From: a virus
Reading direction: 5' to 3' (one strand)
IMG/VR virus record: IMGVR_UViG_3300031951_000022
Location: 62,001-126,000 of that record
Length of the DNA stretch: 64,000 nt
Both the position numbers and the translations under genes were made by a program. Each line of letters begins with the position of its first letter. Position 1 is the stretch's first letter. The notes under the pieces are model-generated. The model did no database searches. It saw only the letters and a list, made by a program, of their open reading frames with translations, and was not told the DNA's origin. This document shows positions 1 to 64,000 of the stretch, one piece after another.

Positions 1-40
1 TCGGCTAATGCAAGGGCTAATCTTGAAAAAATTTTTTTAG

Positions 41-128
41 ACGTAAATCCTTGTGGCATAAGTACTTACGTCGAGCTGGGCGGCGCGGCCTCGCCCTAAG
101 TCCTTTAGTGGCAAGGCTTTACGCTCAA
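41..128. repeat. Boundary repeat, copy A
   Basis: Two units of about 33 bp built from CGTAAG/CTTACG half-sites, separated by a GC-rich core (gggcggcgcggcc). The copy is degenerate, but the second half-site row (cttacgtc) is exact. It lies just 3' of the minus-strand gene ending at 131, as the other four copies lie at the ends of gene blocks. Confidence 0.7.
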
Positions 129-130
129 TT

Positions 131-421
131 TCACTCAAAGTCTACGAAAATTACTTGATTGTAACCCCGCGGCTTAATAGTGAGACTGTCACCATAATCG
201 TAAGTATCACTCTTAACGCCAGTCATACCAGCCGCAAGCTTAGCCTTTCGCACAATATTACGTTGTGATGCCTCAGAGTTAATAGCAAACTCATAACGGT
301 TAGCCCAAGAGTAATTAGCTTCACCACCAAAAGTATCGGTCTGCGTAACGGTAACCTTCATCATCTTATTATTCCTATTAGAGAAAAAAGTATCGATCCA
401 ATTTTTAATGTCTTTACTCAT
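131..421 (-). CDS. Conserved small phage protein (TQTDTFGGEANYSW type)
   Basis: This is a 96-residue protein of unknown function. The stretch after the internal Met (residues 20-21) contains TQTDTFGGEANYSW and later DYGDSL. I recognise this pattern from short hypothetical proteins of other phages, but I know no assigned role. Two starts are possible. The ATG at 421 overlaps the upstream stop as ATGA and has GGAGGTGA very close to it. The ATG at 364/361 is preceded by AGGAATAATAAG and would give a 76-77 residue protein starting where the conserved part begins. The gene is last in the three-gene block 907-131 and is followed by boundary repeat A. Confidence 0.75.
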   Translation of the reverse strand: MSKDIKNWIDTFFSNRNNKMMKVTVTQTDTFGGEANYSWANRYEFAINSEASQRNIVRKAKLAAGMTGVKSDTYDYGDSLTIKPRGYNQVIFVDFE

Positions 422-705
422 TCACCTCCATAATAGTCTTCATACATTGGGGTGTCATCCCCGTAATATCCATAGTCTTCATCTGTACCCCAACCAACAG
501 ACTCCATAGCCGAATCGTGGTCGCCATCCATGCTATCATCATACTCATCTGCGTCATCCATAGCCCTATCTGTCCACCAATTTTCATCCTCATGACCATC
601 ATACAGGTACTCGGCAAAAAGAATATCGCTAGGATCATGCTCAACAATCATATCATCATCCTCGTAAGAGTTATCGGGATCGAAAAGGGGGTCAGGGTGA
701 CTCAT
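418..705 (-). CDS. Very acidic small protein
   Basis: This is a 95-residue protein strongly enriched in Asp, Glu and Tyr (for example DDADEYDDSMDGDHDS). I see no domain or membrane segment. AGGAGA sits 5 bases before the ATG at 705, so the start is clear. The gene overlaps the next one by ATGA at 418-421, so the two are probably translationally coupled. Highly acidic small early phage proteins sometimes mimic DNA to block nucleic-acid-binding host proteins. That role is only a possibility here, drawn from composition and location. Confidence 0.75.
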   Translation of the reverse strand: MSHPDPLFDPDNSYEDDDMIVEHDPSDILFAEYLYDGHEDENWWTDRAMDDADEYDDSMDGDHDSAMESVGWGTDEDYGYYGDDTPMYEDYYGGE

Positions 706-718
706 GACTTTCTCCTAT

Positions 719-907
719 TTAAGAAACATACCATACTTCGCCGTTCTCGTCAACCATCTCTTGCGGCTCTGGATACATTTCTTCCCAAAGCCCCGTCACT
801 TCCGCATAGTCGAAAGGATCGCAGTTCGGTTCGTCAATCGGCTCGACCATACCCTCGTCAACCATTCCGTTCAGGATCGCGTTGATTTCATCAAAATCGT
901 TCAGCAT
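719..907 (-). CDS. Small acidic hypothetical protein
   Basis: This is a 62-residue acidic protein with no recognised family. The ATG at 907 is preceded by AAGGGAGAAAG, a good ribosome binding site. A longer reading to 1066 would run through the promoter at 933-960 and is rejected. It is the first gene of a block that continues with the genes at 705 and 421. Confidence 0.75.
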   Translation of the reverse strand: MLNDFDEINAILNGMVDEGMVEPIDEPNCDPFDYAEVTGLWEEMYPEPQEMVDENGEVWYVS

Positions 908-932
908 GATCTTTCTCCCTTGTGATGCTTTC

Positions 933-960
933 ATTCTACAGTATTTATCGACCAATGCAA
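933..960 (-). promoter_or_regulatory. sigma70-type promoter before the 907 gene
   Basis: On the minus strand TTGCAT, a 16-bp spacer and TAGAAT can be read. It is the first of a series of near-identical promoters in the region 900-6000. Confidence 0.75.
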
Positions 961-1041
961 GCGAAATCTTTGGAAAAAAGAAAATATAATTCCATGCCAA
1001 ATGAAGAAAATTCTTTCGGCACAGCATTTGCGTTGAAACTC

Positions 1042-1130
1042 GCCCTAAGTGCTTACGCCACAACAACTTACGTCAAGCCGGGCGGGCCGCGTTCGCCCTA
1101 AGTCCTTATGCTGCAAGCACTTAGGTTAAG
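1042..1130. repeat. Boundary repeat, copy B
   Basis: The units are gccctaagtgcttacgcc... and gccctaagtccttatgct..., separated by ccgggcgggccgcgtt. The copy lies between the stop of the gene at 1139 and the promoter at 933-960 of the next block. Confidence 0.8.
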
Positions 1131-1138
1131 AATTAACT

Positions 1139-1252
1139 TCATTTCTTTCTTGCAGGAAAAACCAAATTAGACAATAATGATACTATCTCTTCATTAACAA
1201 AGCCAATAATAAATGCCACAAATACCCACACCCAGTTTATATCGTCTAACAT
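1139..1252 (-). CDS. 37-residue membrane protein, tandem paralogue 1
   Basis: The protein starts MLDDINWVWVFVAFIIGF and ends in PARKK: one membrane helix followed by a basic tail. It resembles the gene at 1338-1451 (MLDNLNVEWLWMGLGFIIG...YPIRKKR) in length, start and basic end, so the two are probably duplicates. AAAGG lies before the ATG. The ORF is too short for routine gene calls. Function is unknown; single-helix early phage peptides of this size often act on the host membrane. Confidence 0.6.
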   Translation of the reverse strand: MLDDINWVWVFVAFIIGFVNEEIVSLLSNLVFPARKK

Positions 1253-1264
1253 CTGTGTAAGCCT

Positions 1265-1336
1265 TTAGTTTAGAAGTACAGCAAAAATCAGACCGAAAGC
1301 AAAAGCCATGCCGAATATAATAAATTCCTTACGCAT
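1265..1336 (-). CDS. 23-residue hydrophobic peptide
   Basis: The peptide MRKEFIIFGMAFAFGLIFAV... is almost wholly a membrane helix after two basic residues. It lies between the two paralogous 37-residue genes. AAGGTAAT overlaps the end of the upstream gene and could serve as its ribosome binding site. It is very short, so the call depends on context. Confidence 0.45.
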   Translation of the reverse strand: MRKEFIIFGMAFAFGLIFAVLLN

Positions 1337-1337
1337 A

Positions 1338-1451
1338 TTACCTTTTCTTCCTAATAGGATAAACCAGATCAGCCACCACCCACGAACTACCCACACCAAT
1401 TATAAAACCAAGGCCCATCCATAGCCATTCTACATTTAGATTATCTAACAT
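1338..1451 (-). CDS. 37-residue membrane protein, tandem paralogue 2
   Basis: One membrane helix and a basic tail (YPIRKKR), similar to the product at 1139-1252. AAAGGAATAC precedes the ATG at 1451. It sits in a run of four very short hydrophobic genes that follow the genes at 1985 and 1746 without a new promoter, so all six are probably one transcript. Confidence 0.6.
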   Translation of the reverse strand: MLDNLNVEWLWMGLGFIIGVGSSWVVADLVYPIRKKR

Positions 1452-1468
1452 CCATGTATTCCTTTGTT

Positions 1469-1561
1469 TTAGAGCTTATCCCCCATATCTAAAATAGCCA
1501 GAGCAATACCGCCCACAACTATAATAGAAAACATATACAATAAAAAGGTCAAAATTATCAT
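1469..1561 (-). CDS. 30-residue membrane peptide
   Basis: The peptide MIILTFLLYMFSIIVVGG... is one hydrophobic helix ending in DMGDKL. Its ATG overlaps the TGA of the gene at 1558-1746 (ATGA), which supports real coupled translation. Function unknown. Confidence 0.55.
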   Translation of the reverse strand: MIILTFLLYMFSIIVVGGIALAILDMGDKL

Positions 1562-1746
1562 GATACCACCATCCTATCCTCAAACTCTGTACCATCCTGC
1601 AAGTACCATTCATGCTTTTTCTGATAAACTTTAACAGAAGAATACTGATTAATACGCTTTTTAGTAGTAACAGTCCGCTGGCGGGACAGGTAGCAACATC
1701 CAGTGAGTGATAACTTGATCAGTTTTGCCCCATTTAGTATTTCCAT
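1558..1746 (-). CDS. Small basic hypothetical protein
   Basis: This 62-residue protein is rich in Lys, Arg and Tyr, with no recognised family. AAAGGAAAAGAAA precedes the ATG. It overlaps the following tiny gene by ATGA. Confidence 0.65.
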   Translation of the reverse strand: MEILNGAKLIKLSLTGCCYLSRQRTVTTKKRINQYSSVKVYQKKHEWYLQDGTEFEDRMVVS

Positions 1747-1778
1747 TTTCTTTTCCTTTGTGATAGCTGTCGAGCATA

Positions 1779-1985
1779 TTACTTCTCCACGTAATTGGTA
1801 AGTTCGTTCTGATTGAAGATACCATGCTGGCCGTTTTCGTCAACAACAAAAAACATAATCAAAGGCTGTCCGCTATGCGGAAGCATCCCTGTCTTTTGGA
1901 TAATCACATCAAAACTTTTAACGGTTACTTTTTTACCGCTGGGGGTGGTGGCGTGAATCGTAATATCAGTGGTCGAAGGATTCAT
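1779..1985 (-). CDS. Small hypothetical protein
   Basis: This 68-residue protein has a Thr-rich N-terminus (MNPSTTDITIHATT) and a body with alternating hydrophobic residues that would suit a small beta fold. Its own promoter lies at 2009-2037 and AGAAAGAG precedes the ATG. It heads the six-gene run ending at 1139. Function unknown. Confidence 0.7.
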   Translation of the reverse strand: MNPSTTDITIHATTPSGKKVTVKSFDVIIQKTGMLPHSGQPLIMFFVVDENGQHGIFNQNELTNYVEK

Positions 1986-2008
1986 TTTATCTCTTTCTAT
2001 TTATCGAC

Positions 2009-2037
2009 ATTCTACAGGATAAACTTTAGGCCGTCAA
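2009..2037 (-). promoter_or_regulatory. sigma70-type promoter before the 1985 gene
   Basis: TTGACG, 17 bp, TAGAAT on the minus strand. The -35 box overlaps the stop codon region of the upstream gene at 2026. Confidence 0.75.
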
Positions 2038-2211
2038 CTCTGCAAAATCCACAATTCGAAGAATTTTTCCTTCCGAATCAACTTCGCAGACCGAGCAATC
2101 GTACTGGTACAGGAAACGGCTCTGAATATCACGCTTCCAAACCACAACAGCTTCCGCAAGAGTAGCATATCGGGCAGTCTGAACAAAACCATCATGAGCA
2201 ATTGCAAACAT
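2026..2211 (-). CDS. Small hypothetical protein
   Basis: This 61-residue protein starts MFAIAHDGFVQTARYATLAEAVV. The pattern fits a short beta hairpin followed by a helix, as in small phage proteins that read an input value and a modifier, but I assign no family. GTTAGGAGAAAG precedes the ATG. Its promoter is at 2240-2267. Confidence 0.7.
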   Translation of the reverse strand: MFAIAHDGFVQTARYATLAEAVVVWKRDIQSRFLYQYDCSVCEVDSEGKILRIVDFAELTA

Positions 2212-2239
2212 CTTTCTTTCTCCTAACTCTTATATCGAC

Positions 2240-2267
2240 ATTCTAGCGTCTAGTCTTTAAATTGCAA
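2240..2267 (-). promoter_or_regulatory. sigma70-type promoter before the 2211 gene
   Basis: TTGCAA, 16 bp, TAGAAT on the minus strand, with the inverted repeat 2283-2308 just upstream. Confidence 0.75.
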
Positions 2268-2282
2268 GAGAAAAATCTGAAA

Positions 2283-2308
2283 TTTTGTGTCAAGAGTTTT
2301 TGACAAAA
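2283..2308. promoter_or_regulatory. Operator-like inverted repeat, leader copy 1
   Basis: Arms tgtcaa and ttgaca, six bases apart and extended by T/A runs, lie directly upstream of the -35 box at 2262-2267. The same element with the same 6-bp spacer is at 3267-3292, and about 70 bp around both copies are alike, so this is a duplicated leader. Confidence 0.6.
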
Positions 2309-2352
2309 CTTTTCTGCCTTTTGCTAGATTTGGCATATGATTTGCTAGATCG

Positions 2353-2441
2353 GTCGTAAGTCGTTATGCCTCAAGTACTTACGTCAAATTCGGCCCGCCG
2401 CCCGCGTCGTAAGTCCTTACGCCACAAGGGTTTGCGTCAAG
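2353..2441. repeat. Boundary repeat, copy C
   Basis: This is the best conserved copy: gtcgtaagtcgttatgcctc... and gtcgtaagtccttacgccac..., with the core ttcggcccgccgcccgc between. CGTAAGTCCTTACG in unit 2 is a palindrome. It lies between the stop at 2465 and the leader of the 2211 gene. Confidence 0.85.
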
Positions 2442-2464
2442 TTTTTTTTGCTAGTGTACGGATG

Positions 2465-2791
2465 TCACCCCTCCGAAAAGGGGGAGACTTCCTCACCACA
2501 TGCCTGAATGGCTGTATACTGTTCGATAAGAGCCTGAACACGCTCACGCGAACCCGGCTTGCCAACCTTTACGATCATAAGATCTTCACCCCCCACAAAG
2601 CGGGGATCGTTATTTTCTTTCTTTTTCTTGCCAATGTTACGCAACGCGGTACGATTGAACTTCAAAATCTTTTCGCTCTTGATTGGCCCATACTCTCCGT
2701 TAGCTAGAGTCGGTTGGTGCGGAATGGCAATTCCCACAAAGCACATGCGAGCTTGACGCTTGGCGTTTTCGATAATTGCAAACTTGGTCAT
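2465..2791 (-). CDS. Small basic hypothetical protein
   Basis: A 108-residue protein starting MTKFAIIENAKRQARMCFVG. The sequence is basic (GKKKKENNDP near the middle) and contains LMIVKVGKPGSRERVQALIEQYTAIQ. The ATG at 2791 has AAGGAGAAAAGAG before it; a longer reading to 2851 would run through the promoter at 2817-2845. It ends the block that precedes boundary repeat C. Function unknown. Confidence 0.75.
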   Translation of the reverse strand: MTKFAIIENAKRQARMCFVGIAIPHQPTLANGEYGPIKSEKILKFNRTALRNIGKKKKENNDPRFVGGEDLMIVKVGKPGSRERVQALIEQYTAIQACGEEVSPFSEG

Positions 2792-2816
2792 TTCTCTTTT
2801 CTCCTTAGTTGGATGA

Positions 2817-2845
2817 ATTGTAGGGAATTGTTTTAGGGTTGTCAA
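2817..2845 (-). promoter_or_regulatory. sigma70-type promoter before the 2791 gene
   Basis: TTGACA, 17 bp, TACAAT on the minus strand. The -35 overlaps the end of the upstream gene. Confidence 0.75.
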
Positions 2846-2982
2846 GAGCATTTTGCCAAAAGATTCTGAACATATCGAAGTTTAGCGACATCATACCTAA
2901 TTTGCCCATTTTGCATACACAGCACAACCTTGCCATTCTCAACAAAAGCAATCGTGCTACCAGAAACTTTTACGGCTTTCAT
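2842..2982 (-). CDS. Small hypothetical protein
   Basis: A 46-residue protein starting MKAVKVSGSTIAFVENGKVV. GAAAGAGAAAGAAA precedes the ATG, and its own promoter is at 3009-3036. The alternation of hydrophobic and polar residues suggests short beta strands. Function unknown. Confidence 0.6.
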   Translation of the reverse strand: MKAVKVSGSTIAFVENGKVVLCMQNGQIRYDVAKLRYVQNLLAKCS

Positions 2983-3008
2983 TTTCTTTCTCTCTTTCTC
3001 TTTCCAGT

Positions 3009-3036
3009 ATTCTAGCAAGTATTTTTTGGGAGTCAA
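3009..3036 (-). promoter_or_regulatory. sigma70-type promoter before the 2982 gene
   Basis: TTGACT, 16 bp, TAGAAT on the minus strand. The -35 overlaps the stop codon of the 3188 gene. Confidence 0.75.
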
Positions 3037-3188
3037 TAGGTTTCCGAAAGCATAGCTTCCAGTTTCGCAATCTCTAGGCGAATCTTGCGAACCATAACCC
3101 AATCCCTATCATTCTTGTAGTTATCCAACTCATAACGAAGGCCAATGATTTCTTGCATAACTTGCATCTTAACGTTTTTCATTTTCAT
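3033..3188 (-). CDS. Small helical hypothetical protein
   Basis: A 51-residue protein starting MKMKNVKMQVMQEIIGLRYE and ending AMLSETY. Heptad-like spacing of Leu, Ile and Met suggests a short helical hairpin. AGAAAGAGAG precedes the ATG. Promoter at 3224-3251. Function unknown. Confidence 0.6.
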   Translation of the reverse strand: MKMKNVKMQVMQEIIGLRYELDNYKNDRDWVMVRKIRLEIAKLEAMLSETY

Positions 3189-3223
3189 TCTCTCTTTCTT
3201 TCTCTCTTACTTCTTATATCGAC

Positions 3224-3251
3224 ATTATACCAGCTATTCTTTAGCTTGCAA
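3224..3251 (-). promoter_or_regulatory. sigma70-type promoter before the 3188 gene
   Basis: TTGCAA, 16 bp, TATAAT (consensus -10) on the minus strand, with the second leader operator just upstream. Confidence 0.8.
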
Positions 3252-3266
3252 GAGAAAAATCCACAT

Positions 3267-3292
3267 TTTTATGTCAAGAGATTTTGACAAAA
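3267..3292. promoter_or_regulatory. Operator-like inverted repeat, leader copy 2
   Basis: Arms tgtcaa and ttgaca with a 6-bp spacer (gagatt), matching the element at 2283-2308. The flanking sequence (agagaaaaatc... and gacaaaacttttgc...) is also shared, which marks a duplicated regulatory leader. Confidence 0.6.
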
Positions 3293-3345
3293 CTTTTGCT
3301 TGTTTTGTGGATATGTGGCACGGGTTTTGTATTTGGTTGGATTAG

Positions 3346-3430
3346 CTGTAACTCCTTATGCCACAAGCACTTACGTCAAATCCGCCCGCCCGCCTTGTCG
3401 TAAACCCTTACGTACCAATCACTTACGCTT
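3346..3430. repeat. Boundary repeat, copy D
   Basis: Units ctgtaactccttatgccac... and gtcgtaaacccttacgtacc..., with core tccgcccgcccgcctt. It lies between the stop at 3478 and the leader of the 3188 gene. Confidence 0.8.
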
Positions 3431-3477
3431 AGCGTTAATCTCTTTAAGAATAGCCACGATCATAGGAATTCCGGTAT

Positions 3478-3741
3478 TCATTTGTTCACCTCATTCTGCA
3501 CAAACTTGGTTACCACCTTGCCTGTACTCTTGTCCAGCATCTTCACATTAAACTTTTGCCCACTACCATCCTCAAGCAGTACGCCGAGGATATGTCCCAT
3601 TGTAGCCGATCCGTCGTTAGCTACAAGTGTCACAAGAATTCTATCGGCCATCGTTATAGCGATACGCTTGGCGTTTGCATAGCGATAGCAGTTAAGAGGC
3701 TTCCCGTTTGAGTCGTGATAATGAATGGCATTCTTTTGCAT
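3478..3741 (-). CDS. Small hypothetical protein
   Basis: An 87-residue protein with a His near the start (NAIHYHDSNGKPL) and a C-terminal half that reads like a small beta-rich fold (DGSGQKFNVKMLDKSTGKVV). AAGGAAATTAGCC precedes the ATG. It has no promoter of its own and follows the 3902 gene by 11 bases, so it is probably co-transcribed. No family recognised. Confidence 0.7.
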   Translation of the reverse strand: MQKNAIHYHDSNGKPLNCYRYANAKRIAITMADRILVTLVANDGSATMGHILGVLLEDGSGQKFNVKMLDKSTGKVVTKFVQNEVNK

Positions 3742-3752
3742 GGCTAATTTCC

Positions 3753-3902
3753 TTAGAGAATCGTACCATCACCACGAATACGATACATGATACCGCCGAT
3801 ACTGTACAGGCTGATACCCTCGCCCATATGCTGCACAAACGTAGCCGAATATCCATGTCGAGCAACCAACCGGCGAACTGTATTTTGTACTTGAATGGTC
3901 AT
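3753..3902 (-). CDS. Small hypothetical protein
   Basis: A 49-residue protein starting MTIQVQNTVRRLVARHGYSA, basic at the N-terminus, Gly-rich towards the end. AGAGGAGAAAAGAA precedes the ATG and a promoter lies at 3927-3954. Function unknown. Confidence 0.6.
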   Translation of the reverse strand: MTIQVQNTVRRLVARHGYSATFVQHMGEGISLYSIGGIMYRIRGDGTIL

Positions 3903-3926
3903 TTCTTTTCTCCTCTGTATGATTCT

Positions 3927-3954
3927 ATTCTAGCAAGATTTTTTAGATCGTCAA
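3927..3954 (-). promoter_or_regulatory. sigma70-type promoter before the 3902 gene
   Basis: TTGACG, 16 bp, TAGAAT on the minus strand. Confidence 0.75.
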
Positions 3955-3968
3955 TACTATACAGAAGA

Positions 3969-4127
3969 TCAGCCGTCATCATATCCTTCTTCGAACTTCT
4001 CCAGCATCTTAGCCCTAAGATCGTCGTTCACGTTCATGTTTTCGCAATATGCTTCAAACTCGTTTGAGGAAGCCTGATCGTATCCCATGTTGTAAGCCGC
4101 AATCATCAGTTCGTCAATCTGGTTCAT
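3969..4127 (-). CDS. Small acidic helical protein
   Basis: A 52-residue acidic protein starting MNQIDELMIAAYNMGYDQAS and ending KFEEGYDDG. It is predicted by eye to be two helices. AAAGAGAAAAAGAAA precedes the ATG and a promoter lies at 4158-4186. Function unknown. Confidence 0.6.
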   Translation of the reverse strand: MNQIDELMIAAYNMGYDQASSNEFEAYCENMNVNDDLRAKMLEKFEEGYDDG

Positions 4128-4157
4128 TTTCTTTTTCTCTTTCTTTCTTGTTGATGA

Positions 4158-4186
4158 ATTCTATACAGTTCTTATCGGCTTGTCAA
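4158..4186 (-). promoter_or_regulatory. sigma70-type promoter before the 4127 gene
   Basis: TTGACA, 17 bp, TAGAAT on the minus strand, starting three bases after the stop of the upstream gene. Confidence 0.8.
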
Positions 4187-4188
4187 GT

Positions 4189-4335
4189 CTATTTCTTGAG
4201 ATTCTCAAAAAACTTTTTCACAGCCAAATCATTCTGAACCATATCCTTATTCACGATTGGCATGGCATATGCCTTAGCAACCATAACCTTTTGATTCATT
4301 CTCTTAACCGCATTTTGCATCGTCTTATTCATCAT
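4189..4335 (-). CDS. Small basic Met-rich protein
   Basis: A 48-residue basic protein starting MMNKTMQNAVKRMNQKVMVA. Several Met residues line one face of a likely helix. AAAGAGAGAAAGAAG precedes the ATG and a promoter is at 4362-4390. Function unknown. Confidence 0.6.
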   Translation of the reverse strand: MMNKTMQNAVKRMNQKVMVAKAYAMPIVNKDMVQNDLAVKKFFENLKK

Positions 4336-4361
4336 CTTCTTTCTCTCTTTCTTATGCCACA

Positions 4362-4390
4362 ATTATACCTACATCATCGTCCAAAGTCAA
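4362..4390 (-). promoter_or_regulatory. sigma70-type promoter before the 4335 gene
   Basis: TTGACT, 17 bp, TATAAT on the minus strand. Confidence 0.8.
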
Positions 4391-4420
4391 GCCCCACCTT
4401 GAAAATATTTTTGGATTTTT

Positions 4421-4587
4421 CCTAAGTTATTATCCTACAAGCACTTAGATCAAAAAGATTTTTTATGATTGCTCAATGGACACGTTACACAATGAGAAAG
4501 TGTGCGTAAGTCTTTGTGTCGTAAGGGTTTACGTCAAATTTTGCTGCCCTGTTTGTCGTAAGTCTTTGTCCCACATATGGTTAGGGG
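4421..4587. repeat. Boundary repeat, copy E (three units)
   Basis: Units at about 4421-4454, 4503-4540 and 4555-4587 carry the half-sites cctaagt, cttagatc, gcgtaag, gtttacgtc and gtcgtaag. This locus has three units and lacks the GC-rich core, so it is the most diverged. It separates the protease gene from the promoter at 4362-4390. The remaining bases up to 4690 hold only a weak GGTGG/CCACC hairpin. Confidence 0.7.
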
Positions 4588-4689
4588 GTTTTTTTGTTTC
4601 TGATTGGTACTGGAAGATTTCTCCGAAAAAGCCCCGGTGGTCCAAAAACAATAAGCCACCCCATATATAATTGGCCAGTTTATTAGCCC

Positions 4690-5922
4690 TTATCGTCTAA
4701 TATAACCAGAATAGGCAATAGCTTCTTTTTGATTCACGGCGTCCAGAATCTTCACCACTACCAGATTCCATTTTTTACTAAAATATTTTTTAGATAGATT
4801 CAAGGTAAACTGTGATCCGTTGCCACTATTTGCTACTACCACATATCTTGTAGTGTTGTTGATACTAACCTGTACTTTAAGCTTGTTACTCATATTCGAT
4901 GAATCATAAGCCCACCCACTAATAATACTTTTAGATACTTTATACAGCCCATAAACGATCTTAGGCTGTACTACAATTTGCACCGGAGGTTGATAACTTT
5001 CTCCCAATGGAACCATGTTTTTTAATAAAGTAATTGCCCCACCCACATTCAAAAAACCATAACCCACCTTATCTGCTAAATTTTCCACATATGATGCTGC
5101 TGATAATATTGCGCTTTTAATCTGAGAGGCCACATAATTAATATTAATACTTTTCAACAAAGCTACCGCCCCACTAACAAAAGGAGCCGCCATGCTAGTG
5201 CCACTAACATATCCATAACTATTATTTGGTAATGTAGAATAGATACCCGTTCCTGGAGCAGCAATATCTACACTATTTTTTCCATAGTTAGAATAATTAG
5301 CCAAAGTTAAATCCCTATTAGTAGCGGCCACACTAATAGTATTAGATAATTTATAAGAGCTAGGATATCTTGGAACCAAATCATTATTTGAAGAGTTATT
5401 ACCAGCAGCGGTCACAACCACTATACCCAGATCATTAGCTCTTTTTATAGCACTTTCTAAAATTAAAGAAGATGATGTTCCTCCACCCCAGCTTAAATTA
5501 ATAGAAGCTATATTAATGCCTTTTAATTTCATATTAGTAGCATAATTAATAGCAGAAGCGGCAGCGCCCGTATATCCTAGTCCGCTACTATTTTGAAACT
5601 TTAGAGGCATAATACTAATATCATTAGATACGCCGGTTACTATACCAGCCACATGAGTACCATGATAAAAATCATCTTGAGGAATATTATTATTGCTTAC
5701 AAAATTCCACCCACTAATATCATCAATATAGCCATTGTTATCATTGTCTATATTATCCCCCGCTATTTCTTTAGTATTAATAAAAATATTGTCTTTAAGA
5801 TCAATATGATAAAGATCAATACCAGAATCAACAATGGCCACTATGGGCTGAGAAGACGAGGTCGAACTTAATACTTTTTTATTTTCTAGTTGTTCTATGC
5901 CCAGAGCGCAGTCCTTGCTCAT
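4690..5922 (-). CDS. Subtilisin-like serine protease (S8) with planctomycete-type N-terminus
   Basis: A 410-residue subtilase. The catalytic triad is visible as Asp32 (VAIVDSGID), His87 (HGTHVAG) and Ser243 (SGTSMAAPFVSG), with oxyanion Asn175 (AAGNN). Residues 300-410 form a separate beta-rich tail. There is no classical signal peptide. Instead residues 8-20 (GIEQLENKKVLSS) resemble the LEPRxLL-type motif near the start of planctomycete extracellular proteins (Planc_extracel-like, from memory), so export by a planctomycete host system is a reasonable inference. The gene has its own promoter (5951-5978) and stands among tiny early genes, unlike virion proteases. It may act on host surface proteins or mediate exclusion; the substrate is unknown. 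The planctomycete resemblance is the best host clue in the window. Confidence 0.9.
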   Translation of the reverse strand: MSKDCALGIEQLENKKVLSSTSSSQPIVAIVDSGIDLYHIDLKDNIFINTKEIAGDNIDNDNNGYIDDISGWNFVSNNNIPQDDFYHGTHVAGIVTGVSNDISIMPLKFQNSSGLGYTGAAASAINYATNMKLKGINIASINLSWGGGTSSSLILESAIKRANDLGIVVVTAAGNNSSNNDLVPRYPSSYKLSNTISVAATNRDLTLANYSNYGKNSVDIAAPGTGIYSTLPNNSYGYVSGTSMAAPFVSGAVALLKSININYVASQIKSAILSAASYVENLADKVGYGFLNVGGAITLLKNMVPLGESYQPPVQIVVQPKIVYGLYKVSKSIISGWAYDSSNMSNKLKVQVSINNTTRYVVVANSGNGSQFTLNLSKKYFSKKWNLVVVKILDAVNQKEAIAYSGYIRR

Positions 5923-5950
5923 TTCATAATCCTCCTTGAAAGATATGAGG

Positions 5951-5978
5951 ATTCTAACCCAGAAAAAGCAATAGTCAA
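5951..5978 (-). promoter_or_regulatory. sigma70-type promoter before the protease gene
   Basis: TTGACT, 16 bp, TAGAAT on the minus strand, directly after the T-tract of the terminator at 5980-6016. Confidence 0.75.
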
Positions 5979-5979
5979 G

Positions 5980-6016
5980 AAAAAAAATGAGGGATCCCGA
6001 TTTGGCCGAGATCCCC
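5980..6016 (-). terminator. Rho-independent terminator after the 6029 gene
   Basis: On the minus strand a stem GGGATCTCG/CGGGATCCC (nine pairs including one G-U) with a 7-base loop is followed by eight T. It stops the transcript of the small DNA-binding protein just before the protease promoter begins. Confidence 0.85.
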
Positions 6017-6028
6017 CATTAATTTCAT

Positions 6029-6241
6029 TCAAACTACAGTATTTTCACCAGCACTTTTCTTTCTACGACCCCTGGGCTTGCTAACTCCCAGCTTTCGTCT
6101 TTGACGTCTAATCATACCATAAGTTACAGTTTCCCCAGTCATTTCACTCAGCTTCTTAGCTAGCTCATCATCACTAAAACCATTAAGATTGTCCTTAATA
6201 TACTGCAATTCAACATCTGTCCATCTTTTATATGTAGCCAT
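6029..6241 (-). CDS. Small Myb/SANT-like or HTH DNA-binding protein
   Basis: A 70-residue protein starting MATYKRWTDVELQYIKDN. The pattern W-x(7)-I, then LAKKLSEMTG and IRRQRRKLG, fits a Myb/SANT-type helix-turn-helix. The C-terminus PRGRRKK is AT-hook-like. AAAGGAAAC precedes the ATG at 6241; longer readings run through the divergent promoter. The gene lies next to an inverted-repeat operator that overlaps its own -10 and the opposing late promoter. It is a good candidate for a regulator controlling the switch between the leftward early genes and the rightward late operon. DNA binding is inferred from sequence pattern only. Confidence 0.75.
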   Translation of the reverse strand: MATYKRWTDVELQYIKDNLNGFSDDELAKKLSEMTGETVTYGMIRRQRRKLGVSKPRGRRKKSAGENTVV

Positions 6242-6255
6242 AAAATGTTTCCTTT

Positions 6256-6293
6256 TTGACAAAAAGTGTACAAAACATATTATATAGTACACT
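6256..6293. promoter_or_regulatory. Divergent promoter with inverted-repeat operator
   Basis: Plus strand: TTGACA at 6256-6261, 16 bp, TATTAT at 6278-6283, reading into the late operon. Minus strand: TATAAT at 6279-6284 without a convincing -35. The inverted repeat agtgtac (6265-6271) / gtacact (6287-6293) covers both, so one bound protein could block or redirect both directions. Confidence 0.7.
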
Positions 6294-6320
6294 TTGGTCA
6301 CTTTAATGCAAGAGGTAAAA

Positions 6321-6470
6321 ATGAATATTGACCCCATTATCCCCTCTATTCTCCACATAACTGCTAAAGAAAATGTGGATATAAATGCTGATTTAACAGC
6401 AGAACAGATCAAATCCATAGGCCAACTACTAGAAGAAGCTCATGAAGAAGAAAAAGATTCACAAAGTTAA
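6321..6470 (+). CDS. Small acidic protein, first gene of the late operon
   Basis: A 49-residue protein starting MNIDPIIPSILHITAKENVD and ending in an acidic tail (EEAHEEEKDSQS). AGAGGTAAAA precedes the ATG. It overlaps the next gene by 29 bases. Function unknown; its position directly behind the rightward promoter makes it the first product of the structural operon. Confidence 0.65.
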   Translation: MNIDPIIPSILHITAKENVDINADLTAEQIKSIGQLLEEAHEEEKDSQS

Positions 6471-7062
6471 CGAAGACGAATTTCTTAAGATAATTGATAT
6501 TATCGCCAAAAAATTAGCCTATAAATTCAAGTTTGGATATCATGATTTTGATGATATGAAGCAACAGATAAGCATCTTTGCGCTAGAAGGTCTTAAAAAT
6601 TATGATCATAAAAGACCACTAGAAAACTTCCTTTGGACCCACGTAAGAAATCGCCTCTTCAACTATAAAAGAGATAATTACCAAAGGCCCGACAAACCAT
6701 GTTTAAGCTGCCCCCTTTACGACCCTCACTGTAAAAATAGTAGTAGTGGATGTGTTGAATATAATAATAAAAATGACTGTAGTTTGTATTCATCGTGGTT
6801 ATCAAGAAATAGTACCAAAAAGAACCTTATGCACCTTACAACAATAGACGAAGTTAAAAACTACGGGAATGCTTTTAGTAGTGATGATAATTTATTGTTT
6901 GATAATATTTCAAATAACGAAATTTTATCCTTAGTAGAACAACATCTTATGGGCGAAGAAAGATCCACTTATATTAAGGTAAAGGGTGGCGCCAAGGTTA
7001 GTAAGGCAGACATGGACAAGCTAGTTGAAACCATAAGGGAGATAATAAGACTTCATGGCTAA
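6442..7062 (+). CDS. Phage sigma-factor-like protein with Cys cluster
   Basis: A 206-residue protein. Residues 33-80 (YHDFDDMKQQISIFALEG, then FLWTHVRNRLFNYKRDNYQRP) match the helical core of sigma70 region 2 as seen in phage late sigma factors: an acidic first helix, an aromatic-rich second part and a basic third part that would bind and melt the -10. Residues 87-113 carry five Cys (CLSCPLYDPHC, then two more), probably a zinc site that is not part of ordinary sigma factors. The C-terminus (KVSKADMDKLVETIREIIR) is short, so a full region 4 is absent. The gene overlaps both neighbours. It probably redirects host RNA polymerase to late or middle promoters; this is inference from the fold pattern. 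Confidence 0.6.
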   Translation: MKKKKIHKVNEDEFLKIIDIIAKKLAYKFKFGYHDFDDMKQQISIFALEGLKNYDHKRPLENFLWTHVRNRLFNYKRDNYQRPDKPCLSCPLYDPHCKNSSSGCVEYNNKNDCSLYSSWLSRNSTKKNLMHLTTIDEVKNYGNAFSSDDNLLFDNISNNEILSLVEQHLMGEERSTYIKVKGGAKVSKADMDKLVETIREIIRLHG

Positions 7063-7876
7063 AAAACGTGGACAACTTAGTTTAGACGAAGAAAAATTTA
7101 TCAGAGAAAATATAGAAAGTTTAAGCGTAGAAGAAATTGCTGATGCTCTTAATCGTAATGTTGATCCAGTTAATAGATACATTGATGAAAATCAATTATA
7201 TGATATTAATGACAAGAGCGAGAACGAGATTCTCAGGCGCAAGCTACGCAGCAAAACCTTTTGGAATGAGATACTACGTCAGTTTGACGAAAATACTGGC
7301 GAATTACAATACTTTGAAGATACGTGGATTGGCCTAATTAAACAGTTCAGAGAGGACGTTTTACCCGCCGAAGAACTTCAAATCAAACAGTTTATCACCA
7401 TAGATATTCTTATTAACAGAAGCATGAAAGAACGTAAGCGTCACATTTCCGAGACAGAAAAATTACAAAAATTAGTTGATAAAGAATACGAAAAACTTGA
7501 AGACCAAAGAGACATTCCCAAACTAGCTAATTTAGAAGCTCAATTAAGTTTCGCCCGCAACAGTATAGCAAGTTATACAAATGAATATACTAAGCTTTTA
7601 AACGAGCAACAAAAAATTAGCAAAGATCTTAAGGCTACTCGTGAACAGCGTATTAAAAGAATTGAAGATGGTAAAAGTTCTTGGGTTGGATTGATAAGAA
7701 TGTTGGAGGATGAAGCTATTAGAGAAAAAGAAGGACGAGAAATGGAAATTTTGGCTATGGCTACACAAAAGGCTAAAAATGAACTATATGACTATCACGA
7801 ATATGCAGATCGTAGAGTTGATTCACCAATTTTAAGTCCAGACTCTATAGGTTATAATAATGAGAAACTATCGTGA
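7055..7876 (+). CDS. HTH and coiled-coil protein, candidate small terminase subunit
   Basis: A 273-residue protein. Residues 9-48 (LDEEKFIRENIESLSVEEIA, then ALNRNVDPVNRYI) form a helix-turn-helix like those that open small terminase proteins. Residues about 115-225 are a long charged coiled coil. The gene lies two genes before an ERCC4 nuclease and close to the large terminase, where small terminases usually sit, and it overlaps the sigma-like gene before and the HNH gene after it. Small terminases bind the packaging site and form rings. The length is on the long side for the family. A regulatory DNA-binding protein is the alternative. Confidence 0.5.
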   Translation: MAKKRGQLSLDEEKFIRENIESLSVEEIADALNRNVDPVNRYIDENQLYDINDKSENEILRRKLRSKTFWNEILRQFDENTGELQYFEDTWIGLIKQFREDVLPAEELQIKQFITIDILINRSMKERKRHISETEKLQKLVDKEYEKLEDQRDIPKLANLEAQLSFARNSIASYTNEYTKLLNEQQKISKDLKATREQRIKRIEDGKSSWVGLIRMLEDEAIREKEGREMEILAMATQKAKNELYDYHEYADRRVDSPILSPDSIGYNNEKLS

Positions 7877-8126
7877 TCCTCAATATATTCAGTGGAGAAA
7901 AGATGTTAGAAAAAGAGACCACAATTGTTGTCAATGGCCCGGTTGTAATAAAAAAACCAAGCTACAGGCTCATCATATTCAAAAGTGGTCAGATTTTCCA
8001 GGACTAAGATATCATATAGATAATGGCATTACACTATGTAAAGATCATCACAACATGATAAAGGATAACGAAGAAAACTATAGCGGATTCTTTTTTAAAT
8101 TAATTCTAAATAAAAGAGGAAAATAA
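7860..8126 (+). CDS. HNH endonuclease
   Basis: An 88-residue HNH nuclease. Residues 24-29 (CQWPGC) and 60-64 (CKDHH) supply the zinc ligands, and AHHI at 37-40 with Asn55 forms the beta-beta-alpha-metal site. Stand-alone HNH proteins next to terminase genes are common in tailed phages, where they help the terminase cut DNA for packaging. The gene overlaps the previous one by 17 bases and lies before TerL, which supports that role. A free-standing homing nuclease is the alternative. Confidence 0.85.
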   Translation: MRNYRDPQYIQWRKDVRKRDHNCCQWPGCNKKTKLQAHHIQKWSDFPGLRYHIDNGITLCKDHHNMIKDNEENYSGFFFKLILNKRGK

Positions 8127-8127
8127 A

Positions 8128-8712
8128 ATGCAACTAGATAAACCAGTAACAATTATCCCACCATCATATATTTTAAACAATCAAGTAATACATCCTAATC
8201 CTTTTGTTTTAAAAGAACTAGATATCACTTATACAGACAATCCTAAAGACAAAAGAATCTATCTCACCATCAAGCCATTTCCTATTGGTGTACAACTATG
8301 GGGTCCAGAATCTTACGACGCAGTTGGAGACTGGACTCAAAAGCAAGCAGAAGACAGATTAAAAGCTTTAATTAATAATGAGATACATAAGTTTTTAGGA
8401 TTATTGTTTAAGCAAACCGGAGATACTGACCCCGATGGTCCAGGCAGCATTTTAGCAGGAATGTTTAGTGGACTAGGAATCAAAACGTCTCCAACTTGCT
8501 CTTGTAAAAAACACATGAGAGAAATGAACCTTAGAGGTAATGATTGGTGTGAAAATAATATGGATACTATTATGAGTTGGCTTAGAGCAGAGTCTGAAAA
8601 GCGTAAATTGCCATTTGTAGAAATTGTAGCAAAAACTATTGTGCGTAGTTCTATTAAAAAATCCCGTAGACTTTTAGAAAAAAGAATACTAGCTAATGCC
8701 CAAACAAGATAA
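8128..8712 (+). CDS. Protein with a TCSC/WCENN cysteine domain
   Basis: A 194-residue protein with two parts. Residues 1-90 are unrecognised. Residues 110-180 contain TSPTCSCKKH, then DWCENN, then WLRAESEKRKLPF. The same domain occurs at the end of the protein at 50801-51241, so the phage carries two copies in different contexts. Cys124, Cys126 and Cys141 may bind metal. I recall this pattern from proteins of planctomycetes and their phages without a known function. AGGAAAATAAA precedes the ATG. Its place between HNH and ERCC4 nucleases points to packaging or DNA processing here. Confidence 0.6.
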   Translation: MQLDKPVTIIPPSYILNNQVIHPNPFVLKELDITYTDNPKDKRIYLTIKPFPIGVQLWGPESYDAVGDWTQKQAEDRLKALINNEIHKFLGLLFKQTGDTDPDGPGSILAGMFSGLGIKTSPTCSCKKHMREMNLRGNDWCENNMDTIMSWLRAESEKRKLPFVEIVAKTIVRSSIKKSRRLLEKRILANAQTR

Positions 8713-9184
8713 CTTCACAATCATAGTTGACACAAGAGAACAACTTCCTTGGGAATTTGGTTTTCATGTAACCAGCAAAAAGAAGCTGGATACTGGAGAT
8801 TATAGTATGGAAGGATTCGAAAGTCTTTTTACAATAGAGCGTAAGCGCAGCGTTAGTGAGATAGCAAATAATATTACAGAAAGTCGATTCAAAGATGTTC
8901 TGGATCGTATGAGCAAAATCCCTCACAGTTTTATGTTGATGGAATTTGGTATAGATGAAATTTATAATTTCCCGGTCGGCAGCGACATCCCCAAGAAAAT
9001 GTGGGATAAGCTAAGAATTAGTGGTAATTATATTATGAAATATTTAGTAGAGGCCCAACTTAATCATAATATTCACATACTTTTTTGCGGAGATGCAGAA
9101 ACAGCAGAGCGTACAGCAGTAGGTATTATGAAAAGAATTTACGAGAAATATGGAAAACAAACAGAAAACAATAACAACGTTTGA
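8696..9184 (+). CDS. ERCC4-type nuclease
   Basis: A 162-residue protein with the core of the ERCC4/XPF nuclease fold: VDTREQLPW at residues 11-19, GDYS at 34-37 and IERKR at 47-51 give the acidic GDXn-ERK-type active site. Family members cut branched or single-strand/double-strand junctions. The gene overlaps both neighbours (17 bases upstream, 35 into TerL), so it is part of the packaging cluster. It could resolve branched replication intermediates before packaging. There is no C-terminal HhH domain, as is usual for phage versions. Confidence 0.85.
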   Translation: MPKQDNFTIIVDTREQLPWEFGFHVTSKKKLDTGDYSMEGFESLFTIERKRSVSEIANNITESRFKDVLDRMSKIPHSFMLMEFGIDEIYNFPVGSDIPKKMWDKLRISGNYIMKYLVEAQLNHNIHILFCGDAETAERTAVGIMKRIYEKYGKQTENNNNV

Positions 9185-11183
9185 TGATGCTTGGCTAGGT
9201 CTAGGTGATCTTAGTCAAATAGTTATCGACCACAACCCTATGATTGGTCGAAACAAGGAAGATATAGAAAATCCAGACCTACATCTATTGAGACTGTTGA
9301 GAGATCCCAAATACTTCGGATCTACTGCTAAACTATTATTCAATATAGAACTTCACCCTATACAGATAGCTATCTTGCAAGAATTTTGGCTAAGACCATT
9401 TCCTATGTTCATTGCATCTCGTGGTTTTGGTAAGTCGTTCTTAATGGCTATGTATTGTACATTAAAATGTATTTTGGTACCCGGAACAAAGATTGTTGTA
9501 GTAGGTGCTGCTTTTAGACAGAGCAAAATTATTTTCGAATATATGGAAACGCTATGGAGAAATAGCCCTATCCTAAGAAGTGTTTTTAATGGTAATGATG
9601 ATGGTCCACGACGTGACGTAGATAGATGTACTATGAGGCTTGGCGAAAGTTGGACAATCGCTGTTCCTATGGGCGATGGTAGTAAAATTAGAGGCTTAAG
9701 AGCGCATATTATTATTGCTGACGAATTTGCCTCTATTTCTCCTGATATTTATGAGACGGTAGTTTCAGGTTTCGCTGCCGTATCTGCTAGTCCAATACAA
9801 AATGTTAAAGAAGAAGCTAAAAAGAAAGCGATGACAGCAGTAGGATTATGGAATGATGAATTAGAAGCAGTGCAAATTAAAAAGGGTAACCAAGCTATCA
9901 TAGCCGGTACTGCTGACTATAGTTTTAAGCATTTTGCTACTTATTGGAAAAGATATCAAGCTATCATTAATAGTCAAGGAGATAAGCAAAAGCTGGAAGA
10001 AATTTTTAAGGGAGAAGTACCAGATAGTTTTAACTGGAAAGACTATAGTATAGTACGCATACCATATGAAATTATTCCTAAAGGCTTCATGGATGACAAA
10101 CAAGTTAGTCGTGCCAAAGCTACTATTCATACCGGCATATATAATATGGAATATGCGGCGTGTTTTACAGAAGACAGTGACGGTTTTTTCCGTCGATCAC
10201 TAATAGAAAGTTGTGTGGTACATGAAAGCAAACCAATTGTGGTTAATGGTACTCCTGTTTTGTTTGATGTTAGTACCAAAGGAAACCCAGACCTTCAATA
10301 CATTTATGGCATTGACCCAGCTTCTGAAAAGGACAATTTTAGTATCGTAATATTAGAGGTTCATAAAGATCATAGTCGGCTAGTATATTGTTGGACCACT
10401 AATCGTAATAATTTTAAAGATCGTCAAAAAACTGGATTAATTAACGAATATGATTTTTACGGTTTCTGCGCTCGTAAGATACGCAACCTAATGAAAGTAT
10501 TCCCTTGTGCTCGTATTGGATTAGATGCTCAGGGTGGTGGTGTGGCAATTGAAGAAGCATTACACGATCCAGGCAAACTAGAAGATGGTGAATCCTTAAT
10601 ATGGCCGGTTATAGACATTAATAAACCCAAAGAAACCGATGATCAGCAAGGATTACATATATTGGAATTAGTACAGTTTGCAAGGGCTGATTGGACGGCA
10701 CAAGCTAATCACGGATTAAGAAAAGACCTAGAAGATAAAGTATTACTTTTTCCAAGATTTGATCAAGTCAGTTTGGCTCTTGCTTTAGACAAAGAAGGTA
10801 AAGATATTATGTCTGCGGATCTTATGAATCTTTACGACAGTGAAAGCGAATGTATTTTAGAGATTGAAGAGCTAAAGAATGAATTGACCACTATTGTTAT
10901 GACACAAACTAGTACTGGACCTAACGCTAGAGATAGGTGGGATACCCCAGAAGTTAAGCTGCCTAATGGAAAAAAGGGAAAACTAAGAAAAGATAGATAT
11001 AGCGCATTAATAATCGCTAATATGTTAGCTAGACAATTAAGTAGAACTTTAGAGCCAACTACTTTTGAGGTTATTGGTAATAATCTAGATATAGTAGAAA
11101 AGAAAGAAGGCCAAATGTATAAGGGGCCAAACTGGTTTATTGATGGAGCAAATGCTAACATATATGGTGGAATTTATAGATAA
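9150..11183 (+). CDS. Terminase large subunit
   Basis: A 677-residue packaging motor. The ATPase part has a Walker A motif at residues 90-96 (SRGFGKS) and Walker B at 187-192 (IIIADE). The RNase H-like nuclease part has Asp389 (YGIDPASE), Asp459 (IGLDAQGG) and a late Asp in KLRKDRYSALI. The protein translocates DNA into the prohead through the portal and cuts the concatemer. It begins within the ERCC4 gene and is followed by the portal gene after 48 bases. Length is in the upper normal range for the family. Confidence 0.97.
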   Translation: MENKQKTITTFDDAWLGLGDLSQIVIDHNPMIGRNKEDIENPDLHLLRLLRDPKYFGSTAKLLFNIELHPIQIAILQEFWLRPFPMFIASRGFGKSFLMAMYCTLKCILVPGTKIVVVGAAFRQSKIIFEYMETLWRNSPILRSVFNGNDDGPRRDVDRCTMRLGESWTIAVPMGDGSKIRGLRAHIIIADEFASISPDIYETVVSGFAAVSASPIQNVKEEAKKKAMTAVGLWNDELEAVQIKKGNQAIIAGTADYSFKHFATYWKRYQAIINSQGDKQKLEEIFKGEVPDSFNWKDYSIVRIPYEIIPKGFMDDKQVSRAKATIHTGIYNMEYAACFTEDSDGFFRRSLIESCVVHESKPIVVNGTPVLFDVSTKGNPDLQYIYGIDPASEKDNFSIVILEVHKDHSRLVYCWTTNRNNFKDRQKTGLINEYDFYGFCARKIRNLMKVFPCARIGLDAQGGGVAIEEALHDPGKLEDGESLIWPVIDINKPKETDDQQGLHILELVQFARADWTAQANHGLRKDLEDKVLLFPRFDQVSLALALDKEGKDIMSADLMNLYDSESECILEIEELKNELTTIVMTQTSTGPNARDRWDTPEVKLPNGKKGKLRKDRYSALIIANMLARQLSRTLEPTTFEVIGNNLDIVEKKEGQMYKGPNWFIDGANANIYGGIYR

Positions 11184-11197
11184 TTAGTGTAATATAT

Positions 11198-11232
11198 AAT
11201 ACCTATTACAATACCCATTATAATACCTATTA
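11198..11232 (+). repeat. Direct repeats in front of the portal gene
   Basis: Three near-copies of ataatacctatta (about 12 bp) run straight into the portal ATG. No purine-rich ribosome binding site is seen in them, unlike almost all other genes here. Confidence 0.6.
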
Positions 11233-13415
11233 TGCCAAGAAAAAAATATCCTAAAAGCGACAATATTCCAACAGCTCCTAATGTTATGCCTGAAAATGCA
11301 TATGTAACATGGGATGATAATGATTTGGCCAGTAAACAAAAAGCTTTAGATGAATCCAGCAAGGGTTTAGAAGAATACGGCTTATTCACCAATAAGACTA
11401 CTGCTGCTACTAGTCGTTTTAGAAACTTTATGAATCTAGACGGTCAGGTTTCTGGTCGCCCAGGATTAACAAAAAACGATTATGATTATTTCCGTCCAGA
11501 TGAAGCCATACCCACAGAAATCAAAGCCATCTTTGCAATGGCAGATCAAATCTATAATCGTGTAGGCTTAGTAAAAAATGTTATTGATCTTATGGGCGAC
11601 TTTGCTAGTCAAGGTATTAGGCTTGTTCATCCCAATAAGCGTATAGAAAGATTTTATCGTAATTGGTTTGAGAAAGTTAAGGGAGAAGAAAGAAGCGAAA
11701 GATTTTTAAATAATTTATACAGAGTAGGTAATGTTGTTATTCATAAGCAAACAGCTAAGATCAGTGTCAAAGTAGCCGATGAAATGTATAAAGCCAAAGC
11801 TTCTTCTGATCTTATCGTTAGTTCTGATGATACTAAAGTAGAAAAAAGAGAAATTCCTTGGAAATATACTTTTATAGATCCTCGTGCGGTGGACATAGTA
11901 GGAGCTTCTTTATCTTCTTTTGTCGGGGATAAAAAATATACAATCACTATTCCTGCTAGTCTCAGAAAAATTATTAATGCTCCTCGTAATGATGCTGAAA
12001 AAGAAATAATAAATCAACTACCTTTAGCTATTATCGAAGCAGCACAAAGCAAGAAGGGCTATAATTTAGACCCAGAAAAAACATTAGTATTTCACTACAA
12101 GAAAGACGATTGGAAAACATGGGCCTTCCCCATGATCTATAGTATTATGGATGATATTTCTATTGTAGAAAAACTAAAACTAGCAGACTTAGCAGCTCTT
12201 GATGGCGCCATTAGCAATATTAGAATTTTTAAACTAGGAAGCCTAGAACATAAGATTGCTCCAACACAAGCCGCCGCTAGTAAGCTTAGTCAAATACTAC
12301 AGGGAAATGTTGGTGGTGGTACAATGGATCTTGTGTGGGGTCCAGATATTGAGCTAATTGAAAGTAAAACATCTGTACATCAGTTCTTAGGCGAAGGCAA
12401 ATATACTCCGCACTTAAATGCTATTTATGCGGGATTAGGTATTCCACCTACTCTCACCGGCACTTTCGGTGCTGCTGGTACCACAAATAACTTTATTAGT
12501 TTAAAGACATTAACTCAAAGACTTCAGTATGGTAGAAAAGTATTGATGTCTTTTTGGAAGCATGAAATTGAACTAGTACAAAAGGCTATGGGTTTTAGGT
12601 TTCCAGCAAAGATAGAGTTTGACAGAATGGATCTTAGTAATGAAGATGCCGAAAAGGCGTTATTAGTACAACTAGCTGATCGTAATCTTGTTAGCGATGA
12701 AATGCTACAAAGAGTCTTTGGTTTTGATCCAGATACAGAAAAGAGTAGACTTAACAGAGAATATAAGGCTAGAACTAATGAAACAATGGTCCCTAAAGCT
12801 GGTCCTTGGCATAATCCTCAGCTTGAAGATAATCTTAAAAAGATTGCTTTACAAACTGGCATAGTAACACCAAGTCAGGTTGGATTAGAACTTGATAGAA
12901 AAAAACCCAGCGAACAAAGCGCTATGGATATGAAGTCTCCTTCATCTTCTGGTCCTCAAGCGCCTACTAGTCCGTCCGGACAACCACAACAAGGCCGACC
13001 CAAAAACAGCAACGATACAAAAAAAAGAAAGACCAAACAGTTCAGCCCACAAACAGGCGCGTCTTTACATCTATGGGCCATAGAAGCTCAAGACAAAATT
13101 GCGGAACTTATGAATCCTCATCTTCTAGCTTTTTATGACAAAAAAAATATGAGGAGCTTATCTAACGCAGAATATGAAGAAGCAGAAGCAACAAAAACGA
13201 AAATCTTCTTGTCACTGTCTCCGATGGAAACAATTACCGAAGAATTAGTTTTGTCAAAACTCAATACTATTAATAGTATTGATATTAATGCGAAAAATAA
13301 AAACTATAATAAACTATTAAAAGGCATAAGTAACGAAATTAATAGAGAACCAACAACCGAAGAACTTAAGTATACCAAAGCGTATTTTTATCAAACGGTG
13401 TATTCTGAGCAATAG
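11232..13415 (+). CDS. Portal protein
   Basis: A 727-residue protein. Position directly after TerL, the length, and features such as the helix-rich middle (YGRKVLMSFWKHEIELVQKA) and the acidic/basic N-terminal arm fit the dodecameric portal through which DNA enters the head. Residues about 395-425 (GLGIPPTLTGTF) match the typical portal loop in which the substrate turns towards the tunnel. The last 130 residues (after the Ser/Pro/Gln-rich stretch near 570-600) look like an added domain. The start is unusual because no Shine-Dalgarno sequence precedes it. Confidence 0.9.
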   Translation: MPRKKYPKSDNIPTAPNVMPENAYVTWDDNDLASKQKALDESSKGLEEYGLFTNKTTAATSRFRNFMNLDGQVSGRPGLTKNDYDYFRPDEAIPTEIKAIFAMADQIYNRVGLVKNVIDLMGDFASQGIRLVHPNKRIERFYRNWFEKVKGEERSERFLNNLYRVGNVVIHKQTAKISVKVADEMYKAKASSDLIVSSDDTKVEKREIPWKYTFIDPRAVDIVGASLSSFVGDKKYTITIPASLRKIINAPRNDAEKEIINQLPLAIIEAAQSKKGYNLDPEKTLVFHYKKDDWKTWAFPMIYSIMDDISIVEKLKLADLAALDGAISNIRIFKLGSLEHKIAPTQAAASKLSQILQGNVGGGTMDLVWGPDIELIESKTSVHQFLGEGKYTPHLNAIYAGLGIPPTLTGTFGAAGTTNNFISLKTLTQRLQYGRKVLMSFWKHEIELVQKAMGFRFPAKIEFDRMDLSNEDAEKALLVQLADRNLVSDEMLQRVFGFDPDTEKSRLNREYKARTNETMVPKAGPWHNPQLEDNLKKIALQTGIVTPSQVGLELDRKKPSEQSAMDMKSPSSSGPQAPTSPSGQPQQGRPKNSNDTKKRKTKQFSPQTGASLHLWAIEAQDKIAELMNPHLLAFYDKKNMRSLSNAEYEEAEATKTKIFLSLSPMETITEELVLSKLNTINSIDINAKNKNYNKLLKGISNEINREPTTEELKYTKAYFYQTVYSEQ

Positions 13416-13437
13416 ACCACAATAATTGAGGTAAATA

Positions 13438-14919
13438 ATGCATATTTTTAAAGATGAACAAGAAGCAGGACTATCAGAAGCCTTATCTGCAAAATCCTCT
13501 ATTGTATATGCTTCGCTGGCCGAAAAAGTAGAGCCTGCCGAAATCGCACATAAAAAACTTAAATCTGACAAGGCTTTAGCTGGAATAGAAGATACAGACC
13601 TATACTATACACAGTCCATTTTGGTAACAACATCATGGAATAAAAATGACGATATTTTTGATGCTAAAGAGGTTTGGCTGGCTAGAGAAACCCCAACCCA
13701 CAAACCCACCAATCTTGAACATAACGAAAGCATTATAGTAGGCCATATAACTTCTAATTGGCCAATAGACGATGAAGGAAACCCAATTGAAACTAACACT
13801 GCAACACAAGATTTACCAGAAAAATTTCATATTTTAACAGGCTCGGTTATCTATAAGGGATTTACGGATCCTGAACTCCACGAAAGAGCCACACAACTTA
13901 TCGAAGAAATTGAAGCTGGCGAAAAATATGTTAGTATGGAATGTTTTTTTAAGGGATTTGATTATGGACTCTTAAATAAAAGCACTGGTAAGTATCATAT
14001 TTTAGCAAGAAATGAAGATACAGCATTTTTAACAAAACACTTAAGAGCTTATGGTGGAATAGGAGAACATGAAAATTATAAGGTTGGTAGAGTATTAAGA
14101 GAAATAACATTTTCTGGCAAGGGGTTTGTTAATAGGCCAGCCAATCCAGAAAGCATTATATTTACTAAAGACAATCTTAAATTATCAAAAGAGATAGCAT
14201 CCACAAAAAAAATAAACGAAAAAAATGACGATTCTTCGCAAGAAGGTGTATTTTCAAATCAAGCCAATTTAAAGGAGACAATTATGAGTGTTGAATCTGA
14301 AATAACTCAAGCAGAAGAAGTAACCACTGTCACCGAAACAGAGGTTGTTGATACTGTTGAGTCTACAGAAGTTGTGGCCACAGACACTGTCATTGACACA
14401 GAGACAGTTGAAAAAGAAGAAGCTGCCAAGAAAATGGTAGAAGAAATGACCAAAAAAGAAGAAGAAATGAAAAAGATGAAGGCCGCACTAGAAGCCGCTC
14501 AAGCAGAATTAGAAGTCGCCAATGAAGCTTTAGCAGCCTATAAAAATAAAGAAGCAGAAATGCTCAAGAAAGAAAAGAAGGCCAAAAGAATGGCTGCTCT
14601 TATGAACAGTGGCGTTAGCGAAGAACTAGCTAGTGCAACAGTTGATAAGTTCGAATCTTTAGAAGATGAAGCTTTTGACAGTATCGCATCTTTAGTAGCG
14701 GCTAGTAAAACAGCAACTACAACAGAAGAAACAACTAAGGCCGAAGAAACAGAAGTCAAGACTGACGATGTTTCGCTTGCTTTAGAAAACGTTGAAGTAG
14801 AGCAGGTTCCAGACCTTGCTGTTGGCGGCGAGACAGAATCAGAAGCTCAAAGTACTAGAGCAGCATTAGTTGACTTTGTTTGTATTAGACTAGGTAAAAA
14901 ACTTAATAAGGGAGAGTAA
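13438..14919 (+). CDS. Prohead protease-scaffold fusion
   Basis: A 493-residue protein in two parts. Residues 1-260 look like a prohead maturation protease: VTTSWNKNDDIFD, then LEHNESIIVGH and a YVSMECFFKG segment, in the order seen in phage assembly proteases, though I cannot name the catalytic triad with certainty. Residues 283-493 are acidic and coiled-coil (KKEEEMKKMKAALEAAQAEL), as in scaffolds. The gene precedes the decoration and capsid genes. An in-frame start at 14284 with its own ribosome binding site would make the scaffold alone. Confidence 0.75.
   Translation: MHIFKDEQEAGLSEALSAKSSIVYASLAEKVEPAEIAHKKLKSDKALAGIEDTDLYYTQSILVTTSWNKNDDIFDAKEVWLARETPTHKPTNLEHNESIIVGHITSNWPIDDEGNPIETNTATQDLPEKFHILTGSVIYKGFTDPELHERATQLIEEIEAGEKYVSMECFFKGFDYGLLNKSTGKYHILARNEDTAFLTKHLRAYGGIGEHENYKVGRVLREITFSGKGFVNRPANPESIIFTKDNLKLSKEIASTKKINEKNDDSSQEGVFSNQANLKETIMSVESEITQAEEVTTVTETEVVDTVESTEVVATDTVIDTETVEKEEAAKKMVEEMTKKEEEMKKMKAALEAAQAELEVANEALAAYKNKEAEMLKKEKKAKRMAALMNSGVSEELASATVDKFESLEDEAFDSIASLVAASKTATTTEETTKAEETEVKTDDVSLALENVEVEQVPDLAVGGETESEAQSTRAALVDFVCIRLGKKLNKGE
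14284..14919 (+). CDS. Nested in-frame scaffold protein
   Basis: AAAGGAGACAATT precedes an ATG in the same frame as the protease-scaffold gene, giving a 211-residue protein MSVESEITQAEEV... ending at the same stop. It is acidic and coiled-coil. In phage lambda the scaffold Nu3 is made the same way from inside gene C, so a separate, more abundant scaffold is likely. Expression is inferred from the strong internal ribosome binding site. Confidence 0.7.
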   Translation: MSVESEITQAEEVTTVTETEVVDTVESTEVVATDTVIDTETVEKEEAAKKMVEEMTKKEEEMKKMKAALEAAQAELEVANEALAAYKNKEAEMLKKEKKAKRMAALMNSGVSEELASATVDKFESLEDEAFDSIASLVAASKTATTTEETTKAEETEVKTDDVSLALENVEVEQVPDLAVGGETESEAQSTRAALVDFVCIRLGKKLNKGE

Positions 14920-14921
14920 AC

Positions 14922-15398
14922 ATGGCTTTAAAATCAGATCGCGTTGAAGCTTACACAGATATTTCATTTTTCTGCAACGACTCGTCAGCAGAGCGTGGCG
15001 TTATCGCCGTACACAGTACAGGTGGTAGCGGCGTGGCTATGGACGATTCACTTGCCGTAGTAACAACAGTAGTTGCAGCACCATCTGGCACAAGACCAGC
15101 CGGTTTGCTACTCAATGATGTTGTAAGTCTTGATCTTACAAGACAACACATCAACTGGCATCGTGATGAAGTTCAAACAGGTAGTAAAGTAACACTATTA
15201 CGTCAGGGTCAAGTAACAACAAACATGGTTGTTTCTGGCGTAACACCAACAGTGGGCCAAGATGCTTACTATGGTGTTAACGGTAAACTAACCAACGTTA
15301 GCACAGTAGGTGCAGCATCTGCTGGCGTTAAGGTAGGTCGTTTCCTAAGTGTGAAAGATGCTGACGGTTACGTAAAAGTAGACATTAATATAACTTGA
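14922..15398 (+). CDS. Capsid decoration or stabilisation protein
   Basis: A 158-residue protein, Gly/Ala/Val/Thr-rich and beta-strand-like, starting MALKSDRVEAYTDISFFCND. Position directly before the major capsid gene is where decoration proteins of the D or DUF2190-like type lie. GGGAGAGTAAAC precedes the ATG, two bases after the scaffold stop. It probably caps capsid lattice points; the exact family is not settled. Confidence 0.65.
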   Translation: MALKSDRVEAYTDISFFCNDSSAERGVIAVHSTGGSGVAMDDSLAVVTTVVAAPSGTRPAGLLLNDVVSLDLTRQHINWHRDEVQTGSKVTLLRQGQVTTNMVVSGVTPTVGQDAYYGVNGKLTNVSTVGAASAGVKVGRFLSVKDADGYVKVDINIT

Positions 15399-15412
15399 TA
15401 AGGGAGAAAAAC

Positions 15413-16429
15413 ATGGCTAATAGAAAATTTGAAGCAACACCAGAACTCACAAATTTACTTGTAAAGTCTGGTTCATTACATAAAGAAGAGGCTCTTGCCG
15501 CAAACCACGAGTTTGCCAAGGCCCTAGAACTACCCCTTCGTCAGGGTGTTCTAAGTGGTAATATTCTAGATGACATTTTCGAGCCAATTCAACTTGCTCA
15601 AAGTGCCACTCCAGAATTTCCACTAGACTTCCTTGCTCCTGGTTCGGAGAAGGATTTCGTGGCTTATACCATCCCAAATCATGGTTATATTCCACAAAAG
15701 CACGTTGAAGGCGATTATGTCATGGTTCCAACCTATGATATTGGCGCCAGCATCGACTATCTTCTAAAGTATGCCCGTGACGCCCGCTGGGACGTTGTTG
15801 GTCGTGCTATGGAAGTTCTCGAAGCACAGTTTGTCAAGAAGATGAACGATGATGGTTGGCATACTCTTCTTGCTGCTGGTGTAGACCGTAACATCGTGGT
15901 ATATGATACCGACGCTAACGACGGCCTATTCAGCAAGAGACTAGTAAGTCTTATGAAGACTGTGATGCGCAGAAACGGTGGTGGTAACTCAGCTAGTAAC
16001 AATCGTGGTATGTTAACAGACCTCTATGTTTCTCCAGAGGCTATGGAAGACATCCGCAATTGGGGTCTAGATCAGATCGACGAAGTTACTCGTCGTGAAA
16101 TCTACACTGCTGCTGATGGCACTCTCAACCGTGTTTTCGGTATCAATCTCCATGATCGTGATGAGCTTGGTGAAGGTCAGCAATATCAACTCTTCTACGA
16201 AAACGTTCTCGGTGGAACTCTCCCCGGCGACGAAACTTTCCAGAAGACTGAGCTTGTTGTTGGTCTTGATCTTCGCAAGAGAGATAGCTTTATTATGCCA
16301 GTTCGTCAAGAAGTTCAAATCTTCGAAGATGATACTCTTCACCGTCAGAAGAGAGCCGGTTTCTACGGCTGGGCAGAGCAAGGCTTTGCTGTTCTTGACA
16401 ATCGTAGAGTGCTCCTCGGCGCCCTATAA
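15413..16429 (+). CDS. Major capsid protein
   Basis: A 338-residue protein with HK97-fold character: an N-terminal arm rich in charged helices, then IPNHGYIPQKHVEGDYVMVP for the E-loop region, and a spine-helix region near DARWDVVGRAMEVLEAQFVK. AGGGAGAAAAAC sits before the ATG at 15413; a longer start at 15395 has no ribosome binding site. The gene is followed by a strong terminator and uses more C-ending codons than its neighbours, as expected for the most abundant virion protein. Confidence 0.92.
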   Translation: MANRKFEATPELTNLLVKSGSLHKEEALAANHEFAKALELPLRQGVLSGNILDDIFEPIQLAQSATPEFPLDFLAPGSEKDFVAYTIPNHGYIPQKHVEGDYVMVPTYDIGASIDYLLKYARDARWDVVGRAMEVLEAQFVKKMNDDGWHTLLAAGVDRNIVVYDTDANDGLFSKRLVSLMKTVMRRNGGGNSASNNRGMLTDLYVSPEAMEDIRNWGLDQIDEVTRREIYTAADGTLNRVFGINLHDRDELGEGQQYQLFYENVLGGTLPGDETFQKTELVVGLDLRKRDSFIMPVRQEVQIFEDDTLHRQKRAGFYGWAEQGFAVLDNRRVLLGAL

Positions 16430-16455
16430 TTGCTCATATCAAACCTTAATAAAAG

Positions 16456-16486
16456 AAGGCTGGCCGAAAGGCTGGCCTTTTTTTTT
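16456..16486 (+). terminator. Rho-independent terminator after the capsid gene
   Basis: A 10-bp stem (AAGGCTGGCC / GGCTGGCCTT with two G-U pairs) with a GAAA tetraloop is followed by a run of T. It would separate head-gene transcription from the fibre and tail genes. Confidence 0.92.
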
Positions 16487-16535
16487 AGGTGTATATTATA
16501 AGGTAACATCAATTAAAAAATACTGAGGAGTATAC

Positions 16536-16940
16536 ATGGCAGCCTCAAGATACGATTTTTCTATCGAACAAGGGTCTTCTTTTGCCTTATCTATTGTTTA
16601 TAAGGACGGGAATGGTAATATTATAGATTTGACAGGATATTGTGCTAGACTAATGTGGAAAACTAATAATGGAACAATTAAAGTATTTAGTTCTTTAGAT
16701 ACTAACTATAGCGAATATTGGTTGAATATAGATGCAGTTCTTGGGAAAATAGTTTTCATGCTTCCCTCTGATATTACTAATTCTCTTGGTTTTAAAATGG
16801 CTAAATATGATTTAGAGCTACAAAGTGGCACCGACCTATATGTTGGGGGTGGTAAACAAACAGATAGAATTCTATATGGTTTAATATCGGTAGTTGAAAG
16901 ATTTAGTCAATCACCATCACAACTAGACTGTGCTTCATGA
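16536..16940 (+). CDS. Phage structural protein (IDLTGY type)
   Basis: A 134-residue protein. NGNIIDLTGYCARLMWKTNN is a short motif I know from phage proteins that begin fibre or baseplate clusters (BppU-like or similar). GAGGAGTATAC precedes the ATG. The stop overlaps the next start (ATGA). It probably helps attach or oligomerise the fibre encoded next. Confidence 0.65.
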   Translation: MAASRYDFSIEQGSSFALSIVYKDGNGNIIDLTGYCARLMWKTNNGTIKVFSSLDTNYSEYWLNIDAVLGKIVFMLPSDITNSLGFKMAKYDLELQSGTDLYVGGGKQTDRILYGLISVVERFSQSPSQLDCAS

Positions 16941-19078
16941 GTATTTTTGAAGTTCAAATACTGCAACCGTCTGGAGCCGTTTTAGAAGTAGAGACAGTAT
17001 CAGGCTCTAACACTTCTAGGCTAGAAATTCTTCAAGAGAATAATACAAAAAATATAGAGATTCTCCAAGAAGATGTTACAAATATAGAAATTATACAAGA
17101 GGGAATAAATAATCTAGAGATTGTTCAGGGCGTCACAGCTATTCTGCCGCCTGACTTTACTTCTTTAATAGATCAAGAAATTGTAGATTTTATTAAAGCA
17201 GGATCCGGAATAATATTATCTGCTTCATCTAGCGGACTAGAAATTTCTACTTCTATAGTTGGTGGTAGTGGTGGCGTTCAGCTTAGTCCTGAGCAAATTG
17301 ATGATCGTGTTAGTAATTTATTAAAAGCTGGTCAATATATTACTTTAACTTATAATGATGCTCAAGATCAGCTTGTTGTTGGGGTGACTGGATTACAACC
17401 TTCGGGCAATTATAGTATCAGTGGTCATGCTCATACCACATCAGACATTAGCGGTTTTACTAACGGCGTTTTAAATTCTGTTAGTGGAATTTACGCTCCT
17501 TTAAATAGTCCTAGTTTTAGTGGCGCTCCAACGGCCCCAACGGCCCCTAGTGGATCTAACTCTACTCAGATTGCCAATACGTCTTTTGTGAAGACTGAAA
17601 TAAATAGTCTAATTAATGGGGCTCCGTCGGGACTAAACACCCTTCAAGAATTAGCTTCTGCAATAAATAATGACGTTAATTTTTTTAGCACAGTGTCTAG
17701 CGGCTTAGCTCAAAAGGCCAATTTATCCGGAGCATCTTTTGCTGGTCCGGTTGCGGCACCATCCGGCAACTTTAGTATTTTACAACAGAGTGGAATTGCT
17801 GTTAGCGTATCCGGACATAAACACACTTATACTGATATTACTAATTTTGCAAGCGGTATCGAACAAGAAGTGAGTACATTATTAGTAGCTGGCAATTATA
17901 TTAGTATTAATTACGATAGTCTAAATGACACCTTAACCGTTAGTGCTACTGGCGTTCAGCCAAGCGGTAATTATAGCTTGGTGGGTCATACTCATACATC
18001 ATCAAATATAACGGATTTTAACAGTAGCGTTAGCGGATTATTACCCGTTAAGAATGTTATTGGTAGCGGATATATTGGAGTATCTGGTTCAAATGGTAAT
18101 TACACAGTATTTGCAACTGGATTACAGCCTAGTGGAAATTATGCTAACTCTATTCATTCTCATGCCATCGGAGACGTTACAGGACTACAAACGGCGTTAG
18201 ACAATAAAGTCCCGACAAACCATACCCACGATGATCGTTATTATACTGAGAGCGAAGTAGATAATTTATTATCCCTTAAACAATCTAGTGGTAACTATTC
18301 AATAGTTGGACACTCTCATACATCATCAGATATAACTAACTTTAATACTTCCGTTAGTGGTCTTCTTCCGGTAACAAATATTACTGGCGGAACAAATATC
18401 AGCGTTGTTCCCAGCGGAACCAATTTTACAGTTAGTGTAAGTGGACAACTTGGGTTGACGGCGGAAGAAGTAGACGACAGAGTTAGTAATCTACTAGTTG
18501 GTGGGAGTGGGATTAGTTTAAATTATGATGATAATGCAAATACTTTAACCATTAATAATACTAGTATTAGTCCAGACGAAATAGAAGAATATGCGACCAC
18601 AAGTAATTTCCCAGCGAGTGGCAATGCCAACATTCTTTACGTAGCTACTAATACGGGTCAATTATTTAAGTGGGATGGTTCTGTCTACTATGAGGCTGGA
18701 CCACAAGGAGCAAGCACAGGAACACACGGAACACAACACGACAGCGACGGAATTGACCCTATTCCTCTTACAGAATATAATGTTCCTCAGTTTACAGCTA
18801 ATACAAACAATTTAAATCACTTAAATAAAGATATACTATATATTACTGCTGATGCTAATAATAGGGAATTAACGGGCCTTTTAGCTCCAACTTTTTGTTG
18901 TGTAAAATTATTAGTAAATATTAGTAGTACAAATACTATAATTATAGATAATCAGTCCACTAATTCTGATCCGGCGAATAGATTTTTAATTTATACTGGA
19001 GCAGACTATTATTTATTGCCGGGACAGAGTTTGTCGGTATTATATAGTACAGAAGCTATGAGATGGAGAGTGTTGTGA
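16937..19078 (+). CDS. Tail or head fibre with GHxH repeats
   Basis: A 713-residue protein. Four segments of the form SGNYSxxGHxHTxSDIxxF (near residues 155, 290, 350 and 455) and a related one (NHTHDDRYYTESEVD) are the collagen-like or triple-beta HxH motifs common in trimeric phage fibres; the His pairs bind metal inside the trimer. The C-terminal 180 residues form a separate beta-rich domain ending in a jelly-roll-like pattern. It probably forms a trimeric receptor-binding fibre. Translation is coupled to the gene before it by ATGA. Confidence 0.85.
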   Translation: MSIFEVQILQPSGAVLEVETVSGSNTSRLEILQENNTKNIEILQEDVTNIEIIQEGINNLEIVQGVTAILPPDFTSLIDQEIVDFIKAGSGIILSASSSGLEISTSIVGGSGGVQLSPEQIDDRVSNLLKAGQYITLTYNDAQDQLVVGVTGLQPSGNYSISGHAHTTSDISGFTNGVLNSVSGIYAPLNSPSFSGAPTAPTAPSGSNSTQIANTSFVKTEINSLINGAPSGLNTLQELASAINNDVNFFSTVSSGLAQKANLSGASFAGPVAAPSGNFSILQQSGIAVSVSGHKHTYTDITNFASGIEQEVSTLLVAGNYISINYDSLNDTLTVSATGVQPSGNYSLVGHTHTSSNITDFNSSVSGLLPVKNVIGSGYIGVSGSNGNYTVFATGLQPSGNYANSIHSHAIGDVTGLQTALDNKVPTNHTHDDRYYTESEVDNLLSLKQSSGNYSIVGHSHTSSDITNFNTSVSGLLPVTNITGGTNISVVPSGTNFTVSVSGQLGLTAEEVDDRVSNLLVGGSGISLNYDDNANTLTINNTSISPDEIEEYATTSNFPASGNANILYVATNTGQLFKWDGSVYYEAGPQGASTGTHGTQHDSDGIDPIPLTEYNVPQFTANTNNLNHLNKDILYITADANNRELTGLLAPTFCCVKLLVNISSTNTIIIDNQSTNSDPANRFLIYTGADYYLLPGQSLSVLYSTEAMRWRVL

Positions 19079-20625
19079 GTTTAGCTAAATTAGTATTACC
19101 GGCACAAATACGAAGAAGGTATGATCCTGACGCGGCGGCGTATATAGCTAATGTTGAGGCCGCAGACGGCCAGAGTCTAGAGCAAGGAATCAAGGATGCT
19201 ATTACGGGTTTTGTTATTGATTGTAAAACCACTGGTATTTGGAATTCTATAAAAAGCTGCTGTTTGTTGTGTGGGGCCAGAACAATAGCCGGGGCCACAG
19301 TGCCACTAAAAGGAAATGCCCCAATATTGACAAGTTTTGTTGGAAATTACAGTAGAGAAAATGGATTAGTAAGAACGGGCGGATTTTTTAGTATTAATAG
19401 AAATAATAATGCTGATCCTCAAAATAGTAAACATGTTGCAGTATATCCGACCAGCATAGACTATGGAAGCTCGGATAGTAATTTTAGAGCAATAATAGGA
19501 TCAACAACAAGCAGCGGTTCTACATTTATTACAGTAAATAGCTTAGGTCTTGTCGCTAGAGCAAATACTTCTACTAATTTAGTTAATAATCAGCCAGTGT
19601 TCGCAAATAGTTTAATTGGCATATCCATATTCAACGATAGTCAAAGCCAACTATTATATAATAATAACTTATCAATATTAAATATATCAACAACAACACC
19701 AGTAAATAATGACTTATTATTATTCACTGGGGCTGGAGTTGCACCTTCTGCTGGTAGAGTAGTTTTTTATAGTGTTGGAGAAAGTTTAAATTTACAAATA
19801 TTAAATAATCTAATTAAAATACTAAGACAAAAAATACTACGCACTTTATCAACATATAGCGTGATAGACAATGATGCTCTAAATTATATAAAAAGAGTAG
19901 AAACTGCTGATGATTTTGTTTTAGAAAATAGCGTTAAGCAGGCTATAGATAATTTTATCTTAGGATTAAAAAACGACAACACTTGGTCAGCTATAAAAGC
20001 TTCGTGCATTATGTGTGGAGCTAGAACCATAAACGGAGCTTTAGTTCCTCTGGTCGGATTGCCTCCTATTAATTTCAATTTTACTCATGACAATAGCTAT
20101 ATTCGCTCTCTAGGATTAATTGGAATAAATAACGGTTTTAGGTTTTTAGATTCACGTAGAAGAAACGATGAAGACCCCCAAAACAATAGTCACCGTGCAG
20201 TTTACAAGCCTGTAGCCTCAAATTACTTAAATGTTTTTATTGGTACAACAAATACCAATGGACATGACTTTATTGGTGCTAGGGGTCAATTGTCTGGCGC
20301 TCTCATGGTAGCATCTAGACTAGCTGTAACTGCTGCTAATGATACGCCGTGGGGTTTTAATACAGGCGCAGGCTTAATAGGAATAGCTAGAAACAACAAT
20401 CTTAATTATGAGGTGATAGGTGCAGGATTGACAACAACTATCAGCGCAACATCTTTAACTCCTAGTGCTGGAAATATAGCTATTTTTGCTAGACCCGGAG
20501 GAGGAGTTAATTCCAACACAGATGCTAGATTATCTTTCTATAGCATTGGTGAGTATCTAAACTTGTCAACGCTAAATAGTAGAGTAGCTACATTAATGAC
20601 AGCACTGTCTAACGCTGGAATATAA
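19075..20625 (+). CDS. Structural protein with an internal domain duplication
   Basis: A 516-residue protein made of two copies of one domain of about 250 residues. Each opens with a YI-x-x-VE-x-AD helix and contains CCLLCGART or CIMCGART, and each ends in an S-x-GE-x-LNL segment. The CxxCGART motif may be a metal site or a disulfide. Position after the fibre gene suggests a second adhesin or fibre tip. The start is GTG at 19075, preceded by GGAGAG and overlapping the previous stop (GTGA); an ATG at 19063 is also possible. Family not recognised. Confidence 0.8.
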   Translation: MSLAKLVLPAQIRRRYDPDAAAYIANVEAADGQSLEQGIKDAITGFVIDCKTTGIWNSIKSCCLLCGARTIAGATVPLKGNAPILTSFVGNYSRENGLVRTGGFFSINRNNNADPQNSKHVAVYPTSIDYGSSDSNFRAIIGSTTSSGSTFITVNSLGLVARANTSTNLVNNQPVFANSLIGISIFNDSQSQLLYNNNLSILNISTTTPVNNDLLLFTGAGVAPSAGRVVFYSVGESLNLQILNNLIKILRQKILRTLSTYSVIDNDALNYIKRVETADDFVLENSVKQAIDNFILGLKNDNTWSAIKASCIMCGARTINGALVPLVGLPPINFNFTHDNSYIRSLGLIGINNGFRFLDSRRRNDEDPQNNSHRAVYKPVASNYLNVFIGTTNTNGHDFIGARGQLSGALMVASRLAVTAANDTPWGFNTGAGLIGIARNNNLNYEVIGAGLTTTISATSLTPSAGNIAIFARPGGGVNSNTDARLSFYSIGEYLNLSTLNSRVATLMTALSNAGI

Positions 20626-20635
20626 GGAGATAATT

Positions 20636-20869
20636 ATGCCACTTAACTTCCCAAACAATCCATCATTAAATCAAACAACCACCATCAACGGGCGTACTTA
20701 TCAGTGGAATGGCACTGCTTGGAATTTAGTAACATATACTTTGCCAACAGCATCAATCTTAAATCAAGGTAGCGTGCAAGTTGTTGATGGCGGTGGTATT
20801 AATGTATCAAACAGCGGACAAATAAGTTCTATAGGTTCACAATTGTATTTATGGGCAAACTTTAGGTAA
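20636..20869 (+). CDS. Short fibre-associated protein
   Basis: A 77-residue protein starting MPLNFPNNPSLNQTTTINGR and containing YQWNGTAWNL. This opening is common in short tail-fibre proteins of cyanophages and other marine phages, where it is a fibre-tip or capping module. AAGGAGATAATT precedes the ATG. Confidence 0.7.
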   Translation: MPLNFPNNPSLNQTTTINGRTYQWNGTAWNLVTYTLPTASILNQGSVQVVDGGGINVSNSGQISSIGSQLYLWANFR

Positions 20870-20892
20870 AATTTTTAAGAAAGGAACTTTCT

Positions 20893-21279
20893 ATGGCAAG
20901 TAATCCAGTTTTTGCAGTAACACCACGCATAGGGTTTGGTCAAGTTAGCACAGCGAACACGAACTATGACGGTGTGACCGGAACATATGTTGATATTATA
21001 ACGGGTGCTAGCACTGGCACAAGAATAGCGGAAATTGTCATACAGGCTACCGCAACAACAACAGCCGGTATGGTGCGTTTATTTATTACTGATGGCACAA
21101 CTACAAGAATGTTTGACGAAGTTTCCGTTGCCGCCGCCACGGTGAGTGCATCAGTAAAAGGAGCGAGACTAAGTACAACCTACAACAATCTTATTCTTCC
21201 AAATCAAAATTGGAGAATACGAGCTAGTACCCATAACGCCGTTGCTATAAACGTATTTGCTTTGGGGGCAGATTTGTGA
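20893..21279 (+). CDS. Small virion surface protein
   Basis: A 128-residue Thr/Ala/Val-rich protein that looks like an all-beta sandwich. It lies among fibre genes, and AAAGGAACTTTCT precedes the ATG. Its stop overlaps the next start (GTGA). It probably decorates the fibre or baseplate; no named family. Confidence 0.6.
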   Translation: MASNPVFAVTPRIGFGQVSTANTNYDGVTGTYVDIITGASTGTRIAEIVIQATATTTAGMVRLFITDGTTTRMFDEVSVAAATVSASVKGARLSTTYNNLILPNQNWRIRASTHNAVAINVFALGADL

Positions 21280-22961
21280 ATAATGGTATTTTTGTACAAG
21301 ATTCATATGATGGTAAAGTCTCTTTTGATTCTCAATCAATAAAGGGGTTGTTAGGTAATCCAACTCTTGTTCCGTTGCCGTATAGTTGCTCTTTTAATCG
21401 TTGGGATCCAAATAAGCTAGTCTATGTTATAGACACAAGACTGCAAAGTTCTACAACTATAACATTTAGTACTAGTAGTTTAATATATACTATTGATTGG
21501 GGTGATGGATATATAGAAAGTATTCGTGTAGCATCTCCATATTTTATTATACGGCACACTTATGCGACTCATGGCTCGTATATCATTCAAACAGATAACA
21601 TAAATAATCCAGTTATAGGTGAAGCCTCTTTAATAGGAATATTATCTTTTGGAACATTTCCTTCTAATGTAAACCTCATATATAATGGAGGAGGTGCTGG
21701 ATCTTTTGCTAACTCTTCAAATTTATTGTTTGTTCCATCTAATCTTCCGCTTCATAATTCGCTTGATTTAGGTACAGCATTAAATAACGCTTTTAAACTC
21801 AATGATCAAAATATTTCTTTGTGGGACACTAGCAAAGTCACCACAATGAGATTTTTATTTCAAAATAATAGATTTTTAAATCAGCCTCTAAATTCTTGGA
21901 ATACATCTAATGTAACATCTATGCAAGGAATGTTTGGCGGAGCTTTATCGTTTAATCAAGATTTGAGCAATTGGAATGTTCGCAAGGTAACGCTTTTTGA
22001 TAGTATGTTTGTGGGAGCAACTAATTTTAATGGTAGCCTTAGCGGGTGGGCGTTGGGTGCAGATACCGCTGGAGCAAGTTGCTCATCGATGTTCTCAAGC
22101 TGTATAAATTTTAATCAAGATTTAAATTCTTGGAATGTTAGTAAAGTTACTAATTTTAATGGTATGTTTAATGGCGCTAGTTCTTTTAATCAAAACCTTA
22201 ACTCTTGGAACACTATTTCTGCAACTACTATGGATAGTATGTTTGTTAACGCTGTTGCTTTTAATGGAGATGTTGGAAATTTTAATACTTCTAATGTTAC
22301 TAGTTTTGGCAATATGTTCAATACTGCTACCTCTTTCAATAAACCAATTAGTAATTGGAATGTTGGCAATGTTACCATTACAGCAAATATGTTTTTGAAT
22401 GCTACTAACTTTAATCAGTCGCTAGACAACTGGAATGTAAGGAAATGTACTAATATGTCTAGCATGTTTAATAATGCTCGTAATTTTAATAGTAGTTTAA
22501 ATAACTGGTCTCCCGGACTTGACTCAACAGGAGTTAATTGTAATGGCATGTTTAGATCTGCTAGATCATTTAATCAAAATCTTACTAGTTGGAATATGAG
22601 TAAAGTAAACAATATATCTGAAATGTTTTTATGCGATGGAATACCCGGAGGAAATGTGCCTAGTGCATTTCAAGGAGATATTAGTAATTGGAATTTGGCT
22701 GGATTAAATGCTAGTACATCATTAGATAATTTTATGAACGGAAAAAACTTAACAGACAGGTATTCAACAGCAAACTATGACGCTTTGCTTATCGGTTGGA
22801 ACAACAATAAATTGATTGGAGCTAATGGTGTAGCTAATTGGCGTACAGATTTGCGCCCCAATTTTGGTGGGGCAAGATATACAGCGGGCGGTGCAGCGGC
22901 AACGGCTAGAGCAGCCCTAGTAAGTTACGGATGGACAATAACAGATGGAGGAGTAGCATGA
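21276..22961 (+). CDS. Surface protein with PKD-like domain and BspA/DUF285 repeats
   Basis: A 561-residue protein. Residues about 65-110 (YTIDWGDGYIES, then RHTYATHGSYII) are a PKD-type beta domain. Residues about 180-490 are repeats of the form MFxxAxxFNQxLxxWNVSKVTxxxxMF, the BspA-like DUF285 repeat known from Mycoplasma surface proteins and other bacteria (also called PARCEL because the coding repeats are palindromic and mobile). Each repeat is about 24-26 residues. Such proteins bind surfaces. The start is GTG, overlapping the previous stop. It is likely a variable receptor-binding protein. Confidence 0.85.
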   Translation: MNNGIFVQDSYDGKVSFDSQSIKGLLGNPTLVPLPYSCSFNRWDPNKLVYVIDTRLQSSTTITFSTSSLIYTIDWGDGYIESIRVASPYFIIRHTYATHGSYIIQTDNINNPVIGEASLIGILSFGTFPSNVNLIYNGGGAGSFANSSNLLFVPSNLPLHNSLDLGTALNNAFKLNDQNISLWDTSKVTTMRFLFQNNRFLNQPLNSWNTSNVTSMQGMFGGALSFNQDLSNWNVRKVTLFDSMFVGATNFNGSLSGWALGADTAGASCSSMFSSCINFNQDLNSWNVSKVTNFNGMFNGASSFNQNLNSWNTISATTMDSMFVNAVAFNGDVGNFNTSNVTSFGNMFNTATSFNKPISNWNVGNVTITANMFLNATNFNQSLDNWNVRKCTNMSSMFNNARNFNSSLNNWSPGLDSTGVNCNGMFRSARSFNQNLTSWNMSKVNNISEMFLCDGIPGGNVPSAFQGDISNWNLAGLNASTSLDNFMNGKNLTDRYSTANYDALLIGWNNNKLIGANGVANWRTDLRPNFGGARYTAGGAAATARAALVSYGWTITDGGVA

Positions 22962-23425
22962 GTAGCGAAATACGAGCGGGAGATAATAGAACATACTGGA
23001 TTATTAGTAATGGTAATAGTTATGTGGACGGCGTGACCGATCCTAATCTTGTTACAACTGTTGGTAATGGTTGGCATATTTATTGGATAGGAAGCGATTA
23101 TAGTGAGTATTTAACGTCATGTAATAATTGCAATATAATGCCAAGAAATACTGATCCTAATACTCCTTCGATTTCTAATAATTATCCGAAGGTTAGCGCC
23201 AGACAGATAAGATTGTGGCTAATTCAAAATGGTATTAGTTTAAAGACCGTTTATGATGCTATCGATACTATTGAAGATCCAACTTTGAGAGATAGTGTAG
23301 CTGTAGAGTGGGAATATGCTCCATATATTGAGCGTAGTCATCACATGTTGGTTTCTTTGGCGGGAATTTTAGGTTTGACAGAAACTGATATAGACAGAGC
23401 TTTTAAAGAAGCTATTAGTCTATAA
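22958..23425 (+). CDS. Fibre-associated protein with HTH-like tail
   Basis: A 155-residue protein. The second half (SARQIRLWLIQNGISLKTVY, then VAVEWEYAPYIERSHHMLVSLA) matches a helical segment common at the end of phage tail fibre genes, where it pairs a short helical hairpin with a WEYA motif. The ATG at 22958 has GGAGGAGTAGC in front of it. Function beyond virion association is unknown. Confidence 0.65.
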   Translation: MSSEIRAGDNRTYWIISNGNSYVDGVTDPNLVTTVGNGWHIYWIGSDYSEYLTSCNNCNIMPRNTDPNTPSISNNYPKVSARQIRLWLIQNGISLKTVYDAIDTIEDPTLRDSVAVEWEYAPYIERSHHMLVSLAGILGLTETDIDRAFKEAISL

Positions 23426-23473
23426 GGTGTATTTTATATAGTAAATATCTGACTTACAACAAAAGGGTCAAAA

Positions 23474-23998
23474 ATGAGCTGGCAAACCGAATTAACTATT
23501 ATAGTACGCACATTAATTAATGATTTAAATGAACCATATGAATTTTCAGATGCTAGAATACAGCAAATATTAACTGTAGCTGGCAAATATGTTCAATTTG
23601 ACGTTAACTTAGAACATCCATATACTATTGATGTTGTTAATAATAATATTAGTCCTGATCCCACAGTAGATAATGATAGTATTTTTACTAGTTTAGTTTG
23701 TTTAAAGGCTGCATGTATTATTGACCAAGGCACATTCAGAACAAAGGCGGCCCTAGAAGGCATTAGAACAGCACTAGGTTCAGCGTCATTGAGTTTTGGT
23801 GGTTCGTTAGCTGGATGGCAATCTATTATAGATCATGGGGCCTGTGGCCTATACGAAGAACTAACAAGCCATTGGGATGTTAGAAATGCTACGGCGTTTG
23901 CTGCTGTACTTAGTCCTTTCGTTAGTAATAAGTTTGATCCAAGATATCTTAATGTTGGACCATTCAGAAATGTTGGCAATAATGACTTTTATTCGTAA
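23474..23998 (+). CDS. Head-tail connector candidate
   Basis: A 174-residue mainly helical protein (MSWQTELTIIVRTLINDLNE, then SDARIQQILTVAGKYV). Position at the start of the tail-assembly genes, after head and fibre genes, and the pattern of an early helix-rich segment fit the gp6-like connector or adaptor that binds under the portal. No ligand residues visible. AAAAGGGTCAAAA precedes the ATG. Confidence 0.55.
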   Translation: MSWQTELTIIVRTLINDLNEPYEFSDARIQQILTVAGKYVQFDVNLEHPYTIDVVNNNISPDPTVDNDSIFTSLVCLKAACIIDQGTFRTKAALEGIRTALGSASLSFGGSLAGWQSIIDHGACGLYEELTSHWDVRNATAFAAVLSPFVSNKFDPRYLNVGPFRNVGNNDFYS

Positions 23999-24007
23999 GG
24001 ATAATCC

Positions 24008-24517
24008 ATGACATATCCCAATTTTCCTAATTTGCAGCAGATATATAATAATCAAATGGATTTATTGTTTGCTAGTACTGGATTAACCACAGAATGTCAA
24101 CTAAATTTTGGCATAACAAAAAAAGATATGTGTCCAAACTGTTTATATGATCCAGCCTTAAAAAAGTCTGCGAATAAATATAAAACTGGTGGGCCAATAG
24201 CTTTTTCTTTAGGTCAGCTTTGTCCATATTGTAATGGTCTGGGATATTATGGAGAAGAAACTACAGAAAATATTTTTATGGCTATTATTGCTGATCATAA
24301 AAAATGGATTAATCCACCCATTAATTTAGCCATTAGTGATAATGTTGTTCAGTCTATGTGTTCTAGAATTTATTTAGCAAGCATCAAAAGATGTAAAGAT
24401 ATGACAGTATTGTATAGTGCAACCAATACAAATCCAACATATACTCTATTCACAGATCCTACGCCTGCTGGACTTGGTGATAATAATTACATTATTTGTT
24501 TATGGAAAAATGTATGA
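24008..24517 (+). CDS. Zinc-finger-containing neck protein candidate
   Basis: A 169-residue protein with CPNC at about residues 42-45 and CPYCNGLGYYG at about 72-82, which together can hold one zinc. A C-terminal half with Cys-rich turns follows. It overlaps the next gene (ATGA at 24514) and lies in the connector block, so it is probably a head-closure or neck protein. The zinc site is unusual for that job; the family is not recognised. Confidence 0.55.
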   Translation: MTYPNFPNLQQIYNNQMDLLFASTGLTTECQLNFGITKKDMCPNCLYDPALKKSANKYKTGGPIAFSLGQLCPYCNGLGYYGEETTENIFMAIIADHKKWINPPINLAISDNVVQSMCSRIYLASIKRCKDMTVLYSATNTNPTYTLFTDPTPAGLGDNNYIICLWKNV

Positions 24518-25152
24518 ACTTATCTTTAAAAATTTTAGAAACTAATCAAATTATTCAAAAGGAAATTCTTCAAGCTCTACTACCACAAGTAGATATCTAT
24601 ATGACTAGGATTATGGGTAATCTTAAAGAAAAACTACCTCCTATTGTGTCCAAAGCTATTACCAACAGACCAGAATATATGAGCTTAGTTAGCGGTAGAT
24701 TAAGACTAGAATTAGGAATACCGGACGCTTCTACCAAAGTATCACAACTAATACAAATATGGATCTCTAATATTCAATACACATACAAAAAACCACAAAT
24801 TAGTGGTGGCGCTATTAAAAGCTCTTTTTCTGCATCTCTAATCAAGAACGATTTTTCAGATGTAACTAATACTGAAGCAGGATCTGTGCAGGACAATATA
24901 AGAGGTTATAGTTTGCCTTGGTTAGAATGGTTGTTATTAGATGGCAATCGCACTATTGTTCCTAATCAGTCTGTAGTTATCGGACCCAATAACAGTTCTC
25001 GTACTGGAATGGCTATTATGAGAGAATCTCCGGGAGGATGGAAAGTTCCAGCAGAATTTACAGGAACTATCAACGACAACTGGATCACACGAGCGATAGA
25101 AGATGCTGCCCCAGACATTAACAATTTATTAAACAGGATTATGAAATCATGA
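24514..25152 (+). CDS. Tail-completion or neck protein candidate
   Basis: A 212-residue protein starting MNLSLKILETNQIIQKEILQ and containing MAIMRESPGGWKVPAEFTG. An ATGA overlap with the previous stop selects 24514; an ATG at 24502 is also possible. The last part (DNWITRAIEDAAPDINNLLN) resembles the C-terminal helix of tail-completion proteins of the HK97 gp10 type. Its stop overlaps the next start, so the connector genes form a coupled chain. Confidence 0.55.
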   Translation: MNLSLKILETNQIIQKEILQALLPQVDIYMTRIMGNLKEKLPPIVSKAITNRPEYMSLVSGRLRLELGIPDASTKVSQLIQIWISNIQYTYKKPQISGGAIKSSFSASLIKNDFSDVTNTEAGSVQDNIRGYSLPWLEWLLLDGNRTIVPNQSVVIGPNNSSRTGMAIMRESPGGWKVPAEFTGTINDNWITRAIEDAAPDINNLLNRIMKS

Positions 25153-26105
25153 GCTGCGAACACAACACCACCTTCAAAGGCATCAACAGTATATCTGATG
25201 ATCTATTACTAAATATAGTAGAATCAAACTTTAAAACTTTCTTCGATTGGGCATTTCTGCATATAGGGGCGTGGTTTGATGCCTCTGCCGCTAATAGCGG
25301 AACAATTTACGCCAATAGACCTCCTGCACAACTATTAGCTGTAGACGATATGTCTTATACAGACGGTAGGGTTTGGCAAGGGGTTAGAAAAGATTGGGTG
25401 TGGGAATATGAGTCTGTTTTTAATAGTGGGTCTCCTATTCAAATTAGTGGTGTTTATGTCAACAACAACTATGTGCCGTATGCTAGTGGTGGCTTTGTTG
25501 TGAACTATCCAGAAGGTAAAATTATTTTTGATAATCCGATATCAACTAATAGTTCGGTCAAAATCAACCATAGTTATAGATATGTGCAAGTTTATAGAGC
25601 AAGCGATAGTCCTTGGTTCAATGTTTTACAGTATCCGACATTCAATAATTCTTTGCCAGATATTCAGCAAATTTCGACGGGAGAGTGGTCAATAGGCTCA
25701 CAACATAGAGTTCAATTGCCATGCATTATTATAGATCCAGTACCCAGATCACGATCAAGACCTTATGAAATAGGCAATACAAGCTTATGGCTAGAACAAG
25801 ATATTGCTTTTTATGTTTTAGCCGAAAGTAAAAATGAAAGAAATAAACTTCTTGATATTATTCGTTTACAACAAGATCTAACTATTCAGCTTTACAATAC
25901 TAATAGCTTAACTCAAAACGATCAATATCCTCTAGATTATAATGGCGATTTAAAAAATAATCCATTAATGTATCCAGATATGATTGATCAATATCCTTGG
26001 AGAAAGTGTTTTATTAAGAATATTAGCCTATTTGAGATCGATTCTACAACTCCAGGTTTACACCAAGGCATGGCAAGGGCTACCGTGGAAATAATTTCTG
26101 GTTGA
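25149..26105 (+). CDS. Virion structural protein, possible tail terminator
   Basis: A 318-residue protein, beta-rich with many aromatic residues (WVWEYESVF, SPWFNVLQYP). It lies between connector and tail-tube genes, where a tail terminator or tail-tip protein is expected. It is too large for a standard tail terminator, so a fused or distinct virion protein is the alternative. The start overlaps the previous stop (ATGA). Confidence 0.5.
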   Translation: MSCEHNTTFKGINSISDDLLLNIVESNFKTFFDWAFLHIGAWFDASAANSGTIYANRPPAQLLAVDDMSYTDGRVWQGVRKDWVWEYESVFNSGSPIQISGVYVNNNYVPYASGGFVVNYPEGKIIFDNPISTNSSVKINHSYRYVQVYRASDSPWFNVLQYPTFNNSLPDIQQISTGEWSIGSQHRVQLPCIIIDPVPRSRSRPYEIGNTSLWLEQDIAFYVLAESKNERNKLLDIIRLQQDLTIQLYNTNSLTQNDQYPLDYNGDLKNNPLMYPDMIDQYPWRKCFIKNISLFEIDSTTPGLHQGMARATVEIISG

Positions 26106-26136
26106 TTCGGAACCTTTAGTGTATCATAAAATAAGA

Positions 26137-26164
26137 TTAATATAGCAAAATACCATCATATAAT
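26137..26164 (+). promoter_or_regulatory. Possible promoter before the tail tube gene
   Basis: TTAATA, 16 bp, TATAAT (consensus -10 with a weak -35) on the plus strand in the 100-bp gap before the tail tube gene. Confidence 0.4.
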
Positions 26165-26206
26165 TAGTTATCACTAAACTACATTTCAATTAAGTGGAGA
26201 TAAATT

Positions 26207-27307
26207 ATGGCCAATAATCGTATCTATTATGCAATTCAACAGGTTAAACTAGGCCCCGCAGCAGGCGTCATGGCTCCCATAAACGGCTTACAAACTGTTG
26301 GCATGACAACAAACTTTAATCTAGAGCAAGTGTTTGAAATGGGTCAGTTGGCTATCTATCAAAACATCGAAAACGTACCAGATGTGGAAGTCACACTTAA
26401 TAAGGTTCTTGATGGTTATCCACTAGTATATGTTTTAGCTACTGAAGAAGGCTCTAGTGTCGCTACTGGTCTTACCGCAGTGAATCCAACAATTGCTGGT
26501 CGCCAAAATGCTCGTTGCGATATGAGACTATCTATTTTCAACGACACCAATGTGAGTTCTAGTGGTAATTCTATTGCTAATGTTACATGTTCTGGTATGT
26601 ATGTGAGTAGTGTAAGTTATACGTTTCCAGTTGATGGAAATTTTACAGAAGACGTAACACTAGTAGGAAACAATAAGGTTTGGGGTGGTGTAGTAACTGG
26701 TTCTTTTGCCGGAAATAATGATGAGCCATTATCTGCAACCGGTGTTGGTCGCAGACAATATCTAAGTATGGCTAATTGCAGATTTCCTACTCAAATCCCA
26801 GGCATCTCAGGAGACGGCACCAACGCATTATTAGGTAATGGCAGTGGTTACGCAGCACACTTCCAGAATATCTCAGTAAGTTGCGATTTTGGTCGTGAAG
26901 CCATTAGCGAACTAGGCACATTTGCTCCGTATCATCGCTATGTAACATTTCCTGTTGAAGTTACTAGTGAGTTTGAATTAGTTGCTGTTTCTGGAGATAT
27001 GATTAATGCCACAGAAAGTGGATATTATAGAGGCTTAACTGGTACAACGGTCGCTACACCAAGCGATACAGGCTGTGTTGCTCGTCATAATCTATTAGAT
27101 CAAACAATCTTCTTAGAAACATGCGAAGGCACCAGAATTTATCTTGGCACCAAGAATAAACTAACTAGTGTTAACTACACAGGTGGTGATACTGGTGGTG
27201 GTAACGTGAATGTCACATATAGCTATAGTACATTTAATGACTTTGTTGTGGCTCACTCTGGTGGTGATTTTTATAGTCAATTAGCCGGTAGTACATATAC
27301 TCCATAA
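26207..27307 (+). CDS. Major tail tube protein
   Basis: A 366-residue protein, Gly/Ser/Thr/Val-rich with a beta-strand pattern (VPDVEVTLNKVLDGYPLVYV, then VSSVSYTFPVDGNFTEDVTL). Position just before tail chaperones and the tape measure, and the length, fit the protein that stacks into the tail tube. AAGTGGAGATAAATT precedes the ATG. The gap upstream may hold its own promoter, as expected for an abundant protein. Confidence 0.8.
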   Translation: MANNRIYYAIQQVKLGPAAGVMAPINGLQTVGMTTNFNLEQVFEMGQLAIYQNIENVPDVEVTLNKVLDGYPLVYVLATEEGSSVATGLTAVNPTIAGRQNARCDMRLSIFNDTNVSSSGNSIANVTCSGMYVSSVSYTFPVDGNFTEDVTLVGNNKVWGGVVTGSFAGNNDEPLSATGVGRRQYLSMANCRFPTQIPGISGDGTNALLGNGSGYAAHFQNISVSCDFGREAISELGTFAPYHRYVTFPVEVTSEFELVAVSGDMINATESGYYRGLTGTTVATPSDTGCVARHNLLDQTIFLETCEGTRIYLGTKNKLTSVNYTGGDTGGGNVNVTYSYSTFNDFVVAHSGGDFYSQLAGSTYTP

Positions 27308-27349
27308 TTGACTTAAACAAAAGACTCTGGAATTTTGTAGATAAGGACT

Positions 27350-28396
27350 ATGGATCAAACAACAGTAGGAATATATCTATCCAGAATTTTATCTGGGTAC
27401 TATATCTTTTTTTATCGTGGACAAAAATATAAACTCATATATCCTAATATGGATATAAAGTATGAGGCAGATATTTACGCCCAAGAGGAATATGAAAATA
27501 ATAAGTTTAATGATTGGATTTCTGATGATATGATTGTGGATAGTTTGGTTAGTATAGGAATGTGGTCATATAATGGCGATGATAATATAAAAAATATTGA
27601 GAAGCAGATAGAGGATCTTAAGGTAGATTTATATCAAAACTTTTTAAATCCACCAAAACTTAAATCTGTTCGTCGCACCCTAAACAATACAAAGAACACA
27701 TATGATAAGCTTTATCAGATTAGACATTCTTTAGACTCATGTACAGTTAAAGGTTATTGTAATGTTCTTAAAAATCAATATTTATTAATGCACAGTATAT
27801 ATGACAATAGCAATAATTTAGTATTTAATTCTAAAGATGCCGATTTTCAATTACTCAACTCTTTAGCGTCTATTATTGCAGAAAATACTATAGACCTTAA
27901 AACATTTCGCAGCATCGCTAGAGATGACGTATGGAAAAATTACTGGTCCGCTAATAATAATTATGTTTTTGATCAACCAACTATTAATTGGACAGACGAG
28001 CAAAAAACTTTAGTTGTATTAACTAAAATGTATGATAATGCATATCAACACCCAGAATGTCCAGAAGAAAAAGTAATTAATGATGACGATATGTTTGATG
28101 GTTGGATGATTTTACAGCGCAGAGAACACGAAAAAAATAAGAATAAAAATAGAACAGAGAAACTTTTAGAGGGTAAAAAATTAGGAAAAGCGGGTGAGAT
28201 ATTTATAATGGCTAATTCCCAAGAAGAAGCACAAAACATATATGACTTGAACGATATAACATCAAGACATATTATAAAAGAAAGACATTCTACTATTATT
28301 GGTACTAATAATGATGTTAGTGATTCACAGTTGCCAGATGTTAAGCGAAATATGGTAGTACAAAGTAATCAACAATTCAAAGATACTAGGAAATAA
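27350..28396 (+). CDS. Tail assembly chaperone candidate
   Basis: A 348-residue protein starting MDQTTVGIYLSRILSGYYIF. A helical core (IEKQIEDLKVDLYQNFLNPP, then SVRRTLNNTKNTYDKLYQIR) is a pattern I know from long-tailed phage proteins encoded between tail tube and tape measure. It probably keeps the tape measure soluble before tail assembly. The C-terminus is charged and unstructured. It ends four bases before the next gene. Confidence 0.6.
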   Translation: MDQTTVGIYLSRILSGYYIFFYRGQKYKLIYPNMDIKYEADIYAQEEYENNKFNDWISDDMIVDSLVSIGMWSYNGDDNIKNIEKQIEDLKVDLYQNFLNPPKLKSVRRTLNNTKNTYDKLYQIRHSLDSCTVKGYCNVLKNQYLLMHSIYDNSNNLVFNSKDADFQLLNSLASIIAENTIDLKTFRSIARDDVWKNYWSANNNYVFDQPTINWTDEQKTLVVLTKMYDNAYQHPECPEEKVINDDDMFDGWMILQRREHEKNKNKNRTEKLLEGKKLGKAGEIFIMANSQEEAQNIYDLNDITSRHIIKERHSTIIGTNNDVSDSQLPDVKRNMVVQSNQQFKDTRK

Positions 28397-28399
28397 CTT

Positions 28400-28702
28400 A
28401 TGGACAATATGCATAAAACAATTTTAACTAAAAGATTTCAAACCACAATGATTGGTGCGTTATTCGAATTTGAAAAAGTGTTTGGTTATTTATGGGGTCA
28501 AGACAAGCACGAGGATGAATTGACTAATAAAGAATTGGATTTTTTGGACAGATGGGATAGTGTCAGGAATCAAATTTTGAATAATGGTAATAGTCAGCTT
28601 CGTAAGGCTATTGCTGATCTAGATAAAGTAAATGGACAAATCAAATATAACTACCGTTTTTACCAAAAGAAAGAGGAATCAAATGAAGACCCAAAACTTT
28701 AA
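28400..28702 (+). CDS. Small tail chaperone component
   Basis: A 100-residue protein containing FEFEKVFGYLWGQ, an aromatic motif found in small phage proteins at this place. Its stop (CTT TAA G) is a possible +1 frameshift site into the next gene (see 28696-28703). It probably works with the neighbouring chaperones. Confidence 0.6.
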   Translation: MDNMHKTILTKRFQTTMIGALFEFEKVFGYLWGQDKHEDELTNKELDFLDRWDSVRNQILNNGNSQLRKAIADLDKVNGQIKYNYRFYQKKEESNEDPKL

Positions 28703-29543
28703 GATTATCAATAAAGAAGGCAAGGAAGTAGAACTTTTAGTCAGGTCTCCTTCTGCTGAAGATCAGAAGCAGGCTACTAAAGTTTATAATCAAGCTTTTA
28801 GTGACGCTATTAAGTCTAAGGCTATAGTCAGAGCTAAATTAGATGATGTATTAACAGAACAGGGACTATGGGACGGCAACAAACAGGTCAAGTTTTTAGA
28901 ATATCAAACAACTATTCTTGAGGGTGAGAGACAACTCGCTAAGGGCGGTATTTCCATCAATCAAGCTAGAGATATTGCCCTAAATATGAAAAAGGCAAGA
29001 GAAGATCTAAAAGAGCTAATTTCTGTTAAGACTAATTTAGACATACATACTGCCGAAGGACAGGCCGATAATGCTCGCTTTAATTATTTAGTTTCAGCTT
29101 GTACGGTGTATAGTGATACTAAAGAGCAATATTTTAAAGGTTATGATGATTATCTAAATAGATCAGGAGAAGTAGCAGCCCTACTTTCTGCTCAACATTT
29201 GGCCGCAATGATATATGGTTTGGACAATGATTATGAAGATAAGTTACCAGAAAACAAGTTTTTAAAGAAATACAAGTTTGTTGATACTAAACTTAGACTC
29301 ATAAACAAAGAAGGTAAGCTAGTAGATAGTGATGGTAGACTGATTGACGAAAGTGGTCGATTTATCAACGATAAGGGTGAGTTTGTTGATAAAGACGGTA
29401 ATGTCGTTGATCAAGAGGGTGACTATGTAGTAGACTTTAAACCATTTTTAGATGATAATGGACAACCAGTACTTGTGGAAGAAAAAAAGGATGAAACCAT
29501 CAACACAACTAGCGAGATTACAGAAGAAAAACAAACTAGTTAG
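28683..29543 (+). CDS. Tail assembly chaperone candidate with degenerate repeats
   Basis: A 286-residue protein starting MKTQNFKIINKEGKEVELLV. The last 80 residues hold four or more degenerate copies of a 9-10 residue unit (GKLVDSDGRL, GRFINDKGEF, GNVVDQEG), an acidic repeat tail. AAGAGGAATCAA precedes the ATG at 28683. The start overlaps the end of the 100-residue gene by 20 bases in the +1 frame. A fused product by frameshift at 28697-28702 would give a two-form chaperone. Confidence 0.65.
   Translation: MKTQNFKIINKEGKEVELLVRSPSAEDQKQATKVYNQAFSDAIKSKAIVRAKLDDVLTEQGLWDGNKQVKFLEYQTTILEGERQLAKGGISINQARDIALNMKKAREDLKELISVKTNLDIHTAEGQADNARFNYLVSACTVYSDTKEQYFKGYDDYLNRSGEVAALLSAQHLAAMIYGLDNDYEDKLPENKFLKKYKFVDTKLRLINKEGKLVDSDGRLIDESGRFINDKGEFVDKDGNVVDQEGDYVVDFKPFLDDNGQPVLVEEKKDETINTTSEITEEKQTS
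28696..28703 (+). promoter_or_regulatory. Possible +1 frameshift site CTT-TAA-G
   Basis: The stop of the 100-residue gene is CTT TAA G. A +1 step (skip T, read AAG) enters the frame of the next gene at its residue 7. CTT before a stop is the core of the prfB site (CTT TGA C). No close Shine-Dalgarno stimulator is seen, unlike prfB. Confidence 0.35.
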
Positions 29544-29572
29544 TAGTCCTAAATTTTATACATCATTTGAAT

Positions 29573-29612
29573 ATATCCCCAAAGAATTAACTTCTTTTGG
29601 GGATATTTTTTA
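29573..29612 (+). terminator. Rho-independent terminator or attenuator before the tape measure
   Basis: A stem atatccccaaa-gaa / ttcttttggggatat (about 14 pairs with one bulged base) with a short loop is followed by T(6-7). It lies only 16 bases before the tape measure ATG, so it can reduce read-through into the largest gene or sequester its start. Confidence 0.85.
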
Positions 29613-29627
29613 TAGAAGAGCTTAAAC

Positions 29628-32600
29628 ATGGCACAAGGCTTTAACTTAACAGCAGAAATTAATCTAAGAGGGCCAAGTAATATCAGGACTGTAGTGGCTG
29701 ATATTAGAAGACAGCTAGGTAGTATAGATGTTAACATTAATCCTAGGTTGGATCAAAATGCAGCTCGTAATATTACCAGTCTTAATAATAGCCTAACCAG
29801 ACTCAATTCCACGCTATCAGCCACCAGAACTTCTGCCACAGACGCAGCCAGAGCTATTAGAGATCTAACACAAGCTGCCAATGGTCTAGGCAATAGATCT
29901 ATTCAGCAAAATATCAATAACGCTGCTGCCGCATGTCAAAATCTTGGTAGGTCAGCGGGAGGTGCCGGTGGAGACATAGGTGGCGCCTCTACTAGAATAG
30001 AAGAGTTTGGTAGACAGTCAGCTTTAGCCGTTAGACGTTTTGCTGCATTCAGCTTAGTAACGGGCACGATATATGCTTTAACAGGAGCTATCAGTAGGGG
30101 TATAGATGCTTTTATTGATTTCGATAAAGAGTTTGTTAGATTACAACAGGTTACCGGAGAAAGTGCTAAAGGATTAAAGGGACTAGCCAACGCTATAACT
30201 TCTTTATCAACAAGCTTGGGCGTAAACTCAGCAGAACTAACTACCGTAGCTGTGACTCTCGCACAGGCTGGTTTAAGTGCGACAGACACTAAGAGAGCGT
30301 TAGATGCATTAGCGAAAAGTTCATTAGCTCCATCGTTCGACGATATTAATGAAACTGTGGAAGGTAGTATTGCTTTAATGAGACAGTTCGGCATTGGAGC
30401 TAACGATCTAGAAAAAGCCCTAGGCTCTATTAATGCTGTATCAGCAAAGTTCGCTGTAGAAGCTAGCGATATTATTACTGCTATTCAGCGTACGGGTGGT
30501 GTATTTGCCACAGCCAGTAGAGGTGTGAGCGAAGGCACAGATGCTCTTAATGAATTTATTGCAGTTTTTACAAGTGTACGACAAACTACTCGTGAAAGTG
30601 CAGAAACTATTGCTACTGGTTTAAGAACAGTATTTACTCGTATTCAAAGAGGTCAAACAATAGATGCTCTTAAAGAATTCGGTATTGAGTTGACAGATCT
30701 AGAGGATAAATTCGTAGGACCATTTGAAGCTATCAGAAGACTGAGTGAAGGTCTTAGTACATTAGATCCAAGAGATGTAAGGTTTTCACAGATCGTAGAA
30801 GAGCTTGGTGGCTTTAGACAAATCGGCAAGGTTATTCCATTAATTCAGCAGTTCGCCGTTGCCCAACAGGCTTTAAAAACAGCACAAACAGGACAAGACT
30901 CTTTGGCGGCCGATGCTGCAACAGCACAATTATCTTTAGCTAATCAAATAGCAAAAGTTAGAGAAGAATTTACGGCACTTATAAGATCAATAGGCGAGAG
31001 TGAAAGTTTTAGAAGTTTCGTAAGTCTCGCCTTACAATTAGCTAGCGCTCTTATTCAGGTGGCTGATGCTGCCAAGGGAGTGCTGCCCGCTTTAACTGCT
31101 ATTGCTGCTATTAGAGGTGCCTCGTTTTTAACTCAGTTCGTCACTGGGTTTGGTGGTGGTATTGGTGGTGGTCGTGGTGGTCGTGGCCCTCGTAGATTTG
31201 CTACTGGTGGTTTAGTGCCAGGATCGGGTAATAGAGATACTGTTCCTGCTATGCTCACTCCCGGCGAGTTTGTTATACGTAAAAAAGCCGTAGAACAAAT
31301 TGGAACAGATAATCTGCTTAATATGAATAAAGGCGGGAGAGTTATCAGTCCTGCTGCGACTGAGTCTAAAATGCCACAGCTTTTTATGGAGCGTGGAGGA
31401 GACGTTTCTAATGAAATTAGACAACAGTTAGATACAGGAAGAAAATCACAAGGGTTCTCTGGTCAGACAGCAGCTAAAGGACTAGGGAAAATTACATCCT
31501 TAAGTGAGCAAATCGCACTATCTCCAGATCTTAACGACGTTTATGGTGGTGCGTTTTTAAGTCCAGAGGGTAGTGTAAGAGATCTTAAGGGTTCATTAGA
31601 TAAAAATATAATATCTTCTATTGTTAAAGGAACAGATGCTTATAAAGTTTTATCTAGAGCTAGTGCTCAAACCCCAGAAGGTAAACTTGTATTAGGAGAA
31701 TTAAAGAATATTGAAAAAGCAGCCCAGGCTAAAGGTGATTTTAGTTTGGTTGCTGAGTCGCTCGCTAAAAGTAAATCAGAAAAAATAGAAAATACTATTT
31801 TAGGTAAAGTTTATGATGCTGTTGAAGATGGCTCCAAAGAACTTTCTTCTGCAACAAGGATATCTACAGGAGGAGCATCAGAAGCTACAAGAATTTTAAA
31901 ACAGTCTAATATAGATAATGTCATTGGTAATATTTATGAAGCTATTATTAGTAATGCTGGCTCTCCATATAACGAAAAGGATAGAGACTCTAGCAACGAA
32001 GCTTTCGATTTTCCGTCGGGGTTGGGGTCTGTTGCTTCAAATTTTGGTTCTGGTAGATTAGCTAAAATTATTACAGACGCTAAAACAAGATTTACCTCTG
32101 GGAATATATCATCATTTCTTAATAAAGTAAAGAATTTTGAAAGTAAAAAACTATCTAAAGAAGTAGAAGCCATCTTAGATAGACCAGATATTTTATCAGG
32201 ATTTAGTACGCGAGAGCTAGCAGATAAAAGAGCTTCTAGTGCTAGGTCTGAAGTAAAAAGATTGGTTGATACCAGGATACAAAGAAGAGCATCTGGTGGG
32301 TCCATATCTGGCGAAGACACTGTTCCTGCCATGTTAACCCCCGGCGAATTTATAATTAATAAAAAAGCAGCAAAAAGAATTGGTTCATCTAGTTTACATA
32401 ATCTAAATAGGGCAGATAGAATTGGATACAATAAGGGTGGTGCTGTAGGACATATTCAACATTTTGCTAGTGGCGGTGGAGTACAAAAGTTTTTTGCTGG
32501 TGGGGCTGTTGCCGGTGTGAGAATGTTATTCACATCTATGCCTAGAATTATACAAGGTTTTCAAAGACTATCTACTTCTGTTCAAACAAGTTCTAAAGGC

Positions 32601-35504
32601 TTGACCATGTTTGGTCAAAAGGTTACCAAGCTAGATGTTGGTATACCTCGCACTGGTAGTGGCACAGCTAGAGCCGGCGGGTCTAGTGCTGGCAGAAGAA
32701 ATTTCGACAATCAAGGAGCCGGTGTTCCGCAAAACAGAGACATTGGCACCGCTGGATTATTGGCTTTGACTGCTGGAGGCGCCGCGGTTGAAGGTTTATC
32801 TAGTGGTATTGGTGGCTCAACCGGAGAAGTTATTAGTGCTGTAGGTAACGACGTTTTAAATTATTCTGCTATTGGAGCAACTATAGGATCTATGGTTCCC
32901 GTGGTGGGAACGGCAGCAGGAGCGGCAGCAGGAGCATTAGTTGGTTTAACTACAGGCTTATTTAAGTCTACAAAAGCAGTAAATGAATTCAATCTAGAGC
33001 TTGCTACAAATAAAAAGAACGCAGCCGCAGACGCATCAGATGCTAGTATTGCAAAGTTTGCTAAAACCGGATCACAATTAGACAAGGGTAATGCTTTATT
33101 GGACTTTAGTAAAACGATGAAAGCCGAACAAGAATTGGCTACCCAAAAGGGTGGTCTTAGAAAGATGACCACACAAGAGAACGTACAAGTGCAACAAAGA
33201 GGTGCTGAGCAAGCTATAGCTATACTTTCAGCAGAAATGTTGAATACGGGCCAAACGCTGGAACAAGTACAAAAGGCTATGGATCCAGCTTTGTTTGATA
33301 GTTTAAGTATAGAAATAGCCGAAGCTCAGTATGATTATATTGAAGCACAAAAAAGAATCAATCAAGAGTTTCAAGACGCAGAAGGAAACGAAGCTAAACA
33401 AAGAGATATTAAAAAACAAGGACTAATAGAACTTAAAAAAATTAGAGATAAAAATGTACAACTGCTCTTAGCAACTGCCGACGCAGAAGTTAAAACTAGA
33501 GAGAATGCTAAAAAACAAGCTGAAGTTAGAAAAGTAGTTGAATCTTTATTAGATAAATATCGTAAGATATCTGCAAGCCTTGAAAGATTTGGAGATGAGA
33601 TAGAAGCTATCAAGGAAAGCGCAGCTAACTCAGTTAAAGGTTTTCAGGGACAAGCAGAATTCAATAATGTTGACAGATCTAATGAGAAGACTCTTGGTAA
33701 TCTTAGTGCATATTCTATGGCAGAGGTTGCAAAGGTTGCCAACCAAGTTGGTAATTTAGCTGGAGGTCAAACAGGACAAGAATTAAGCAATAATATACAG
33801 TCAGCAAAAGTAGCTCAAGATATTTTGCCTGGAATTTTACGAAATACTATGGCAAAAGATTCTCAAGGGGTTGTGGATGAGTTAAAAGCGGCTTTTGCTA
33901 AGGAAAAGATTCCGTTCCCTGACTTTTTAGCTAAAGATATTACCTCTGTATTAGGAGATGAAAGTGTTAGCCGTCAAGGAAAAAGCTTTAGTGAACTAGC
34001 CGACGACCCATCTTTACTTAATAATCTAAGCAAAGCAATGGGCGTCTCATTAGAAACTGCTACCTTATACTTGAAAAAATATAATGATGCCCTACAAGCT
34101 GCTCTTACAGAGATTAGTAATAGTTATGCTAAATCTATGGCAGAGGCGGCAGAATGGCAATCTAAAGCATCAGATATTAGAGCCAGATCTCGCATTGAAT
34201 TAGACCAAGCACTAGGAAAAAATATTAGTTTGGAAAGAATGAATGAGCCATTTGATCAGAGAATCAGAGGATTAACGGGAGATGTGGTTTTCGGAGGCAG
34301 CACCAATCCAGCAGAAATTGCGAGAGGTATGAGAGACTCTATAGCTGCAAAACCAGGAGAAGAAAAAAAACTACAAGACTTATTAGCAAAAGACCTAGCT
34401 ATTGACCCCAACAACGAAGCAGCTAAAAAAGCATCCACAGCAGCTATTGTTAATCAAACGAAAGCTTTGGCTAATCAAAATAATGGTATTAATAATGCTC
34501 GTAAAGCACTAGAAGAATTAGCTAATGATAGCAGCGCAGCGGCTAATGCGTTAACAAAAATTCAAGAAGTCCAGAGAGTGTCTCAAGGAGCTACAAACTT
34601 TGCTCGCAAAGCACTAACAAGTGATAATGAGCAACTAGCAGAAATGAATGACGCATTAACCGCATATACTAAGATTGTATCTGGACAAGCTACCAAAGAC
34701 GAACTGAATTCTTTACCTTTTAGACAGCAAGGTTTTGAAGGTATGGATATGATTAAGGATTTAGTTCCAGAAAGCATGGGTAGGCGCATTGAAGCTCAAA
34801 TGACCAGACAAATGATCGAAGCTATGCCAAATGGACAAGAGCTTCTTAATAAGCCTATGGCTCTTCGTCCAGACGGAGAAAAAATTACTTTAGGTGGAGC
34901 GCTAGATAATGCCGCATCTGGTATAGATCCAGTACAACAAAAATATATTGACGCATATACAGAAGCAACATCTAGACAAGCAGAAGCAGCAGATGAACTA
35001 GGTAAATCGGCAGTCTCTGTTGCTCAAGTTTTTGAAGGTAAGATGGTAGAGATTCTAAATAGAATTGGACAAACAATGGGCGTAAAAGACGGAGTTCCGG
35101 CTATACCACAAGCTGGCGGTGCCGCCGGAGCACCTATTCCTTTTGGCGCCCTCCCAGCAGCAGCACCCAATAATGGTGGACAGGTCGCAAATAATGGTAA
35201 TGCAGTAGCTAATATACCCGGTTTCGGCCCCATCACAGTAGATGATGCCGCTAAACAATTTGCTCAAAGTATTAGCTCTGGATTTGAGGCATTTGGTACT
35301 TATGTACAAGCCCTGTCCGGTATTAAGTTGCCAGAAAAAATTGAACTATCTGGTAATCATGTTGTAGACGTTAGAATCACCGGAGCGGCTGCTTTTGATG
35401 CTCTAAAGAAAGATTTTACAAATATGATTTCTGTAGAAGTTAGTAAGGCTATGAATCAGATATGGAATCAAACTGGCGGTGGAATAGGAAGCGCCCCAAA
35501 ATAG
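29628..35504 (+). CDS. Tail tape measure protein
   Basis: A 1958-residue protein, the largest here. The N-terminal 200 residues are helical with Gly-rich linkers. Residues about 520-560 (ATGGLVPGSGNRDTVPAMLT, then PGEFVIRKKA) and about 885-925 (SGEDTVPAMLTPGEFIINKK) are two copies of the typical tape-measure motif. Long coiled coils follow. Tape measures set tail length at about 1.5 angstrom per residue, so a tail near 290 nm is expected. No lytic transglycosylase or peptidase domain was recognised. AGAAGAGCTTAAAC precedes the ATG. Confidence 0.95.
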   Translation: MAQGFNLTAEINLRGPSNIRTVVADIRRQLGSIDVNINPRLDQNAARNITSLNNSLTRLNSTLSATRTSATDAARAIRDLTQAANGLGNRSIQQNINNAAAACQNLGRSAGGAGGDIGGASTRIEEFGRQSALAVRRFAAFSLVTGTIYALTGAISRGIDAFIDFDKEFVRLQQVTGESAKGLKGLANAITSLSTSLGVNSAELTTVAVTLAQAGLSATDTKRALDALAKSSLAPSFDDINETVEGSIALMRQFGIGANDLEKALGSINAVSAKFAVEASDIITAIQRTGGVFATASRGVSEGTDALNEFIAVFTSVRQTTRESAETIATGLRTVFTRIQRGQTIDALKEFGIELTDLEDKFVGPFEAIRRLSEGLSTLDPRDVRFSQIVEELGGFRQIGKVIPLIQQFAVAQQALKTAQTGQDSLAADAATAQLSLANQIAKVREEFTALIRSIGESESFRSFVSLALQLASALIQVADAAKGVLPALTAIAAIRGASFLTQFVTGFGGGIGGGRGGRGPRRFATGGLVPGSGNRDTVPAMLTPGEFVIRKKAVEQIGTDNLLNMNKGGRVISPAATESKMPQLFMERGGDVSNEIRQQLDTGRKSQGFSGQTAAKGLGKITSLSEQIALSPDLNDVYGGAFLSPEGSVRDLKGSLDKNIISSIVKGTDAYKVLSRASAQTPEGKLVLGELKNIEKAAQAKGDFSLVAESLAKSKSEKIENTILGKVYDAVEDGSKELSSATRISTGGASEATRILKQSNIDNVIGNIYEAIISNAGSPYNEKDRDSSNEAFDFPSGLGSVASNFGSGRLAKIITDAKTRFTSGNISSFLNKVKNFESKKLSKEVEAILDRPDILSGFSTRELADKRASSARSEVKRLVDTRIQRRASGGSISGEDTVPAMLTPGEFIINKKAAKRIGSSSLHNLNRADRIGYNKGGAVGHIQHFASGGGVQKFFAGGAVAGVRMLFTSMPRIIQGFQRLSTSVQTSSKGLTMFGQKVTKLDVGIPRTGSGTARAGGSSAGRRNFDNQGAGVPQNRDIGTAGLLALTAGGAAVEGLSSGIGGSTGEVISAVGNDVLNYSAIGATIGSMVPVVGTAAGAAAGALVGLTTGLFKSTKAVNEFNLELATNKKNAAADASDASIAKFAKTGSQLDKGNALLDFSKTMKAEQELATQKGGLRKMTTQENVQVQQRGAEQAIAILSAEMLNTGQTLEQVQKAMDPALFDSLSIEIAEAQYDYIEAQKRINQEFQDAEGNEAKQRDIKKQGLIELKKIRDKNVQLLLATADAEVKTRENAKKQAEVRKVVESLLDKYRKISASLERFGDEIEAIKESAANSVKGFQGQAEFNNVDRSNEKTLGNLSAYSMAEVAKVANQVGNLAGGQTGQELSNNIQSAKVAQDILPGILRNTMAKDSQGVVDELKAAFAKEKIPFPDFLAKDITSVLGDESVSRQGKSFSELADDPSLLNNLSKAMGVSLETATLYLKKYNDALQAALTEISNSYAKSMAEAAEWQSKASDIRARSRIELDQALGKNISLERMNEPFDQRIRGLTGDVVFGGSTNPAEIARGMRDSIAAKPGEEKKLQDLLAKDLAIDPNNEAAKKASTAAIVNQTKALANQNNGINNARKALEELANDSSAAANALTKIQEVQRVSQGATNFARKALTSDNEQLAEMNDALTAYTKIVSGQATKDELNSLPFRQQGFEGMDMIKDLVPESMGRRIEAQMTRQMIEAMPNGQELLNKPMALRPDGEKITLGGALDNAASGIDPVQQKYIDAYTEATSRQAEAADELGKSAVSVAQVFEGKMVEILNRIGQTMGVKDGVPAIPQAGGAAGAPIPFGALPAAAPNNGGQVANNGNAVANIPGFGPITVDDAAKQFAQSISSGFEAFGTYVQALSGIKLPEKIELSGNHVVDVRITGAAAFDALKKDFTNMISVEVSKAMNQIWNQTGGGIGSAPK

Positions 35505-35516
35505 GATAGATAACAC

Positions 35517-37253
35517 ATGAATAATATTTCTGTTTATTATTGTAAAGCTAGCGAATCTCCTGGATCATCACATAGATTATCGCCGGCCCCAACCATATCT
35601 ATTAGTCCAGAAATTTACTATGCAAATGATAATGTAATTGGCTATACTTATGCTATTACTCTTAATGGCTATGCTAATGCTCTGAGATTAGATCTGGATC
35701 CAGGGTCTACTGATTTTGGCTTAGAGCCAACCGTTGAACATATAGGACATATTAGAGAAGTATTCAATACTAATGGTGGTACTTTATATATTAAGGATGG
35801 ATCTAGAAACATTATTGTGGCTAAAGGTGCCACTATTAAAAATATTCAATTTGATACATCTGAGAATAGATGGGTAAATTATGCCCCATATACTGTAGAA
35901 GTTGAGTTTAATGAAGTTGATTTTATCGGTTGTTCTAATAACTCAGCTGTTGCCTGTAATAGTAGTTTTTTTCATTCTCCTCACCAAAGCGCGACTGTTA
36001 CAGCAGATAATTTGGTAGATATCAAAAAACATAAAATTAAAGAGTTTAGTGATAAATGGTCATTTACTGTAGAAAATGAAATTTACGATAATTATAATGG
36101 ATTTTTAAATTCTTTTTTTAATGTGTCTTATACAATATCAGCAACAGGCAAAAATTATTATGTTGGTGATAACTTGGTACCAGCTTGGCATCAAGCTAAA
36201 TTATTTGTACAAGAAAGATTACAAAAACAAGTTTTAGGACTATTGAATGGCGTTTTACAAATTACCCCTCTTAATATAGATGCTTGTGCAGCTTCGGGAG
36301 ATATTTCTAGTTTACACAACGTAGATACTTCTGCCCCAAGAGCTGGAGGATTATTGCAAAATCTCAACACTTTGAGAGATGGTGTTACTAGAACATTTGA
36401 TATTTATAACGAACAAATTTCTTGTGATACTTCGGAAGCGGAGGGCACATTTAGTGTAACCTATAATGCCTTAGTTAAGCGTAGCGATCCCGCTTTGAGT
36501 CCTTCGGCAAATGCCGCTATTTTCACTTATAATAAAAATATTACAGTAACTGATGATGATGGATTAAATGCTACTATTAATCTACAAGGCACAGTACAAG
36601 GACTAGTTAGAGGAGGATTTATATATTATAATAATGACTATGTATTACCATCTACTGGAACAATAGTTATAAATGTCGATAGCGCAGAAACTAAATATAG
36701 TAATGCTGTGGCTTATTTTAATGCCAAGATAGGTACAGCAACTGATTTGTTACAATCATTTAAAGCTTCGCTCAATATTACCAAAAGACAACTATTGCTC
36801 AAGGGTCCAGACGGATATCCTTCGCCATCTTCTTTTATTTTGGAACATAGCTATCATGATGGCTCTATTGGCATTACCGCTGTTTATGATAAGTCTCAAA
36901 CAGAAAATGCTGACAGAGGATACTATACATTATCCATAGTAAGAAATGATCCTGTAGAACTTATACAAGAGTTTGTTATTCCTGGCAGAATACAAGGACC
37001 ATTAATTCAAAGACTTAATGCTTTAACATCTAAAACAATAGCTATTAATATTGAAGGGGCCGATAGGTCGAACAAAATTTGTAACACGATAAACAACCTA
37101 GATCTATGCAGTCTTTACCCAGCTTTTAATATTCCTAATTATACTCAACTATTACAAGACAATGATATGTGGATCAAAACTAAAGAAGACTATACAATGA
37201 ATATTGTAGATGGTTCGTTTAGTATTGCTCTGGAATATACTTCTAAAGGATAA
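35517..37253 (+). CDS. Baseplate or tail-tip protein, paralogue 1
   Basis: A 578-residue protein. Opening (SPAPTISISPEIYYANDNVI) and later segments (NEQISCDTSEAEGTFSVTYN) match those of the next gene, so the two are paralogues. The pattern is beta-rich with helices near residue 240 (AWHQAKLFVQERLQKQVLGL). Position after the tape measure fits the distal tail or baseplate proteins. Confidence 0.75.
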   Translation: MNNISVYYCKASESPGSSHRLSPAPTISISPEIYYANDNVIGYTYAITLNGYANALRLDLDPGSTDFGLEPTVEHIGHIREVFNTNGGTLYIKDGSRNIIVAKGATIKNIQFDTSENRWVNYAPYTVEVEFNEVDFIGCSNNSAVACNSSFFHSPHQSATVTADNLVDIKKHKIKEFSDKWSFTVENEIYDNYNGFLNSFFNVSYTISATGKNYYVGDNLVPAWHQAKLFVQERLQKQVLGLLNGVLQITPLNIDACAASGDISSLHNVDTSAPRAGGLLQNLNTLRDGVTRTFDIYNEQISCDTSEAEGTFSVTYNALVKRSDPALSPSANAAIFTYNKNITVTDDDGLNATINLQGTVQGLVRGGFIYYNNDYVLPSTGTIVINVDSAETKYSNAVAYFNAKIGTATDLLQSFKASLNITKRQLLLKGPDGYPSPSSFILEHSYHDGSIGITAVYDKSQTENADRGYYTLSIVRNDPVELIQEFVIPGRIQGPLIQRLNALTSKTIAINIEGADRSNKICNTINNLDLCSLYPAFNIPNYTQLLQDNDMWIKTKEDYTMNIVDGSFSIALEYTSKG

Positions 37254-37257
37254 ACTT

Positions 37258-39093
37258 ATGTCTACATATAGCCCAGATGTAAAAATTTATTACGGACCCA
37301 AAGATGCTGATCATAGATTAATTCCGGCCCCAGATGTAGCTATTTCTCTGGAATTAGATTATAGTAATGATACGGTTATTGGTTATAAATATATTATTAC
37401 TTTAACTGGAATTGCTAGTGGATTAGATTTAAGAAATGTAGCCTATGGAGGTAATATACCAGAACCTTCAAGCTATGGGATAGGAGCCATAACAAATCAG
37501 ATTCATATCTTGCGTAAAATTCTTAGTCAAAATGGAAATATTTTACATATTGTTCATGGAGATACTGAAGACCATATCCTTAAAGCCAAGGGTGGTATTT
37601 TAAGATCTTTACGCTTTGATGAGTCCTCTAATAATTGGACCCATTTTGCTAATTATACTGCCACCATAGAGTTTACGTCTCTAGATCTACTAAACTATAC
37701 TGAAGACTGCTCTTCATTATTTTTGGATGGGGCGACTTATTCTGCTAATGATACCGGTATCACTAATATTGCTACATATAAAATTAAGAGCTTTACAGAT
37801 AGCTGGAAGCTTTCATTTGACGAAACAGAAGCATTTAATCGTGTTAAAAATATAGATACAGGTTATAATCTTAACATTAACAATAGTAGCTTTAACATAG
37901 AGTACTCCATCTCTGCTACAGGTAAGCATAATCATGTTTATACTGATGAGGAAACCGGGGAATCTAAATTATTGCCAGCTTGGGAACAGGCTAAGAACTT
38001 TGTGCAGTACAGATTATACTATCAAGTTATTAATCTTCTGAATGGCGTTCTTAAACTCTATGATAATGCCTGTACAAGCACAGATACTCTTTCGACTGTA
38101 AATATTCCGGGCACAACAGCGGCTGGATTATATTCTGGTTTGAATGATTTAGACTATAATATATTTAATGAACAAATTTCTTGTGAAAGCTCAGAATCAG
38201 ACGGCACCTTTTCTGCTACATATTCAGCGGTTGTGAAAAGTAAATTTGGTAATTTAAATTGGAGTAGCGTTAATACAAAACATACTGTAAATAAAACTGT
38301 TACTCGTACAAGCTCTCAAGAAGATCCAAATAATGTATCAATATCAGTTAATGGCTCTATAGAGGGTTTGATTCCTGGGGGTTTAATTAGGGCTCCTAAG
38401 CCACTCGCATTGCCTGATGGCGGAGCTTTTTTAATATTTAATGGCTCTACTCTCTCAAAGTATACGTATGCTAAACTTTTATTAGATCAAATTTATAGTG
38501 ATAATGATTATAATGGTGGTATTGGAGATACTGGAAAAAGAGACTTAAGACCATTTTTTAAAAATGCTTTAGGAATAGTATTACCAGCACTAAATGAAAA
38601 CTGCACTATAGACCCAGGAGTTCCAGAACCAGCAGATCCTCCGCATCCAGTATCATTTAACTTGACACATGACTATAATAGTGGTATTATTACATATGAT
38701 GTTGAATATAATAGTAACAATCTCGGAGGTCGTAAGTATAGAGACGTTTCTATTCAGATTACTAATCCTAACAAGGTGATAGCTGTATTCAGCATACCTA
38801 ATAGCTTGGCTTGTGCCAGAACACAAGAGTTGGGAACATATACGGCTAAAACAGTTAGTGTGACTGTACAAGGAAGAGACTATAGTGAAATGGGTCAACC
38901 CACAGAACTTAACTTAGTAAATGAATGGATGTCTGGTGGGTGGTGTATAGATGAAGCATACCTACCTATCGCCTTACCAATGTTAAATAATGCGATATTG
39001 ACCCAAAAACAATATACAAAAGACCCAATCACAGGAGCATTTACAGTTAATTTGACGTATATTTGCGATAATCCAGGATGTTATATAGCTTAG
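37258..39093 (+). CDS. Baseplate or tail-tip protein, paralogue 2
   Basis: A 611-residue paralogue of the previous gene (IPAPDVAISLELDYSNDTVI, NEQISCESSESDGTFSATYS). Both contain the AWEQAKNFVQYRLYYQVINL helix. The pair may form a hetero-oligomeric ring at the tail tip. AAAGGATAAACTT precedes the ATG at 37258. Confidence 0.75.
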   Translation: MSTYSPDVKIYYGPKDADHRLIPAPDVAISLELDYSNDTVIGYKYIITLTGIASGLDLRNVAYGGNIPEPSSYGIGAITNQIHILRKILSQNGNILHIVHGDTEDHILKAKGGILRSLRFDESSNNWTHFANYTATIEFTSLDLLNYTEDCSSLFLDGATYSANDTGITNIATYKIKSFTDSWKLSFDETEAFNRVKNIDTGYNLNINNSSFNIEYSISATGKHNHVYTDEETGESKLLPAWEQAKNFVQYRLYYQVINLLNGVLKLYDNACTSTDTLSTVNIPGTTAAGLYSGLNDLDYNIFNEQISCESSESDGTFSATYSAVVKSKFGNLNWSSVNTKHTVNKTVTRTSSQEDPNNVSISVNGSIEGLIPGGLIRAPKPLALPDGGAFLIFNGSTLSKYTYAKLLLDQIYSDNDYNGGIGDTGKRDLRPFFKNALGIVLPALNENCTIDPGVPEPADPPHPVSFNLTHDYNSGIITYDVEYNSNNLGGRKYRDVSIQITNPNKVIAVFSIPNSLACARTQELGTYTAKTVSVTVQGRDYSEMGQPTELNLVNEWMSGGWCIDEAYLPIALPMLNNAILTQKQYTKDPITGAFTVNLTYICDNPGCYIA

Positions 39094-39100
39094 GACTATT

Positions 39101-40723
39101 ATGAGTGATATTATTACACAACCAATTAAGTTTTTAGGGGCCACAGTATTATCTTTTAATGCTACTTTAGGCTTCGGTTCTACCCAAGAAACAACTATTA
39201 ATGTTGATTTAGTGGAAGATTGTGCAAACGGAGATTTATTTTATCCTAATAATGGATTAATTTTTGTTGGAGGTCCAGTATACTTTAGTGCTGGCGCTTT
39301 TAATTTTGGTGGTATTCTGACTAATTGGACAGTATCTCAGGGTGGAGGTGGGAAAACGTTTAATGTTAGGGCTGTAGACCCAAGGTCTCTTTTGGAAAAT
39401 TCTGTAGTTATTATTGATACATATTTAGGTCCGCCAACTCAAGGAATAAATTATTTTAATGTATATGCTGGTTACGAATCTCCTGTTTTAAATGGCAACT
39501 GTCAATTTTTTGGTAGTTCTCTGGGTAATGAAAGAGGTATGCCATATCAGGCTATAATTAGTAAACTTCAACAGATGAACCCAACTATATACTCACCTAC
39601 TGGTTATGCTTTTACTGTTAATTTTAGTTCTTTCCCAACAGGCTTACCAGAATACTATAGAGTTCCAGGACCACAAATCACCCTACTGCAACTTCTTCAA
39701 GACGTTTGTGACATTCTAGGATATGATTTTTATGTAGACTTATTGCCGGGAGGCATTATTAGTGTTGGATTGGTTAATCTTAGACAGCAACCCACTAGTT
39801 TCAACAGCATAATTTCCGCATACAATGGAATTGCCACGGATCTTTCATATGGTCAAGAGTTGAGAAATGAAAAAACCAGAACAGTATTGTTTGGTGAAAA
39901 ACAACATTATTTAGCTCCTATAGATAAATTTAATTTCTTTTTTGGAGAAGATCTAATTAATAATGAAATGGTTCCCGTTATTCCATTTAGAGAAGATTCT
40001 TGTGGCTTTTGGATCAATAAAAAAGTGGATTCATTAAACGCAGCTCTTACTAGGCCACTACCAACTAATGGCCCCTATGAAATTTCAGAACTAGATATTC
40101 GTGCTGCACTATCGTCTTATAAGCTATGGAAAAATAGAGTTTTAACAGCTACTATCCCAGGATCTTTTAATGAGGCTATAAGAGCCAACTGGCCAGAGGC
40201 GGCAGAAGACCTACGGGCGGCTGGTCAAGTATTAGCTAATGGTGGAGACGCGATTAAGGCAACAGAAAATCCTCAGCGAGGATTTGTTGATCAAATGCAA
40301 AATGCTCGTAAACCAGCAGCTAAAAGTAATAAGCCAGAATTTTTAAATGATCTAGAAAAAGTATTTAATTTTGTGAAAAATCTTGGTAGTACATATTATG
40401 GCAAACAATTTTTTGTACCTTTAAACCAAAGAATTTGTTATTATAGAGGAGATGATTTTCAAGAAATTATTTTCTCAGACGTTCCAACCAACGATGGAGG
40501 CTGGGTAGAAGAAGGAGTTCCAGTGTTGGGGTTAGCAGATCCCGAATTGTCTGCTTTTAGAGAAGAAGATAATAGGGTAGGATGTTTTGCAGTTTTTGCT
40601 TTCAATGCCGCAGAAGCACCCATACCAGAAACCTCAGAAGAAGATACTAGTACTGGACCCGTATCTATCCCTGATGATTCTGTGTTTAATGATGGCAGTA
40701 TTCCCCCAGAGCTTCCCTCTTAG
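39101..40723 (+). CDS. Baseplate hub-like protein
   Basis: A 540-residue protein. The first 200 residues follow the gp27-like hub pattern (strands with a central ring-forming segment), then VCDILGYDFYVDLLPGGIIS. The C-terminal 150 residues are acidic and flexible. It follows the tail-tip pair and precedes the Ser-rich protein. Hub proteins connect tail tube to tip and hold host-wall enzymes; none is fused here. Confidence 0.65.
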   Translation: MSDIITQPIKFLGATVLSFNATLGFGSTQETTINVDLVEDCANGDLFYPNNGLIFVGGPVYFSAGAFNFGGILTNWTVSQGGGGKTFNVRAVDPRSLLENSVVIIDTYLGPPTQGINYFNVYAGYESPVLNGNCQFFGSSLGNERGMPYQAIISKLQQMNPTIYSPTGYAFTVNFSSFPTGLPEYYRVPGPQITLLQLLQDVCDILGYDFYVDLLPGGIISVGLVNLRQQPTSFNSIISAYNGIATDLSYGQELRNEKTRTVLFGEKQHYLAPIDKFNFFFGEDLINNEMVPVIPFREDSCGFWINKKVDSLNAALTRPLPTNGPYEISELDIRAALSSYKLWKNRVLTATIPGSFNEAIRANWPEAAEDLRAAGQVLANGGDAIKATENPQRGFVDQMQNARKPAAKSNKPEFLNDLEKVFNFVKNLGSTYYGKQFFVPLNQRICYYRGDDFQEIIFSDVPTNDGGWVEEGVPVLGLADPELSAFREEDNRVGCFAVFAFNAAEAPIPETSEEDTSTGPVSIPDDSVFNDGSIPPELPS

Positions 40724-40744
40724 TTTTAAATAAGGACTATATTT

Positions 40745-43700
40745 ATGGCTGGAATTAACTGCGGCAAATTAGATATAACTAATATTAATGATGATGATGT
40801 TATTGCCATTAATAATAAGGCATGGGTTAGGGGCGATGTAGACGAAAAGGTTTATATATGGGACAATAAAGCTTGTGTTGTTATTAAATTTAATGATGCT
40901 TGTACAGCTACTATATGTAATGATCAAACAGACGTAAATAAGACATTGATGTTGTTGTCTAGTGCTATTGAAGTATCAAAAGAATCTGGAGATGGAGAGT
41001 CAAGCCCTTCTCCGCCAAACGTAGACGAAGACAGTGCTAATGAAGAAAGAGAAGCTAAGTCTATTTGTGGAGTTGAATTAGACAAACTAAAAGAAGCCCA
41101 AAAAGCTTTAGATTCATCTAGTATTAACGACAGAGGATATCAGGGTGCTGCCGTTATGCCGATTGGTGCTGTGGTGCCTATGAGATCCAATGTTCGCACC
41201 TACGGACCATATGCGTCTGCTAATTTCGGCAGCAGCGCCGGTGGAGTAAATGTAGAGGTTAATACCGAACTATGCCCTTGGGTTTTCGGTTCTATAACAG
41301 CCATGCATGCTGCTGGCTCTTCTTTAGTATCTAATGCGGATGTTGGTCTAACCAGAGCTGAGACAGGATCTATAACCATACAAGGACTACCCGATCTCAT
41401 AGGTCTAGGCGCTACTGTTGTTAGTGGAGGACCAAATCTTACAGGATTAAATGTTAGTTTTGGCTCATCTGGTATTACGACTAATTATGAGTTTAGAACA
41501 TATACTCCTAAATTTGGTGGATTAAATAGGCATTATTTAGAAAAATTCAAGAGCATTGCTAAAAATAGAGTAGAACAACTAAGATTTTTGCGCAACAATC
41601 AAATTTTACAAAATAAAATTCGTAGAAAACTTAAAAATATAGATCGCAACAATAATAAAGCTGGCGGAATATTAGACAAAGACGAAGGATCTAAAAATTC
41701 GCTACAACGAGTCTTAATGGGAGAAATATATAATTGGCAAAATGATGACGGAAGTATAAGTCAAAGAACTGTAGTAGGAACAAACGGCCTAGCTAAAAGT
41801 GTAGCAGAAATGATGTATGACTATGAGAAAAAAGCATACGTTAGTCTAGACGCCCTTTTCGGTCCTGTATCATTATATGGCGACGGTCAATTGCCCAGAT
41901 ATGCTAATCCAAATCCTCTGGAACACAAAAAGTCTAGCATAGGCGCCCAACCACCATTTGCTAAATATGGTCAATGTTATGGCTCATTGAATTTAGATCA
42001 ATATAATATAGACTTAACACAACAATATTTAAATCCTCTAACTAATAATTTTGGAGATAATGATCATCACCATACTGGTCCTGGTGCCGGCCACGTTATA
42101 GATGTGGTTGGTAGAAATAGCGAAGTGCCAGACAATGGCGTTATCACCAATATGTATTCTCCAGACGATTCTAGCAGATACTCCAACGATTATCGCTTTT
42201 TAGCCATGAGAGGACCATTAGTTTTACATAGTTGGGGATATGACTTAGATGGTAAACCAATACCCAATGCTGCTGATGATGAAAATGCTACGAAGGCAGG
42301 AACATTCAAGACAGATCTCTTAAAAGATCAATTTTTGAAAGATTGGCTCAAGAAGCCCGCAACATGGCCAGCTGCTCCTGTTGACCTTAGATTTGATAGA
42401 GAAAGAGGATTATGGGTTAGTCCACAGCCATACAAAATTGTGGTAGCAAAAATAGTTACTAAAATTAATCCGTTTCAAGAAGGTCGTGGGGTGTTGATTA
42501 ATTATGGTAAAAAACTATTTGATCAAACTGGCGCAGAAATTCGTGCAGATGGTGAAGGAGAGTGTGAGAATACAGAAAAACAAGAAGAATGGGTATTAGT
42601 TAATCTAACTGATTGTCAAGAGCCAAAATATTGGTGCTGTACAAATGGACAAGACGAATACTCTAACTTACTATATAAGTGTGTTAGAGAGGATGACTAT
42701 AATTTTTGTGGTGCTGCTAATTCTGTTAGTGGTCCATATGATACTCCTAGCTGTGATGGTGGGTGTGATGGTGGAGAAAATTATTATTGTTGTACTAATG
42801 GCACAGACGAAGAAGGCAATCCTTTATATAGATGTTTAAGAGATAATGATCCTGCATTTTGTGGTGTGGATAATGCTGTTGGCGGACCATATTTTGATGA
42901 CCCCAACTGTGATGCTGGTTGCGGACCACAAGGCAGTTCTTCCTCTTCTTCCTCTTCTTCCTCTTCTTCTAGTATAGACCTATGCAATCCTCCATGCGCT
43001 CAAACGATTACAGTATTAACTAGTATTTCTTTGAGTTCTGGTGGATTAGTTGCCGGAACTGCCTCAGTTAGAGTTTTAGATTATACTCCTACCGCGCCTA
43101 TTCTTATTGCGGCTACCGCTTGCTCTGGAACAGGAAGTAGTAGTAGCAGTAGTAGTTCTATGTTTAGCGGATATTATTGTTGTACTAACGGTACAGATGA
43201 GCTTGGTAATCTTTTATATGAATGTATAGCCGATAATGATCGAGCATTTTGTGGTATTGCAAATGCTGTTAGTGGCCCATATGAGGATCCGGCGTGCGGA
43301 GGTTGTGGCGTCGAGAGCAGTAGTAGCAGCAGTAGTAGTAGTAATCCCTGGTATTGTGTATCAGACAATGGAAGTGTATGCTTTTGTAAGGATGATGGTG
43401 GTCAACGACCAGAAGATCCACTATATGAGTTAGAATCAGAATGTATTGCTGTCTGTTGTGAATCTAGCAGTAGCAGTAGTAGTAGTAGTAGTCTTCCTTC
43501 TAGTAGTTCTAGTAGTATTAGTAGTAGTTCTAGTAGTGGTCCCGAGCCGACACCTCCAGACGGAGATACTCAGCAGCCAATGATTAAGCTTGTTGATCGT
43601 ATTGGTAAAGGACATAATGCTGGCGAATTAGTTTATGCTTACTTTGATGCGGAAAATAATGTATATATTGTCTTACAAAGACATAAAGAGCTTAATACTG

Positions 43701-43882
43701 CAACTATTTATGGCGAATTTAGATACGGATACTTACAAGTAGAAGGTATGGCTGGTGTTGATCCTTTAGATAATATAACTATAGGTTCTACTATTCCAGT
43801 ATTTGATAGATTATATTTACAGAAAACTGAGGAAGATTGTTTTAGAAAAGGCGTAGCGGTTAAGTTTACACAATCAGAATAA
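40745..43882 (+). CDS. Cys-module and poly-Ser surface protein
   Basis: A 1045-residue protein. The first 600 residues form an unknown folded part (with HHHTGPGAGHVIDVVG near 450). Three Cys modules of about 45 residues follow: WCCTNGQDEYSN..., YCCTNGTDEEGN... and YCCTNGTDELGN..., each with six or more Cys, including CCTNG and FCG, and ending in GPY-x-DP-x-C. A fourth, different Cys module ends near CIAVCCES. Poly-Ser linkers separate them and a final folded domain of about 110 residues closes the protein. It is likely a virion surface adhesin. Poly-Ser linkers are typical targets of O-glycosylation, and a glycosyltransferase cluster lies just beyond the mucin-like gene. Confidence 0.85.
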   Translation: MAGINCGKLDITNINDDDVIAINNKAWVRGDVDEKVYIWDNKACVVIKFNDACTATICNDQTDVNKTLMLLSSAIEVSKESGDGESSPSPPNVDEDSANEEREAKSICGVELDKLKEAQKALDSSSINDRGYQGAAVMPIGAVVPMRSNVRTYGPYASANFGSSAGGVNVEVNTELCPWVFGSITAMHAAGSSLVSNADVGLTRAETGSITIQGLPDLIGLGATVVSGGPNLTGLNVSFGSSGITTNYEFRTYTPKFGGLNRHYLEKFKSIAKNRVEQLRFLRNNQILQNKIRRKLKNIDRNNNKAGGILDKDEGSKNSLQRVLMGEIYNWQNDDGSISQRTVVGTNGLAKSVAEMMYDYEKKAYVSLDALFGPVSLYGDGQLPRYANPNPLEHKKSSIGAQPPFAKYGQCYGSLNLDQYNIDLTQQYLNPLTNNFGDNDHHHTGPGAGHVIDVVGRNSEVPDNGVITNMYSPDDSSRYSNDYRFLAMRGPLVLHSWGYDLDGKPIPNAADDENATKAGTFKTDLLKDQFLKDWLKKPATWPAAPVDLRFDRERGLWVSPQPYKIVVAKIVTKINPFQEGRGVLINYGKKLFDQTGAEIRADGEGECENTEKQEEWVLVNLTDCQEPKYWCCTNGQDEYSNLLYKCVREDDYNFCGAANSVSGPYDTPSCDGGCDGGENYYCCTNGTDEEGNPLYRCLRDNDPAFCGVDNAVGGPYFDDPNCDAGCGPQGSSSSSSSSSSSSSIDLCNPPCAQTITVLTSISLSSGGLVAGTASVRVLDYTPTAPILIAATACSGTGSSSSSSSSMFSGYYCCTNGTDELGNLLYECIADNDRAFCGIANAVSGPYEDPACGGCGVESSSSSSSSSNPWYCVSDNGSVCFCKDDGGQRPEDPLYELESECIAVCCESSSSSSSSSSLPSSSSSSISSSSSSGPEPTPPDGDTQQPMIKLVDRIGKGHNAGELVYAYFDAENNVYIVLQRHKELNTATIYGEFRYGYLQVEGMAGVDPLDNITIGSTIPVFDRLYLQKTEEDCFRKGVAVKFTQSE
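42628..43540 (+). repeat. Cys-module duplication with poly-Ser linkers
   Basis: Three homologous Cys modules (about 42628-42768, 42779-42925 and 43161-43310). Ser runs are encoded by tct/tcc codons at 42935-42971 but by agt/agc codons at 43135-43155, 43313-43345 and 43463-43540. The runs therefore expanded independently rather than being copied with the modules. Confidence 0.85.
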
Positions 43883-43900
43883 AAGCAAAAAGGCAACAAC

Positions 43901-44881
43901 ATGGTATGTACTACATTAACGCCGACACCATCATATACTGGAGCTATTACTCCAACGCCAACAAGAGCTAGTACCCCCACGCCCACGCCAACTCTAACCA
44001 GAACGGCTACTCCTTCTAATTCTCTACCTCTTTCTCCTACGCCATCTTCTGGAGATCCTAATACTTGGCTAACGCCAACCTTTGTTGCTGATGTTCCACC
44101 CACTTCAACACCAGCTCTCTCTAGTACACCAGCATTAACGCCATCCAATTCTCCCACCAGAACATCTAGTAGAACACCAACAAAGACAGTTTCTATTACA
44201 AGAACTAATACTCAGTCTCGCACAGCAACAAGAACACCTTCTTCCACGAGAGGTTCCACTCCCACCCCTACGTCAACTGTGTCGATGACTTTTACTCCAA
44301 CTAAAACCTTAACAGGGTCACTTACTAGAACTCCAACTAAAACACCAACTCTTAGTAAAAGCTTAACTCAGACTATTACCCCTACTAGAACTATTGGAGG
44401 AACTGATACTTCTCCAACACCCACACAAACAGCATCGTCTACTAGACCCTTTACTCCAACACCCACAAATAGTAACACCCCCACTAAATCTAGTACTCCA
44501 GGAGCTAGTCAAACTCGTACTCCTAGTCTAACGACATCTTATAGTCGCACTGTTACTGCTAGCGTAAGCGAATCCTCATGTCCAGTGCCACCAATTAGTA
44601 CAGGAACTTTGACACCAACCCCAACAAATACTACAACAGCATCAAATACTAGAACAATTACTCCAACTAGAACAGGAACTAGAGCACCAACACCCACACC
44701 AGTAATAGCTAGTCCAACACCAACACCAACACCAACATATACCCCCACACAAACCGGAACTAATACTAGAACCCCCACTATAACTAAAACACAGACCAGA
44801 ACCATTACTCGCACAGCATCAAACACACCAACACGAACACCAACACGAACACAAACACGGACTCCATCACGATCTCTATAA
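43901..44881 (+). CDS. Thr/Pro-rich mucin-like protein
   Basis: A 326-residue protein composed almost only of Thr, Pro, Ser and Arg, with short variable repeats such as TPTPTPT, TRTPT and TPTKT. There is one Cys-containing segment (SESSCPVPP) near residue 225. No globular domain is seen. Such composition is typical of mucin-type stalks, which stay extended when O-glycosylated. The gene follows the Ser-rich adhesin at 18 bases and is the last rightward gene before the leftward glycosyltransferase cluster. A virion-attached glycosylated stalk is the most natural reading, but glycosylation is inferred. Confidence 0.8.
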   Translation: MVCTTLTPTPSYTGAITPTPTRASTPTPTPTLTRTATPSNSLPLSPTPSSGDPNTWLTPTFVADVPPTSTPALSSTPALTPSNSPTRTSSRTPTKTVSITRTNTQSRTATRTPSSTRGSTPTPTSTVSMTFTPTKTLTGSLTRTPTKTPTLSKSLTQTITPTRTIGGTDTSPTPTQTASSTRPFTPTPTNSNTPTKSSTPGASQTRTPSLTTSYSRTVTASVSESSCPVPPISTGTLTPTPTNTTTASNTRTITPTRTGTRAPTPTPVIASPTPTPTPTYTPTQTGTNTRTPTITKTQTRTITRTASNTPTRTPTRTQTRTPSRSL

Positions 44882-44884
44882 TAA

Positions 44885-45700
44885 TTATGTTGATGCTTTA
44901 ATTAATATGTTTTTACTCCTCATACAATGAACAATGTTTGACTTAATTGGAAACTTATCTCCTGTCATATAATCTTCAAAAGTCCAGTCTGCATATTCTG
45001 GAAGCTTATTTCTCCAATAGCCAGTCCAATCACTAGCCCATAGCCAACTGGTTTTTTCTAAGGTTCTTTCTTCTGGGTTTTGCATGCAATGACCTAAGAA
45101 GGCCAAAGACACCTCTTCTGTAAAATTATAGTAGCCCTTCTTTTTCGCATAAAAGAAAAAATTAAGTCCAATATTATAAAATTCGTCTATATAATTTTTA
45201 TCAACTATCCAAAATCCAGCATTAGTATTATAGATCTTATCTAACTTTAAGCCAGTTTCTTCATACAATGGTTTATATTTTTCCACAGGACAACCCCACC
45301 AATCTTTTCTTTTAGCATTGGGTGAGGTAATTTCGTTCTCCATTTGAGCAAAAATTTTATGACCATCCATCATATGTATAAAATCGCCCGGATGATTAAC
45401 AAAATAATTGTCGGCGTCTAAAAAAACATAATAGTCATAATTTAAACTGCTAACTTGTTCTTTGAGAAAGTGAAACTTAAACATATATAGGGATTTTTCA
45501 AAAGTACCACACTTATGAACATTGGCCCCGTTTATATGTTCCATATCTGTCCATATGTGAAAGTCCTCTTGTACTCCACAGTCTCGGGCTGATTTCACCA
45601 TTGTTTGTGCCATTTTGGCATGGTGTCCATCAGCAACTGTCCAATAGCAAAATGTTTTATTTGCTATATCCTTTGAAGTTTTTAAATCCATACTCTCCAT
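44885..45700 (-). CDS. Glycosyltransferase, GT8-like
   Basis: A 271-residue enzyme. YVFLDADNYF near residue 92 is the metal-binding DxD motif of retaining sugar transferases of the GT-A fold. A conserved-looking NTNAGFWIVDKNY segment at about 158-170 fits the acceptor side of GT8-like proteins. The stop lies three bases from the mucin-like gene's stop on the other strand. The start is uncertain: the ATG at 45700 lies inside the upstream gene, which ends at 45657. Substrate unknown. Confidence 0.75.
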   Translation of the reverse strand: MESMDLKTSKDIANKTFCYWTVADGHHAKMAQTMVKSARDCGVQEDFHIWTDMEHINGANVHKCGTFEKSLYMFKFHFLKEQVSSLNYDYYVFLDADNYFVNHPGDFIHMMDGHKIFAQMENEITSPNAKRKDWWGCPVEKYKPLYEETGLKLDKIYNTNAGFWIVDKNYIDEFYNIGLNFFFYAKKKGYYNFTEEVSLAFLGHCMQNPEERTLEKTSWLWASDWTGYWRNKLPEYADWTFEDYMTGDKFPIKSNIVHCMRSKNILIKAST

Positions 45701-46349
45701 TACCTCTTCTTTCAGCCTTATTTACCATGAATGTATCTTCCCATCCGAATAATGTATGAAAAGTTCCAGATGTTTGAAGCAATAGGTCCCCCAGCAACAT
45801 ATCTCCATTTCTTTTAATCATGTTTCTATCTGGGTAATCATATTTTCTTAAATATTCACACCTACCTACCCATAACCCACCAACGGGGAAAAAGCATGTG
45901 CTTGGCTGGGTAGGATGTTTAATTCCTTTGTACCAAGATCTGCTTTTTAAAAAATCTATATACAATGCATTTCTGCCATTAACATGAGGAAAACCCAACA
46001 CATCAACCGGATGGTTTTGTATTTGCTCATTTAGCGTTTGGTCCCAATTTGGTTTTCTGATATAGCTATCATCATCAAACCATATCATATATTCAGTATC
46101 TACTAAATCTAATAACATTCTGAACATAGGATCTTTATTAATATTAACATTACAGTCAATTAAACTACTAATTTGAGCAGTATCTAGAAGATGTCTATAG
46201 TATTTTTTAGTCTCATTACAGCACTCACTCAAACCAACATGAATTTTTAGTGGTAGTGTTTTATGTTGTAAGATAGAATCTATACATTTTTTAGATATAT
46301 CATAATAATTGCCATAACAACATATTAAAACTTCAAATTTATTATTCAT
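45657..46349 (-). CDS. Glycosyltransferase, GT2-like
   Basis: A 230-residue enzyme of the GT-A fold. FEVLICCYGNYYDISKKCID opens as the nucleotide-sugar binding strand, and MIWFDDDSYI near residue 90 is the DDD metal site. FGWEDTFMVNKAERR is the likely catalytic-base region. It overlaps both neighbours, so the cluster is one operon. The sugar and acceptor are unknown. Confidence 0.8.
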   Translation of the reverse strand: MNNKFEVLICCYGNYYDISKKCIDSILQHKTLPLKIHVGLSECCNETKKYYRHLLDTAQISSLIDCNVNINKDPMFRMLLDLVDTEYMIWFDDDSYIRKPNWDQTLNEQIQNHPVDVLGFPHVNGRNALYIDFLKSRSWYKGIKHPTQPSTCFFPVGGLWVGRCEYLRKYDYPDRNMIKRNGDMLLGDLLLQTSGTFHTLFGWEDTFMVNKAERRGNGEYGFKNFKGYSK

Positions 46350-46962
46350 ATTTGTACTTAATTAGCCATGCTACTGTTTGTAATAGGTCTTGCATATATG
46401 GTTTAAGATTTTCTTTTTGAGATATGTCTATTATATGAGAATCTTCTATTTCTAGCCAGTTCCATATTTGGTCTTGCATATGTTCTTTAAAAAAGCCTAA
46501 GTTTGGAGAATAGTCGTGGGCCATAATAATATCGCCCATCTTTAACAGCGGGGCTAGTATATTATACTCACACCTTTTACATCCGCCATCACATAAAACT
46601 AATGTTAAACCATCTTGTCTTATAAAAGAACGAATTTCATCTTCTGCTTTTTTTGTAATAAAAGACGTATTCTCATAATCGAATAAGTTTTCTGTTCTAA
46701 CATCCACAGCCTTGTTTACTACTAGTGGCTTTAAAAATTCTTGGTCATTAATATCATAAGTACGAATAATATTCTTGTGAAGATTTAATTCATCCATAAT
46801 ATCTCTTAACATTAATGTCAGCCCACCATGAAATGTTCCAATTTCTAATATTCTGGCTGGAGTTATTTCTGCTAATAGTTGTTTAAATACTTGTGGCGTA
46901 TTTCTGTGCTGGCTCATAAATAAATAGCCATAAGCAAAGCCACCCTCTACTGTGTCTGTCAT
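46342..46962 (-). CDS. SAM-dependent methyltransferase
   Basis: A 206-residue class I methyltransferase. ILEIGTFHGGLTLML at about residues 38-52 is the SAM-binding loop, TYDIND at about 68-73 the second strand, LVLCDGGCKRCEYN and IIMAHDYS later positions. It resembles CmcI/rhamnosyl O-methyltransferase-type proteins that methylate sugars. In a glycosyltransferase operon it probably caps a glycan by O-methylation. Confidence 0.75.
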   Translation of the reverse strand: MTDTVEGGFAYGYLFMSQHRNTPQVFKQLLAEITPARILEIGTFHGGLTLMLRDIMDELNLHKNIIRTYDINDQEFLKPLVVNKAVDVRTENLFDYENTSFITKKAEDEIRSFIRQDGLTLVLCDGGCKRCEYNILAPLLKMGDIIMAHDYSPNLGFFKEHMQDQIWNWLEIEDSHIIDISQKENLKPYMQDLLQTVAWLIKYKYE

Positions 46963-47943
46963 TTATAAGTCCTCTAAAGTAAATTTTGACAATATATAAT
47001 CTATATTATTGTTAGGGTTGCAGTTTTTTAAATACCATTGTCTAGCATTATGACTAACAAACTCAAGATAATCATAGTTATTTTTGATTAAATTCCAATA
47101 GTATTCCACATAGTCGCCAAAATTTTCGTATTGTGAATACCAAGGATTGCCATCCCAATATTTACAGGCATGAAAACAATTAACATAATGATAGTTTGAA
47201 ATTAATGGATCAGGATAATTAATATCTAGGTGTGGTCTTAGAACAGGAACACCCACAGCAAAACACTCTATATCCCTATTACATATCTCAGTTCCTCCAG
47301 GTAGACTTAAAGCAGACCTATTCTCAGACAGTTCTTTTAAGTACTCAAGATAGTTTAGATTATTAGATTCTTTATTTTTGTCGATAATTCTGATAGATGG
47401 ATCGGATATAGTTCTAACCATATCTTCTCTAAAATGCCACATATATCCACGAAAATGCAATAGACCCCGAGTCTGCTTAACATTTCTTTGGGTGTATATC
47501 TCATTAATTTCGTTATAAAAACTATCATAATATGGAGCATAGAAAAAACTATGATATTTATTAGTAATATTCAGAGGACAATCAATGTCAGGATTATCAG
47601 CCTCTACTGATCTAAAATTAAAATAATCAATATAGTTAAAACCACCACAATAAAAAAACTTATGCATTTTAGATGGATTCCAACCTAAATGCTTCATAAA
47701 GTGATATTTCCAATTATCAAAAAATGATACTATGATATAGTTTTGCGTATCAGGATTAATAATAGAAAAATTCATACAGCTATATATACTGCCATATCCA
47801 TTGTTCTCATAGGATGGATCATTATGAATTTCAAAGGTATGTTGCGGAAACCGTGTCTCTATAGTTTTATAAAGCTTTTGAAAAAAAGAAGTTACATAAT
47901 AGTTAGGAATATCTCTAAATTGATGACGTATATGGTATTTCAT
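46963..47943 (-). CDS. Exostosin-like glycosyltransferase
   Basis: A 326-residue protein with LSLPGGTEICNRDIECFAVG at about residues 211-230, the nucleotide-sugar binding region of GT-B enzymes of the exostosin type. Start at 47943: the ATG overlaps the previous stop as ATGA; a longer reading to 47970 is less likely. The N-terminal half holds the acceptor domain. It ends one base before the methyltransferase start. Confidence 0.65.
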   Translation of the reverse strand: MKYHIRHQFRDIPNYYVTSFFQKLYKTIETRFPQHTFEIHNDPSYENNGYGSIYSCMNFSIINPDTQNYIIVSFFDNWKYHFMKHLGWNPSKMHKFFYCGGFNYIDYFNFRSVEADNPDIDCPLNITNKYHSFFYAPYYDSFYNEINEIYTQRNVKQTRGLLHFRGYMWHFREDMVRTISDPSIRIIDKNKESNNLNYLEYLKELSENRSALSLPGGTEICNRDIECFAVGVPVLRPHLDINYPDPLISNYHYVNCFHACKYWDGNPWYSQYENFGDYVEYYWNLIKNNYDYLEFVSHNARQWYLKNCNPNNNIDYILSKFTLEDL

Positions 47944-49217
47944 ATATTGCCTACAATTGGTTCTGACCACCCCTTACTTACGCTGTGAGGCCATACCAAC
48001 CAGCTGTGTGGCTTTTCTTTAGTTTCAAACCATCTCCAAACTTTACAATATCCATCAGGGTCTTTTTTCATTCTTTCAATTTCATCTATATCAGCATCTT
48101 GTCTAAACATTTCTTGGCCATTTTGATCTTTAAATGCTACCGCCCAGAAATCATAGTCATTTTCTGGAACTTGATCATATCCTAGATCAATACAGTGCTT
48201 AAACATGTATACTAAGCTGGCCTCAAAGTCTTCATCAGAGATTTTCATATTATCAAGCTTAGGAGGCTTATGATCTAAAACATCTAATGTAATAGCTCTA
48301 TTTTTAAAACTAATACCAGCATACTTTTCATAATCAGACAATGATCTTTCATTACCAAAATCATATATGCCAAAGTCTATATCTTTGATTTCGCCGTCCA
48401 TACCAAATAATTTGCGATTCCTTGAATGACACTGGTTATTTCTGTCTATCCATTTTTGATCATCGTCCCATTGCTTACTTCTTCCTTTTCTAGTATATTC
48501 ATGCCAACAAATTACCTTATTTGGATAGAATAAATCATACCCCTTAGTAAAAGCCCTAGCGGCAACGTTGATCTCTTCACCATGAAAATAATAGTAAGGA
48601 TCATGCTTAACCTCTTGAGCAAATTGACCGATAGAAAACGCAAAGTGGGCGCTGTAAAATCTGCCGGGAATAGGCTTTGTTATATCTTCTATCTCTGGTT
48701 GTAAACTAGTTGGTAAAAAGAATATGGCGCCTTCTGGTATAAATCTATCAAAAGTCATTTTCCATGGCTCTTGTATTCTAGCAGCCGGATCGTTGTCAGG
48801 ATCAAAACTTGGGATGTATGTTGTTATTAGTGGTTTAGCATGTCCGTCCGCCTGAAGTTCTGAGACCATATTAATGAGCATTTCATCCCAGTCTTTAACA
48901 AATCTATGATGACTATCTAGCTGTAATGTATAATCTTCATTTGAGTATAGTGTTTGAATAAGATTTCTAGCCCAACAAACACCCTGAGAATCTCTATAGT
49001 CTATATCTAGTATTTTAAATCTACTATCTTTTTTAAATTCGTCTAAACTATCCCAACTATCATCAGGATGATGTTGCCAAGCTATACCGAATCTTAGATT
49101 CTCTGGATATTTGGCACTTTCTATTAGGTTGTGCAGGGTAGGTGATAGTTGAGGATCTCTATATGAGGCGATTTGTATAAAAATAGTACTAGTTTTCTTT
49201 TCTTTCTGTTGCGCCAT
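47940..49217 (-). CDS. GlcNAc-transferase-like protein (GT60 type)
   Basis: A 425-residue protein starting with IFIQIASYRDPQLSPTLHNL, then GIAWQHHPDD and LQLDSHHRFVKDWDEMLI. This is the pattern of the GlcNAc family (Pfam GlcNAc, CAZy GT60), whose known members add GlcNAc to Ser/Thr or hydroxyproline on proteins (Skp1 in Dictyostelium, mucins in Trypanosoma). FYSAHFAFSIGQF and YYFHGEEINVAARAF are further family marks. A phage-encoded protein O-glycosyltransferase next to a Thr/Pro-rich protein is notable. The start overlaps the previous gene by 29 bases. Confidence 0.8.
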   Translation of the reverse strand: MAQQKEKKTSTIFIQIASYRDPQLSPTLHNLIESAKYPENLRFGIAWQHHPDDSWDSLDEFKKDSRFKILDIDYRDSQGVCWARNLIQTLYSNEDYTLQLDSHHRFVKDWDEMLINMVSELQADGHAKPLITTYIPSFDPDNDPAARIQEPWKMTFDRFIPEGAIFFLPTSLQPEIEDITKPIPGRFYSAHFAFSIGQFAQEVKHDPYYYFHGEEINVAARAFTKGYDLFYPNKVICWHEYTRKGRSKQWDDDQKWIDRNNQCHSRNRKLFGMDGEIKDIDFGIYDFGNERSLSDYEKYAGISFKNRAITLDVLDHKPPKLDNMKISDEDFEASLVYMFKHCIDLGYDQVPENDYDFWAVAFKDQNGQEMFRQDADIDEIERMKKDPDGYCKVWRWFETKEKPHSWLVWPHSVSKGWSEPIVGNI

Positions 49218-50817
49218 AATAATGAACTCTTCTGTGTGTAATAGGACTTGCTAATAAAATTGCGGGCTTAACTTCTTTTTGTTTAGTTAGAGTATAAATA
49301 TGGCTCATCCATGTTTGTTCATAAGGATGTTGCCATTTGGTATCCATAAAGCACTTCTTATTGCCTTGCTGACTTATTATATGTGGCCAATTAGAATAGT
49401 AAATCTCACCATCAGCATATGGTATACCATTTAAACTTTTAATATTATTGAATTGGGTTGGTGGCTTGTGTTGTAAGTCTTCAAAATACTCTACTCTCAA
49501 AGACTGTGGTACATTATGCCAACTCCATTGTTCTCCGTTATGACCATAAAATTCACTAAAGCTAAACTTTATAAAATCATAATTCTCTTTATTCATAATT
49601 TTAATAAGGTTACTATATAGACTATTTATTGTTTTAGAAAAGCCAAAATTACAAAATCCTTCATACTCCAACAACATATCATCCTCAAAGAAGAACATAA
49701 AATCAGCACCACTTTCCGCAAAGTGTTCAGCAGCCAATTGTCTACCCCCACAAATACCAATGTTGCCGGGCCTTATCTCTATGAAGTTATATTCTGCGAC
49801 AATTTTATCATATTCATCAAAGAATTTATTTTCAGTAGAATTATTAATTAGTATTTTATTAGTTTTGTCTAGAAAATCACGATCATATTCTTCAAAAGAA
49901 GACAAGACCATCCTTACCTGTTCAGGCGAATTAAAGGTTAAGATATACAGGTTTGTTTGATTGGTTTTGACCTTAATACGAGAGTCCTGTAGCTGCTCAA
50001 AGAAATAATAGACCAAACCATCACCCTGAATTAATTCATAGTGGTAGGTTGATGGGTCTAGATATGTCATTATTGTGAAAATGCTCTCCTCTGTACCCAT
50101 GTATCCGTCATCTAGGGTGTCATTTAAGAGTCTATAATAAAGATCATTGGCTGGAGATATGCTGTTTTTAGACCCGCCAAAAAACCCTCCGCGTACCACC
50201 CTAGTAATATTATCTGTTTGGCCATATTGTTTCATTCCATTTATATTAAATCCATGAATCTCAGTATCTGTTTCATATGGAAAAGCTATAAACAAGAAAT
50301 TGTCTGATATTTTAATAAGATTATTAATAACTACAGGATTTTGAAAATATCCTAAGCTCATAGTATTGCTTAATCCACCATCTATCCAATAAAAATAATC
50401 ACTATTAAATGGATCAAAACACTTAGCGTTATGTAGCAAAAACATCTTGCTCATAACCATAGGATTATAATATTCTAAAGATGCCTGCGTACTATCCTGT
50501 AACCAACCAACCTGATTATACCATTCTGGATTATTTCTTATGTTTTGTACTTTATTAAAGAATGGAAAAAAAGATCCAGCAAAATCTTGTTTTGTATGAT
50601 AATATATGCGAGTATTATGCTTCGACCTATGCTGCCACACAATATCTTCTAATGTTGGATCAATAAAAACAATTAGATTATAGTCTTTAAGGTCCGCTAG
50701 AAGTTGAATGAAGTGATGAATATAGTGGTCAAAACTTCTTTGCCAGCCCGGTTTGGATTTGTCTCTATCCAAGTTCCAAATACCAGTGACAAAACAAATA
50801 TTATGTTTTTTTTGCAT
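49189..50817 (-). CDS. HtrL/YibB-like and GT2-like two-domain glycosyltransferase
   Basis: A 542-residue protein with two parts. Residues 1-285: FVTGIWNLDRDK, then WQRSFDHYIHHFIQLL, YFYWIDGGLSN and TEESIFTIM, the marks of HtrL/YibB-type putative glycosyltransferases. Residues 290-542: NLYILTFNSPEQVRMVLSSF and a FFFEDDMLL metal site near 380, a GT2-like domain. Two transferases in one chain could add two sugars in sequence. The start at 50817 begins MQKKHNICFV; a longer reading to 50859 runs into the upstream gene. Confidence 0.75.
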   Translation of the reverse strand: MQKKHNICFVTGIWNLDRDKSKPGWQRSFDHYIHHFIQLLADLKDYNLIVFIDPTLEDIVWQHRSKHNTRIYYHTKQDFAGSFFPFFNKVQNIRNNPEWYNQVGWLQDSTQASLEYYNPMVMSKMFLLHNAKCFDPFNSDYFYWIDGGLSNTMSLGYFQNPVVINNLIKISDNFLFIAFPYETDTEIHGFNINGMKQYGQTDNITRVVRGGFFGGSKNSISPANDLYYRLLNDTLDDGYMGTEESIFTIMTYLDPSTYHYELIQGDGLVYYFFEQLQDSRIKVKTNQTNLYILTFNSPEQVRMVLSSFEEYDRDFLDKTNKILINNSTENKFFDEYDKIVAEYNFIEIRPGNIGICGGRQLAAEHFAESGADFMFFFEDDMLLEYEGFCNFGFSKTINSLYSNLIKIMNKENYDFIKFSFSEFYGHNGEQWSWHNVPQSLRVEYFEDLQHKPPTQFNNIKSLNGIPYADGEIYYSNWPHIISQQGNKKCFMDTKWQHPYEQTWMSHIYTLTKQKEVKPAILLASPITHRRVHYYGATERKEN

Positions 50818-51241
50818 TTTTAATAGCTTTCTTAACCAAAATCCTTCCGGCCATATCAATAAACGGTAAGCCTCTTTTGGTCGCTTCTTCTTTTAACCAT
50901 CCCACGATAGTATCAATATTATTTTCACACCATTCTATTCCATTAGTATCCATTAGTAATGCTTTTTTATTACATGAGCAATTAGGAGTTGCTTTGATTC
51001 CAATTTTACCTAAAAGTTTTTTTAATTCTGTGCCGACGCCAGAGATAGGGGTTTGTGGATTTGGTGAAATCTTTGTTTCAGAGGATAGTCCTGGCTTCGG
51101 CACACTTGGGTAAGCCGGATGCGTCTCGTCCACCGTGATCTTGTTGCCTTCTGCGCTGACGATGCAGGGCTGGACTTGTTCAAGCGTGTAGCCGCGCTGT
51201 CGGCAGATCGCCGCTAGCTGATTCTTGCTCGTGTGGATCAT
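50801..51241 (-). CDS. Chimeric protein with TCSC/WCENN domain
   Basis: A 146-residue protein with two halves of different origin. Residues 1-50 (QLAAICRQRGYTLEQVQPCI, then VDETHPAYPSVP) are encoded by GC-rich DNA and resemble short N-terminal segments I recall from planctomycete proteins. Residues 70-146 (GIKATPNCSCNKK, then EWCENNIDTIVGWLKEEATK) are encoded by AT-rich DNA and match the domain in the gene at 8128-8712. The start overlaps the previous stop (ATGA). Function unknown. Confidence 0.7.
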   Translation of the reverse strand: MIHTSKNQLAAICRQRGYTLEQVQPCIVSAEGNKITVDETHPAYPSVPKPGLSSETKISPNPQTPISGVGTELKKLLGKIGIKATPNCSCNKKALLMDTNGIEWCENNIDTIVGWLKEEATKRGLPFIDMAGRILVKKAIKNAKKT

Positions 51242-51880
51242 GGCGGCAGGAATGAAATAACAGGGTCTAGTTGTCCATCGCACCCGCTAGAGCAGGCGCA
51301 GCCATCGCCGGGCAAGTCGCCGCACGCTTCAGGGCGAGGACCGTCAACGTTGATATCAAAGCCCCCGCCCGGCTCGACAGGGAAATACGGCGAAAACCCA
51401 GACCACTGCACGACTTGAGCATCTCCTACGGGGCAGCCGTCCTCGTCATTTTCCCACCGGAGGCAGACAGTCCGCGTGCGTCCGAAAAGCGCTCTTGAGC
51501 TTACAAACTCACTACCTGGAGGCTTTCGGCAAACGAAGCAAAAGTATCGAATCGTTGCCGTTACATAAGCCACGCCATCGCACCAGACAACTGGCCCAAC
51601 GTTAGCAATCGAAACAGAGCTTTCTGTACCTTCTGGCGCATCGTCGCCGGGATCGAAAGGATTTTGGCCTGAACAAAACAAATCACCTTGCGCGCACACG
51701 GTTCCGAAAAAATCACCAAATGCCCCTTGGTTTCTAGTCGGTATTGCTATAGGCCCGCTTTCGAGATTGTTAATGCCCCAATCGACATACATAAACTCTG
51801 GAATTTCGCATGGCGGTCCACCTGACTCGCACGGGCCGTAGCATGCTTCCACGCACTGCCCATCTACGCATGGTCCTTTA
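51070..51880. other. GC-rich mosaic segment
   Basis: About 800 bp with clearly higher GC and different codon use than both sides. It covers the first third of the 50801-51241 gene and the last 210 codons of the 51238-52584 gene. The edges lie inside two reading frames that stay open, so recombination replaced parts of both genes without breaking them. Confidence 0.8.
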
Positions 51881-52584
51881 ATACATTCTTCTGGTAGTGA
51901 AGAGATAATGTTTGGATCGAATTCACACACGCTTCTAGTAATTGTATTTCCACTACAAGCAAACACAATACCATTAATAGGCCCCCAAGGGGCTATATTA
52001 ATCGCTCCAGGTTTTAATTGACATAATGGAAACTGATTAGGATTTGAAAAGGGGGAACATAAAACTGGAGCATTCTGCTCTCCATAAGGAGTAGCACACT
52101 CGCTAGTCACTACATAAGCACCATCTGCTGGGCCATTATAACTATCATTGCAACAACGAGCAGTGATATGCGGAGGAACGACATCCCAGTATCCATCAGG
52201 CTCTTCTTCTGACGGAGGTCTTAACTGTACCACCTCTCCTGAATACGGAATAACATCACAAAATCCAGCGGCTTGCAGAGCAGTTACGGCACCATTTAGA
52301 CTTACACCATCTTCATAGTTATAAACAAACCCACCAAAGGGTCCAGGCTGCCATCCAGTACATATTGCGTTAGTTGCCGATCTTAGTTGCTCTAAGCACG
52401 CCTGTGCGCATGCTTCACTAAAATTAAAATCGCAATTAATAGTAAAATAATCGCAACTTTGATTTGTTGGAAGGTATATTATATCACACACACACACGGC
52501 GTCTTTACAACAACAGCTGTTAGTGGTTGCTAGTTTATTATCGACCAATAATAAACCACCATTATATAGTATAAGCGGAGACAT
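51238..52584 (-). CDS. Cys-rich surface-type protein
   Basis: A 448-residue protein with more than 40 Cys. The start (MSPLILYNGGLLLVDNKLAT, then SCCCKDAVC) resembles the opening of short Cys-rich proteins in planctomycetes and their phages. The middle holds several CC/CxC patterns, and the last 210 residues (GGGFDINVDGPRPEACGD, ending SGCDGQLDPVISFLPP) are encoded by GC-rich DNA. It has no enzyme motif. It may be a virion or host-surface protein and a substrate of the glycosyltransferases with which it shares an operon. Confidence 0.7.
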   Translation of the reverse strand: MSPLILYNGGLLLVDNKLATTNSCCCKDAVCVCDIIYLPTNQSCDYFTINCDFNFSEACAQACLEQLRSATNAICTGWQPGPFGGFVYNYEDGVSLNGAVTALQAAGFCDVIPYSGEVVQLRPPSEEEPDGYWDVVPPHITARCCNDSYNGPADGAYVVTSECATPYGEQNAPVLCSPFSNPNQFPLCQLKPGAINIAPWGPINGIVFACSGNTITRSVCEFDPNIISSLPEECIKGPCVDGQCVEACYGPCESGGPPCEIPEFMYVDWGINNLESGPIAIPTRNQGAFGDFFGTVCAQGDLFCSGQNPFDPGDDAPEGTESSVSIANVGPVVWCDGVAYVTATIRYFCFVCRKPPGSEFVSSRALFGRTRTVCLRWENDEDGCPVGDAQVVQWSGFSPYFPVEPGGGFDINVDGPRPEACGDLPGDGCACSSGCDGQLDPVISFLPP

Positions 52585-52593
52585 TATTATCCT

Positions 52594-52914
52594 TTATTTA
52601 TCTTTAGTCCACTTATGCCAGCCTTTGTTGGGTAAATAGTTACCATCATCATCTTTACGCTTAGGAAATAGAGTGCCACCCTTTTTGTGTTGGCCAAAAG
52701 CTAAAATAGCACCACAATCCGCACAGCGTAGTTCGTAATAGTCATTGCCTTCTACACTTCGCACAACAAAGCGCAAATTAGTGCTACTGCATAGACCACA
52801 CTTTTCTTCAGCAAAAATTTCTTGTATTAGAGCCAATTCCTTAAAAATTTCTTTTTGACCAGAACCCTCTAATTCAAATTCAAGCTTGTCTCCAACCTTA
52901 TATTTAACTTTCAT
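52594..52914 (-). CDS. Zinc-ribbon protein next to the annealing-protein candidate
   Basis: A 106-residue protein. CGLC (about residues 39-42) and CADC (about 64-67) form a zinc ribbon. This type (FELEGSGQKEIFKELALIQE then the ribbon) is commonly beside single-strand annealing genes in phages, where it may help DNA binding. AAGATGAAAG precedes the ATG. Confidence 0.7.
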   Translation of the reverse strand: MKVKYKVGDKLEFELEGSGQKEIFKELALIQEIFAEEKCGLCSSTNLRFVVRSVEGNDYYELRCADCGAILAFGQHKKGGTLFPKRKDDDGNYLPNKGWHKWTKDK

Positions 52915-52927
52915 CTTTTAGACTCCT

Positions 52928-53617
52928 CTATTTCCAGCCAGGATCATACCCAATAACATCTTGAGGTATATCGTTGCTTTGTTGATATGATGATAGTGTG
53001 GTAATAGTTTTTACAGCATCATCGTATGATATATTATAGATATTCTTGGAGTCTATAGCAAGTTTATCTAATAGTTTGATAATATTAATATTTAGTCTTT
53101 TACCAAATACATCAAAGAAATTTATTTGTGTACTATTAATTTTACCAATATTATTTTCCTCTAAATGATGGGTATCAATATCTTTTGCTAATTCTTCTGC
53201 TGCTACTACCTTGCGTAGTTTAAGCGCTCTTCTTAATGCTCTTCCTTCGGCTCGTGTTTCTGCTACTGCCACTGGATGATTACGATAAATTTTATCACAA
53301 TTTCCCCAATAAACATCAGCAGCACCACTTACGGTTTTGACCACATTATTATTTAAAACATACTTAATGGAGTGTACAACTGTTGCTCTGCGTTCGTTTT
53401 CCATACTAGGAGATTGAACAACAGAAGAAGTAGCCTCAATTACTGTGCAATCTAGGGCTATTTCCAAAATTCTTCTCAAGCCATCTGTAGTAGGATTGCC
53501 AGCAATTTTTTCGTCATCACTCAATAAACCCAATACATAGTCGGTCCATTCTAGATCATTAATATTTGGGATAGTGATATTATCATCAGCTTCAACGTTC
53601 TTCTTGGGTCTGCCCAT
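52928..53617 (-). CDS. Single-strand annealing protein candidate
   Basis: A 229-residue protein. The middle (HPVAVAETRAEGRALRRALK) carries the AETRAxGRALR signature of Rad52/Erf/Sak-type annealing proteins, and DLEWTDYVLGLLSDDEKI with RATVVHSIKYVLNN fits the N-terminal part. Such proteins pair complementary single strands in phage recombination. It follows the zinc-ribbon gene and precedes a homing nuclease, which often targets recombination genes. The exact family is uncertain. Confidence 0.6.
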   Translation of the reverse strand: MGRPKKNVEADDNITIPNINDLEWTDYVLGLLSDDEKIAGNPTTDGLRRILEIALDCTVIEATSSVVQSPSMENERRATVVHSIKYVLNNNVVKTVSGAADVYWGNCDKIYRNHPVAVAETRAEGRALRRALKLRKVVAAEELAKDIDTHHLEENNIGKINSTQINFFDVFGKRLNINIIKLLDKLAIDSKNIYNISYDDAVKTITTLSSYQQSNDIPQDVIGYDPGWK

Positions 53618-53618
53618 C

Positions 53619-54410
53619 TTAATCTCCTAATTCTATATATCTATGATCAATGTCGGGAAATTTGTTTTTAACGGCCTCAATAGCTTTGTGCAGGGTGTTG
53701 TATAATACTCTGGCTCTAGCTTTAGAAAAGTCCTTCTTTTGCTTAACTCTTATCAACACTAGGCCCTTACCTAATATTAATCCTGTCTTTTTATTATCAT
53801 ATCCTTTGTTTCTTTTTAAAGCTTCGTCTCCCCATACTGGTTCAAAGTGGGAGGGTCCATCAACTTCGATAGCTATGTTTAATGTAGGCAGAAATAGGTC
53901 TATTTGCAACTTTGTATTTAGTAAGCTTTGCTCTTTATGAAAATCAACCTTATACCCATCACCCAATAGCTGTTTTAACAGAAAATCTTCTAGCTTAGAT
54001 CCGTGCTTACTAGCATGTCTAACAGCAGAATTAGCCTGTTGTAGTATTTCTTTTTTAACATCTTCTGGCAAATTTTCCCAATTTTGTCTAGCTTTTTCTT
54101 GTCTCTTTTTCTTTGTTTTAGAGTCTAAGGTTTCCCATGCCTCCATAACGCCGTCTCCAATTTTGTCTTTAACGTCTTGTGGGCGTGGTTTTCCTTTGGT
54201 TGGATGCGTTGTTTTACCAGAGGATAAAGCATTTTTTTGAGCTTCGCTCTTATCTCTGATGCTAATTTTAAATTTTATAGCATCCCGTCTAATTTTATTA
54301 GCATATGTATCATACTTATCTGCTATGTCTCTAAAACTGTTTTGATTATTTTGATATTCTTGATATAGCAGATCTTTTTTTTGCTTTTCTGACAAATCAT
54401 TATACTTCAT
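53619..54410 (-). CDS. Vsr/DUF559-like homing nuclease with NUMOD
   Basis: A 263-residue protein. The first 60 residues form an HTH. GKTTHPTKGKPRPQDVKDKI (about 65-84) is a NUMOD3-like DNA-binding repeat. Residues 138-240 (HGSKLEDFLLKQLL, then LQIDLFLPTLNIAIEVDGPS) are the Vsr/DUF559 nuclease fold with Asp and the E-x-D site. It is typical of group I intron-free homing nucleases. It interrupts the operon between annealing protein and the glycan genes, overlapping the gene at 54400 by 11 bases. Confidence 0.8.
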   Translation of the reverse strand: MKYNDLSEKQKKDLLYQEYQNNQNSFRDIADKYDTYANKIRRDAIKFKISIRDKSEAQKNALSSGKTTHPTKGKPRPQDVKDKIGDGVMEAWETLDSKTKKKRQEKARQNWENLPEDVKKEILQQANSAVRHASKHGSKLEDFLLKQLLGDGYKVDFHKEQSLLNTKLQIDLFLPTLNIAIEVDGPSHFEPVWGDEALKRNKGYDNKKTGLILGKGLVLIRVKQKKDFSKARARVLYNTLHKAIEAVKNKFPDIDHRYIELGD

Positions 54411-54774
54411 ATTTTTGCATTAGCTCCATTTTATCATTATCGTATTTCAAAATTTGTGTGTTTTTTAATAACGAGATATCTAGCTTATGTTCTAGTGCGT
54501 CCTTAAAGTCTAGCAACAAGACATAGTCATTTGTTAATAAATTATTTTTATTCGCTAAATAATCTTCTACGTTCAGGAAAATTATTTGGCCTGGATAAAA
54601 TGTCATATAGAAAGTAGAAAGTATCGCGGTATCTACTAATAGGCCCGACGCTATATCGTCACTAAATATTAAAAAGTCCACAAGCTCATCCGAAGATTTA
54701 AAAAAAGCCTTCACACGACGAATAATATCAATTTGAACGTTCAGAGCCGACGAGTACACTGCAATAGAAGACAT
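54400..54774 (-). CDS. Hypothetical protein of the glycan operon
   Basis: A 124-residue protein (MSSIAVYSSALNVQIDIIRR, then ILSTFYMTFYPGQIIFLNVE). I see no motif. It may be an alpha/beta fold. It lies between the LicC-like gene and the homing nuclease in the same operon, so a role in the glycan module is possible but unproven. Confidence 0.6.
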   Translation of the reverse strand: MSSIAVYSSALNVQIDIIRRVKAFFKSSDELVDFLIFSDDIASGLLVDTAILSTFYMTFYPGQIIFLNVEDYLANKNNLLTNDYVLLLDFKDALEHKLDISLLKNTQILKYDNDKMELMQKYEV

Positions 54775-54778
54775 CGTT

Positions 54779-55417
54779 TTATACCTTATTTAGTGTTGGT
54801 GTTTTATAGTCTGCAAAAAATGGTCTAATTGTTTGTTTCATGTCTATTATTTTGTTGATGAGTTCAAATATGAAGTTGTTGTGGTTTTGAGTATTTATTA
54901 TTAATTCTTTTAGCGCTCTGGTTGTTTCTTTGTTGAAAAAATAAATTTCTGGTAAATAATTGTCCAGATCATATGCTATATTTTCTATCTTATTGTTCAT
55001 TATCACACAACCAAGCTTGCTTTTTTGTTTATTGTTTATAAATATTTGTGATCCACTTTTGTCAGAAAAATTTTGAAAACTTTTTTGATGTAAATAATTA
55101 TCTCCAAACATAATAATAGTATCGCCAGTTAAATACTGATTGGCTAAATACAGACTATATGCATTATTATACTTCTCATAATTATGGTTGGCTATCATGT
55201 TTAGGTCTTGATATGCTCCATGATTTTTGTTTAGAAAAGAGCACAGCTTTCTACCATCAAAACCATAAACATAATGAATCCTACACTTAGGAAACGAATG
55301 TTTGATAATCTTATATTGCTGCTGAATGATTGTTTTGTTATTAACTTTAATTAATCCAACACACCCCTTGGATTTCATTCGTTTTTGAAATTTATCACCT
55401 ATAATAATAACATTCAT
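54779..55417 (-). CDS. Nucleotidyltransferase-like protein
   Basis: A 212-residue protein. The opening (VIIIGDKFQKRMKS, then NNKTIIQQQYKII) is a degenerate version of the NTP-transferase start, and NYEKYNNAYSLYLANQYL with TIIMFGDNYLH matches the second half of LicC-like enzymes, which activate choline or sugars as CDP or UDP forms. The usual GxGxR loop is not intact, so activity is uncertain. ATGA overlap with the previous gene. Confidence 0.6.
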   Translation of the reverse strand: MNVIIIGDKFQKRMKSKGCVGLIKVNNKTIIQQQYKIIKHSFPKCRIHYVYGFDGRKLCSFLNKNHGAYQDLNMIANHNYEKYNNAYSLYLANQYLTGDTIIMFGDNYLHQKSFQNFSDKSGSQIFINNKQKSKLGCVIMNNKIENIAYDLDNYLPEIYFFNKETTRALKELIINTQNHNNFIFELINKIIDMKQTIRPFFADYKTPTLNKV

Positions 55418-56166
55418 ATTATTTGATATGCGGACTTATTCGCTAGGATATTTTCTTTACCAGCAACCCCAAATCTATATACTCCTCCACCAAATACTAC
55501 ACAACTATAGTTCTGATTAGAGGCAACAATAAAAGACTCTAATTTATGATGTACAATATTATTGGCGCCATTAATAGTCTCTTTAATATTTGTGTCATAA
55601 TTATCTATAGATACTATAAACCTATACTTTGGATTAATAACAACAATATTGTGTAGAATTTCCATGTCTGATAGTTCTTTATCTAACATGCTTTGAATTC
55701 TCCAGGCATATTTAATGTTGTATTTGTTAATAATATTTTCAATATTAGCATATGTGAAGTGGTCGCTGTTGCTTTGATGACGAATAAAGATAATTTTTTG
55801 TGGCAAAGTGTCGCAGTTGGAGATTTGCTCACATATATTGTCTAGGTTCTCTAAGCTCATATTTCTTAGGCTAATCACGGCTAGATAGTGTAGCTTATTG
55901 GTGGCATGGAACTTATTAACCTTTTCTTCCATAGAAGCATCTTCCATATCAAATTGCTTAAACCATTTAGGTTCTCTATATCCTAGGCACTTTTTATCGT
56001 TGATAATATAAAACTCTTTATCATCATCGTATGCTTCTATTACCAAGTTTTCCTGTTGGTATTGGTCTAAATATTGTAAAGCGCAGTTTGTTTGAGTAAT
56101 ATTATCATATAGTGCATATGTGCAATTTTTACAAGAAGTATGAATTGTATTTATAGATGGAATCAT
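55414..56166 (-). CDS. Cys-motif protein of the glycan operon
   Basis: A 250-residue protein. CKNCTYALYDNITQTNC at residues 12-28 may be a zinc or disulfide site, followed by CLGYREPKWF. The rest (RNMSLENLDNICEQISNCDT, then KIIFIRHQS) resembles a Rossmann or GT-A start without a clear metal site. Coupled to both neighbours by ATGA overlaps. Function unknown, probably glycan assembly. Confidence 0.6.
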   Translation of the reverse strand: MIPSINTIHTSCKNCTYALYDNITQTNCALQYLDQYQQENLVIEAYDDDKEFYIINDKKCLGYREPKWFKQFDMEDASMEEKVNKFHATNKLHYLAVISLRNMSLENLDNICEQISNCDTLPQKIIFIRHQSNSDHFTYANIENIINKYNIKYAWRIQSMLDKELSDMEILHNIVVINPKYRFIVSIDNYDTNIKETINGANNIVHHKLESFIVASNQNYSCVVFGGGVYRFGVAGKENILANKSAYQII

Positions 56167-57815
56167 AGAAAATCTTCTTTCTTTATACTATCAGGATGTG
56201 TTCTCATTGTTTCGTACACAATTTTATTATTAAGATGACCCTCTAGTGCTTCTACAATATTCTGTTTAGTAAGGCTCATAATTGATCCATTTCTAGCTAC
56301 TAGTCCAGAAACAGCGTCTCTTATCAATACTTGAATATGGGCAGTGTTTATTAGGGATGGCTCGTTAATGACATTATGACAAATATATTCAATAAACTCT
56401 TTACTATTTAAGCCAGAAGGCACCTTCATTGATGAGTGTTGCGCCTGTTTAACATTAGGACTATCCCAGGCCACTTTGGACTTAATGTCTATACTGTCAA
56501 AACAAGCATCCCATACCGCATATACATGATCCCAGGTATATTTGCTAATACATGCTTGTCTAATTTTTGTGCTATTATCTAAACGTATTGTTTGATCAGT
56601 ATTAACAAAGAAATTGTACATAATGTTGGTAGTAGCATCAATATCAGGATAAGCTCTATCTGCATTAGTCTCCATTTCTCTGAACATTCTAATGACCGGA
56701 ATTTTAATGCCTTTTAATGATTCGCACACCTCAGACATGGCACTATAATCAACAGAAGCTATTTGTACTCCGCAAGCCGCAGCCTCAACCTGTGGCATAC
56801 CAAAGCCTTCGCAAATAGCATATTGAATATACAAATCAAATAAGTTGTATATATCATTTAGGTCTCTTGTGGATATGCCGTGTACAGGACTAGAAACTGT
56901 GGCCGTATGATTTCCACAGCTTTTACACATAGCTAATCCATTGTGAAACTTAGACGGAAAAAATTTCTTACAATGACGACAGTGATATGTGAATAGTGCT
57001 TTATCTAGTACTCCGTATTCAAGAAGTATAGATGGAATATCCCAACCATTATCTTCTGGATAGGACGTGTGTAAATAAAGATATGTTTTGTTACATAGTT
57101 CTATTTGATTATTAGCTTTGAGTGCTTCTAAATATTTCTTAAAAGCTAACACTAGATCAGGAATAAGTTTCCGCTTTTGGTTTCTCATTACTGTGCCAAT
57201 TATATTATAATCATCACCCAAATGCTTAATTTTGTGAGCTTTTTTATCTACTATAGGATAAAATTCTTCTGGATTAATACCAGCATTAGCTATTTGCGGA
57301 AATAGATTAATTTTATTACCACAAGACTTAAGCAGGGTTTGTTTGGCCCACTCTGTATATGGTATTACTACATCAGCATTAGAAAATGTAAATAGCCAAT
57401 CATTTTTCGGAGGAGCTGAATCTGTGGCAGGCATAATCACCCAATTAAAGTGCTTTTTATATGGGCTTGCTTCTTGATATGCGAACATCCAGTAATCACG
57501 AATGTCAAAGACTATATGCGGCTTAAAGTCTGCCAAACAGCGATTAAACCTCCATAAACCAAATTGGTTAATATTATTAGACTTATACTGTTCTTGTCTA
57601 GGGTCATTAGCCTGAACAGCATTTGGATAAACTTTCCAAGGAATATCTTTAATGGCAGGATTAGCAGTATCACAATAACAAGCCATTTCAGCGACTTCAT
57701 ATTTGCCGCTATTATGAAGACGAGTTAAAAGTTCTTTACCATAAATAGAGTAGCCGGTATTTAAACCGCTAAAGTCATTGACTGTGAGAATTCTTTTTTT
57801 TGTTAGTTTACCCAT
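56163..57815 (-). CDS. GT4 glycosyltransferase with inserted zinc finger
   Basis: A 550-residue enzyme. GLNTGYSIYGKELLTRLH (about residues 17-34) is the N-terminal sugar acceptor domain of GT-B enzymes. CEGFGMPQVEAAACG at 335-349 carries the E-x7-E site of GT4. Between the domains, residues 279-300 (CRHCKKFFPSKF, then CKSC) are a C2-C2 zinc finger not usual in GT4 proteins. A helical tail of 100 residues follows. It heads the glycan operon; the gap before it (57816-57894) holds a hairpin. Confidence 0.8.
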   Translation of the reverse strand: MGKLTKKRILTVNDFSGLNTGYSIYGKELLTRLHNSGKYEVAEMACYCDTANPAIKDIPWKVYPNAVQANDPRQEQYKSNNINQFGLWRFNRCLADFKPHIVFDIRDYWMFAYQEASPYKKHFNWVIMPATDSAPPKNDWLFTFSNADVVIPYTEWAKQTLLKSCGNKINLFPQIANAGINPEEFYPIVDKKAHKIKHLGDDYNIIGTVMRNQKRKLIPDLVLAFKKYLEALKANNQIELCNKTYLYLHTSYPEDNGWDIPSILLEYGVLDKALFTYHCRHCKKFFPSKFHNGLAMCKSCGNHTATVSSPVHGISTRDLNDIYNLFDLYIQYAICEGFGMPQVEAAACGVQIASVDYSAMSEVCESLKGIKIPVIRMFREMETNADRAYPDIDATTNIMYNFFVNTDQTIRLDNSTKIRQACISKYTWDHVYAVWDACFDSIDIKSKVAWDSPNVKQAQHSSMKVPSGLNSKEFIEYICHNVINEPSLINTAHIQVLIRDAVSGLVARNGSIMSLTKQNIVEALEGHLNNKIVYETMRTHPDSIKKEDFL

Positions 57816-57832
57816 AATTGTTCTAAATAGAA

Positions 57833-57861
57833 GTCTCTAGCACCATTAAGATACTAGAGAC
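57833..57861 (-). terminator. Hairpin between SSB and the glycan operon
   Basis: Arms gtctctag (57833-57840) and ctagagac (57854-57861), loop 13. On the minus strand it follows the SSB stop and is followed by TTCTATTT. It could be a weak terminator or an operator for the next operon. Confidence 0.5.
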
Positions 57862-57894
57862 CCTATTCAGATTCCTTCTTTTTTTAGTGTTAGA

Positions 57895-58275
57895 TCAGAA
57901 AGCAACTGTTTCTGTTTCATTCTCAGTTGCCGAGCTATTAGCTCTTTGCGTCTTTACAATATGACCAAAATTATTCACTCTGATCTTTATCGTACTATGC
58001 TTAACTCCGTCTTTTTCCCAGCTATCATTCCTTAATGAGCCTTCGACCATAATTAGATCGCCCTTCTTAAAAGATGCGGCTACGGTCTCGGCGGCACTAT
58101 CCCATGCTTCACACTGAACAAAAGATGTAACCTTGTCCTGTGTGCCGTTAGCCTTCTTAAACTCTCTGGAAACAGCAACGGTAAAATTAACAACTGCTGT
58201 TTTCTTATCTCCAGATGTTACAAAGCGTAGTTCTGGATCACGAGCAAGATTACCACGAAGCATTACAATATTCAT
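57895..58275 (-). CDS. Single-stranded DNA binding protein
   Basis: A 126-residue SSB. LRGNLARDPELRFVTSG (residues 6-22) and VTSFVQCEAWDSAAETVAAS (about 49-68) fit the OB fold. The C-terminus ENETETVAF is acidic and ends in Phe, a version of the tip that recruits replication and repair proteins. The gene has a consensus promoter (58325-58352), AAAAGGAGACGATTGAT precedes its ATG, and it follows the polymerase gene. SSBs are abundant, which suits a separate promoter. Confidence 0.95.
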   Translation of the reverse strand: MNIVMLRGNLARDPELRFVTSGDKKTAVVNFTVAVSREFKKANGTQDKVTSFVQCEAWDSAAETVAASFKKGDLIMVEGSLRNDSWEKDGVKHSTIKIRVNNFGHIVKTQRANSSATENETETVAF

Positions 58276-58324
58276 ATCAATCGTCTCCTTTTAAAAGTAA
58301 ATTACCAAAGTACCAACGTATCTT

Positions 58325-58352
58325 ATTATAAAAAGTGGGGCGTAGGTGTCAA
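58325..58352 (-). promoter_or_regulatory. Promoter before ssb
   Basis: TTGACA, 16 bp, TATAAT on the minus strand, both boxes at consensus. It overlaps the end of the polymerase C-half gene. Confidence 0.88.
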
Positions 58353-60748
58353 GTTCTAGCTACGTAAGCCTTGTCTACAATAAGGCCATCTCCGCTCTTA
58401 GACTTTGACCCCTTAACAATAATAATATTTCCGACGAACAACAGGTTTTTGTATTCGCTATATTTTTCTGGAAAAAACACGATAGAGTCAATAGATCCCG
58501 TGGTGTCCGTCATTGTAACGAAAGCCATTTCTGCTCCAGGATTTTTACCGGTTTTGGTTTTCGTAACATTAATAAAGTCTATCTCTCCACCAAGTATAAG
58601 ATTGTCTTTTTGTGTTGTGGTTTTCAGTTCTTTGCAATTAATATTAGTCATACTAATATCATACATATCAATCTTAGAACAAGTAATAGAACAACCCAGC
58701 AACACATCCTCAGAATCTGCTAACCACTCAGGACTATCGTCTAGAGAATAAGGAGGATTATTTAATGACACTATCATATCTTGGATATTGCTTTTGCGGT
58801 TTTTATTAATTCTAGGCAGTCCTAGCAGAAACTCTAGACAGCCCTTTAAGTCTTTAAAAGAGACTAGATGCACACTGATATGCTCTATCTCTTTTTTGGT
58901 TAAGCTGCTAATTAAATTATATTCAAATAGCATCTTATTGCGAGTCATAGGCAAAAAGCTTAAAGCTCCACTTTGTATCAAAGCCTTTGCTGCTGTAGAA
59001 TTAATATTGTTTAATACCAAAAATAAAAACTCTAACCATGTTGTTTTGGTCAAGTCCATTTTAGATATTATAGATATTAGCTTATCATATACTGATTTGC
59101 CGACACCCTTAATGTCTGTTAATCCAAAATATATAGTATTATTTTTTAAGATAAATAGCTCATTTTTGTTTCTAATATCTGGAGTTTTAACCAATACGTC
59201 CATTTCATTGGCGTTTTGAATTAACTCCTTAATTTCTGCTTGAGGATCTATTTTATCCTTAGCAAATCTTAAATATGATGCAAAAAAGATTTTGGGGAAG
59301 TGTGCTTTAGTATAGGCGGATAGATATGCATTAATAGCATAGCTTACTGAGTGAGACTTATTGAACGAATATCTTTGACTCTTTTCGATCCAACTAAAAA
59401 TCTGTTCTGCCTCATCAACTGTTACAATGCCTAGCTTTTGAGACCCCTCCAAGAACTTACTTTTGACCTTTGCCATTTCTTCCGGTTTTTTCTTACCAAT
59501 AGCCTTTCTTAACATATCTGCTTCTTGCAGATTAAATCCAGCTATAGCCTTAGTTATTTCCATAGCCTGTTCTTGATATACCATTTCCCCATAGGTGTTT
59601 TGCAAAGAGTCTTTCAGAGCTTCGTGAAAATAGTCCACAGACTCTAATCCATTTTTTTTGTCTATATAATGATTAGATACTGTTTTACCATCTCTCACAG
59701 CCTCAAGACAATTATGAACTATTACATTACCAGCAATAAAATTGTGGTGGGGCGACTCCATAGATATATCATAAACCTTTTTATATCCAGTGCTAATTTT
59801 ATCTATATAAGTAGCCCATTTACAGTCATCGCTATAAGATAGTCTATATTTTTTTCTTGCTTCTATAATAGTATCTATATCAATATTACCTTCTGAATAT
59901 TCTCTATGATGGTTTGGACATAAATAACAAAGATTTTCAACATCATTATTGGTATGTCTATTTCCTTCAAGGTGATTAACATCTAAAGATCCTTTATCCC
60001 AATCACAAAAAACACATCTGTATTCATAGTTTTGATAACATCTTAATTTATATGATTTAATACCATCAATATTATCAATACTAATTTTTGAAGAATGTCT
60101 GGATTTAATCTTTTTCTTTAATTTTTTGGTTCCGTTTTTCTTTCTTATAACCAATATCCTCATTCCGGGCTTCATATCTTTAAGCTCTACCCATCCATTA
60201 GGAGTTAAAAGCTTATGGTCATCTGTACATTCTACTTTATACCAATTGTATGGTAATGTATTAGTTTTTCTTTCATTAGTCTTTATCTTGATCTTGAAAC
60301 ATTCTTTAATACCACTATCAATAATATCTAATATTTTGTTTGAAACTAATTTTTTAGACTTTTCATCATACGATATAATTCTGTCATATTGACGATCTTT
60401 AAATAGTTTTTCTATTGAAATAGTTTTATTTCTTAAACGACCATCGGTATGAGTATAATAGCCTACTAAGATCTTAGTATCTCCAGCAATACACCCAGGT
60501 CTCATAATACTAATCAGGGCAGAAAGCTGCTCTATGTTTTCTGGCTTTAGTTTTTTAGCCATAGACCTTCCCAGTCTAGACTCTAGCTGAAAACAACCCT
60601 TGGTATTACCGTCAGATATAAGATCCCACGTTCTTTGACATTCCAGATTAATATTTTCTATAGAAGAATCGAACTTTATACTCAGTCCATTATTCTGCTC
60701 TACTATATCAAAGGAACATCCACAAGGGTATTGGTATTTTTTAGACAT
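58349..60748 (-). CDS. DNA polymerase III alpha subunit, C-terminal half with intein
   Basis: A 799-residue precursor. Residues 48-85 (GNTKGCFQLESRLGR, then LISIMRPG) and those after the intein (CLEAVRDGKTVS, then MVYQEQAMEITKAIAGF, and YSFNKSHSVSYAINAYLSAY) are the fingers region of DnaE. The C-terminus holds helix-hairpin and OB-type segments (LTDIKGVGKSVYDKLISIIS near residue 525; the last 90 residues an OB fold). The catalytic aspartates are in the other half, at 61611-63495. The precursor carries a 261-residue intein (residues 86-346); spliced it is about 538 residues. It overlaps the exonuclease gene by 8 bases. Codon use matches its neighbours. Confidence 0.92.
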   Translation of the reverse strand: MSKKYQYPCGCSFDIVEQNNGLSIKFDSSIENINLECQRTWDLISDGNTKGCFQLESRLGRSMAKKLKPENIEQLSALISIMRPGCIAGDTKILVGYYTHTDGRLRNKTISIEKLFKDRQYDRIISYDEKSKKLVSNKILDIIDSGIKECFKIKIKTNERKTNTLPYNWYKVECTDDHKLLTPNGWVELKDMKPGMRILVIRKKNGTKKLKKKIKSRHSSKISIDNIDGIKSYKLRCYQNYEYRCVFCDWDKGSLDVNHLEGNRHTNNDVENLCYLCPNHHREYSEGNIDIDTIIEARKKYRLSYSDDCKWATYIDKISTGYKKVYDISMESPHHNFIAGNVIVHNCLEAVRDGKTVSNHYIDKKNGLESVDYFHEALKDSLQNTYGEMVYQEQAMEITKAIAGFNLQEADMLRKAIGKKKPEEMAKVKSKFLEGSQKLGIVTVDEAEQIFSWIEKSQRYSFNKSHSVSYAINAYLSAYTKAHFPKIFFASYLRFAKDKIDPQAEIKELIQNANEMDVLVKTPDIRNKNELFILKNNTIYFGLTDIKGVGKSVYDKLISIISKMDLTKTTWLEFLFLVLNNINSTAAKALIQSGALSFLPMTRNKMLFEYNLISSLTKKEIEHISVHLVSFKDLKGCLEFLLGLPRINKNRKSNIQDMIVSLNNPPYSLDDSPEWLADSEDVLLGCSITCSKIDMYDISMTNINCKELKTTTQKDNLILGGEIDFINVTKTKTGKNPGAEMAFVTMTDTTGSIDSIVFFPEKYSEYKNLLFVGNIIIVKGSKSKSGDGLIVDKAYVART
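59711..60493 (-). other. Intein with HNH homing nuclease domain
   Basis: The 261-residue intein begins at Cys86 (CIAGDTKILV) and ends in VIVHN346, followed by Cys347. C-terminal HN before a Cys and the FIAGNVIVHN stretch are the splicing signals. The middle carries YRCVFCDWDKGSLDVNHLEG and CYLCPNHHREYSEG, an HNH endonuclease with CxxC pairs. The N-extein ends RPG, the C-extein begins CLEAVRDGK, exactly at the conserved DnaE RPG segment. Confidence 0.95.
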
Positions 60749-61442
60749 TTTCGTTCTTGGTGAAGGCGTTCTTAAACTTAATCTTTTGTCCCAAATTTCT
60801 ATGTAACTTTAAAAATCTAATAATTATTTCAGCGGTATCTCTAACGTCCTTTAAGGCGTCGTGGGCACCTTCTTTGGAAATTCCGAAATAATCTCGCAAA
60901 CTATCAAGAGTGTAGCTTTTTAAGTCATTATTATTTTCGAACCAATAAAAGATTAAATTCATACCATCAATAACATCTCTTGGATAAAAAATATCTGTTC
61001 GCCCTTCCTTATTTAGGTTGCCGTACTTATTACTAAGCCGATCAACAATATGAAGGTCGAATCTGTTGATATTGTATCCCGCCGCAATAGGAGCGCTAAA
61101 TTGGCTTTTCTTAGAACTTCTGGAATGATATTTATCCAGATAGTTAATAAACATCTTCCATGAGTGTTCTTGTTTTGGATATTGATGCCAAGCCTTTAAA
61201 ACATCATCTTGGGAACACCCCTTAACTTTAGAGTGAAATTCCAAAATGTCGGTTTCGTATCTATGGTCTTTGTTATTTTCTAGAACTTCTGGCTTGAAAT
61301 GCATATTAAATTCTGACCCATCAATAACCTCTAATTGTAGAGGATCTATCATAAGTGCAGCAATTTGTACAGGACTGCAAACCCTAGGATCAGAACCGTC
61401 TGTTTCAAAATCAAAAACGCAAATCTTATTATAGTTGATCAT
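60741..61442 (-). CDS. DEDDh exonuclease (DnaQ-like proofreading)
   Basis: A 233-residue exonuclease. VFDFETDGSD (Asp and Glu of motif I), INRFDLHIVDRL (motif II) and HDALKDVRDTAEI (His and Asp of motif III) form the DEDDh active site. It lies between the two polymerase halves and overlaps both neighbours, so it is probably the proofreading subunit of this polymerase. The last 30 residues are basic and may contact DNA or the alpha subunit. Confidence 0.93.
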   Translation of the reverse strand: MINYNKICVFDFETDGSDPRVCSPVQIAALMIDPLQLEVIDGSEFNMHFKPEVLENNKDHRYETDILEFHSKVKGCSQDDVLKAWHQYPKQEHSWKMFINYLDKYHSRSSKKSQFSAPIAAGYNINRFDLHIVDRLSNKYGNLNKEGRTDIFYPRDVIDGMNLIFYWFENNNDLKSYTLDSLRDYFGISKEGAHDALKDVRDTAEIIIRFLKLHRNLGQKIKFKNAFTKNENV

Positions 61443-61614
61443 TTACTTCTACTTCTACATTGGGTGATAGAAACGTTGTATTCTTTTCATTTGCTGTTGC
61501 ATGAGCATTGATTGATCGACAGCAGCTTACTTTTACTGTTGCAGTCTTCTTATATTCAATACCTTTGTGTGTGAATGTTTCGCCTTCTGCAATTTCTGAA
61601 AACTTCTTAATCAT
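61429..61614 (-). CDS. Small conserved phage protein (SCCRSINAHA type)
   Basis: A 61-residue protein: FSEIAEGETFTHKGIEYKKT, then VKVSCCRSINAHATAN. I recognise this as a small conserved phage protein of unknown function, with CCRSINAHA as its hallmark. It lies between polymerase N-half (ATGA overlap) and exonuclease, so it may bind the replication complex. Confidence 0.75.
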   Translation of the reverse strand: MIKKFSEIAEGETFTHKGIEYKKTATVKVSCCRSINAHATANEKNTTFLSPNVEVEVNDQL

Positions 61615-63495
61615 ATTTCTACTCCTTCTATTAAGAGATCTTGTATTGTCATAATCTTATCTAACATCGCTACGCCTAAAACATCAAATTTAATAATACC
61701 AATAGCTTCTAGGTCTTGCATTTCCATTCCGGCAATTAGCTGATTATTTTTACTATCAAAAACCATAGGACATAATTCGCTTAATGGCTCTGAACTAATA
61801 GCAATACCAGCCGCGTGTTTGGACTGATTAGACTTAGTTCCTTCTAATCTAATAGCCTGCTCAAACCTTTTTGCCAACGGCCCCTGTAGTTCTCCTTTGT
61901 CGTCAATATAGCACCACTCCTTGAGCTTTTCAGAATTATTTTCTAAAGCCCAACGAATAATAGATGCCTCTCCAGTTTCTTCTTTCATTTCTTGTAGTTC
62001 ATCTGCAATCTTAGCTTCATCTGGAATATTTTTAGTAATACGATTCATTTCTTCAAAACTAATATTACCATATACTCTTAATACGTCCTTAAGAGCACCT
62101 CTTCCCTTGATGGTGTTAAAGGTAACCATTTGAGATACTTTATCATGACTATACTTATCTTTGATATATTGAATAATTACTTCACGCTTATTAATAGGAA
62201 CGTCAACATCAATATCTGGCATACTAATACGATCTTTGGTGTTTCGGCCAGAATTATAAAATCTATCAAAGAATAGGTTGTATTTGATTGGATCAATACT
62301 GGTAATACCTATTAGATATGATACCAGACATCCAGCCGCACTTCCTCGTCCCGGTCCCGGAAGCCACCCACTTGTTCGCACATAATTTACAATATCTTGT
62401 ACTATCAAAAAGTAGCTACTTAAATTCGCCCCCTGTAAAACATCTAGTTCATATTTGATTCTATCTACATATTGTTGTTGATCGTCTTTTGGTATGATAT
62501 TAGCAATTTTTTCTTTCCAGCCCTTACGACAAAGCTCTCTAAGATATTCTGCGTCATCAAAACCTTTCGGACAATCAAATGGAGGTAGTTTAGGCTTGCT
62601 TAGGATATCATATTCTTCTATAAGACTAGCCACATATTGTGTGTTTGCTATTTCTTCTTCTGTATGCAAGGCTGCCATTTCTTCTTGAGAAAGAATATGG
62701 TAATTATCTGATGTGAAAAAGCATCCCATAGGCACATCTTCGTCATTACTAATCTTACGACTAATTTCTGGAAATGTAGTTTTCAAATTGTTACAGAGCA
62801 AAATGCGCTGATCAATAGCGTCCTCTTTACGACAATAATGTGCGTCTGGAGTACAAATAACTTTTGTATCTGTTTGCTTACCAATTTCTCTAATAGCTTT
62901 TGTAAGCTCTTTTTGTACGGTTAGATTTTCGGCATCCATTAGTTGGGCCTCTAAAAACACACCACTAAAGTGCTTCTTAAGATCTAAAACATGATTCTTT
63001 CCTAGCTCTAGCCAGTTTGGTTTGAGTTGATAATTATCCAGAATAGTGTCAGCTAGGGTTGATCCTAGATGTCCGGTGATAGCAATTAAATTACCGTCAT
63101 TTAAAGCATAGAGGCTTTTTAGGTCTAGTCTAGGCTTATGATAATAATTCTCCGGTCTATTGGATTCTGATACTATACGAACGAGAGTTTTCCATCCATC
63201 ATAGTTTTTAGACAAAATTAGAAAATGGCTTAATTCTTTATTATGCTTTTCTTTAATGGTTGGATCATTGTCGCAAATATAAAGCTCACAACCAAGAATC
63301 GGCTTAATGCCAGCCTGTTTCATTGCCATATAAAATTTAACAGCACCGGCAATATTACCATGATCTGTGATAGCACATGCTGTTGCTCCAATCTCTTTGC
63401 ATCTTTCTGCCATTTGTTCTGGTTTAGATAGTCCATCCAAAAGTGAGAACATAGCCCACTTAGGAATGGACATGAAGCGGTATATAGTTGCTCAT
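61611..63495 (-). CDS. DNA polymerase III alpha subunit, N-terminal half (needs a +1 frameshift)
   Basis: The continuous reading from 63473 gives 620 residues but lacks the PHP start. The stretch MSNYIPLHVHS begins at 63495 with an ATGA overlap to the HNH gene and ends in TAA; a +1 shift there restores HVHS-KWAMFSLLDGLSKPEQ. The rest holds ACAITDHGN (PHP), GPGRGSAAGCLVSY (about 373-386), the catalytic Asp420 and Asp422 in SMPDIDVDVP, and Asp597 in IKFDVLGVAML (620-residue numbering). All three catalytic aspartates are in this half. The protein ends just before the fingers, which are in the gene at 58349. The frameshift may be programmed, a sequencing error or a real mutation. Confidence 0.88.
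63459..63465 (-). promoter_or_regulatory. Possible +1 frameshift site TCC-TAA-G in the polymerase
   Basis: CAT TCC TAA GTG: skipping the T of TAA gives TCC AAG TGG and continues the main reading. UCC before a stop is the eukaryotic antizyme +1 site (UCC UGA), and prfB uses CUU UGA. No stimulator was recognised. Confidence 0.5.
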
Positions 63496-63812
63496 GTCCA
63501 TCCAATTTTCTCCTTGTTGGCTACGACCTTCTCACATAATTTAATAAATATATGTAAAGGAAAGTCTAGTTTCATTTTATTAATATCTTTTTTGACCCAC
63601 CAAACATTATTTTTGACGTATCCTTTAGAACTATCAATTCTATCTAATGACCCGTCTTTGTCAAGATCAATTTCTTCGCCTGTGATGGCACACTTTTTAT
63701 TCTGGGTTTCTGTATAAAGTTTCCACAAAAATTCAATGGGTATGTAGCTATTCAGCCGAGCCAGGAGCCTTGTACTTTCCAATAGTATATCCCGGAACTG
63801 TGTATTCGTCAA
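63492..63812 (-). CDS. HNH homing endonuclease
   Basis: A 106-residue reading. CAITGEEIDL (about residues 41-50), then SLDRIDSSKGYVKNNVWWVK and INKMKLDF, is the core of small phage HNH nucleases of the SLDRIDxxKGY type. Its first 20 codons overlap the end of the upstream gene in another frame, so the true start is uncertain. Its TGA overlaps the ATG of the polymerase gene. Homing nucleases commonly sit next to DNA polymerase genes. Confidence 0.8.
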   Translation of the reverse strand: MTNTQFRDILLESTRLLARLNSYIPIEFLWKLYTETQNKKCAITGEEIDLDKDGSLDRIDSSKGYVKNNVWWVKKDINKMKLDFPLHIFIKLCEKVVANKEKIGWT

Positions 63813-63999
63813 CTACATTTTCCATCCCCTTGAGTTGAATATCATGCTTAATTTGTTCGCACTTGGTCATTGCTGTATCAACAGAACACAACTGACCATC
63901 TCTATACTCAAGGATTGGTAGAACATGACTATTTTGAAATGTTGTTTTACCAAAATGACAAAGCTTATTACATTTCCAAGACTTATTTAATTGAGGGAC
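63748..63999 (-). CDS. C-terminal part of a gene cut by the window edge
   Basis: Eighty-three residues remain: KSWKCNKLCHFGKTTFQNSH, then CSVDTAMTKCEQIKHDIQLK and YTVPGYTIGKYKAPGSAE at the end. CNKLC and two later Cys look like a metal site. The N-terminus lies beyond the window. A tentative resemblance to the end of PAPS-reductase-like phage proteins could not be verified. Confidence 0.7.
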   Translation of the reverse strand, partial: VPQLNKSWKCNKLCHFGKTTFQNSHVLPILEYRDGQLCSVDTAMTKCEQIKHDIQLKGMENVVDEYTVPGYTIGKYKAPGSAE

Positions 64000-64000
64000 T

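Follow-up and report, generated by a model that had tools for sequence, protein, structure and literature searches.

Many planctomycete proteins bear a short N-terminal motif, which Pfam describes as Planc_extracel (PF07595). These proteins have an Arg/Lys-rich start followed by [IVLF]-E-x-L-E-x-R-x-L-L-A, and the tag is found also on giant proteins that are not proteases. Neither a paper testing the function of the motif nor an experiment demonstrating export directed by it was found in the literature searched, and we know of no such experiment. Searches for literature on planctomycete phages returned nothing useful. Among secreted subtilases, deseasin MCP-01 is made with a signal peptide and a prodomain. 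Planc_extracel is placed among the signal-peptide families in PMC10952558.

The subject of this report is a subtilase gene of a freshwater-type phage, in a window of 64,000 nucleotides, the whole stretch of DNA analysed, corresponding to bases 62001-126000 of a virus record of 157,712 bases. On balance, it is probable that a planctomycete phage lineage took over the signal-peptide-independent export tag of its host for a secreted protease. The tag would be an autonomous module of ~18 residues, able to function when joined almost directly to the catalytic core.

Gene and Domain Organization

The gene and its surroundings contain the following features, in window coordinates:
4690..5922, minus strand: subtilase (S8) gene with an ATG start, 410 aa, matching Peptidase_S8 (1.4e-45) and the protease family phrog_3677 (4.1e-54)
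5931..5937, minus strand: Shine-Dalgarno sequence AAGGAGG, shortly 5′ of the ATG
5951..5978, minus strand: sigma70-type promoter-like site, TTGACT-16-TAGAAT, identified by consensus match only
5986..6020, minus strand: terminator-like hairpin upstream of the subtilase, setting the gene apart from its upstream neighbor
5863..5904, minus strand: N-terminal LGIEQLENKKVLSS motif, residues 7-20, of the planctomycete export-tag type by sequence conservation and profile ranking
5056..5847, minus strand: catalytic domain, about residues 26-289, with no prodomain or signal peptide preceding it
5829-5827, 5664-5662, 5400-5398, and 5196-5194, minus strand: catalytic residues D32, H87, N175, and S243, respectively
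4690..4968, minus strand: C-terminal beta-sandwich, Ig/fibronectin-III-like, about residues 319-410, preceded by a flexible linker
6442..11183, plus strand: packaging module (sigma-like protein, p273, HNH, nuclease, TerL), divergent from the subtilase

The protein begins with MSKDCALGIEQLENKKVLSS, exactly as the sequence-only reading of this DNA had described, and a search of the near-identical L002 copy for an alternative start codon upstream in the same frame found none. Judged by its sequence, the enzyme is a subtilase. Pfam assigns residues 24-289 to PF00082 (Peptidase_S8) with a score of 156 bits, against a cut-off of 21.8 (E=1.4e-45), and there is no other confident Pfam match in the window protein. 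The S8 hallmarks are an Asp/His/Ser triad in DSG, HGTH, and GTSMAAP contexts and an oxyanion Asn. The complete triad noticed earlier is confirmed, as D32, H87, and S243 are present in the window protein and, together with N175, are invariant in the alignment of all 22 phage relatives.

In the AlphaFold model, residues 1-21 form a disordered tail ahead of the catalytic domain, which is subtilisin-like and is joined by a flexible linker to a beta domain at the C-terminus. The N-terminal motif is predicted to be disordered, with a pLDDT <50. The model matches subtilisins and deseasin MCP-01 (3vv3), the latter being the nearest solved structure both by profile (6e-89) and by fold (40% identity, E=5.1e-29). 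Modelled alone, the C-terminal domain is a beta-sandwich (pLDDT 91.9) with only weak Ig/fibronectin-like matches in the PDB (E at least 2.6e-3), and searching 149 genomes for this domain gave just two weak matches.

The N-terminal Tag in Phage Relatives

Scans of viral contigs yielded about 35 loci with related enzymes, which were reduced to 22 aligned rows. These relatives share the pattern K-rich-L-x-[IVLF]-E-x-L-E-x-[RK]-x-x-L-[ST], after which the catalytic core follows directly or nearly so. Examples of such starts are MKKTTLGIENLENRSLLTP, MQKRSLLFESLESRRVLSN, MGKKAISLTVESLENRKLLSV, and MKKKNGFLNVERLESRHVLS, with a degenerate form, MLHFEQLNSRQMLSL, in relative L120. Across the 22 relatives, conservation is 90-100% at the L, E, L, E, and last L of the tag. 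Most of these enzymes differ from the window enzyme at more than half of their residues; the motif positions are still conserved at about 41% protein identity to the window protein. In five close pairs, the consensus positions show synonymous changes while the x positions change freely. No hydrophobic stretch was found at the N-termini of the phage subtilases. The same search also recovered other viral subtilases (L123-L137), and these lack the motif.

A pro-segment that inhibits the enzyme, of the kind known from intracellular subtilisins, would likewise be a short conserved extension immediately ahead of the core in a protein lacking a signal peptide, and intracellular serine proteases do appear among the PDB matches of the subtilase profile. 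The enzyme would then remain in the cytoplasm and cleave proteins of the host or the phage. This is unlikely, since the extension matches the planctomycete tag that giant non-protease proteins also carry, and the modelled tail is disordered rather than packed on the enzyme, although disorder in a model is compatible with binding. Moreover, the tag is kept both in relatives that have a segment of ~30 residues ahead of the core and in those that lack it, and it remains N-terminal when that segment separates the two.

Relation to the Planctomycete Motif

The motif occupies the extreme N-terminus, the place of a signal peptide, as in Planc_extracel. A planctomycete-only profile was made from 43 starts of proteins in planctomycete genomes that match this family. 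When 1507 phage N-termini are ranked by the profile, 16 subtilase starts outrank every other protein. Planc_extracel is also the top Pfam match for 8 of 10 phage N-termini, the best reaching 1.1e-4 and 22.1 bits. This maximum lies below the curated cut-off of 25.5 bits for all orthologues, and the window protein itself has no Planc_extracel match in Pfam; therefore the phage protein is not formally a member of the family. An NCBIfam scan of the 22 relatives to E=10 gave no LEPR-XLL match, assuming that the LEPR-XLL model is in the library. By its sequence, the phage tag looks like the same kind of signal as Planc_extracel.

The shortness of the motif and the low score of the window copy (the L002 start, which is identical, obtains 5.7 bits with the planctomycete profile) would be compatible with a resemblance by chance or by convergence of low-complexity sequence. 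Such an origin is highly improbable, given that the motif is conserved in 22 divergent relatives. It was rejected on two grounds: in a six-frame reading of the whole of G000 and the related phage loci, the motif stands near a start codon on the subtilase gene only, and the subtilases form the top group among the 1507 N-termini.

Cellular homologues indicate where the tag belongs. The 78 that could be scored comprise 7 planctomycete subtilases and 71 others, and the tag is at the N-terminus of 6/7 and 0/71, respectively (Fisher p=2.7e-8). All five informative independent pairs of cellular homologues agree (sign test p=0.06). Most of the 71 non-planctomycete homologues have a hydrophobic, signal peptide-like stretch instead. 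On the subtilase tree the planctomycete enzymes are scattered (8 changes), so the tag tracks the cell in which it occurs rather than the descent of the enzyme. All 22 phage enzymes group in a single clade with full support, which does not branch from within the planctomycete subtilases, and a recent transfer of the enzyme from a planctomycete subtilase is unsupported by this tree. The only further carrier of the tag, on a contig binned with a gammaproteobacterium (L012, RGPR01000093.1), has the same tagged phage subtilase as L111/L112; it is probably a misbinned phage.

Probable Planctomycete Hosts

At E<=0.01, Planc_extracel is found in 36/59 genomes from the class to which strain TBK1r belongs and in 0/14 genomes of other phyla. 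At E<=0.001, it is found in 3/99 genomes of a wide, mixed draw from the phylum, and the tag is accordingly best regarded as characteristic of the TBK1r class and its near relatives. A terminase about 58-59% identical to that of the window occurs in one of 398 genomes of the TBK1r class. Related terminases are absent from 294 genomes drawn from the phylum and from 289 in another phylum draw. The former draw is very mixed, with only 3/59 genomes having many SBP_bac_10/DUF1559 proteins, so its null result says little and the class-level draw is used instead.

The TBK1r-class contig with the related terminase, 78.8 kb long (G631 C5), has a prophage-like stretch at 41000-78816 (L301, L302, L305). 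From 48.5 kb onward it encodes HTH, sigma-like, p273, nuclease, TerL, portal, p493, p158, and head proteins in the order of the window, with identities of 44% for the portal and 63% for the head protein. Its packaging module includes a GDP-mannose dehydratase. The tail genes run to the contig end, and only a terminal part of the prophage is on the contig; this piece lacks the tagged subtilase. The first 40 kb hold bacterial genes; one encodes a PVC-type heme-binding protein (TIGR02604), and another weakly matches a sigma factor of the Planctomycetaceae type. A chimeric assembly is the less likely explanation of this contig. The collinearity is independent of the motif and supports planctomycete hosts for the lineage.

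A planctomycete host for the phage lineage is thus well supported, with the host inference drawing in part on the same motif as the export reading. A search of the window DNA against 392 genomes for a CRISPR-type host link gave only weak repeat-like matches. Elsewhere in the window, positions 21276-22961 encode a protein of 561 aa that contains four stretches of DUF285 repeats (E=2e-88), and a genome of the planctomycete draw (G046) has weak DNA similarity to this region.

The sequence-only reading had related the start of the protein to planctomycete export or anchoring. The relation to planctomycete motifs holds, as seen in the profile ranking, the Planc_extracel matches of orthologues, the tracking of the phylum by the motif, and the related prophage. 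The HMM comparison proposed with it came out negative for the window protein and gave sub-cut-off matches in orthologues. The overall interpretation is upheld in part.

Gene Neighborhood and Accessory Character

The subtilase borders the packaging module on the opposite strand. It occupies the same place in most relatives with a locus long enough to include this junction, and several relatives have similar promoter-like sites upstream of the gene. For the early expression proposed previously, the sigma70-like promoter match and the divergent gene position are the sole basis, and they suggest it tentatively. At the divergent junction, window positions 6442-7062 encode a protein resembling Sigma-70 region 2, just under cut-off and with a Cys-rich insert, that is kept in most relatives and could be the phage's own sigma factor. 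In several relatives, though not in the window phage, a GDP-mannose 4,6-dehydratase-like gene lies within the packaging module (L003:4619-5707, L004:4773-5762). The terminase at L004:990-4079 has an in-frame insertion that begins with Cys and ends with His-Asn ahead of a Ser; this insertion resembles an intein containing a homing endonuclease.

Hundreds of contigs carry a related terminase. Among 29 terminase-related loci with at least 6.5 kb upstream, the subtilase is beside TerL in 6; most phages of the same clade therefore do without the gene, and it is dispensable. No motif-bearing replacement protein was found in the TerL relatives without it. The subtilase also diverges much faster than TerL, with identities of 37-55% versus 52-86%. 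This fits a protein that contacts a variable target, and gene exchange could look alike.

Adjacency to the packaging module in most relatives would be expected of a protease that is packaged in the virion or that processes head or tail proteins during morphogenesis. Such a role is quite improbable, and slightly more so than that of an intracellular pro-segment. The gene is on the opposite strand, has promoter-like and terminator-like sites to itself, lies outside the head gene cluster, and is missing from most phages that share the terminase. Its divergence far exceeds that of TerL (e.g., L119: 45% vs 86% identity), and an export-type tag is unexpected on a virion protein.

Proposed Function

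The subtilase would be an accessory phage protease, transcribed separately, in which the N-terminal 18-20 residues act as a planctomycete-type export tag standing in for a signal peptide. The export reading draws on the position of the tag in the place of the signal peptide, the Pfam name, and the PMC10952558 listing. Since the tag replaces a signal peptide, the infected planctomycete probably exports the enzyme from the cytoplasm along the route that its own tagged proteins take. We infer that the enzyme then acts at or beyond the cell surface, where the C-terminal beta-sandwich may anchor it to the surface or to its substrate. Cleavage of host surface proteins could lead to progeny release, receptor change, or exclusion of other phages. 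A planctomycete-type tag, a planctomycete host, and export are, taken jointly, likely; the exact target of the protease can be named only tentatively.

The exported protein might serve, early in infection, to exclude superinfecting phages or to shave receptors rather than to bring about lysis. The sigma70-like promoter and stand-alone unit agree with early action, and genes engaged in surface conflict are expected to be accessory and to diverge fast, as this one does; a protease acting at lysis would look identical. That this is the purpose of the protein is possible, with the odds somewhat against it.

The phage gene is a compact construct supplied by nature, in which ~20 residues of tag precede a soluble enzyme of ~390 residues. 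It is suited to asking whether the tag is sufficient for export and by which machinery it is recognized. In addition, the gene family ties a widespread uncultured phage lineage to planctomycete hosts.

Comparison with Known Systems

The subtilases of Bacillus phages (e.g., SP-15) and PHROG 3677 resemble the window enzyme as S8 proteases of large tailed phages with ~35% core identity, in a match that spans only ~60% of the protein. Deseasin MCP-01, which provides the closest solved catalytic domain (PDB 3vv3), is a secreted subtilase and not a phage protein. With Planc_extracel (PF07595), the phage tags share the extreme N-terminal position, the Lys/Arg-rich start, the series [IVLF]-E-x-L-E-x-[RK]-x-x-L, and the lack of a hydrophobic signal. 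They differ in ending with S/T (A in one), in often having N after LE and K for R, and in having fewer basic residues and scores under the curated cut-off. The tagged planctomycete subtilases (L025, L040, L048, L054, L083, L090) likewise combine tag and S8 domain in one protein, but are much larger (frames of 663-2275 aa) and have long linkers. The phage enzymes, in contrast, are 390-535 aa long, with the core directly or almost directly after the tag, and make up a clade of their own.
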